From assembly GCA_018401215.1 (NCBI GenBank), contig JAGYLA010000006.1, positions 1 to 34,492 on the forward strand: a stretch of 34,492 bases of DNA, written 5' to 3'. Under the pieces are notes generated by a model, which saw only the letters and a program-made list of their open reading frames with translations, was not told the DNA's origin and did no database searches. Shown here piece by piece: positions 1 to 34,492 of the stretch. A program made the position numbers and the translations under genes. This DNA comes from Bacilli bacterium (GTDB lineage Bacteria > Bacillota_I > Bacilli_A > MAG-NZ). Position 1 is the first letter of the stretch. Every line of letters starts with the position of its first letter.

Positions 1-1558
1 TGAACAAATCACGAACTTCGGATTGACCGGATACTTGTTCAACCATCACAGGCGCAAGCATGCCGCTCATGCCTAGTTCTAGTTCTTCAAGCATTTTATA
101 AATGATGTTGTGCAAAAGAATTTCTACACCTTGTTCTTTTGCTTCATGACGAACCGCTGCGGTAGGTCGAACGTTGAAGCCAATCACAATTGCTCCACTT
201 GCTTGGGCAAGGGACAAATCGGTTTCGGTAATGGTCCCAACGCCAGAGCGGACCAAATCAATCGTCACGCCCTTAACAGCCAAGTTCATCACTGCCCCTT
301 TGACTGCTTCCAAGCTACCTTGAACATCGGCTTTTAAAATAATCGGTAATGTATGGTGTTCGCCCTCTTCTAACCCATCAAACATCGTTTCCAAACGGGT
401 AGCATTTGAGGTTGAGTTTTCTGCTTTCCATACCGCAAATGCACGGTCTTCAGCCACGCGGCGAGCTTCTTTTTCGTCTTCAAAGACCATAAAGCGGTCG
501 CCCGCATTGGGAACATCAGAAATTCCGGCAATCTCGACCGGCATTGAAGGTCCTGCTTCTTTGATCGATTCTCCCGCATCGTTGCGCATCAAACGGATTC
601 GTCCATAGGTGTTACCAACGACGACAATGTCACGCACGCGAATCGTTCCAGTTTGCACCAGCAACGTCGCAACGGGTCCTGTATTTTTATCTAATTTGGC
701 TTCAATGACCGCGCCTGAACCTTTGCGGTTCGGATTGGCCTTGTAGTCTTCGATGTCAGAAATCAATTGAATCGTTTCCAACAATTCGTCAATCCCCATT
801 TTAATCAGTGCACTGACCTCGACATATAGCGTATCGCCACCCCATTCTTCGGGGGAAAGGCCAAACTCTGACAATTCGGTTTTGACGCGTTCTGGGTTTG
901 CACTAGGACGGTCCATTTTATTGACCGCAACAATGATTTTCACCCCGGCGGCTTTGGCGTGATCGATCGCTTCTCTTGTTTGTGGCATCACACCATCATC
1001 CGCAGCAACCACCAAGACAACAATGTCGGTGACACTGGCACCACGAGCCCGCATTTCCGTAAAGGCCGCGTGGCCTGGAGTATCTAAAAAGGTAATTTTT
1101 TTACCAGAATATTCAATTTGATATGCACCAATGTGCTGCGTGATGCCACCAAACTCGCTATTCACGACTTTGGTTTCACGAATCGCATCCAGCAAGGTTG
1201 TTTTTCCATGGTCAACGTGACCCATGATCGTTACTACAGCAGGTCGTGAGACCAACTCTTTGGGGTCATCGACAAAATCAAATTCATCGTATCGTGCCAT
1301 GTCCGTCACGACTTCGTTTTCCACAGTCACGTCAAAATCAACCAACACCAATTCAAGGGTTTCCCGCTCGACGGTTTGATTGAGTGAGGCCATCACACCT
1401 AGGCCCATCAGTTTTTTAATGATCTCGGAACTTTTCAATCCCGTTTGGCTGGCAACGTCAGCAATGGTCATGTCTGCGTTGTAGTATAAGGTTTTGCCAG
1501 ACGTATCGGTTTGCACCGGAGCATTTGCCACGCGCGTTTCTTTACCTTGTTTTGCCAT
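1..1558 (-). CDS. infB: Translation initiation factor IF-2 (3' end outside window)
   Basis: IF-2 is the GTPase that brings initiator fMet-tRNA to the 30S subunit and promotes subunit joining. Reading leftward from the ATG at 1558 gives 519 uninterrupted codons. All GTPase motifs are visible: G1 [10 protein letters not shown]3 DTPGHAAF, G4 NKMD and a SALI-type G5. The later beta-barrel domains follow, and the frame leaves the window at GQSEVRDLF, near the start of the C-terminal fMet-tRNA-binding domain. Only about 110 residues precede the G domain, so the long N-terminal extension of Bacillus or E. coli IF-2 is absent, as in compact Gram-positive genomes. The start lies inside the end of the L7Ae-like gene (17-base overlap) with AAGGAGG six bases upstream, which implies translational coupling. 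It is the distal gene of the rimP-nusA operon. Confidence 0.97.
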
Positions 1559-1844
1559 AGGGGTCCTCCTTGAATAATTCAACAAATCCTGCATCAACGA
1601 CACCAATCATGACGGTATTGAGTGTCCCAATGCTTTTTGAAAGCTCATCCCGATTGAATGACGCGTTAATCGGAATGTGATAAAAGTGACATTTGCCTTC
1701 AACCTTATTTTTCGTGGACGGTCCAACGTCATTGGCCAAAAACAGATAGCGAATCGATTGAATCGACTCATACACTTGTGTTTCACCAATTTTTAAGGCA
1801 CCAGCCCGTTTGGCAAGTCCTAAGGTGGAAAGCAGATTGGTCAT
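1542..1844 (-). CDS. ylxQ: L7Ae/L30e-family RNA-binding protein YlxQ
   Basis: A 100-residue protein of the L7Ae/L30e/S12e/Gadd45 family that sits between ylxR and infB in Firmicutes nusA operons. It opens with NLLSTLGLAKRAGALKIGE, the typical start of bacterial YlxQ (a conserved LGLA-RAG segment), and then the Rossmann-like alpha/beta fold that binds kink-turn RNA in this family. Its cellular role is not firmly established; binding to structured RNA or the ribosome is inferred from the family. The ATG overlaps the ylxR stop by four bases (ATGA type) and its own 3' end overlaps infB by 17 bases, so translation of the three genes is probably coupled. No independent promoter is visible. Confidence 0.9.
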   Translation of the reverse strand: MTNLLSTLGLAKRAGALKIGETQVYESIQSIRYLFLANDVGPSTKNKVEGKCHFYHIPINASFNRDELSKSIGTLNTVMIGVVDAGFVELFKEDPYGKTR

Positions 1845-2110
1845 AATGTTTGAAGTAACTCCTCATAAATCGAATCTGGCACAACCGCATCGAACACTTT
1901 GTTCAAGAGTTTGCCCTTTTGTGCTTTTAAAATAATGGTTTTATCTTTTTTAACATACGCACCTCGCCCATTGGCTTTGCCAGTTACATCAACGAAGAAC
2001 GTATTTTCTTTTGTTTTGACGACACGTAGTAGTTCTTTTTTTTCTAGCCGTTCTTGACTAACAACGCACTTACGAAGTGGAACTTTACGCCCACGAACCG
2101 GTTGGCTCAA
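1841..2110 (-). CDS. ylxR: YlxR / RnpM family RNA-binding protein (DUF448)
   Basis: An 89-residue basic protein. It carries the two family landmarks: the N-terminal RKCVVSQ segment (family consensus RxCxxC-like, second Cys absent here) and the central GRGAYV motif. The B. subtilis homologue was recently described as RnpM, a modulator of RNase P, and an RNA-binding role is known for the fold. It overlaps nusA by four bases at its start and ylxQ by four bases at its end, as in the standard Firmicutes operon. Length and order match the family, so the call is safe; a role on RNase P in this organism is inference. Confidence 0.92.
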   Translation of the reverse strand: MSQPVRGRKVPLRKCVVSQERLEKKELLRVVKTKENTFFVDVTGKANGRGAYVKKDKTIILKAQKGKLLNKVFDAVVPDSIYEELLQTL

Positions 2111-3198
2111 TTGCGGATGACCCGTTCAAAGTGCAAGTCTTCTTTAATCGCATCAGTCAAACTCTTAATGTCAATCTTCCAACCGGTTGCTTGAACGGCC
2201 AAGCGAACATTTTGACCACGTTTTCCGATGGCCAAACTCAAGTAATCATCTTCGACGATGGCAACGGCTTCTTTTTCTTTGGGATGAATAATCATCCCGA
2301 CCGTTACCGCTGGTTGTAAGGCATTCGCAATCAAATACTTGGGATCGTCATGCCAGTTAAAGACATCCATCTTTTCCCCATTCAATTGACGAATGATTTC
2401 TTTGATTCGGTGTCCACCTTGGCCCAAACATGCACCAATCGGGTCGACGTTATCATTAAAACTCATGACGGCAATCTTACTTCGGTCTCCCGCATCACGC
2501 GCTAGACCCATGATTTCAACGGTGCCATCAAGAACTTCCGGAACCACTTGTTCAAAGACACGGCGAACCATGTTTTTGTCTTTGCGTGAGACATAAACTT
2601 TGGGTCGTTTTTTCTCTTGTTGCAATTCAACTTTTGTAACATACACTTTAATCCGGTCACCAATGCTAAACGCATCCCCTGGTAACACTTCAGATGCTGG
2701 TAAATTGGTTGAGGTGTTTTTGTCCATGTTTAAGGTGATGAACGAATCATTCATCGCGACGACTGTGCCAACAACGATTTCGTTTTCTTTTTCTTTAAAG
2801 AAATTAAATGCCAGTTCTTTTTCGTAATCACGAAGTCCCTGGTTTAAGATTTGTTTGGTTTGACTTGCTGCCAAGCGACCAAAGTCTTTTGGCGTGATTT
2901 CAATTTGCAACACTTCGCCATCTTTGACATTCTTTTTCAGTTCTTTTGCGTCTTTGAGCAAAATGTACTCTGCAGCAATCGCATCTTCGGGTAATTTCTT
3001 GACGACTGTTTTGTTGGCAAACAAGACGATCCGGTTTTTGTCTGGTTGAAATTCAACCGTGACATTTTCTGCTTTGTCGTATTGTTTCTTGTAGGCACTC
3101 TCTAGTCCCTTGCGAAAAATATCAAGCAAACGATCCTCAGGGATTTCTCGCTCAATGGCCAAATACTTTAATGCTTCAAAAAATTGTTTACTAACCAT
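2107..3198 (-). CDS. nusA: Transcription termination/antitermination factor NusA
   Basis: NusA binds RNA polymerase and nascent RNA, modulating pausing, intrinsic termination and antitermination. The 363-residue protein shows the standard order: N-terminal polymerase-binding domain (about 1-125), S1 domain (about 130-200, containing VGTVVAMNDSFITLNM), KH1 with GQGGHRIKEII and KH2 with AIGKRGQNVRLA. It ends soon after KH2, so the acidic C-terminal repeats of E. coli NusA are missing, as in Gram-positive bacteria. The start at 3198 has AGGAGAG just upstream and lies eight bases after rimP. It overlaps ylxR by four bases. Confidence 0.98.
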   Translation of the reverse strand: MVSKQFFEALKYLAIEREIPEDRLLDIFRKGLESAYKKQYDKAENVTVEFQPDKNRIVLFANKTVVKKLPEDAIAAEYILLKDAKELKKNVKDGEVLQIEITPKDFGRLAASQTKQILNQGLRDYEKELAFNFFKEKENEIVVGTVVAMNDSFITLNMDKNTSTNLPASEVLPGDAFSIGDRIKVYVTKVELQQEKKRPKVYVSRKDKNMVRRVFEQVVPEVLDGTVEIMGLARDAGDRSKIAVMSFNDNVDPIGACLGQGGHRIKEIIRQLNGEKMDVFNWHDDPKYLIANALQPAVTVGMIIHPKEKEAVAIVEDDYLSLAIGKRGQNVRLAVQATGWKIDIKSLTDAIKEDLHFERVIRN

Positions 3199-3206
3199 AC
3201 TCTCTC

Positions 3207-3656
3207 CTAAATATGTACCGCGGTTCGAATGAACGCGATTTGGGCAAAGCGAATGTGATGCAGTTGTTGACGCTTGATAGTAAGAATAGATTCTCCGTCT
3301 TGGTCCCCTAAATGAACGAGTGTGCCAAGCAGTTCTATTTGGTTGTCGACTGGCTGCAGGAGTTTGATGTAGACGTATTTACCAATTGCTTGTTTGATCT
3401 CAGCAAGTGACGTCAATTCCCGCTCGGCCCCCGGACTGGCGACTTCAATTTGATATTCACCAGGTAACACATCCAGTGGTAAGACGTCACAGAGTGCTTT
3501 GTTGATGTTCACACATTGATCAATTCGAATGCCTTGTGGTGTATCGACAAGGATTCGCAACGTTTTGGGGCTTGATGACGTATCAACTTCAATCGCAATC
3601 AGTTGCGCTTCTTGTTCGTCCACCACTTGTTGAATGATGGGTTTATAACGTTCCAT
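3207..3656 (-). CDS. rimP: Ribosome maturation factor RimP
   Basis: RimP assists 30S subunit maturation. The 149-residue product has the family's two-domain architecture: an N-terminal alpha/beta domain with the EVDTSSSPKTLRILVD segment and the PGEYQIEVASPGAERELT motif characteristic of RimP, then a C-terminal Sm-like beta-barrel. I place the start at MERYKPI (3656) rather than the ATG four codons upstream, because GGGAG sits five bases before the internal ATG while the upstream ATG has no usable ribosome site. It is the first gene of the rimP-nusA-ylxR-ylxQ-infB operon, preceded by its own promoter and a strong leader hairpin. Confidence 0.95.
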   Translation of the reverse strand: MERYKPIIQQVVDEQEAQLIAIEVDTSSSPKTLRILVDTPQGIRIDQCVNINKALCDVLPLDVLPGEYQIEVASPGAERELTSLAEIKQAIGKYVYIKLLQPVDNQIELLGTLVHLGDQDGESILTIKRQQLHHIRFAQIAFIRTAVHI

Positions 3657-3672
3657 GGTTTCTCCCATAAAT

Positions 3673-3696
3673 AAAGGAGTGGTTGGCCACTCCTTT
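3673..3696 (-). promoter_or_regulatory. Perfect 10-bp hairpin in the rimP-nusA-infB leader (attenuator-like)
   Basis: On the minus strand, AAAGGAGTGG and CCACTCCTTT form a perfect 10-bp stem with a CCAA loop, followed by TTTATTTAT. It lies between the operon promoter (-10 at 3716-3721) and the rimP start at 3656. It could terminate the upstream methyltransferase transcript, attenuate the operon, or do both. The U-tract is weak. The 3' arm CTCC could also pair with the rimP ribosome site GGGAG. Confidence 0.6.
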
Positions 3697-3715
3697 GTCG
3701 TTCTTATGCAACTAT

Positions 3716-3744
3716 AATATAAAGGATTGACTAACTTTTGTCAA
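3716..3744 (-). promoter_or_regulatory. SigmaA promoter of the rimP-nusA-infB operon
   Basis: TTGACA (3739-3744) and TATATT (3716-3721) are separated by exactly 17 bases. The -35 box lies inside the last codons of the SpoU methyltransferase gene, so this operon has its own promoter embedded in the upstream reading frame. Confidence 0.75.
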
Positions 3745-4420
3745 CGGAAAAACGATGCATTAACATTGAGCCAGCAACGGCGGCATTGAGTGATTCGACT
3801 TCCCTGGTTTGAATTGCAACAACATGATCCACACTACTTGCATCCATGCCTTTGGTTTCATGACCAATCACCAAGATGAGGGGAGCTTGATAATCCGTTG
3901 AAACATCACCTGTAGCATCCCCCCCCAACACAAGGTGATTGGGGTAGGTGGCTTTGACTTGCCGCAAACTTGATTCCTCAATTTGTAAATGAAATACTGC
4001 GCCAGCACTAGCACGCAAGACCTTATCATTGGTCACATCGACGCCGCTTGCAACACTAACATGATGAAATCCAAATGCTAATGCACTGCGGAGTAAGGTA
4101 CCAACATTACCTGGGTCATTGCTTTCAATCACAACAATGCGTTCACTGGAGCGTTCAACGAGTTTGCGCATGCACACACCGATGATGCCTTGAGGGGACT
4201 GAGTCGTCGATAGTTTGGCAAGCACCACTTCGTTGACACGCTCACCATTAGGATACGAAGTAGGCTCCAACGAATAGACATGGGTCAACCAACCTGCTTG
4301 ATGGGCTTCTTCCACCAAGCGCGGGCCTTCCACCAAAAAAAGACCGCGCTCAATGCGGTGTTTACGCTGATGCAATTGCACCAATTCTTTCACACGTTGG
4401 TTTTGGGTTGACGTAATCAT
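3731..4420 (-). CDS. TrmH/SpoU-family RNA 2'-O-methyltransferase
   Basis: A SAM-dependent enzyme of the SPOUT superfamily that methylates ribose 2'-OH in rRNA or tRNA. The 229-residue protein has an N-terminal substrate-binding domain with the typical opening ITSTQNQRVKELVQLHQRK. The trefoil-knot methylase domain follows with all three SpoU motifs: ESNDPGNVGTLLRSALAFG, ILVIGHETKGM and SLNAAVAGSMLMHRF. The start ATG at 4420 is preceded by AAAGGA; an ATG nine codons upstream has no such site. It is transcribed divergently from the methionine-sulfoxide reductase and ends 75 bases before rimP. The exact RNA target cannot be told from sequence; rRNA (RlmB-like) is likely. Confidence 0.9.
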   Translation of the reverse strand: MITSTQNQRVKELVQLHQRKHRIERGLFLVEGPRLVEEAHQAGWLTHVYSLEPTSYPNGERVNEVVLAKLSTTQSPQGIIGVCMRKLVERSSERIVVIESNDPGNVGTLLRSALAFGFHHVSVASGVDVTNDKVLRASAGAVFHLQIEESSLRQVKATYPNHLVLGGDATGDVSTDYQAPLILVIGHETKGMDASSVDHVVAIQTREVESLNAAVAGSMLMHRFSVDKS

Positions 4421-4470
4421 GGAATTTTCCTTTGCTTCATTATACAATAGGAGATATCAATGAGGTAAGT
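4421..4470. promoter_or_regulatory. Divergent promoter region, SpoU methyltransferase / fRMsr
   Basis: The 50 bases between two divergent starts hold a perfect TATAAT on the minus strand (4439-4444), with a weak TTACCT 18 bases upstream, serving the methyltransferase. On the plus strand TACAAT (4443-4448) overlaps it and could serve the reductase, but no convincing -35 was found for that direction. Confidence 0.4.
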
Positions 4471-4959
4471 ATGTTTACACCAACTGCAGTATCAAGTGAT
4501 GTCTTAAGTAATTATGAACAACTTCGAAGTCAAGCCATTGCGTTGATTGAAGTCGATGTACCGATGGTAACAAACGTTGCAAACTTGGTGGCGTTACTTG
4601 CGTATTATGTTCCGGATTTGAACTGGGTTGGCGTGTATTTTTTGGAAGGCGACACTCTATATCTAGGTCCGTTCCAAGGACTTCCTGCGTGCACCACGAT
4701 CGCGATTGGCAAGGGCGTATGTGGAACGGCTGCCGCCCAACAGCAAACGATGAATGTCAAAGACGTGCATCAGTTTGAGGGTCACATTGCATGCGATGGC
4801 GCATCGAATTCTGAACTGGTCATTCCAATCATCAAAGACAATGAACTTCTTGGCGTGCTTGATATCGATTCGCCGCTGCTTGATCGCTTTCAAGCAATGG
4901 ACCAAACACAACTGGAACAACTGGTTAAGGAATTCACATCCAAACTCGAAAAACGTTGA
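4471..4959 (+). CDS. msrC: Free methionine-(R)-sulfoxide reductase (GAF domain, fRMsr)
   Basis: This cytosolic enzyme reduces free L-methionine-(R)-sulfoxide using thioredoxin. The 162-residue protein is a single GAF domain of the YebR/fRMsr type. It has the family signature LGPFQGLPACTTI, IGKGVCGTAA, HIACDGASNSELVIPI and GVLDIDSPLLDRF. The three catalytic or resolving cysteines known in YebR correspond to Cys74, Cys84 and Cys108 here. The ATG at 4471 is chosen because GAGG lies five bases upstream; an in-frame ATG 13 codons earlier overlaps the neighbouring start region and lacks support. Its stop codon TGA is part of the -35 box of the rpsD promoter. Confidence 0.93.
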   Translation: MFTPTAVSSDVLSNYEQLRSQAIALIEVDVPMVTNVANLVALLAYYVPDLNWVGVYFLEGDTLYLGPFQGLPACTTIAIGKGVCGTAAAQQQTMNVKDVHQFEGHIACDGASNSELVIPIIKDNELLGVLDIDSPLLDRFQAMDQTQLEQLVKEFTSKLEKR

Positions 4960-4984
4960 CATTGCAAGTGAATGTCTCTATAAT
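4956..4984 (+). promoter_or_regulatory. Consensus sigmaA promoter of rpsD
   Basis: Perfect TTGACA (4956-4961), 17-base spacer and perfect TATAAT (4979-4984). The -35 box contains the stop codon of the fRMsr gene. Confidence 0.9.
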
Positions 4985-5023
4985 GCAAAAGCATGTTAAC
5001 GCAGTGTTTGAGGTTCGTTTAAA

Positions 5024-5090
5024 GTGTATGACTCCGCGGCAGGTCTGTAGTAATCCATTCTACTGCAATGGATGAACCATTAGTCATCAC
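5024..5090 (+). promoter_or_regulatory. Structured rpsD 5' leader, probable S4 autoregulatory element
   Basis: About 150 bases lie between the promoter and the rpsD start. GTG-U-ATGACT (5024-5033) pairs with AGTCATCAC (5082-5090), nine pairs with one bulged base. Inside it, ATCCATT (5053-5059) pairs with AATGGAT (5067-5073). Firmicutes rpsD leaders are known targets of repression by ribosomal protein S4, and the position fits. I did not verify the published consensus base by base. Confidence 0.65.
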
Positions 5091-5138
5091 CCTAAGCGCA
5101 CTAACAAACTCTTCATGCACCTTTGAAGGAGGTTACCA

Positions 5139-5738
5139 ATGTCACGATATTTAGGACCCGTATGGAAAAAGTCCCGTCGATTAGGATTTAGTATCTTAGA
5201 GACAGGCAAAGAATTGCAACGTCGTCCGTTTGCGCCCGGCCAACATGGCCAACGTCGCAGCAAACTTAGCGAGTATGGAATTCAGCTACATGAAAAACAA
5301 AAATTACGCTTTATGTACGGAATTAGTGAAAAGCAATTTCGTAAAATCTTCAATGAAGCCCTTCGTAAACCAGGACGTACTGGCGACAACTTCATGTATT
5401 TACTAGAACGTCGTTTGGACAACATGGTATTTAGAGCTGGATTTGCTTCTACCCGTCGTCTTGCACGTCAGCTGGTCAACCATGGCCACATCGAAATTGA
5501 TGGAAAGAAAGCAACCATACCCTCAATGCGAGTCAAACCAGGACAAAAAATTACCTTGCGTGAAAAATCAAAAGATTTAACCATTGTCCTAGCATCATTA
5601 GCATCAACCGTTGCTCGCAAAGAATACATTGAATACGATGCCGACAAACAAGTCGCAACCTTAGCTCGATTCCCAGAACGAAGCGAATTTTTACCAGAAA
5701 TCAAAGAAAACCTCATCGTTGAGTTTTACTCAAGATAA
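5139..5738 (+). CDS. rpsD: 30S ribosomal protein S4
   Basis: S4 is a primary 16S rRNA-binding protein that nucleates 30S assembly and usually represses its own mRNA. The 199-residue protein is full length, with RFAPGQHG-type basic segment ([20 protein letters not shown]), the [21 protein letters not shown] core and an S4 RNA-binding domain (about 92-150). It is the zinc-free form: the N-terminal cysteines of the C+ type are absent. The ribosome site AAGGAGG is strong. It stands as a single-gene unit: own promoter, own leader and a terminator directly after the stop. Confidence 0.98.
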
Positions 5739-5744
5739 GGTGAT

Positions 5745-5768
5745 AACCCCGAAGAGGGGTTTTCTTTT
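5745..5768 (+). terminator. Rho-independent terminator after rpsD
   Basis: AACCCC (5745-5750), loop GAAGA, GGGGTT (5756-5761), then TTCTTTT. The next gene's AGGAGG starts at 5769, so any read-through would still translate it. Confidence 0.85.
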
Positions 5769-5778
5769 AGGAGGACAA

Positions 5779-6423
5779 ATGCGTCGATTAATATACATCC
5801 TGCCGTTACTACTATTAGCAGCATGCAGTGCGGAGGCAGAACCCGTTGTGGAAGAACCCGTCATTGCGGAAGAAGGTATCACCTATGACATTGATACGTC
5901 TACGCTGGACGTACCTTATTTGGATTATCTCAATGACACCAACCCAAGAATTGCGATAACGTTTGAGAACTACGATCCGATCATTTTAGAATTGTTTCCT
6001 GACGTTGCACCACTGACAGTGGCGCAAATCACACGTTTGGTGGAACTAAACTTTTATGATGGCATCATCTTTCACCGCATCATTGAAGGATTTATGATTC
6101 AAGGTGGTGACCCGACCGGTACCGGTGGCGGAGGTTCTAACGAGCAGATAGCAGGCGAGTTTGTAAACAACGGTGTGCCAAATCGATTGCGCCATTGGCG
6201 CGGAGTGATGAGTATGGCTCGTAGTTCTGAACCCAACTCAGCGTCCAGTCAGTTCTTTATTGTGCATCAAGATGCAAATTTCTTGGATGGAGATTATGCT
6301 GCCTTCGGTGGAGTGATTCAAGGATTTGATACACTCGATGCGCTAGCAACTGTGGAGACAAGCGACCAAGATCGCCCGTTAGAGGACGTGGTTATGTTAA
6401 GTGTTCGTTTGTTGGAACGGTAA
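5779..6423 (+). CDS. Cyclophilin-type peptidyl-prolyl cis-trans isomerase lipoprotein
   Basis: This enzyme catalyses prolyl isomerisation outside the cytoplasmic membrane. The 214-residue precursor has a lipoprotein signal peptide (basic MRR, a leucine-rich core and lipobox LAAC with Cys16) and then an acidic linker. The cyclophilin domain shows FHRIIEGFMIQGGDPTGTG, with the catalytic Arg of FHR, and NSASSQFFIV. The start at 5779 has AGGAGG four bases upstream; a longer in-frame extension reaching back into rpsD has no signal peptide. It is followed six bases later by an OsmC gene, so the two are probably cotranscribed. Client proteins are unknown; a role in folding secreted proteins is inferred. 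Confidence 0.93.
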   Translation: MRRLIYILPLLLLAACSAEAEPVVEEPVIAEEGITYDIDTSTLDVPYLDYLNDTNPRIAITFENYDPIILELFPDVAPLTVAQITRLVELNFYDGIIFHRIIEGFMIQGGDPTGTGGGGSNEQIAGEFVNNGVPNRLRHWRGVMSMARSSEPNSASSQFFIVHQDANFLDGDYAAFGGVIQGFDTLDALATVETSDQDRPLEDVVMLSVRLLER

Positions 6424-6429
6424 TCACTG

Positions 6430-6816
6430 ATGGTAGAAGCTACGCTACATTTTGATCAAGGATTTGTCGGAACGGCAAAAGGCGAACATGCTGAACTCGC
6501 GTTATCAATGGACGGCAACGGCTTTGTGCCCTATGAACTCTTGTATAGTGCGCTTGGTTCTTGCGTTCATGCGACCTTCTTGGGTGTTGCTGAAAAGATG
6601 CGAGTGACGTTTGATAGTGTTGATTATCACATCACCGGCATCAAACGGGAAGAAATTCCAACGTTCTTAACTCATTGCACCATGACAATTACAGCTAAAA
6701 ATGCATCCGACACCGACAAGTTCGACAAAGCCTTTGACCTTGGCACTAAATATTGCAGTGTCTTTAATACTCTAAAGAATGTTGCCGAAATGACGGTTGT
6801 TATTCATCACACTTAA
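6430..6816 (+). CDS. OsmC/Ohr-family peroxiredoxin-like protein
   Basis: OsmC/Ohr proteins reduce organic hydroperoxides with a cysteine pair. The 128-residue protein contains both redox cysteines in their usual settings: Cys45 in YELLYSALGSCVHATFL and Cys109 in KYCSVFNTL. It resembles the YhfA-like branch of OsmC more than classical Ohr, so the natural substrate is uncertain. It lies six bases after the cyclophilin gene, and its stop is inside the 5' arm of a bidirectional terminator. Confidence 0.85.
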   Translation: MVEATLHFDQGFVGTAKGEHAELALSMDGNGFVPYELLYSALGSCVHATFLGVAEKMRVTFDSVDYHITGIKREEIPTFLTHCTMTITAKNASDTDKFDKAFDLGTKYCSVFNTLKNVAEMTVVIHHT

Positions 6817-6841
6817 AAAGTTGCCCAGGGCAACTTTTTTT
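6815..6841. terminator. Bidirectional terminator between osmC-like and arsC-like genes
   Basis: AAAAAGTTGCC / GGCAACTTTTTT hairpin around a CAG loop, with T runs in both directions. It includes the stop codon region of both converging genes. Confidence 0.85.
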
Positions 6842-7178
6842 ATAGTGCATCATAAATGGACTCACGATATCCCGCGTACACGACATTAGGACCAACAAGC
6901 AAGGGTCGTTTGATCAACATGGGATTGTTGGCCATCTGTTGCAAGATTACCTCTTCTGGTTGACCTTGAATCGCCTCTTTTTGATTGCGGTACGCTTGCC
7001 CTGATGTATTCAACCATGCAGTAATTGGTTGACCGCTTTGGTGAAAGTACATGGTCAGTTCGTCCAACGTTAATGGGTGCTCGCGGTAATCGATGATCAC
7101 CGCTGGATGCTGCTTGCTTAGCAAATGCGCTAATGCCTTTTTTGTCGTGCTGCAGTGGAGAAGACCGTATAGTTTCAT
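6840..7178 (-). CDS. ArsC/Spx-family protein (YffB-like)
   Basis: A 112-residue thioredoxin-fold protein of the ArsC/Spx/YffB family. Visible features are the N-terminal strand followed by CSTTKKAL (Cys9, a single-cysteine version of the CX2C site), NTSGQAYR, and LIKRPLLV with the conserved Arg91-Pro of the family. Spx's CXXC and its RNA-polymerase contact features are not evident, so it is better seen as an arsenate-reductase-like or uncharacterised YffB-type protein than as Spx. It overlaps the end of the NUDIX gene by four bases (ATGA) and was probably cotranscribed with it. Confidence 0.8.
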   Translation of the reverse strand: MKLYGLLHCSTTKKALAHLLSKQHPAVIIDYREHPLTLDELTMYFHQSGQPITAWLNTSGQAYRNQKEAIQGQPEEVILQQMANNPMLIKRPLLVGPNVVYAGYRESIYDAL

Positions 7179-7779
7179 TCGATGTATACCGTGCCTTTTT
7201 TGTACGCATCGACCATAATTTCTAGTTCTTGTTTGGTTGCTTTAAAGCTCAACGATGGTAGTGTTTCTAAAGAAAACCAATCCATTTCGGTAATTTCAAA
7301 ATTTGGTTCACCCGCTTCGCCGATTGGTTCGGCCAAAAAGACAAGGGTGTAGGTGCTATAAATATCAGACGGCATGTAAAACCGGCGGTCCATCACAGCA
7401 AGCAAGCGCACAATTTTGATTGGAATCCCCGATTCTTCTTGTCCCTTCGGCTAATGCTGCTTCCACCGGACTCTTGCCGATGTCGCACCAACCACCTGGC
7501 AAACTCCACTGGTCTTGGGCTGGCCATTATCGTTCTTTAACCATACAAAACTGCCCCTCTTTGACAATCAAGACCCGAACCGTTGGTGGGGGTAGTTAGC
7601 ACTGACCAGCATACAATCAACCGGTTCAATCGTTTGATTGGAAAACTGATGTAGCATTTGTTTGGAGAGTTCGAGCAACTCTTCATAGTTCTCTAGCGCA
7701 TAGGGGTCAGTCGAATACGATACCCCCGTATGGGCCACTGCCATGACGCGTTTTATAAAAAGTCCAAATAAGTGTCCAT
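7175..7779 (-). pseudogene. NUDIX hydrolase (COG1051 type), frame-broken
   Basis: The gene starts at the ATG at 7779 (GAGGGA upstream) and ends at 7175. Stitching frames gives an N-terminal Nudix_N-like helix domain (THTGVSYSTDPYALENYEE-like) and a Nudix box GGWCDIGKSPVEAALAEG followed by QEESGI, the REUXEEXGU element. The intact C-terminus then contains AVMDRRFYMPSDIYSTYTL. Proteins of this type hydrolyse nucleoside diphosphates such as ADP-ribose. At least four one-base breaks occur: near 7755 in a T run, near 7590 in a C run, between about 7500 and 7540, and near 7440. Homopolymer positions and the conserved pieces in all frames suggest sequence error rather than old decay. Confidence 0.8.
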
Positions 7780-7819
7780 GTATCCCTCACAATGCATTTA
7801 TTCTACCATACGAGTTGCA

Positions 7820-7848
7820 TTGCATTGATGCGTGAAAACGGCTACTAT
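7820..7848 (+). promoter_or_regulatory. Probable promoter of the HutI-like gene
   Basis: TTGCAT (7820-7825), 17-base spacer, TACTAT (7843-7848), about 20 bases before the ATG at 7868, which has GAGG upstream. Each box matches consensus at four of six bases. Confidence 0.45.
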
Positions 7849-7867
7849 AAATCAATGAGGTCTTTTT

Positions 7868-9032
7868 ATGACAACAATTTTCATTAACATTGGCCAACTA
7901 CTGACATTTGATTATCACAAACCGTATTTACGGTTTTCTGAGAACAAATCAACTCAAAATCATCAATGATGCCTACATGTTGAATTCACTGATGGTGTGA
8001 TCAGTAGTGAGGTAACAAACAACGACCCAATAAACTCGAATATAAGGTCGTTGATTGCCACAACATGCTTGTAACACCGGAGCTTCATCGTGCGTTTTGC
8101 GCAGTTAACTACGCAGGGGCACGGTTGGAGGAACTAGATACACCAGGTACGCCAGCGGAAACTGGAATGTTAAAGACAGTCAATGCAACCGATAAGACGT
8201 CTATGAACAACTCACCTATGCAACCGAACAACGCCTGAATACATTACTCGCCCATGGGGTCACGACGGTGAGTGTGCATACGAGCTACGGTGTCCATCCG
8301 GAACAAGAACTTCAGTTGCTTGAAGTGTTAAACAATGTCCAAACCAAACAAACGCTTCAACGTGTATTATACGCCCAAACAACTGCGTCGTTGGAGGCAA
8401 AAAACTACTTCAAGACTGTACGTAAGTCTTGAAACAAAACAAGCACTTGATCGATGCGGTCAACATCCAAAGTATATGACCAAACATTCCTCAAGACACC
8501 GCAGGACGTTCTTGCTTCAAATGAAAGACTTGGGTGTGACAACGTACGTCTGCCGACCAATTCCAAATGGAATCAGCCGCTGAACTTGCCGCTGAAGTCA
8601 AAGCGAACGGCACTGCCATATCAATCATTCGTCCAAATACGGCATCAAGAAACTCGCGGCCTCTGAAACCGTTGCCTGTTTGCTGCCGCTGAGTGCTCAC
8701 TTTAAGAACACCAAACAGCAAACATGGATGTCATCAAAGAAACCAATGCGATCATTTCAATCGCGACCGGTCACAACCCGGTGACCGCACCGAGTTTACA
8801 CTTTACTCATGTCTTACAGTTAGCCCATCGATTGTTGCGCTTGACCCCCAAACAAGTACTCAATGCCGTCACCATCAATGCGGCATTTCAACTTGGGGTG
8901 GAAACGGGTCGATTGTTTGAAGGCGCCGAAGCCACCTTTGTGGTGTGGGATTGTCCAACGTATGACCATTTGTTTTACCATCAAGCGATGAATTTGGTCG
9001 AACAAGTGTACATTCAAGGTAAAAAACGATAA
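7868..9032 (+). pseudogene. Imidazolonepropionase (HutI)-like amidohydrolase, frame-broken and lacking metal ligands
   Basis: The start reads TTIFINIGQLLTFD, the classic HutI opening. Later fragments match HutI in order: VTPELHRAFCAVNYAGAR, HGVTTVSVHTSYGVHPEQEL, ESAAELAAEVKANG, LAASETVACLLPLSAHF, NAIISIATGHNPVTAPS and INAAFQLGVETGRLFEGAEA. HutI hydrolyses imidazolonepropionate in histidine breakdown. At least six frame changes fall between 7920 and 8720; the last 100 codons are clean. In ungapped local comparison the metal-binding HTH is FCA, and the Asp of the ATDFNP motif is Gly (ATGHNP). The HADE and SADH histidines are also not seen. No other hut gene is nearby. The product may be a non-catalytic relative. 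Confidence 0.7.
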
Positions 9033-9059
9033 AACCGATGCTTAAGCATCGGTTTTTTT
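9031..9059. terminator. Bidirectional terminator between HutI-like gene and namA
   Basis: AAAACCGATGC (9031-9041), loop TTAA, GCATCGGTTTT (9046-9056) with a further T run. A-run and T-run on opposite sides let it serve both converging genes. Confidence 0.9.
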
Positions 9060-10059
9060 ATAGATTCGGATAATTCAACGGACTCTTTAGTTCTAACGTG
9101 GCACCAAGTTCTTTGGCCCAGCGTCGTGGTAAACCAGGGTCACGCAGTAAGGCTTTCCCCACTTGAATCATGTCGGCATAGCCCGCAGTCAAGATGTCTT
9201 CTGCTTGTGTGGCTTCGGTAATCAACCCGACAGCAAACACAGGGACATCAACGGCTGATTTGATCGCATGCGATAGTGGTACTTGATATCCCGGTTGCAC
9301 TTCAATTGAGACCGGATGAATCCCGCCGCTTGAGACATCAATAAAATCAATGCCCCACTCGACCATGGTTTTGGCAATGCGAACATAGTCGTCAATGTGA
9401 TAACCATCGTCAATGTATTCTTCGGCGCTATATCGAATGCCGATTGCACCGTGAAACTCGGCTTGAATAGCCGCGAGAATCTCTTGAACAATTCTAAGAC
9501 GATTCGATTCACTGCCACCGTACTCATCGGTTCTGGTGTTGGATTTGGGAGAAATGAAGGAATGAAGTAAATATCCATGCGCTGCATGAATCTCCACGCC
9601 ATCAAAGCCAGCCAACCGCGCCCGACGAGCTGCTTGTTTGTATGCACTCACCAATGCCTGAATGTCAGCAACTGACATCGCGGTTGGTGCTAGGTAATTG
9701 GGATAGGCTTCATTGGTTGGACCAACTTGCGGTAAGTTTTTCGCGGTCTTACGACCAGCATGTGCGAGTTGAATCATAATGACGGTATTGTTTTCATGGG
9801 CGTAATCGACAATGCCCTTTAATGGCGCAATGTGTTTATCATCCCAAATGCCCATGTCTTCCATCGAAATGCGCCCATTGGGGTCGACCGAGGTCGCTTC
9901 GATGATGACCAAGCCGACGCCGTAATTGATCATCGTGCCGTAATGCGCGTTATGAAAGAAGTTGGCGACACCATCCACCGCACGGTACGTGCACATTGGT
10001 GGCATACAAAGTCGATTCTTGATCGTTAGTTGTTTGATTTGAACCGGGTCAAATAACAT
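9058..10059 (-). CDS. namA: NADPH dehydrogenase of the old yellow enzyme family (YqjM/NamA-like)
   Basis: An FMN-dependent TIM-barrel ene-reductase that reduces alpha,beta-unsaturated carbonyls and nitro compounds. The 333-residue protein matches the YqjM subgroup. It has PPMCTY with the subgroup-specific Cys23 and Tyr25, IQLAHAGRK, and HAAHGYLLHSFISP with the substrate-anchoring His158 and His161. SNTRTDEYGGS follows, then AVGLITEATQAEDIL and a DMIQVGKALLRDP phosphate-binding end. The ATG at 10059 overlaps the stop of the upstream ABC gene as TGATG, so translation is coupled to the exporter operon. Its place in a MarR-controlled operon suggests a role against electrophilic or xenobiotic compounds, which is inference. 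Confidence 0.95.
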   Translation of the reverse strand: MLFDPVQIKQLTIKNRLCMPPMCTYRAVDGVANFFHNAHYGTMINYGVGLVIIEATSVDPNGRISMEDMGIWDDKHIAPLKGIVDYAHENNTVIMIQLAHAGRKTAKNLPQVGPTNEAYPNYLAPTAMSVADIQALVSAYKQAARRARLAGFDGVEIHAAHGYLLHSFISPKSNTRTDEYGGSESNRLRIVQEILAAIQAEFHGAIGIRYSAEEYIDDGYHIDDYVRIAKTMVEWGIDFIDVSSGGIHPVSIEVQPGYQVPLSHAIKSAVDVPVFAVGLITEATQAEDILTAGYADMIQVGKALLRDPGLPRRWAKELGATLELKSPLNYPNL

Positions 10060-11897
10060 CAAGCACCTTCCAATGCAAGAGGTTTGGCTGGACCCTCTTT
10101 GAATTGAATTTGATACAAGTTGTAATACATGCCGCGTTCTTTCAAGAGTGCTTGGTGGTTTCCTTTTTCAACAATTTTCCCTTTGTGCATCACAATGATT
10201 TGGTCCACGTGTTGAATCGTACTAAGGCGGTGCGCCACAATCAACGTCGTGCCAATCGTCATAATCTTTTTCAAGCTTTCTTGAATGATTTGTTCGGTTT
10301 CGGTATCGATGTTTGCCGTTGCTTCATCCAAGATGATCGCATTGGGTTGATGGGTTAAGGTGCGAGCAAAGCTTAAGAGTTGGCGCTGACCTTGCGAGTA
10401 GTTGACCCCGCGTTCAACAACATTTTCTTCGTATTTGTCCGGTAAACGGTCAATGAAGTGCGTCGCATTGACATACTCACAAGCTTGTTCCATCGTCGAT
10501 TGATCGATCGATTCATCACGCAAGCGGATGTTGGTCGCAATCGTTCCAGTAAACAAGAACACGTCTTGGAGCATGACACCAAATTGTCGACGAAGGGACG
10601 GCAAGTCATATCGACGAATGTCGATGCCGTCAACTAGAATTCGTCCTTTTTGAATGTCATATTCGCGGGTAATCAATTTCAAAATGGTCGTTTTTCCAGC
10701 TCCTGTTGCCCCGACAAAGGCAACACTTTCGCCTGGTTTGACATGAAAGCTCACATCTTGCAAAATCCAATCTTCTTTTTCGTAGGCGAACCAGACATTT
10801 TCAAAGACAATTTCGCCTTTAAAGTCGGTAACAGTCACTGCATCAGCAGGACTAGTAATGCGTTCGTCTTTGCCTAAAATATCAAAGATTCGCTCACTCG
10901 CTACAAGTGCACTTTGTAAGACATTCAATTGTTCAGCAAACCCTTGAATCGGTTCAAACAATCGTTCCAAATACGTATAATACGTAATGACCAAACTAAC
11001 AGCCAGTGCTCCCGATAAGACTTCCAGTCCACCGACCAAAAACAATAAAATGAATGAGGCGATACGAATCATATAAATCGTTGGACGATAAATCGCAAAG
11101 GCGAGGAGTTGTTTCATATCAGCTTTTTGCAAGTCATTACTAATATCAACGAAGGTTTTGTATTTATTGCGTTGTTGATTGAAAATTTGAACAATTTTCA
11201 TCCCCGACAAATGTTCTGACAAGTAGGCGTTGACTCTTGAGATATGAAAGCGAATTTGACGATAAATCTTACGATTCACTTTTTGAAAGAAATACGTAAA
11301 CAACAACAAGACGGGAATCGTACTTAACACAACCAAGGCCAAATTGATGTTTCCTGTGTTGATGTAGTTGATCCCTACAATCGCAGCAATGATCCCTAAA
11401 ATAGTCACAATGTCTCGTGTCATGTTGACCAAGACGCTCGTATACATTTCCGATAAGGTTTGCGTGTCGTTGGTAATTCGTGTCACCAAAACACCAGTTG
11501 GTACTTGGTTCAAATAATTGATGGATTGGTCCTCCAAGTGATTGAAGGTTTTTTCGCGAATGTCATAAATGATTGATTGACCCGCTCGCTGAATGATCAT
11601 TTGTTGGTTGTAAATGACAAACCCAGAAAGAACTGTGGTCGCTGCATAAATCACCAGCAGATTAATCAACCGTTGGGGTTCAAAGGCCGCATCTTCAAAG
11701 ATGGCGAACGCTTGACCAAACAAGAATGGTTGGACCAATTGTAAGCCGATCCCAAGAAACATTAGCGTAAACGTTAACACAAATTGCCATTTATACGGCA
11801 CGGCAAACTCAAGCAGACGCTTGAGGATGACGCGGTCTTTCATGTTGCGAATATTATCTTCAGGAGACACTCGATTGCCTCCACCACCACGCATCAT
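10059..11897 (-). CDS. ABC exporter half-transporter, catalytically complete subunit
   Basis: A 612-residue fused permease-ATPase of the type IV exporter family (YheH/BmrD-like). Six membrane helices occupy about residues 35-335. The nucleotide-binding domain has Walker A GATGAGKTT (396-404), Q-loop LQDVFLF and the variant signature YSQGQ (500-504). Walker B IILDEATANID keeps the catalytic Glu, and the H-loop His is 556. The partner encoded directly upstream has the complementary degenerate site, so the two should form a heterodimer. Its start overlaps the partner's stop by one base (TAATG). Substrate is unknown; multidrug or lipid export is typical of the family. Confidence 0.93.
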   Translation of the reverse strand: MMRGGGGNRVSPEDNIRNMKDRVILKRLLEFAVPYKWQFVLTFTLMFLGIGLQLVQPFLFGQAFAIFEDAAFEPQRLINLLVIYAATTVLSGFVIYNQQMIIQRAGQSIIYDIREKTFNHLEDQSINYLNQVPTGVLVTRITNDTQTLSEMYTSVLVNMTRDIVTILGIIAAIVGINYINTGNINLALVVLSTIPVLLLFTYFFQKVNRKIYRQIRFHISRVNAYLSEHLSGMKIVQIFNQQRNKYKTFVDISNDLQKADMKQLLAFAIYRPTIYMIRIASFILLFLVGGLEVLSGALAVSLVITYYTYLERLFEPIQGFAEQLNVLQSALVASERIFDILGKDERITSPADAVTVTDFKGEIVFENVWFAYEKEDWILQDVSFHVKPGESVAFVGATGAGKTTILKLITREYDIQKGRILVDGIDIRRYDLPSLRRQFGVMLQDVFLFTGTIATNIRLRDESIDQSTMEQACEYVNATHFIDRLPDKYEENVVERGVNYSQGQRQLLSFARTLTHQPNAIILDEATANIDTETEQIIQESLKKIMTIGTTLIVAHRLSTIQHVDQIIVMHKGKIVEKGNHQALLKERGMYYNLYQIQFKEGPAKPLALEGA

Positions 11898-13660
11898 TAG
11901 CTGGCCTCCAATTCTGTTTCTAGTTGTTGACGAGTGACAAAGTCATGATAGATTGCACTCGATGCTTGCAGTTCATCATGGGTTCCTACCGCAATCACGC
12001 GGCCTTCATCAACGACGATGATGCGGTCTGCATCTTTGATTGTGGAAATTCGGTGCGCAATGATTAACGTCGTTTTGTTTTGACGAAGTTTGCGTAAATT
12101 GCCTAAGATCTCTTCTTCGGTTTTGGTATCAACGGCTGAGACCGAGTCATCCAAAATCAAGATGGTTGGTTCTTTGATCAACGCTCGAGCGATTGCCAAA
12201 CGTTGTTTTTGTCCACCAGACAAGCGCACACCACGCTCGCCTATCAAGGTCTCAAAGCCTTGTTCAAATTCAGCGATGTTTTCATACACTGACGACAATT
12301 TTGCATATTCTTCGGCTTTGGCTTTGGTAGTTTCATCGATTTCTATCCCAAGCGCGATGTTTTCAGTGATGGTTGCACTAAACAAAAAGCCATCTTGCGG
12401 AACATAACCAATCGCTTGACGAACATCCCCAATCGGTAACTTCATGATGTCGTTGCCATCCAGTAAAATTTTGTTTTCTTCCAAGTTGAACAAGCGAAGC
12501 AACAAATCAACGACAGTACTTTTCCCACTCCCGGTTCGCCCGACAATACCGACGGTCTCTCCAGGATTGATCGTAAAGCTGACGTTGGATAATTGCGGAA
12601 TGTCTGAGTCTGGATACGCAAACGTTACATCATTAAAGGTAATACCCCCTAAGATCGGTTTGCTTGATACATCGCTTGCATCCACAACACGAATCGGTTC
12701 ACTCAAAACGGCGTTGATGCGAATCAACGACGCTTTGGCCGTAGCCCCAAGTTGAATTACTTGGGTCAACGCGATAATGGGCCAAACAAGCAAGTTGAAG
12801 TAGACGACATACTCAAACAAGTTTCCGTACGTAAATGGATTAGCGGTACCGGCTGTGGATTGCAATAAGAACCCACCATAGCCAAAGATCACAATCGCAA
12901 TGATCGTAATCAAACTTCGTAGTAATACTTCCACTACAGCCGCTAAGCGAACAAAGCCAATCGTTTTGTCTTTGTTCAATTGGTTGTATTTTAAGAACTC
13001 AATCTTTTCAATCGATTCTTTGACGAATGATTTGACGACTTGAATTCCACTCATGTTTTCGTTAACAAAATCCGACAACTCAGCAAATGCTTTTTGTCGT
13101 TCACTAAAGCGAGCACGAATCATTTTTGATAATACAAATCCTAATATCCCAGTAATGGAGATTGGAATTAATACCACAAACGTCAAGCTAACACTAAGGG
13201 AAAACATTCGGTAAAACACCAATGCGCCAAGAAATACGGCATCCACAACAAGGACCAAGCCAAAGCCGACACTACGGCGAATCGCTTCCAAGTCATTCGT
13301 ATAAAGGGCCATCAATTCTCCGCTTTTGGAGCGGTTATAATAACCAACATCAAGTGCTTGGTGATGTTGATACAATTGGTTGCGCATATCGTAGTTGATC
13401 TTACGAGCGGCTTGCAGTAAGGAAATCCGCCACAAAAACCGACCACCGATAATGACCGCGGCCGCAATTGTGATGTTCCAAACATTAGAAATGATTCCCT
13501 CGCGGTCAATCGTGCCGGCATTCAATCCGTCAATGATGACGCGAAAGAATACGGGGATTTCTAGTTGTGCATAGTCAACAATGATAAGAAATAGTACACC
13601 AGTCAAAAAATATGGCCAGTACTTTTTGTAGTATTCGTTAATCGTTTGTCCAAAAACCAT
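11897..13660 (-). CDS. ABC exporter half-transporter, degenerate-site subunit
   Basis: A 587-residue permease-ATPase (YheI/BmrC-like). It has six N-terminal membrane helices, Walker A GRTGSGKST (374-382), an intact signature LSGGQ (480-484) and H-loop His536. Walker B reads ILILDDSVSAVD, with Asp505 where the catalytic Glu normally stands. This is the known pattern of heterodimeric exporters such as BmrC/BmrD and TM287/288, in which one ATP site is non-hydrolysing. I use the ATG at 13660, with AGGAG six bases upstream, instead of an ATG eight codons earlier inside the marR gene. Only one base separates it from the marR stop. Confidence 0.93.
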   Translation of the reverse strand: MVFGQTINEYYKKYWPYFLTGVLFLIIVDYAQLEIPVFFRVIIDGLNAGTIDREGIISNVWNITIAAAVIIGGRFLWRISLLQAARKINYDMRNQLYQHHQALDVGYYNRSKSGELMALYTNDLEAIRRSVGFGLVLVVDAVFLGALVFYRMFSLSVSLTFVVLIPISITGILGFVLSKMIRARFSERQKAFAELSDFVNENMSGIQVVKSFVKESIEKIEFLKYNQLNKDKTIGFVRLAAVVEVLLRSLITIIAIVIFGYGGFLLQSTAGTANPFTYGNLFEYVVYFNLLVWPIIALTQVIQLGATAKASLIRINAVLSEPIRVVDASDVSSKPILGGITFNDVTFAYPDSDIPQLSNVSFTINPGETVGIVGRTGSGKSTVVDLLLRLFNLEENKILLDGNDIMKLPIGDVRQAIGYVPQDGFLFSATITENIALGIEIDETTKAKAEEYAKLSSVYENIAEFEQGFETLIGERGVRLSGGQKQRLAIARALIKEPTILILDDSVSAVDTKTEEEILGNLRKLRQNKTTLIIAHRISTIKDADRIIVVDEGRVIAVGTHDELQASSAIYHDFVTRQQLETELEAS

Positions 13661-13661
13661 A

Positions 13662-14084
13662 TTATTCTCCTGTGATTTGGTCAAGCAATGAAGTCAATGT
13701 GTGTACTTCATCGGTTGATAATTTTGCATTGATTTTTTCTGTCACACGGCGTGATTCTAACTCGTTGGATTTGGCGAGCAATCGACCATGGTCAGTCAGC
13801 TCAATGAAATACTTTCGCTTGTCAGACTTACAGTGCCGCTTAATAATCATCCCTGCTTGTTCGAAGCGGTTGACGATCTCAGTCACGGTTGGTTTTTTGA
13901 GTTCTGAAAGCAAGGCAAACTTCGACACGGTCATGTCTTGATTGTCATGAATCAAATTCAAATAATAAAATTGACGCGACGATAACTTCTTTTCTAAGCC
14001 AAGTTCTTCATAGACTTCTTGGCAACTTTCAAAGTAGAGACGCAACAATTTATTGAATGATTGACGGATGCGATCGTTGTCCAT
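13662..14084 (-). CDS. MarR-family repressor of the ABC exporter operon
   Basis: A 140-residue winged-helix regulator. The DNA-recognition region includes TVSKFALLSELKKPTVTEIVNRFEQAGMI, and the wing is KRHCKSDKRKYFIELTDHG, both typical of MarR. Helices at both ends form the dimer interface. It is the first gene of a tight unit (marR, ABC, ABC, OYE reductase). A 19-base palindrome directly behind the -10 box upstream is the obvious binding site, so autorepression released by a ligand is the likely mode. The ligand is unknown; phenolic or drug-like compounds are common for the family. Confidence 0.92.
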   Translation of the reverse strand: MDNDRIRQSFNKLLRLYFESCQEVYEELGLEKKLSSRQFYYLNLIHDNQDMTVSKFALLSELKKPTVTEIVNRFEQAGMIIKRHCKSDKRKYFIELTDHGRLLAKSNELESRRVTEKINAKLSTDEVHTLTSLLDQITGE

Positions 14085-14094
14085 ATGATCCTTT

Positions 14095-14141
14095 AGTTAG
14101 TATCTTACTAACTATTATACTCTTGGCAAAAGAAAAGGCAA
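14095..14141 (-). promoter_or_regulatory. marR-ABC operon promoter with 19-bp palindromic operator
   Basis: Minus-strand -10 TATAAT (14114-14119) with TTGCCT (14136-14141) 16 bases upstream. The palindrome AGTTAGTA-TCT-TACTAACT (14095-14113) abuts the -10 box on its downstream side, covering the transcription start, and is followed by AAAGGA and the marR ATG. Arms are perfect, eight bases each. Confidence 0.8.
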
Positions 14142-14153
14142 TAGTTTGCCTTT
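14128..14153 (-). terminator. Terminator after the DegV gene
   Basis: Minus-strand AAAGGCAA, loop ACTA, TTGCCTTT, then TCTTTT. It starts in the DegV stop codon, and its 3' arm contains the -35 box of the marR promoter. Confidence 0.75.
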
Positions 14154-15010
14154 ACTCTGGAATAGTCATCCAACAAATTCCGTAACCACCTTTGCCCAAG
14201 TGCACTGCGACAACGGGGGAGATTTCCCGCGCTGGCACAATCACAGCCTGAGGAAATGCGGTTTGTAACACGGCACTGACCGATTCCAGTTTTTCTGGTG
14301 CTTGAATGTGACCAACCGAGATGAATGGCTTGCGACCCGCAGGAATCGATTCACGAATCTTCGTCACCAAATACTCCATCGCCTTCTTGGTCGAGCGAAT
14401 GCGGTCCGCCAGTTCCATCTTGCCATCGGGGTCAGTAATCAGCATCGGTTTCACCTGCAGCGCATTGCCAATGAATGCTTGCGAGCGGGTTAAGCGACCA
14501 CTTTTATACAAGGTGTCTAAGTTGTTGATGGTCAAAATCGAGCGCATTCCTTGAATCGCTTCTCGAACTTCAGCAGCTAGTTGTTTGAGTTCCATCCCTT
14601 GAGTCAGGCGTTGTTCGATGTGATACATCACCAAATCACCAATCATACTCGATGATTTCGTGTCGATCACCTCAACACTCATCCCTTCAACTAGTTCAGC
14701 TGCCATGACCGCTGATTGATACGTGCCGGACAATGCTGCACTTATTGTAATCACGACCACCGAATCAAAACCTTTGGCTTGCAGCGCACGATACGCTTGC
14801 GCAAATGCTTCCGGGGAAGGTTGCGAGGTGGTCACTTTGTTTCCTTGATTCATTAACGCTAAAATGCTTTCCGTGGTCGAATCGACCCGGTCGTAGTACG
14901 TGGTTCCTTCGACAATGATTTGAACCGGTACTTCTTCAATTTTGATACTTCGTTACTTGAGCATCGCTCACACTACAAGTTGAATCAATGACCGTTCCTA
15001 TGTTTGACAT
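14152..15010 (-). CDS. DegV-family fatty-acid-binding protein, one frameshift
   Basis: DegV/FakB proteins bind a fatty acid and present it to the kinase FakA for incorporation into phospholipids. The reconstructed protein starts at 15010 (AGGAGAG upstream) with IGTVIDSTCSVSDAQVTKY. It continues with VTTSQPSPEAFAQAY (conserved TTSQP-SP), ISAALSGTYQSA (SGTY) and a C-terminal half ending IPE. A single break near 14945, in a CAAAATTG stretch, separates the first 22 or so codons from the remaining frame. Everything else is intact, so this is probably an error or a very recent mutation. Lipid handling is family knowledge; no fakA is visible here. Confidence 0.85.
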
Positions 15011-15060
15011 ACTACTCTCCTACCGTTAGTATCTCAAGTGGCATGGATGGCTCAAGAAGA

Positions 15061-15089
15061 TTGCATTATTTGGTAATTTATCGTAAGAT
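15061..15089 (+). promoter_or_regulatory. Probable metK promoter
   Basis: TTGCAT (15061-15066), 17-base spacer and TAAGAT (15084-15089), ending 11 bases before the SAM riboswitch P1 stem. Four of six matches in each box. Confidence 0.5.
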
Positions 15090-15100
15090 AAGTTGCCAAT

Positions 15101-15234
15101 TCTCATTCAGAGTTGTGAAGGTGACTAGCCGTTGAAGCAACCTTAACCGATTCAATTCGGTGCTCTAGTAGGAAACCCAGCAATGAGAGAAAACCACGAT
15201 GCTTTTCTCTCGAGAAGACTTTTTATGGGAGAAA
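15101..15234 (+). promoter_or_regulatory. SAM-I (S-box) riboswitch with translational expression platform, upstream of metK
   Basis: P1 pairs TCTCATT (15101-15107) with AATGAGA (15182-15188). The conserved AGAG follows P1. A compact P2 (GTTG/CAAC) contains the kink-turn elements GTGA and TTGA, and its loop ACTAG (15124-15128) is perfectly complementary to CTAGT (15165-15169) in J3/4, the S-box pseudoknot. P3 is ACCGA/TCGGT (15146-15161). Behind it, GAGAGAAAA (15185-15193) pairs with TTTTCTCTC (15203-15211), which can instead pair with GGGAGAAA (15227-15234), the metK ribosome site. SAM binding should stabilise P1, free TTTCTCTC and close the start. Confidence 0.8.
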
Positions 15235-15237
15235 TCA

Positions 15238-16381
15238 ATGAACAAACTATTTACTTCTGAATCGGTCACTGAAGGCCATCCAGATAAAATTTGCGATCAA
15301 ATTTCCGATGCGATTTTAGATGCTGTGCTCACCCAAGACCCCTCGCTAGGGTTGCGGTTGAAACATTAGTGACCACTGGACTCGTGCTAGTTGCAGGTGA
15401 AGTGAACACCAGTGCGTATGTTGAAATTCAAGACATTGTTCGACAAACGATCAAAACCATTGGTTATGACAATGGGAGTTTGGTTTCGACTCAGAAGAAA
15501 ACGTCTCGGTGTTAACGTCAATTCATTCGCAAAGTCTGACATTGCCCAAGGGGTCGACCGCACCGATCAAGGAGCAGGGGACAGGAAGCAACGATGTTTG
15601 GCTATGCGACCAATGAAACCCGGAATACATGCCTTTACCAATCGTTTTGGCGCATCGCTTGACCAAACACTTGGTGACGTTCACCAAAAGACGGCACCTT
15701 AGCTTATTTACGTCCTGATGGCAAATCGCAAAGTCACCGTCGAATACGATGCAACTGGACAAGCCCTTCGAATTTTTACAATTGTCATTAGCACGCAACA
15801 CGACGAAGATGTCTCGTTAGATACCATCAACAAGACATCAAACGTCTGGTCATCAATCTAGTATTGATGCATCTCACCGTGAGCAAACAATTTATCACAT
15901 CAATAATCCGACCGGTCGCTTTGTGACTGGTGGTCCCAAAGGCGACGCGGGATTGACAGGGCGCAAGATTATCGTCGATACGTATGGGGGATGGGCTCGC
16001 CATGGTGGTGGTGCCTTTAGTGGCAAAGACGCGTCCAAGGTCGACCGATCTGCGGCTTATGCAGCACGATATGTTGCCAAACATGTTGTTGCTAGTGGCG
16101 CGGCCAAAGAGTGTGAAGTCCAACTCTCGTATGCGATTGGGGTGGCCAAGCCCGTCTCGATTACCGTCGACACGTTTGGTTCGAACACCGTTCCAGTTGA
16201 GTCCATTGTCCGGGCAATTGAACAAACGTTCGATTTGCGACCGGCAGCGATTATTCGTCAACTCGAGTTGACCAAACCTTGTTTTCTAGCAACGGCGGCA
16301 TACGGTCATTTTGGCCGCAACGAGTTTCGCTGGGAGCAACTTGATTTGCTAGAATCCTTTAATCAGCATGTAACGAAATGA
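15238..16381 (+). pseudogene. metK: S-adenosylmethionine synthetase, frame-broken as sequenced
   Basis: MetK makes SAM from methionine and ATP. The ATG at 15238 has GGGAG six bases upstream and gives [20 protein letters not shown], the family start with the ATP-binding His. Fragments in changing frames continue with [30 protein letters not shown] and PLPIVLAHRLTK-like pieces. From about 15850 the frame is clean: [40 protein letters not shown] and a normal C-terminus, stopping at 16379-16381. At least eight one-base changes lie between 15340 and 15850. Because metK is normally essential, and its riboswitch and second half are intact, sequence error is the likeliest cause. Total length (about 380 codons) is normal. 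Confidence 0.9.
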
Positions 16382-16409
16382 CATTCTTCGGCGAAGAATG
16401 TTTTTTTTT
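16381..16409 (+). terminator. Terminator after metK
   Basis: ACATTCTTC (16381-16389), loop GGC, GAAGAATGT (16393-16401) and nine T. The stem begins on the last base of the metK stop codon. Confidence 0.92.
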
Positions 16410-16439
16410 GGTAAGATATTCTAAAGAAAGAGGTACAAC

Positions 16440-18131
16440 ATGAAATTCAAAGACTTTCCGTATGAACGACCGAACCTCGATGAAGTAAAAGCGCAAGCGG
16501 ATGCGATATTAGACAACATCGGAACCGGTAAATCGCTCGATGAAGAAATTGCAGCGATTGAAGAGTACTGGGTCATCTTTGACCACGTACGTACAATGGG
16601 CACACTCGTCAGTATCCGAAATTCCATCAACACGGTGGATGAGTTTTATGAAGCGGAGAAGTTGTTTTTCAATCAAGAGATGCCTAAGCTTCAGGCGTAT
16701 TCCAAACGATTTGATGAAAAACTCTTGTCTTCGCCAAACCGCGCGGGATTGGAAGCGAAATTTGGGTCGTTGATGTTTGAACAAGCCGAACTTGGGTTAA
16801 AAGTATTCGATGAATCAATCATTCCTGAGTTGCAGCAAGAAAATGCTCTGGATACCGAGTACGATAAGTTACTTGCGAGCGCGAAAATTGAGTTTCAAGG
16901 TGGCGTCTATAACTTGAGTCAAATGTCACCGTTTGCCCAAAGCAAAGACCGTGACGTTCGTAAAGCAGCAGCGGCCGCAGTCAGTGGCTTCTTCGCTTCA
17001 CACGAAGCGACACTGGACCGCATCTATGACGATTTGGTCAAACTTCGTACAACGATTGCAACCAAACTTGGTTATGAGAACTTCATCCAACTTGGCTATG
17101 ACCGAATGGGTCGTACCGATTATGGGGCCAAAGAAGTCAAAACATACCGTGATCAAATCTTGCAAGACATTGTGCCACTCGTCAGTGAGTTAACGGCGCG
17201 CAAAGCAAAACGTTTGGGCATTGAAGAGCCATTTCACTATGATTTGGCATTATCGTTCTTAAACGGCAATGCAACCCCCAAAGGGGATGTCGCATGGCAA
17301 GTGGACAAAGCCAAAACAATGTATCAAGAGATGAGTCCCGAAACAAACGAGTGGTTTAGTATGATGCTCGACAAAGAACTAATGGACCTTGACAGCAAAC
17401 AAGGCAAAGCCGGTGGTGGATATTGCACGAGCTTACCGGATTATAAAGTGCCATTCATCTTTGCAAACTTTAATGGCACGAGCCATGACGTGGATGTCTT
17501 AACCCACGAAGCGGGTCATGCCTTACAAGGATTCTTATCGAAAGACCACATTCCACCATACCGCTGGCCAACGATGGAAAGTGCTGAAATTCACTCAATG
17601 AGCATGGAATTTCTTGCGTGGCCATGGATGGAACAGTTCTTCCAAGAAGATACCGCCAAATACAAATTCAATCACTTAGCAAGTTCGATCTCCTTCTTGC
17701 CTTACGGGGTGTTGGTTGATGAATTCCAACATGAAGTCTACGGCAACCCCACATTGACACCCGATGAACGTAAATCACTGTGGCGTCGCTTGGAGAAAAA
17801 ATACTTACCCTTCAAAGATTACGGTGATGATGAGTTTTTGGAACGTGGTGGATTCTGGTTCCGTCAAGGACATATCTTTGGCGTCCCCTTCTACTACATC
17901 GATTACACGTTAGCGCAAGTATGTGCCTTCCAGTACTGGGTGAAGCATCAAGCCGATCCCAAAGCAGCGATGCAAAGTTATTTGGAATTGTGCCGTCTTG
18001 GTGGGTCCAAAAGCTTCACTGGACTTCTCGCAAGTGCAGATTTAAAAAATCCGTTCGAACAAGGAACGGTCGCAAAAATTGTCACTCCAATTCGTGCCTA
18101 CTTGGATTCAGTCGACGATTTGGCATTATAA
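16440..18131 (+). CDS. pepF: M3-family oligoendopeptidase F
   Basis: A zinc metallopeptidase that cleaves oligopeptides in the cytosol. The 563-residue protein carries the active site LTHEAGHALQGF (HEXXH at 356-360) and the downstream ESAEIHSMSMEF with the third zinc-ligand Glu. The C-terminal GVPFYYIDYTLAQVCAFQYW segment is typical of the PepF group of M3 (M3I/oligoendopeptidase type). No signal peptide is seen. The start has AGAGG upstream. It lies between two terminators, so it is monocistronic. A peptide-recycling role is inferred from the family. Confidence 0.95.
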   Translation: MKFKDFPYERPNLDEVKAQADAILDNIGTGKSLDEEIAAIEEYWVIFDHVRTMGTLVSIRNSINTVDEFYEAEKLFFNQEMPKLQAYSKRFDEKLLSSPNRAGLEAKFGSLMFEQAELGLKVFDESIIPELQQENALDTEYDKLLASAKIEFQGGVYNLSQMSPFAQSKDRDVRKAAAAAVSGFFASHEATLDRIYDDLVKLRTTIATKLGYENFIQLGYDRMGRTDYGAKEVKTYRDQILQDIVPLVSELTARKAKRLGIEEPFHYDLALSFLNGNATPKGDVAWQVDKAKTMYQEMSPETNEWFSMMLDKELMDLDSKQGKAGGGYCTSLPDYKVPFIFANFNGTSHDVDVLTHEAGHALQGFLSKDHIPPYRWPTMESAEIHSMSMEFLAWPWMEQFFQEDTAKYKFNHLASSISFLPYGVLVDEFQHEVYGNPTLTPDERKSLWRRLEKKYLPFKDYGDDEFLERGGFWFRQGHIFGVPFYYIDYTLAQVCAFQYWVKHQADPKAAMQSYLELCRLGGSKSFTGLLASADLKNPFEQGTVAKIVTPIRAYLDSVDDLAL

Positions 18132-18139
18132 CTAAAAGA

Positions 18140-18170
18140 AAACCCCAACCAATTGGTTGGGGTTTGTTTA
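18140..18170. terminator. Bidirectional terminator between pepF and ECF gene
   Basis: AAACCCCAACC (18140-18150), loop AATT, GGTTGGGGTTT (18155-18165), then GTTTA. A run of A on the left serves the opposite strand. Confidence 0.85.
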
Positions 18171-18671
18171 TACGCTGAATTGTTGTTGAATGCGGCGGAT
18201 GGCCGGTAAGGTAAATAACGTGATGGCCAAGGAAGCAAACACCTTCAAGGAATCACCGATTAAACTCACCGAGGCACTCTCAATACCAAAGCCCATCACA
18301 AAGGAGTTGTATAAGAAATATCCTGCGACACTAATCAGTGAACCAATCACCATCGCACCAACGATTTGGACAATTCCTGGTTTACCTGATGTTAATGTGC
18401 CGACGACATAGCCAATCAAGCCAACAATCACAAACGTGCCAGGTGCCCAAGCAGACCAGCCACTTAATATATCAAACAATGCCATCCCAACACCCCCTGC
18501 AATCATGCCCATGTATCGACCATAGACAATTGCAATCGGAAACAAGGCGACATACCCCAAATGAATGAGTCCGCCTTGCGCACCAAAGAGTGGGACATTA
18601 ATGAATGTCATTAAAGTAACAATCGCGATAAACAACGCGCCAAGTACGACATTACGAGTTGTCAGATTCAT
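18168..18671 (-). CDS. ECF transporter S component (PF07155-type)
   Basis: A 167-residue, highly hydrophobic membrane protein with five to six predicted helices. The pattern GGLIHLGYVALFPIAIVYGR, then GMIAGGVGMALFDILSGWSAWAPGTF, is the signature of the ECF-type vitamin transporter substrate-binding subunits (HmpT/RibU-like). Such a subunit captures a vitamin or precursor and works with the shared EcfA/A'/T energising module, which is not in this window. The substrate cannot be assigned, since no riboswitch precedes it and neighbours give no hint. Its start has a perfect AGGAGG (18680-18685). Confidence 0.88.
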   Translation of the reverse strand: MNLTTRNVVLGALFIAIVTLMTFINVPLFGAQGGLIHLGYVALFPIAIVYGRYMGMIAGGVGMALFDILSGWSAWAPGTFVIVGLIGYVVGTLTSGKPGIVQIVGAMVIGSLISVAGYFLYNSFVMGFGIESASVSLIGDSLKVFASLAITLFTLPAIRRIQQQFSV

Positions 18672-18692
18672 CCAAAAATCCTCCTAAGCAAG

Positions 18693-18701
18693 ATAATACC
18701 A
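18693..18701 (-). promoter_or_regulatory. Extended -10 promoter of the ECF gene
   Basis: Minus-strand TGGTATTAT forms an extended -10 element 22 bases before the start codon; no good -35 box is present. Confidence 0.45.
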
Positions 18702-18716
18702 TAAAAGGCGCTTCCC

Positions 18717-18745
18717 TTGAGGAAATGACGCTTTTTTAGTACCAT
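18717..18745 (+). promoter_or_regulatory. Probable promoter of the mrp-yfcE pair
   Basis: TTGAGG (18717-18722), 17-base spacer, TACCAT (18740-18745), 24 bases before the mrp ATG. It lies within an imperfect AAAAGGCG/CGCTTTTTT hairpin. Confidence 0.4.
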
Positions 18746-18769
18746 ATCAAGGGAAAGAGAGACCATTTC

Positions 18770-19792
18770 ATGCTAACCAAAGAACAGATTCAAGCCGCCA
18801 TTGCCGCGGTGATTGACCCAACCAATGGAAAATCACTCGCCGACAATGAGGCGATTCGTCAAATCGACTACGATAGTGACGCGAACAAATGTACGTTATT
18901 GATCGCGATGGCCAACGACAAAGACCAAGACGCCAAAAACAAAATGCAATTACAACTGATGAAGGCACTAAAAATCGATTTGGGCATTGGTGGCGTCAAA
19001 ATCGAGTACGTTCGTCTGGGTCACCGTAGTGTCCAAGAAACACCCATTTTGGATGCAAACAGTACCATCAAATTTTTAGCGATTGCTTCGGGAAAGGGCG
19101 GGGTTGGAAAATCCACCGTGACCGCAAACCTAGCGCTTGCATTATCTCGATTGGGGCGTAAAGTCGGCTTGATTGATGCCGATGTGTACGGAAGTAGTAT
19201 CGCGCAAATTATGGAAATTAGCGAACGACCAAAACAAGTTGGCAACTTGGTAGACCCAGTGCTTCATGAAGGCATTGAAGTGATTGCTACATCGATGTTG
19301 CAAGCTGAAAATGCGCCATTAATGTGGCGCGGTCCAATGCTTGGAAAAATCTTGACGCACTTTTTAACCGAAGTGAACTGGGCAAAAGACACCGAGTATA
19401 TCTTGTTTGATTTACCACCTGGAACTGGGGATGTCGCTTTGGACATTCAAACGAAAATTCCGCAAGCGCGTCAATTGATTGTTACAACACCGCACCCGAG
19501 TGCGGCTCATGTTGCAGTGCGTGCCGGAAAAATGGCACAAAGCTTAAAACATCCCATCATTGGTGTCGTTGAAAACATGAGTTATTTGGATTACAACAAC
19601 GAACAACTCTTCGTATTTGGTACTGGCGGCGGTGAACAAGTTGCGTACGAACTTGGCACCCAGTTGCTAGTGCAAATCCCGATTGCTCAACCAAGCAATG
19701 AACGATATTCATCCTTGTATTTAGCCGAAGACCCAATGAGTGGTCATTACGACAAGCTTGCTAAACTTGTGATGTTATCGTTTGAACAGTAA
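18770..19792 (+). CDS. mrp: Mrp/NBP35-family P-loop ATPase, SalA-like
   Basis: A 340-residue protein with an N-terminal MIP18-like (DUF59) domain (about 1-90) and a deviant Walker A IASGKGGVGKSTVTAN (107-116 core). LIDADVYGSS and FDLPPGTGDVALD motifs follow. Classical Mrp/ApbC carry a CXXC after ENMSY to hold a bridging iron-sulfur cluster; here ENMSYLDYNNEQLFVFG has no cysteine. Cluster carriage in the usual way is therefore doubtful, and the Bacillus SalA-type regulator branch is the closer comparison from memory. The yfcE gene follows after 24 bases and is probably cotranscribed. Confidence 0.92.
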   Translation: MLTKEQIQAAIAAVIDPTNGKSLADNEAIRQIDYDSDANKCTLLIAMANDKDQDAKNKMQLQLMKALKIDLGIGGVKIEYVRLGHRSVQETPILDANSTIKFLAIASGKGGVGKSTVTANLALALSRLGRKVGLIDADVYGSSIAQIMEISERPKQVGNLVDPVLHEGIEVIATSMLQAENAPLMWRGPMLGKILTHFLTEVNWAKDTEYILFDLPPGTGDVALDIQTKIPQARQLIVTTPHPSAAHVAVRAGKMAQSLKHPIIGVVENMSYLDYNNEQLFVFGTGGGEQVAYELGTQLLVQIPIAQPSNERYSSLYLAEDPMSGHYDKLAKLVMLSFEQ

Positions 19793-19816
19793 TTTTATTC
19801 CCCCAAAGAGGACAAT

Positions 19817-20347
19817 ATGGCCTATTTCGTGATCTCAGACATTCATGGTTCAGCGGCTGATTTACAGACCGTCTTAACCAAATACCAACAAGGAACCTAC
19901 GAAGGATTGCTTATTCTTGGTGATTTTTTGTCGCATGGACCACGCAATCCCTTGCCAGAAGGCTATGGACCACTAGATTGCATTGAGTTGTTGACTCCAT
20001 TTGCTCATGACATTATCGCAGTGGCTGGCAATTGTGACGCCCATGTCGATGAAACGAACTTGCCGTTTGCCTTACCGCAAGAAAACCTCTTCTTCTGGCA
20101 AGGCCGCAAAGTCATGTTGCATCACGGCCATTTGTATTCAAGCCATCCACGCTTACTGGCGGGTGACGTCTTCTTAAGCGGTCACACGCACATTCCAACC
20201 GCTTTGAAAGACAACGGAATCCTTTACGGTAATCCAGGAAGCATCAGTTTGCCCAAAGGGGGCTATGCAAAAAGCTATGCGGTATTGGATGACGCGTTTA
20301 CCGTGTATGACTTTCAGGACAATGTACTAAAAAGCATCGCTGTATAA
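19817..20347 (+). CDS. yfcE: YfcE-type metallophosphodiesterase
   Basis: A calcineurin-like phosphoesterase of 176 residues, close to E. coli YfcE, which hydrolyses phosphodiesters with manganese. All metal-site motifs are present: SDIHGS (Asp8, His10), LGDFLSHGPRNPLPEGY (Asp36), GNCD (71-74), HHGH (102-105) and SGHTH (121-125). It also has the YfcE-like NPGSISLPKGG. GAGGACAAT precedes the ATG. The physiological substrate is unknown. Its stop codon lies in the loop of the following terminator. Confidence 0.93.
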   Translation: MAYFVISDIHGSAADLQTVLTKYQQGTYEGLLILGDFLSHGPRNPLPEGYGPLDCIELLTPFAHDIIAVAGNCDAHVDETNLPFALPQENLFFWQGRKVMLHHGHLYSSHPRLLAGDVFLSGHTHIPTALKDNGILYGNPGSISLPKGGYAKSYAVLDDAFTVYDFQDNVLKSIAV

Positions 20348-20359
20348 GCGATGCTTTTT
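20329..20359. terminator. Terminator overlapping the end of yfcE
   Basis: AAAAAGCATCGCT (20329-20341), loop GTATA, AGCGATGCTTTTT (20347-20359), then more T. The yfcE stop TAA (20345-20347) sits in the loop and stem edge, so the last codons form the 5' arm. It is symmetric enough to stop the converging gene too. Confidence 0.88.
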
Positions 20360-20956
20360 TTATAGTAACGGATCAATCAAATACAAGTTGCCTTGATACA
20401 ACACGTAGCGGGCCGTGGCGGTTCCTTGTTCAATCGCAAAGCGCTGCGCATTGGTTAGATTCGTTGGAACAAAGTAGCGCTGCACCGTATCCAACCGCAA
20501 CTTGATGCCGGTGTAGCGGTCTTGCCACGGTGTGTCCTCATTCCAATCAACCAACTGTTTGTCTAAAAACCAATCAAAGGTGGCGATAATATAGTCTGCA
20601 CTGGGTTCGCTTAACACCACTTGATCACGAACCGTGATGCCATTCACCTCTTGAAGGGTGATGTAAAACGTTTCTTCATTTAACAATTGGACGGCTTCAT
20701 CAAAGTCTTCCATCTCGTAAAGAGCACGAATACTTGGTGGCAGCTCGTCTACAGGGATTTGAGCAATCGTCAAGACACCAAATAATTCAGACCCAGGATC
20801 GATGTAATCTGCTTGATAGGTCAATGTTAGCGGTGTCCCAAAGACACGCACAATGACTGGTTGAATAAACAACGTGGCAAAGACAAGTGCAATTAGTAGG
20901 ACAACTGTAGCAAACCGCACTTCAATGCGGTCAAATTTATTTTTCCAATTTTGCAT
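20360..20956 (-). CDS. GDYXXLXY-family membrane-anchored protein (divergent)
   Basis: A protein of about 198 residues with one N-terminal membrane helix (about 14-35) and an extracellular beta-rich domain. The region YIDPGSELFGVLTIAQIP occupies the place where the family has DPRD-GDYVxLxY, but the name motif itself is not conserved. The C-terminal VQRYFVPTNLTNAQ followed by YLIDPLL fits the family's ERYFVPEG and LYIDG ends. The start is MQNWKNK (20956) with AAAGGA eight bases upstream, overlapping the DUF2157 gene by 20 bases. The DUF2157-GDYXXLXY pairing is a recurrent one of unknown function. Confidence 0.72.
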   Translation of the reverse strand: MQNWKNKFDRIEVRFATVVLLIALVFATLFIQPVIVRVFGTPLTLTYQADYIDPGSELFGVLTIAQIPVDELPPSIRALYEMEDFDEAVQLLNEETFYITLQEVNGITVRDQVVLSEPSADYIIATFDWFLDKQLVDWNEDTPWQDRYTGIKLRLDTVQRYFVPTNLTNAQRFAIEQGTATARYVLYQGNLYLIDPLL

Positions 20957-22022
20957 CGACAAATCCTTTGCGGCGCATCGTTTCAATATAATACCCAAAG
21001 GCCAAAATCATTAACCCACCGAGAACAAAAAACAAGGAACGGTCAATGCTTTCATAAAATGTATCAAAGTAATATCGGGTAATGATTGCAGCAATCGCAA
21101 GCAGTGGTGTCACTAAGCGGCGACTGGTCAAGAACAACAAATAAATCAATAAGCCAATCGCAAAGACCCAGCTGATCCATGTGGCACTAAGGCCAGCATC
21201 CGAATAAATGCCAGGAAAGGTCAAGACGAATCCACTGATCGATAACGTCAATAACCCAACAAGCGAGACCATATCTGGCGAGACGTCAAGTTTAGGAATA
21301 ACGGGTGCGACGTAATACAAGCCAGCTCCAAGGCCAAACAAGACAAGTGCGACATATAATCCATCCGATTCAAAGTAAGCAAACGTGTAAAGAATGAACG
21401 CTTCGAGTAGTAGCAATCCCGCAAACGTTAACAAGCGACGATAGCCAAAGTATCGATTCGTTGCAAACAGTAATGCGAGTAAGATGATTGCTTGCACGAA
21501 AATAAAATTATCAAAGCTACCAAGAAGATACGTAGCTGCTAACGCATGGGCTGCGACATACAAAATGATGTCTTTGTGAATCGTCGATAAAAGCAGGGTT
21601 CCTACCGACCAAATCAAAAAGCCTGTTGGTACATCCAAATTAATGTAGAAAATTTGTTCAATCAAGAAAATACCCGCCCCATAAATCAAGGCACTCAAAT
21701 ACAGTAAAGCAATGGAAGTAAAGCGGTTCTTCTCATAGGTGAAATAACTCGCACCAAGTGCGACACTCAATGAACCAAGAATAATAAACAGTTTGACCCA
21801 TCGATCAAACAAGTTCCAGTTGGTCGCAATAAACGTCAAAAAGCCAAGTCCAATCAAAATACCACCGATGCTTACGAGCACGCGAATGAAGTTCAAACTG
21901 TCGCGAACTTCAACACTTTCCAAGACGTTGGTTTTCTCCACTTCGGTAATGGTTTGACTCAATACTTGTTCGCTCAATGTTTCTTCTAAAAAGTCGAACT
22001 GTCGTTTCGAAATCTTTTTCAT
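20937..22022 (-). CDS. DUF2157 polytopic membrane protein
   Basis: A 361-residue membrane protein. A cytosolic N-terminal helix segment (KKISKRQFDFLEETLSEQ) precedes about ten hydrophobic helices that fill the rest, beginning GGILIGLGFLTFIATNW, the best-conserved part of DUF2157. The ATG at 22022 has GAGG upstream; an ATG ten codons earlier lacks support. It is cotranscribed with the following GDYXXLXY gene (20-base overlap). Function is not known; the partner's extracellular domain suggests an envelope-linked task. Confidence 0.85.
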   Translation of the reverse strand: MKKISKRQFDFLEETLSEQVLSQTITEVEKTNVLESVEVRDSLNFIRVLVSIGGILIGLGFLTFIATNWNLFDRWVKLFIILGSLSVALGASYFTYEKNRFTSIALLYLSALIYGAGIFLIEQIFYINLDVPTGFLIWSVGTLLLSTIHKDIILYVAAHALAATYLLGSFDNFIFVQAIILLALLFATNRYFGYRRLLTFAGLLLLEAFILYTFAYFESDGLYVALVLFGLGAGLYYVAPVIPKLDVSPDMVSLVGLLTLSISGFVLTFPGIYSDAGLSATWISWVFAIGLLIYLLFLTSRRLVTPLLAIAAIITRYYFDTFYESIDRSLFFVLGGLMILAFGYYIETMRRKGFVDAKLEK

Positions 22023-22077
22023 AGTATGTACCTCTACCCCTTTATTGTACACGCAAATTCCGCTTCTCGTAAGGCAG

Positions 22078-22104
22078 AAAAAAACACCCCCAAGTGGGGA
22101 TGTT
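22078..22104 (-). terminator. Terminator after the MacB-type ABC gene
   Basis: Minus-strand AACATCCCC, loop ACTT, GGGGGTGTT, then seven T. It lies just after the ABC gene's stop and before the DUF2157 promoter region. Confidence 0.88.
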
Positions 22105-22106
22105 CG

Positions 22107-24488
22107 TTATTCGACGCGCAATGCTTCGACCGGGTCTTTCTTCGCCGCAATGCGGGAAGGAATGAGCCCAGAGATTAATGTCAAGAACGTCGAGATGAGA
22201 ATCAAGTAAATCGCATGGTCGGCTCGCAAGATGACCAAATCAAAGTCAACGGTGTCAACAAATTGAATCAACAAGGAGTTGATCGGGAAACTTAACCCGT
22301 AGGTAATCAACACGCCAAGTGAACCCGCGGTGACGCCAATGATGATTGTTTCTGCATTGAACAAGCGAGAGATGTCTTTTTTACGAGCACCAATCGCACG
22401 CAAGATACCGATTTCTTTCGTTCGCTCAATCACACTGACGTACGTAATGATTCCAATCATGATGCTTGAGACCAGCAAACTAATGGCGGCAAAGATGACC
22501 AAGACGATACTGATTGTACTGACCAGTTCACCAAAGATGTTCGTGATCGTCTGCGCCAAATCTTGATACAGCATGCGATATCATCATCGGTCATTGGTTC
22601 AAAGCTGCTGTCACTGTGACTCGCCATACACGTCATAGGTACGTAACCGTCGCCCGCTTCCCATGTGTATTCACCAACCGCAGCGCGTTGACAGGCGCTG
22701 CCATGCAGGTCGTTCAGATCATCAAGTACGTACGGAATCAAATTCTTATTGTCAAACGTGCTCGGATACAGTTCAATGCGTCGTGGGTGGATACCGCACC
22801 GACGGTTCGGCAGTGCATCAATTGTCGCACCACGAGGATCCAGCACACTTAGTGGACTATTTGGGTCCTGCAAGTACGGTGAATCAGCAATCGATCGGCA
22901 CAATGTTGTGAGGTTTGTGCTTCTTCGATCACAATCGCAGGTAAGATCCGAATGTAAAGATGACGGCGAGTTGTCCGGAAAGTCAGGCAACGAGCGGTCG
23001 AATCCACCGACCACGTTCAATTGCCATGCATCATCAAGTAGCACCTTGCAAGTCTGGAGTTCGAGAATAGAATCCTGTGTCTTCATTTTTCAAAGTACTG
23101 AGATATCGGAACCAAACGAAAGTTGTGTGCCAATCAAATCATCTAGGGCGAAAAAATGGTTCTTCGCCAAGACCAAGTTCAATCGCGACGCGGAAGTCAA
23201 AGCGGTTGAACTCATCGACTTAAACGATCTCAAAGTCATTTTCTGGCAGACGACCAGCAACGACTTCAAAATCATTGACCCAAGACTTCATCTGCGAGGA
23301 AGAAATCCCTAGTCGCAAGTTGCCACGGTTGACAATCGACGTCATCGTCGTAAATTAAGAAAATTCAAACTGACGCCATATGTATAGCGATAAGCTTGTC
23401 CATGAATCATCCATTTCATTGAGGTACGTGATGTATTCATCAGTAATTTGGTTGCGGTGCAATTGCAGGTGCTGCTTGCGGGTCAATGGAATTGCAAAGT
23501 CCAAATCAAATTCTTTGATTCGAAAACTCGCCTTGTGTGACAACCGAAGACGGAGGACCAAACGGCGTTTGAATGTTTTCATCGAGCGTAATGGTAAAAT
23601 CCGATAACGTATCACGTTCCAAGTTTCCATTTCCTTCACCAAATCCATTGGACAATGCTAAGACAAGGGCAACCAATGATGCCGATGCTCAGCAAACGCG
23701 GTAATTATGGTTCGGGCAAATTTGTCCGTAAGTTTGACAAACTAAGGCGCAGTGACCGTTAAAGTTCATCGACGTGTTTTTCATTTTGATACAGGACGGT
23801 TCATCACTGGCTTGGTGGGATTGGTGTCATCGACGACTTTTCCATCTTGCAAGCGAAATGATGCGGTCCGAGTAGTCCTTTGCGAGTTGTTCGTTGTGCG
23901 TCACCCATGATGACCAATTTTCTTGAAGACGTCTTTGACCAAGTTCATGATTTCTTCACTGGTTTCAGTGTCTAATGCTCCGGTTGGTTCATCCATCATG
24001 ATGATATCGGGGTCATTGGTCACAGCCCGAGCAATCGCAACGCGTTGTTTTTGTCCCCCTGACAGTTGGGTTGGTTTTTTGTACACGTGTGCTTTTAAGC
24101 CAACAAGTTCTAAAATGCGTAAGGCTTTGGCTTTGCGTTCACGCTTAGAGATTCCTGAAAGCGTCATCGCAATCTCGACATTCGCTAACACACTAATGTG
24201 ACTGATCAAGTTGTAGCTTTGAAAGACAAAGCCAATCGAGTTGTTTCGGTAGGCATCCCAATCGGCATCTTTGAATTGCTTCGTGGATTTGCCGTTGATG
24301 ACCAAGTCACCACCGTCATAGCGATCGAGTCCACCAATGATATTCAAAAAGGTGGTCTTACCTGACCCTGATTCTCCTAAAATTGAGACGAATCCGCGTT
24401 CACCGAATGATAACGTAACGCCGTCCAAAGCCCGCTGACTAAATTCACCGACTTTATATGCTTTGACAATATCTCGTAGTTGTAACAT
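22107..24488 (-). pseudogene. ABC ATPase-permease fusion (MacB/FtsX type), frame-broken
   Basis: The N-terminal 195 codons (24488-23901) are a clean LolD/MacB-type ATPase: Walker A GESGSGKTT, Q-loop FVFQSYNL, signature [15 protein letters not shown] and Walker [16 protein letters not shown]. The C-terminal 150 codons (22574-22107) are a clean FtsX domain, with ISLLVSSIMIGIITYVSVIERTKEIGILRAIGARKKDISR and the usual PVEALRVE end split by about 100 residues. Between 22560 and 23900, family-like pieces (KNTSMNF, ALVLALSNGF, HPRRIELYPSTFDNK) appear in shifting frames. Total length would be about 794 codons. Such proteins act in export or antimicrobial-peptide resistance. The upstream MarR gene ends one base before it. 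Confidence 0.82.
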
Positions 24489-24489
24489 G

Positions 24490-24963
24490 TTATGTTCTCC
24501 TTGTAGGGTTAATTTTTACTTCGTGGTGTAAGGCATCCGCCAAGACCGCATCCAATTCATGAACGGCTTGGATGATTTGTTGCGATTGATTCTTAGGTAA
24601 CCGGGCAAAAACATCTTCAATGTGAATGGAAAAGTTATGCAAGATGACATTCGCCATGGTCTTTCCTTTGGTGGTTAATTGAACAATTTGAAGCCGGCGG
24701 TCATCCGCGGGTGTAAAGCGTTCAATCAAATCAAGTGCTTCTAACTTTTTAGCAACGGTTGTAAACGACCCTTTTTCAATGTGTAATTGCTCAGCAATTT
24801 TACTCATCGGCATTTGCCCTTCGTAATTGAGCGTAAGTAAACATCGTGCAGCGGTTGGATTGAGTTTGTCCGTCGAGTTTGGCATCGAGATGTTTTTAAA
24901 AAACAAATTGATGAAATTCACTTCTAATGAGTGTAAGGTTTCTAAAAATGCTAATGGATTCAT
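24490..24963 (-). CDS. MarR-family regulator of the MacB-type ABC gene
   Basis: A 157-residue winged-helix protein. The core PMSKIAEQLHIEKGSFTTVAKKLEALDLIERF is the recognition region, and the wing is TPADDRRLQIVQLTTKGK. Its stop is one base before the ABC start, and AAGGAGA for the ABC gene is inside its last codons, so it is the regulator gene of this operon. It is not closely similar to the other MarR in the window (for example no shared wing sequence). An operator could not be identified with confidence upstream. The start at 24963 has AAGGTG before it. Confidence 0.9.
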   Translation of the reverse strand: MNPLAFLETLHSLEVNFINLFFKNISMPNSTDKLNPTAARCLLTLNYEGQMPMSKIAEQLHIEKGSFTTVAKKLEALDLIERFTPADDRRLQIVQLTTKGKTMANVILHNFSIHIEDVFARLPKNQSQQIIQAVHELDAVLADALHHEVKINPTRRT

Positions 24964-25062
24964 GTATTCACCTTCTAAACCTTATCACGCTAGGCGTCTT
25001 GATGATAGTAATTTGATTTCTAACTAGTATGTCTTAACCGAATCGGATTCACATCTTTGGCT

Positions 25063-25068
25063 TATAAT
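25063..25068 (+). promoter_or_regulatory. -10 box of the ADP-ribosylglycohydrolase-like gene
   Basis: Perfect TATAAT 16 bases before the ATG, with GAGGT in between. The -35 region is unconvincing but contains a short dyad GAATC-G-GATTC at about 25040-25050. Confidence 0.5.
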
Positions 25069-25084
25069 AAAGTGAGGTGCAAGA

Positions 25085-25945
25085 ATGAAAACATTATTTA
25101 CAAGTGGCATCATTGGCAATGCTGCTGCAATGGGATTCAATTGGGTCTATAATATGCCGTATTTAGAACGACTGGCAAAGGAACAATCCTTATTGTTTCA
25201 ACAGCCAGACCCCGCCAAATACAAACGTGCTGGGAAGGCGTACTTTGCTTATCCTCACGCGAACGTGGGTGATGTAAGTGTTCAAGGCGAGATTGCTCGT
25301 TGGTTGAATGCTGCACTTGAAGCCAATCCCGCGTTAACCAAAGAACAATACCAAGAATTGTTGTTTGAACAATTCAAGCCCGGTGGTGATTATGTGGGCT
25401 ATGTTGAAAGCTATGGCAAACAACTGGTGATCAATAAGTTATCGGAGCAAGTCAAGGCAACCTTACCCAACTTGGTCTACAATGACGATCAAATGGTTGG
25501 TTTGGTCCCGTACTGGGTTTGTCGCTCCCAATCAATGACCAAAGAACGGGCATGGGAACTCGCGCAAGCATTTACATCGATTCTTGATTTTATTGATGTG
25601 TATGCAATGATGGATGATTTGCTTGACTTGATTCCCACTGTTGGACTGCGTCAAGCCATCAAACAAGCAGCGGTGAAGGCTCCTGTATCGATGCGAATCC
25701 CGATTCAAAAAGCGATGGATTTGACCAATACGTTAGAGTTCATCACGAATCACAGTGGAACTGCGTGTCACATTCCGCATGCGATTCCCTTGATTTTGCA
25801 TATTTTGTATCACACGAATTCGTTTACCGAGGCATTGGAGAAAAACACAATGATCGGTGGTGCTTCATGTGACCGCGGCTTTAGCATTGGTGCTCTTGCC
25901 AGTTTAGCCTACGATGTTCCAAGTGAATTCTTGGAGTACAAATAA
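25085..25945 (+). CDS. ADP-ribosylglycohydrolase-family (crystallin J1-like) protein
   Basis: A 286-residue all-helical protein. It starts with GIIGNAAAMGFNWVYNMPYL, the form of the ADALAMGxHWIY opening found in one branch of the family. HANVGDVSVQGEIARWL takes the place of the first metal site. Near the end is MIGGASCDRGFSIGALASLAYDVP, matching the second site (family GGDxxxRxxxIGAxxGA). Family members remove ADP-ribose from proteins or small molecules. Several metal-site Asp residues are replaced here (GGA for GGD), so activity is uncertain. It is divergent from the MarR-ABC operon and converges on the XRE gene with three bases between the stops. Confidence 0.72.
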   Translation: MKTLFTSGIIGNAAAMGFNWVYNMPYLERLAKEQSLLFQQPDPAKYKRAGKAYFAYPHANVGDVSVQGEIARWLNAALEANPALTKEQYQELLFEQFKPGGDYVGYVESYGKQLVINKLSEQVKATLPNLVYNDDQMVGLVPYWVCRSQSMTKERAWELAQAFTSILDFIDVYAMMDDLLDLIPTVGLRQAIKQAAVKAPVSMRIPIQKAMDLTNTLEFITNHSGTACHIPHAIPLILHILYHTNSFTEALEKNTMIGGASCDRGFSIGALASLAYDVPSEFLEYK

Positions 25946-25948
25946 CGG

Positions 25949-26164
25949 TCATTCCCGCGAGCTTGATGGGTCATACTCCAGCAAGTCACCCGGTTGACAG
26001 TTTAGTGCGTCACAAATCGATTCTAATGTTGAAAACCGGATGGCTCTGACCTTGCCGGTTTTTAAGTTGGACAAATTTGCGATGCTCACACCGACCAAGT
26101 CACTAAGTTCTTGAAGTTGCATTTTACGGTCCGCTAACATGCGGTCCAAGCGGATTACAATCAT
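25949..26164 (-). CDS. Small XRE-type HTH regulator paired with DUF2975
   Basis: A 71-residue Cro/XRE helix-turn-helix protein of the HTH_26 type (YozG-like). LQELSDLVGVSIANLSNLKTG forms the HTH, followed by STLESICDALNCQPGDLLEY, the standard C-terminal half. The start ATG overlaps the DUF2975 stop as TGATG, the usual coupled arrangement of this pair. The regulator probably controls its own operon. No terminator separates it from the converging ADP-ribosylglycohydrolase-like gene, so the transcripts may overlap. Confidence 0.93.
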   Translation of the reverse strand: MIVIRLDRMLADRKMQLQELSDLVGVSIANLSNLKTGKVRAIRFSTLESICDALNCQPGDLLEYDPSSSRE

Positions 26165-26760
26165 CAAACCGTACCATCCACTTCTTCTTGCAGGTGCGCA
26201 CCATAACTAAAGATATGGGCTAACAAATACAAGAGTACGCCAAAGAACAATACGGATAGAGTTGGAAAGAATTGCAAGCGAGCTGTAATGTCAAACTGAG
26301 TCACCAAGGAATAACGAATCAAGCTTCCAAGGATTGGACTGACAAAGGCTGAGAGAATTGTAATATACGATAACGTAAAGAATCGTTTGGTATTCGCTGT
26401 GCTAAATGGAATTTTCGCACGCACATCTTTGAGAATCAAATTCAATTGCCGAATCGAGGCAAGTCCAACCAAACTCCCAATGGCCGTCGATACAGCGACA
26501 AGTAAAGCTGGCGTTTTGAGAGCGATCGATTGATCACCAAAGAGTTCTTCCAAGTTGACAATGAAATCATCAAAGCGAATCGTCTCGATCGGTAAATCAC
26601 TCAAAACAAACGTCAAACGTTCTGGGTCAATCCAAACCAAGACGCCAAACCCCACTACACCAAGGACCAACCCAAGGATGGACAGCAAGTAGATGAGTTT
26701 AACAACAATGGCGGTGACCTTCAGTAACAAGGTAAATCGTTGTTCGTTATAAATAAACAT
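26164..26760 (-). CDS. DUF2975 membrane protein
   Basis: A 198-residue protein with four membrane helices (about residues 13-45, 85-105, 125-150 and 160-185) and an extracellular loop after the first. The last helix ends in LYLLAHIFSYGAHLQEEVDGTV, the family's conserved end (GxxLQEExDxTV), just before the coupled XRE regulator. DUF2975 proteins almost always stand next to such a regulator; the pair is thought to sense something at the membrane, but no function is proven. I take the ATG at 26760 because GGAGG lies five bases upstream. Confidence 0.9.
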   Translation of the reverse strand: MFIYNEQRFTLLLKVTAIVVKLIYLLSILGLVLGVVGFGVLVWIDPERLTFVLSDLPIETIRFDDFIVNLEELFGDQSIALKTPALLVAVSTAIGSLVGLASIRQLNLILKDVRAKIPFSTANTKRFFTLSYITILSAFVSPILGSLIRYSLVTQFDITARLQFFPTLSVLFFGVLLYLLAHIFSYGAHLQEEVDGTV

Positions 26761-26762
26761 AA

Positions 26763-26822
26763 AAACCTCCATCCATAGAATAGACAGAGGTTTATTATAA
26801 GTCAATACTTTTTTATCGTTAA
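26763..26822 (-). promoter_or_regulatory. Overlapping promoters and dyad upstream of DUF2975-XRE
   Basis: Two 17-spaced promoters overlap: TTAACG (26817-26822) with perfect TATAAT (26794-26799), and TTGACT (26800-26805) with TATTCT (26777-26782). A dyad AAACCTC (26763-26769) / GAGGTTT (26787-26793) surrounds the second -10 box and is a candidate operator for the XRE protein. Confidence 0.5.
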
Positions 26823-26850
26823 TCGATATTTAATTATTATTTACTAATAA

Positions 26851-27654
26851 TCAAGATGGTTGGAATGCGCCAAACAGTACAAGCCAAGTCAGAATCGATT
26901 TGGAAACCAACGACAAGATGATGTAGCCGCGTTCGCCAACCAAGTAGTCTTTGAATTTCCCAATGCCTGCATATTGTAACCACATGTTCACAGGGAACGT
27001 GTTGAAGGCGATGAAATACGTTGCTAGAATCGCCCAGACAAATCCAGGGACACCATCAATGTTCGGGTTAACCCCAATATAGAAGGCAATCGCGATCCAT
27101 GGGGCTAGCCCAATGATCGATCCAAAGATGAATGGCAACCAGTTTGTTTTGCGCTCGGACTTGTCCGCTCCAGCGTTCAACAACTCCATGTCGAGTCCAA
27201 ACAAGTTCATTCCGGCATTCGACAAGGCAATCAATGAAAACAAGGCAACATCACGAACACCAAACAACGAGGAAATCAAAATAATCATGATCGAGGAGCT
27301 TAACGCATACTCGTACCAACGTAGTTTGTTGATACCAATTTTTAAGTCCGACTTGTATTTCTCTTTGTATGGCACCGCAATAATAAAGTGAAACAATGCT
27401 GACAGCAATAAGAAACTTGCGGTTAACGGTAAGAATGGTAAATCAAACAAGGTTTCTGTTGCTGTTAAGACCAGTCCTTCACCAACAACAAAGTCCAAGT
27501 AGTACCCATTAACAGGAATCGTAAACGTGTTCCCTGCTTCTGACAAGTTTGGGTAGATAAAGAAAGCGAAATACATCATGAACGATCCTTGCAATAAATG
27601 AATCAAGCCCATGATTTTATTGAATGATACTAATTTCTCTAAACGTAGTTCCAT
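26851..27654 (-). CDS. Heliorhodopsin (intact copy)
   Basis: A 267-residue seven-helix retinal protein of the heliorhodopsin family, inserted with inverted topology compared with type-1 rhodopsins and thought to act in light sensing or signalling rather than pumping. Diagnostic segments are LRWYEYALSSSIMI in helix 3, with the Schiff-base counterion Glu115, FNTFPVNMWLQYAGIGKFKDY before the last helix, and LSLVSKSILTWLVLFG in helix 7 with the retinal-binding Lys252. It has its own promoter and AAGGAG site and lies directly behind a second, frame-broken heliorhodopsin gene. No retinal biosynthesis gene is in the window. Confidence 0.93.
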   Translation of the reverse strand: MELRLEKLVSFNKIMGLIHLLQGSFMMYFAFFIYPNLSEAGNTFTIPVNGYYLDFVVGEGLVLTATETLFDLPFLPLTASFLLLSALFHFIIAVPYKEKYKSDLKIGINKLRWYEYALSSSIMIILISSLFGVRDVALFSLIALSNAGMNLFGLDMELLNAGADKSERKTNWLPFIFGSIIGLAPWIAIAFYIGVNPNIDGVPGFVWAILATYFIAFNTFPVNMWLQYAGIGKFKDYLVGERGYIILSLVSKSILTWLVLFGAFQPS

Positions 27655-27683
27655 AGATTCTCCTTATGGTTTAATTTCTAACT

Positions 27684-27712
27684 ATTTTACCACGAGTGAA
27701 TCGTTTGTTCAA
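27684..27712 (-). promoter_or_regulatory. Promoter of the intact heliorhodopsin gene
   Basis: TTGAAC (27707-27712), 17-base spacer, extended -10 TGGTAAAAT (core TAAAAT 27684-27689). The -35 box directly follows the stop codon of the upstream heliorhodopsin gene. Confidence 0.65.
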
Positions 27713-28480
27713 TTATAGAGTGTTGATCGCAGCTTCGGTAAAGACTGCAGCAAAGAACACGAGCCATGCAAGAACACTTTTGGCGGTAATGCTCAACCAA
27801 ACGTAAGTTTTTTCACCAAATTCATAGTTGGCCCAGCGGCCGACACGACGATATTGCAAGTACATGTTGACCGGGAACAAGTTAAACGATACAAAGTATG
27901 TCGCTAAGATGGCCCACGCGTACCACGGAATCAAGTCCCAGCCTCCAGAAAGTAGGTAAAGTAGGACAATGCACCCCATGGTGCAAATCAACTGATACTA
28001 CTAAGTTCCCAATTGACGTCTTCTTTTGCTTTGTTTTGATTCAGTATCATCAAACCAAAAATGTTCATCGCTGCATTTGGCGAGTAATGATCAAGCAATC
28101 GTTCCAATGTCTTTGGCCCAAAGATTGCCCCAATCAAAACAATCGCTGACGCTGCTAGAGCATATTCATACCAACAGTATCGGTTGATGCCGGCGAATGT
28201 CTTTATAATGCCTTCTTTGCGTGAACAATGATTCCGATACGCCACTGCTGACAATAACAAAAATGCCTGGAAGCTACAGCTGGACCAAACGGCAAGACAA
28301 ACGCGTCTCGACTTGTGGTGAACAACTCTTCGTTGGCATCAAGCGGTGGAACAACACGACAGTTGTGGACTAAATTCTTCCACGTTACTAATGGTTATAA
28401 AATAACATGGCAATCCCGCTTGGATAAATGCCGCAACTGCCAATTGCATTCAAACGGACTAACTGTTCTGTTGCCCTGCA
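27713..28480 (-). pseudogene. Second heliorhodopsin gene, frame-broken
   Basis: Reading leftward, pieces in several frames match the neighbouring heliorhodopsin in order: EQLVRLNAIA near the start, FLLLSAVAYRN, CWYEYALAASAIVLIGAIFG with the counterion Glu, SPNAAMNIFGL, AWAILATYFVSFNLFPVNMYLQYRRVGRW and SITAKSVLAWLVFFA with the retinal Lys. Helix 3 to helix 7 are readable; breaks lie near 27990 and at several places between 28255 and 28480. The sequence differs clearly from its neighbour (for example YRRVGRWANYEFGEKTYVW versus YAGIGKFKDYLVGERGYII), so it is an old duplication, not an assembly repeat. The start codon cannot be fixed. Confidence 0.82.
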
Positions 28481-28489
28481 ATGGGTTTT

Positions 28490-29465
28490 AGTAATGCTTC
28501 GTTTTAAACTTGAGGTAGCGGCTCTTTGGCTTCCTCGTTTTGTGCACATATTGGATCAAATCCAATTTACGCAAGGTTAACGGGTATTAATCGCTGGCTG
28601 GTCAGTTCATCGATAAAGTCTTTGACGTACCCGCAGTGGCGTTGGTCCTACTCTTGCCAGAGTTCATCCGGTCCCTGCTAAATGCTAGCCATGATTTCAT
28701 CAATCAAGCCATTCATCCACGCTAAGATGGTCACCCGGAAGCACCATGCGTGCAAGCGTAATTTATTCGTAATGTAGATAATCAACATTGCCGCCTTTTT
28801 CAATTTTGATGTTTTCCAATCGGTGACACTGTCTGAGTTTCAAGCTCCTTACATGCTTCAATCAAATATTGTTTTCAAAGCGTTCAATCAACATGGGATG
28901 CAGGAAATATAATCGCACCTGGTGGTCATTATAATCGTTCAAAGGGGTCAAATGGCGCAAATGTGCGACATTTTCATCTGCATGGATTAATCTAAAGTGC
29001 GGAGCTGAAACTCTGGCAACAGTGAGAGCGTTCAAGTCCCACAAACTTTGAAAAAACGATTCACTTAAAGCGCAAACGGCAAAAAGGAATGAGTGGCTTG
29101 TTTCAACATGAGCACTAAGAATAAATCCGGCGCCAGTCCATAGCAAGTGTTTCAGAATCATCGCATGCACGGGTTCACTGGTTATTTTTGATGTGATCTC
29201 GAATGATACATTCATGCAAGAAGGCATGTTGCACGTCATCACCGACGCGCCGGCGCACTTCGATCAAGTGGCCTTGGTGTTTGATGACAAACCCTTGGAT
29301 ACCGTCTGCAGTCGCAAGCACGGATTCGACGACTTGACCATGCGGTTCACCGATGCTATCAAGGTCTGACGAAGTCAGTCCCATGTCTGCAAGCGAGCCG
29401 ATAACAATGTTCTTCCCTTCGGCAATAAGTTGTTGATAATACAATTTTCGTTCGTTAGAATTCAT
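28490..29465 (-). pseudogene. Unrecognised gene upstream of the heliorhodopsins, frame-broken
   Basis: I do not recognise this gene. It starts at ATG 29465 (GAGGA upstream) and reads clean for 96 codons to a TGA at 29175-29177. The clean part holds NERKLYYQQLIAEGKNIVIG, a TADGIQGFVIKHQGHLIEVR strand pattern and VGDDVQHAFLHECIIRD. Further left, coding-like pieces occur in shifting frames: HADENVAHLRHLTPLNDY, VRLYFLHPMLIERFEN, LIEACKELETQTV, ARMVLPGDHLSVDEWLD and DFIDELTSQR. Together they suggest a soluble alpha/beta protein of about 320 residues. It is divergent from the ROK kinase gene and on the same strand as the two heliorhodopsins. Confidence 0.5.
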
Positions 29466-29514
29466 ACGAGTCCTCAAAAATAGTGTACCATAGAGACATC
29501 TTTGAGGTGAACAG

Positions 29515-30370
29515 ATGCGACTAGGCGCTATTGAAGCTGGCGGCACGAAGTTTGTCTTGGCCACTGGTGACATCACCGGTCAAGTATTTGAGCGAACCGT
29601 CATCAAAACAACAACCCCAAGCGAAACCATGGATCTGGTTCAGTGGTTTCTTGACCATCCAGTGGAACGAATTGGCATTGGCACCTTTGGTCCTGTCGAT
29701 TTGTCACCAAGCAGTCCGACATATGGTTCGATTTTAGAAACCCCAAAACTTGCATGGCGCGGTTTCAATTATGTTCAGGCGCTGGCGCCCTTGAATGTTC
29801 CCGATCGCGCTAGACACCGATGTCAACGTGTGTGCGTTATCTGAGTCGATTTTGGGGGCCGCCCGTGATGTTGATAGTTGTGTGTATTTGACTGTCGGAA
29901 CAGGAATTGGTGGCGGTATATGTATTAACGGCCAAACCATCAAGGGGTTGCAACATCCGGAGATGGGTCATATCCCTGTAATTCGTCATCCAGCAGATAC
30001 GTACGCGGGTGGTTGCCCTAGTCACACCGATTGTTTGGAAGGGCTTGCGAGTGGTCCTGCGATTGAAGCTCGCGCGGGTCAACCCGCAGCGAAACTTGCA
30101 CCCGATCATCTTGTATTTACGATTGAAAGTGATTACTTGGCTCAAGCGATTTATACGTATGCCCTGGTCTTGAGTCCCAAGCGATTTGTGTTAGGTGGCG
30201 GGGTAATGCATGTGCCAGGGTTGCTCGAACAAATTCGTAATCAAGTCACACATAAAAACAAGGGGTATTTGGCTCACATTGATGCATTGCCTGACTATAT
30301 TGTCGCACCAGGACTGGGCGATGATGTGGGAATCATTGGGTGTTTCTTGATCACGAATTCAACCCGTTAA
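29515..30370 (+). CDS. ROK-family fructokinase, one frameshift
   Basis: The enzyme phosphorylates fructose or a related hexose with ATP. The start LGAIEAGGTKFVLATGD contains the ROK phosphate-binding EAGGTK motif. IGIGTFGPVDL and TYGSILETPKLAW follow, as in B. subtilis YdhR/GmuE. After a single break near 29790, the frame continues ALDTDVNVCALSE (catalytic Asp), TVGTGIGGGI and HPEMGHIPVIRHP. CPSHTDCLEGLASGPAIEAR then completes the Cys/His zinc site, and the C-terminus is normal. All functional residues are present, so the break may be an error. It converges on a sugar ABC importer, which suggests it handles the imported sugar. Confidence 0.88.
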
Positions 30371-30377
30371 CTCCATA

Positions 30378-30407
30378 AAAAAAAGGAAACCTTGGTTTCC
30401 TTTTTTT
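30378..30407. terminator. Bidirectional terminator between fructokinase and binding-protein gene
   Basis: AAAAAAAGGAAACC and GGTTTCCTTTTTTT form a near-perfect stem with long A and T runs, between two converging genes. Confidence 0.92.
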
Positions 30408-30412
30408 AGTAA

Positions 30413-31633
30413 TTATGCCAATCCGCGAATTTGTTCGGCTAATAAATCAACAAACTCTGCTTTGTCGACTTCACCACGTGCATAGAGGGCATAGATTGGT
30501 CCTAAGGTATCCATACCAAATCCAGGTGGCATATCATTTTGCCACCACGCATAGGCTTTTCCTGCTTGTGAATACTCAAGAACAGCAGCGGACAATGGTG
30601 TCGCTGGTGCTAAAGTAACTGTACTAAATGCAGGAACCATGTTTGCTTCGTTGACCATGTAGTTATGTCCTTCAGGAGATGCCGCCAAATCATTCAAGAA
30701 TTCTTTTGCTAATTCAATGTTTGGTGATTCGGAGTTGATGACATAAAAACTTGGTGCGCCAATAAAGATGGAGTCATTAACGCCAGGCATCGATGCGTGA
30801 GGGGCATACCCGATTGGGAATGTCACTTCTGACAAGTTTCCATCAATCCAGTTTCCTTGGTGAATGAACGCTGCTTCGCCGCGTGCAAACAATCCAACTT
30901 GTTGATCATATCCACCGGTTAACAATACATCTCTGTCAGAGAATTCATACAACAACTCTACCCAGTCTGCAAGTGCATTCAAACGAGCAAAGTTTGGGAC
31001 ACCTGCTTGCAAGTCACGAATCACAGAATCGTCTGTGTAATCCAACTGTGCAGACAAGTAGCTGTTGAAGTTGTGAAGACCGGTAACCCAAGTCATTCCG
31101 GCTCCAGCAGCAGCCATGGATACAGGAACGAATCCTGCGGCTTCAATTTGCTCAAATGCAGTACGATATGCAGCAAGTGTTGTTAAGCTTGCAGGATTGA
31201 CGCCAGCGGCGTCAAGAATGTCGGCGTTGTAGCCCATTCCCCAACCTTCAATCGCAACAGGGAACCCATAAGTTACTCCGTCAACGACCAAAGCCAAGTC
31301 AGTAATGTCTGTCCAAGCTTCTCCATCAAGTGGTAAAATTCTATCTTTGTATTGATTGAATCCACCCAATCCTTCAATAACGAAGATGTCAGGTTGATTT
31401 GCTGTTTGGAATTCCGCTAAAATCTGTGTTCCGTACGCACAAGCGTCTCCACCACAAGATTTTACTTCCACAGAATATCCATTTTCTGCTGCCCACGCGT
31501 CCGCATAAGTTCGCAATTGAGTATCAATCTCGATTTTATTTTGGAACACGATCAATGTCGATTCTTCAGCACCACAGGCAGTAAGAAACGCAACCGTTGC
31601 GATTGCTAATAATGCTAATATTCCTTTTTTCAT
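30413..31633 (-). CDS. Sugar ABC transporter substrate-binding lipoprotein
   Basis: A 406-residue family 1 extracellular solute-binding protein. The signal peptide ends in the lipobox LTAC, so mature Cys20 carries the lipid anchor. The mature protein has the usual two-lobed composition, including IFVIEGLGGFNQYKD, GFPVAIEGWGMGYN, and aromatic-rich stretches such as YAWWQNDMPPGFG that typically stack on sugars. It is the last gene of the importer operon, 70 bases after the second permease, with two hairpins in that gap. The ATPase subunit is not in this window; a shared MsmX-like ATPase would be usual in this group. The exact sugar is unknown. Confidence 0.93.
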   Translation of the reverse strand: MKKGILALLAIATVAFLTACGAEESTLIVFQNKIEIDTQLRTYADAWAAENGYSVEVKSCGGDACAYGTQILAEFQTANQPDIFVIEGLGGFNQYKDRILPLDGEAWTDITDLALVVDGVTYGFPVAIEGWGMGYNADILDAAGVNPASLTTLAAYRTAFEQIEAAGFVPVSMAAAGAGMTWVTGLHNFNSYLSAQLDYTDDSVIRDLQAGVPNFARLNALADWVELLYEFSDRDVLLTGGYDQQVGLFARGEAAFIHQGNWIDGNLSEVTFPIGYAPHASMPGVNDSIFIGAPSFYVINSESPNIELAKEFLNDLAASPEGHNYMVNEANMVPAFSTVTLAPATPLSAAVLEYSQAGKAYAWWQNDMPPGFGMDTLGPIYALYARGEVDKAEFVDLLAEQIRGLA

Positions 31634-31652
31634 ACTTTCCCTTTCTATTACT

Positions 31653-31672
31653 CTATTAAATTATTTTAATAG
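31653..31672 (-). promoter_or_regulatory. AT-rich hairpin in the binding-protein leader
   Basis: Perfect eight-base arms CTATTAAA / TTTAATAG around a four-base loop, 20 bases upstream of the binding-protein start. May stabilise the downstream mRNA or affect its start. Confidence 0.5.
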
Positions 31673-31685
31673 ACCTACGCATGAT

Positions 31686-31701
31686 TCTTACCGAAGTAAG
31701 A
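31686..31701 (-). promoter_or_regulatory. UUCG-tetraloop hairpin after the second permease gene
   Basis: Minus-strand TCTTAC-TTCG-GTAAGA, a six-bp stem capped by the very stable UUCG loop, two bases after the permease stop codon. No T run follows, so it is an mRNA-stability or partial-processing element rather than a terminator. Confidence 0.55.
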
Positions 31702-31703
31702 GG

Positions 31704-32588
31704 TTATTTGATTGCTCCTGACGTCATTCCTTGAATGATGTGTTTTTGAGCAAACAAGAACAAGACGACAACAGGCGTTGCCGCCATTAAAACACTCGTT
31801 AAAATCAAATCCCATTGCTTGACGTACGTGCCGGCTAAGTTCGCGACCGCCACAGGCAATGTCTGAACATCTCCACCCAATCCAATCACCAAGACGGGTA
31901 GCAAATAATCATTCCAAATCCACATGCCATTTAGTACCAGTAATGTCACGAAGATTGGTTTTAAGATGGGTAAGATAATGAGAAAGAAGATTTGAGGTTT
32001 GGTACAACCATCAATCGTTGCTGCTTCTTCGATTTCATACGGGATTGATTTGATGAACCCATGAAACATAAACACACTCAAGGGAGCACCAAATCCAATA
32101 TAGGCCAGCACAATGCCATGATAGGTATCTAAGAACTGAATGCCGGTATACACCCGCATCAATTCTAGCAAACGAACAAGCGGTAACATGACCACCTGAA
32201 ATGGAAGGACCATGCCGCTAACAAACAACATAAAAATCAAGAAAGAATATTTGGTCTTAGTACGCACTAAGACCCAAGCGGCCATTCCACTAAATAATCC
32301 AATGGCTAATAAACTGGTCGTTGTAATGATGATGGAATTCACAAACGAGTTCAAATAACGAATGCTAGGGTTCCCTAAAATCAAATTGATGTTCACAAGG
32401 ATTTGACCAAAGGTATCCGGTAATCCCAATGGATCAGCAAAGATTTCTGTGGCTGATTTTGCCGAATTAATGAGCACAAGATAAAAAGGAAAGGCAAAAG
32501 AAATCAGTAACAGAAACGTCATTACTTCTAGTACTACCATCCCCCAACGAATCGGTTCTTTGGTGGACTTAGGTCGTTGAAGAATCAT
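31704..32588 (-). CDS. Sugar ABC transporter permease, MalG type
   Basis: A 294-residue inner permease of the carbohydrate uptake family 1. Six membrane helices are visible. The cytoplasmic coupling loop EIEEAATIDGCTKPQIFFLIILP matches the EAA---G---------I-LP signature. It overlaps the end of the upstream permease gene by four bases and precedes the binding-protein gene. Together the two permeases form the membrane channel. Confidence 0.95.
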   Translation of the reverse strand: MILQRPKSTKEPIRWGMVVLEVMTFLLLISFAFPFYLVLINSAKSATEIFADPLGLPDTFGQILVNINLILGNPSIRYLNSFVNSIIITTTSLLAIGLFSGMAAWVLVRTKTKYSFLIFMLFVSGMVLPFQVVMLPLVRLLELMRVYTGIQFLDTYHGIVLAYIGFGAPLSVFMFHGFIKSIPYEIEEAATIDGCTKPQIFFLIILPILKPIFVTLLVLNGMWIWNDYLLPVLVIGLGGDVQTLPVAVANLAGTYVKQWDLILTSVLMAATPVVVLFLFAQKHIIQGMTSGAIK

Positions 32589-33712
32589 AACTCCACCTCA
32601 CGTCGTTTGTTGAAGTACACTTGGACCAATGAGATGAGTGCAAGAACAATAAAGAAGATAATCGCTTTGGCTTGGCCAAAGCCCATATTAAAGCGAGTAA
32701 AGGCTTCTTTGTAGATGTCTGATGCAATAAAATCTAAGCTAAAGACCGTTTGAAGTGATTCAACACCATACAAATTCATCATCCATTGCGGCAAAAGCAT
32801 AACGGGATTTCCTTGCGTCAACGATTGCACCGTGTCAAATTGCTTGAAACTAGTAACAAGTGTTAAAAACAATGAAATGGTAAATGCTTGTGCCACCAGC
32901 GGCAATAAAATATGGCGCAGTCGCTGAAGCGCATTGGCACCTTCAATTTTAGAAGCCTCAATCAAATCCATTGGGACGTTTTGTAACGCGGCAATGTAAA
33001 TCATCATGATGTATCCAGCGTATTGCCATGTCACAACAATGATCAATCCAATCATCGCAGTGTCACCACTAATCAACATCGATGTTGCGAATACCCCACC
33101 TAGACTAACAATGGCTTGATTGTAAATAAACTGCCAAATATATCCAAGGACCAATCCACCGATCAAATTAGGCATAAAGAACCCTGCTCGGTAGACGTTT
33201 TTCAGTTTTAATTTTTGTGTGACAATCAATGCAAGTCCAAAGGCAACCGCGTTGATGGCTAAAATGTTAGATAGGCTGTAGACTGCGGTTCGAAAGAACG
33301 AATAAAAGAATCGAAAATCGGTAAACAATTCAATGTAGTTTTCAAACCCAATAAATATTTGACGACCGGTGTTCAGACCACTCCAGTTCGTAAAGGAATA
33401 ATACACACCCATCATAAAGGGCAAGACAACCATCAGCAGGAATCCACCAAGGGCTGGAATCAAGAAGTACACGAAGATTCGATGTTCTTGCGCCGCAGTG
33501 GTGTCACCAGTCCATTGTTGAAAGACAAATCGTTTTAATGATGATTCGTTTGAAACAATTTCTTCCGCTTCAAAATCGCGCTTCAAGGTTGAACGAGTCA
33601 CAAGCTTTTTGAGCGCATTAAAAGGAATCACAAACAACACTACTGAGATAGAAACGAGGGTATACCAAAGAATCTTTGGAGCCTCGTTAAGGTGTAATTT
33701 ACTATTTTGCAT
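32585..33712 (-). CDS. Sugar ABC transporter permease, MalF type
   Basis: A 375-residue permease with an unusual N-terminal extension of about 90 residues. The extension has a first hydrophobic segment (WYTLVSISVVLFVIPFNAL) and then a charged stretch before the usual six-helix core (FLIPALGGFLLMVVLPFMMG onward). The EAA loop reads DLIEASKIEGANALQRLRHILLP. GGAG precedes the ATG. It is the first gene of the importer operon, directly behind the cre-bearing promoter. The extension may be a modest fusion or an extra membrane anchor, and it has no recognisable domain. Confidence 0.93.
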   Translation of the reverse strand: MQNSKLHLNEAPKILWYTLVSISVVLFVIPFNALKKLVTRSTLKRDFEAEEIVSNESSLKRFVFQQWTGDTTAAQEHRIFVYFLIPALGGFLLMVVLPFMMGVYYSFTNWSGLNTGRQIFIGFENYIELFTDFRFFYSFFRTAVYSLSNILAINAVAFGLALIVTQKLKLKNVYRAGFFMPNLIGGLVLGYIWQFIYNQAIVSLGGVFATSMLISGDTAMIGLIIVVTWQYAGYIMMIYIAALQNVPMDLIEASKIEGANALQRLRHILLPLVAQAFTISLFLTLVTSFKQFDTVQSLTQGNPVMLLPQWMMNLYGVESLQTVFSLDFIASDIYKEAFTRFNMGFGQAKAIIFFIVLALISLVQVYFNKRREVEL

Positions 33713-33738
33713 TCAAGAACTCCAAGGAAATCTAATTC

Positions 33739-33767
33739 AATATAGCAAGCGCTTTCAGTTCTGTCAA
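33739..33767 (-). promoter_or_regulatory. Importer promoter with a cre box between -35 and -10
   Basis: TTGACA (33762-33767), 17-base spacer, TATATT (33739-33744). The spacer holds TGAAAGCGCTTGCT (33744-33757), matching the CcpA box consensus TGWAARCGYTWNCW at every position. A LacI-family sugar repressor site would look much the same. Confidence 0.8.
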
Positions 33768-33776
33768 CGATACCGC

Positions 33777-34492
33777 TTACTGAAAGGTATTTTCAAACCC
33801 CGATAGCTGACCGGTGGTGTTCAATAAGAGGGCGTCGTTAAAATATAAGTTGAGGCCGATTGTGGCATCAATGCTTTCTAAGACATCCTCAGTCATTCGG
33901 GCGCCGTCCGTTGGCCCCACTAGTTTGACCCAGTGCGAACGTTTCGCTTGAATCTCTAAGCGAAAACGCCCCCGTTTAATCACGAGCTCTACTTCGGTTG
34001 GCGTAGACTTGGTAATTTTAAGGCTCGCTAAATTATAAATCGCAAAGCGGTATTCGTCTTTGTCGTGACGCAGCACGGCAAACCAGCCTTTGACCTTGAT
34101 GCCAAGCAGGGGTAAGACACCCACGGAAAAACTCAAATACGTGTCAGGAACGTCAAAGTGAGCACTTTGCAACCAAATGTGACCGGGAGGAAACCGGTGA
34201 CCATACGTCTTTTCCATGTACGTTTGACCATCGACCATCACTTCGTTGTCGCGCACTCGCATGCTTCCTTGTAAGGTCGCATTCAAATACACCACTTCTT
34301 GTGCGGTTTGAAGCGGGAAATACGAGACAAAGCCCATCGCACTTTGGGTACCAAATTGCGGAGTCAAGGTCACAGGGTTGGAGATCCTAAAATCACACGC
34401 AAAGGATGCTTCATCAATCAAGATGTGCGCTGGGCTAATCGAATTCGGACCAATGAAAACCGAGTCCCCATCAATACGAAACTCACTGAGTG
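33777..34492 (-). CDS. Tocopherol-cyclase-like protein (5' end outside window)
   Basis: The frame runs uninterrupted from the right edge to the stop at 33777-33779 (about 238 codons seen). The first visible residues, SEFRIDGDSVFIGPNSI, belong to a beta-sandwich start. YMEKTYGHRFPPGHIWLQSAHF is the landmark of the tocopherol-cyclase-like family (PF14249; family EKxWGxxFPxxWxWxQ). Bacterial members without tocopherol metabolism are common and of unknown function, probably binding a lipid-like ligand. It ends ten bases before the -35 box of the importer promoter, so the two units are separate. Confidence 0.8.
   Translation of the reverse strand, partial: LSEFRIDGDSVFIGPNSISPAHILIDEASFACDFRISNPVTLTPQFGTQSAMGFVSYFPLQTAQEVVYLNATLQGSMRVRDNEVMVDGQTYMEKTYGHRFPPGHIWLQSAHFDVPDTYLSFSVGVLPLLGIKVKGWFAVLRHDKDEYRFAIYNLASLKITKSTPTEVELVIKRGRFRLEIQAKRSHWVKLVGPTDGARMTEDVLESIDATIGLNLYFNDALLLNTTGQLSGFENTFQ

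Follow-up and report, generated by a model that had tools for sequence, protein, structure and literature searches.

Heliorhodopsins are light-sensing membrane proteins whose function is still disputed, and the locus described here raises the question of whether a single bacterium carries two unlike members of this family side by side, and whether the second of them, whose reading frame is broken, is broken in the cell or in the assembly. The window, the whole stretch of 34,492 nucleotides that was analysed, is contig C56 of the genome assembly of a small uncultured bacterium from the Izemoplasma neighbourhood (796 kb, 61 contigs, 78.6% complete). We take the contig to be correctly binned because its IF-2 is nearest to the genome's own family (60–63%), a placement that rules out mis-binning. 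The features under discussion are:

26851–27654, minus strand: HeR1, an intact heliorhodopsin of 267 amino acids, lineage A (by PF18761, clade support, near-invariant positions and PDB 6is6)
27655–27712, minus strand: gap of 58 bases between the HeR2 stop and the HeR1 start, with promoter-like and ribosome-binding-like sites read from the sequence
27713–27938, minus strand: 3' third of HeR2, open frame in clean sequence, with the retinal lysine and 19 of 23 near-invariant positions retained
27939–28470, minus strand: 5' two thirds of HeR2, which has about 8 frame changes and a single stop and retains the helix-3 glutamate and 28–30 of 43 near-invariant positions
27939–29186, no strand: patch without coding signal in the coding-frame model, read as low-quality sequence, taking in the 5' part of HeR2 and about 700 further bases with no assignment
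15247–16363, plus strand: metK, a control and the genome's sole copy, 9 frame breaks in 15344–15886 and clean afterwards

HeR1 matches the Pfam profile PF18761 over its full length (E = 3.4e-81, profile positions 2–241 of 242) and the heliorhodopsins of the PDB at E-values of about 1e-41 or better (6is6, E = 5e-43). It keeps the counterion Glu115, Ser248, the retinal lysine Lys252 and the conserved histidines H19 and H89. None of the 45 near-invariant positions tested has been lost; Glu115 and Lys252 are among them, standing at columns invariant in intact heliorhodopsins, and were also aligned to 6is6. HeR1 belongs to a 21-member clade with support of 100/100, here termed lineage A, whose other members come from Izemoplasma-type MAGs. 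It is 76–81% identical to the lineage-A copies of genomes whose IF-2 is only 48–59% identical, and no heliorhodopsin was found in three relatives from the genome's own family. Judged by sequence identity, lineage A is strongly conserved; the high identity of HeR1, together with family relatives that lack the gene, is compatible with strong constraint, with horizontal transfer or with both.

HeR2 lies directly upstream of HeR1, head to tail on the same minus strand, and spans 27713 to about 28470. PF18761 matches two separate fragments of it, at 27713–27991 (E = 2.8e-25, profile positions 167–241) and at 27988–28260 (E = 3.5e-9). A frameshift-tolerant alignment covers residues 7–257 of an intact heliorhodopsin at 49% identity (115 of 236) and, as assembled, runs through 8 frame changes and 1 in-frame stop that break the open reading frame. 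When the damaged part was shuffled the alignment score fell from 510 to 261–283, so the match is not due to chance. The helix-3 glutamate and the helix-7 retinal lysine are both present, the helix-2 histidine position reads tyrosine, and the helix-1 histidine, which falls within the low-quality patch, can be read only in a different frame. The original prediction, correct in its coordinates, had described an intact heliorhodopsin with Glu115 and Lys252 in tandem with a second, clearly different copy retaining the helix-3 and helix-7 residues, and this description is borne out for both genes.

HeR1 had also been credited with a promoter of its own, placed right behind the HeR2 stop. A promoter-like TTGAAC-17-TAAAAT, with TG before the second hexamer, does start at 27712, adjoining that stop, and a ribosome-binding-like AAGGAG precedes the HeR1 ATG; a separate promoter is only suggestive, however, because matches to 9 of the 12 positions of the promoter pattern are common by chance (11 found versus 4.6 expected). 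Downstream of HeR1, behind a terminator-like site, lie a DUF2975 protein and an HTH_26 regulator, a pairing for which we know of no link to light. A conserved gene neighbourhood was considered and rejected, as the neighbours of lineage-A heliorhodopsins vary and have no block in common with the window. In several relatives (L018, L020, L022, L024, L026, L027) a tocopherol-cyclase-like gene follows the lineage-A copy, and a distant relative of this gene stands at the right edge of the window (33777–34490, minus strand), 6 kb from HeR1. Other genes in the window are also incomplete as assembled: an FtsX-type ABC permease (22110–23925, minus strand) is broken, with only its C-terminal part and the adjoining ATPase open; the remains of a Nudix hydrolase (7200–8800, minus strand) lie in two frames inside a further patch; and a ROK-family sugar kinase (29515–30370, plus strand) is interrupted by a single frame change near 29800.

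The cause of the breaks in HeR2 can be approached through genes that should be essential, such as metK and valS. On contig C6 (L218 3200–7200), lon, ysxC and the genome's only full-length valS match are shredded in one patch, and argF is shredded in another on contig C8. Stretches free of coding signal are also found on contigs C1, C3, C4, C7 and C8, and 324 kb of other contigs contain about 17 such stretches of at least 500 bases, only some of which were identified and not all of which need be errors. In the patch over HeR2, Pfam gave no match upstream of the gene. The density of breaks in HeR2 is that of metK and valS (roughly one every 60 bases, with 8 breaks in about 500), and because the two control genes should be essential, local poor sequence is the likeliest cause, in support of the sequence-quality damage originally suspected for the second frame. 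A decayed pseudogene deduced from the frame breaks alone was withdrawn, metK and valS being equally broken, and genome reduction was rejected as the cause, the patches being local and the switch to clean sequence inside metK sharp. A fragment on contig C10 that had been suspected to be a second piece of valS showed no DNA-level match to the C6 gene beyond a leader stretch. Against poor sequence as the cause, decay of metK is known in some host-bound bacteria (Rickettsia). Frame breaks in this assembly should not be taken as pseudogenes without a control gene.

Taken as one joint reading, we consider it reasonably probable that two heliorhodopsin genes of different lineages lie side by side in this genome, that HeR1 is by its residues a working-looking lineage-A heliorhodopsin, that HeR2 is a second, older heliorhodopsin and not a recent copy of HeR1, and that its frame would be broken mainly by a poor-sequence patch like those that shred the sole metK and the sole valS. 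Two findings speak against the part played by bad sequence. The damaged part of metK (540 bases, 9 frame breaks) keeps 62 of 68 invariant residues, a loss of 6, versus 13–15 of 43 near-invariant residues lost by HeR2 within its patch, an excess that points to genuine decay or to unusually rapid change; and in a genome that is 78.6% complete, further copies of metK or valS may be absent from the assembly. HeR2 may accordingly be viewed as a true and fairly young pseudogene, no longer needed and decaying beside a surviving HeR1, which we regard as possible but somewhat unlikely. It has lost more near-invariant residues than metK did at an equal error load, and more than intact heliorhodopsins do. 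The latter holds for the clean 3' third as well, in which 4 of 23 such residues are gone and intact heliorhodopsins (about 123) lose at most one. The three family relatives without any heliorhodopsin agree with a gene no longer needed, as does the middle stretch of HeR2, which is unbroken but has a weak coding signal (1.6th percentile); in its middle this piece also resembles a pair of compensating frame changes. The equal break density in the two presumably essential genes argues the other way, and the clean 3' third retains both a normal coding signal (28th percentile) and the retinal lysine. On balance, and with some reserve, we think it likelier that HeR2 was originally intact and is masked by poor sequence than that it is a young pseudogene.

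A join made by the assembler between genes from different strains or organisms, which the original prediction had itself named as a way in which the pair might be spurious, is very unlikely. The two genes are of different lineages and the patch might be the trace of a junction with weak support, but the 3' third of HeR2, the gap and HeR1 form one clean block with unchanged G+C, HeR2 is collinear through the patch edge, and IF-2 puts the contig with its own family. We give as little credence to an origin of HeR2 by recent tandem duplication of HeR1 followed by fast divergence. Direct adjacency on the same strand is what such a duplicate would show, and the trees do not formally reject it: HeR1 and HeR2 as a group of their own cost 15.8 log units (p-AU 0.06), and a grouping of HeR2 with the whole of lineage A likewise passes the test (p-AU 0.39 and 0.80). 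Yet HeR2 has only 2 of 30 signature residues of lineage A (and 2 of 21 of lineage B, described below), and at 11 of the 30 lineage-A signature positions it has the commonest outside, canonical residue. Its summed similarity score is likewise higher with canonical heliorhodopsins (156) than with lineage A (139). HeR2 is thus probably no young copy of HeR1, because it has almost no lineage-A signature residues. The phylogeny envisaged for both copies succeeded for HeR1 alone; the end branch of HeR2 reached 2.2–4.7 changes per site, and the trees gave it no stable placement. No HeR2-like sequences were found in viral contigs.

We counted heliorhodopsins above the cut-off in a class-wide sample of 395 genomes. 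Seventy genomes had at least one, and about nine of the 70 had two or more near-complete copies. Among the 20 genomes with lineage A, 13 hold two or three heliorhodopsins, so the expectation that these proteins are usually single-copy fails in this lineage. Of the extra copies, nine fall into another lineage with full support (100/100), here termed B, and are 45–49% identical to the lineage-A copy of the same genome. Lineage B (L094, L103, L112, L114, L116–L119, L121), present in genomes that also carry lineage A, has a very long stem and deviates at otherwise near-invariant positions, for example from Met to Gln at HeR1 position 224. A directly adjacent pair, the homologous arrangement that had been sought in relatives, occurred in no other sampled genome, including all 20 with lineage A; the closest arrangement is that of G062 and G078, in which a third kind of heliorhodopsin lies 3.0 kb upstream of the lineage-A gene with three genes between. 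What is new is the direct tandem arrangement; the family itself is known. In the open-licence literature searched, we found no description of such tandem pairs or of sets of two or three diverged heliorhodopsins in these bacteria. The 13 lineage-A genomes that keep several diverged copies, two or three each, are a ready-made setting in which to compare how the copies differ in function. The original prediction had suggested that a diverged pair could give two spectral or signalling states, which is a conjecture at this stage. A more ambitious proposal would have an unbroken HeR2 in the living cell, expressed together with the unlike HeR1, the two perhaps forming mixed dimers or serving as two sensors, with the frequent two or three lineages per genome in these Bacilli amounting to an undescribed two-sensor light system; as a whole, we consider this improbable.

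From its residues, HeR1 would bind retinal at Lys252 with Glu115 as the counterion and, by analogy with the heliorhodopsins studied so far, would sense light and modulate other proteins, not pump. The BCD family of retinal synthesis (PF15461), sought elsewhere in the genome as the original prediction had proposed, had no match there, but the control was likewise without a match anywhere, so the missing match does not amount to absence of the family. HeR1 is of the same family by sequence as heliorhodopsin 48C12 and TaHeR (PDB 6su3, 6uh3, 6is6), with the Glu counterion and the retinal lysine in common, but is distant from them (E-values near 1e-42). Heliorhodopsins act as light-dependent regulators of a partner in three studied systems, with a photolyase in Trichococcus (PMC9769723), with glutamine synthetase in actinobacteria (PMC9529153) and with an ABC transporter in the case of OcHeR (PMC11109279). 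Partner regulation of this kind is possible for HeR1 by inference, and a light sensor that modulates a partner protein is its most likely role, although HeR1, unlike those systems, adjoins no photolyase, glutamine synthetase or such transporter. Its nearest counterparts are the lineage-A heliorhodopsins of Izemoplasma-type Bacilli MAGs (L012–L029, L065, L088), which are 73–84% identical to HeR1 and fall in the same 100/100 clade. These MAGs differ in that their lineage-A copy has no directly adjacent heliorhodopsin, further copies being at least 3 kb away or on other contigs; if HeR2 is intact, the cell would, like many of these relatives, have two different heliorhodopsins.
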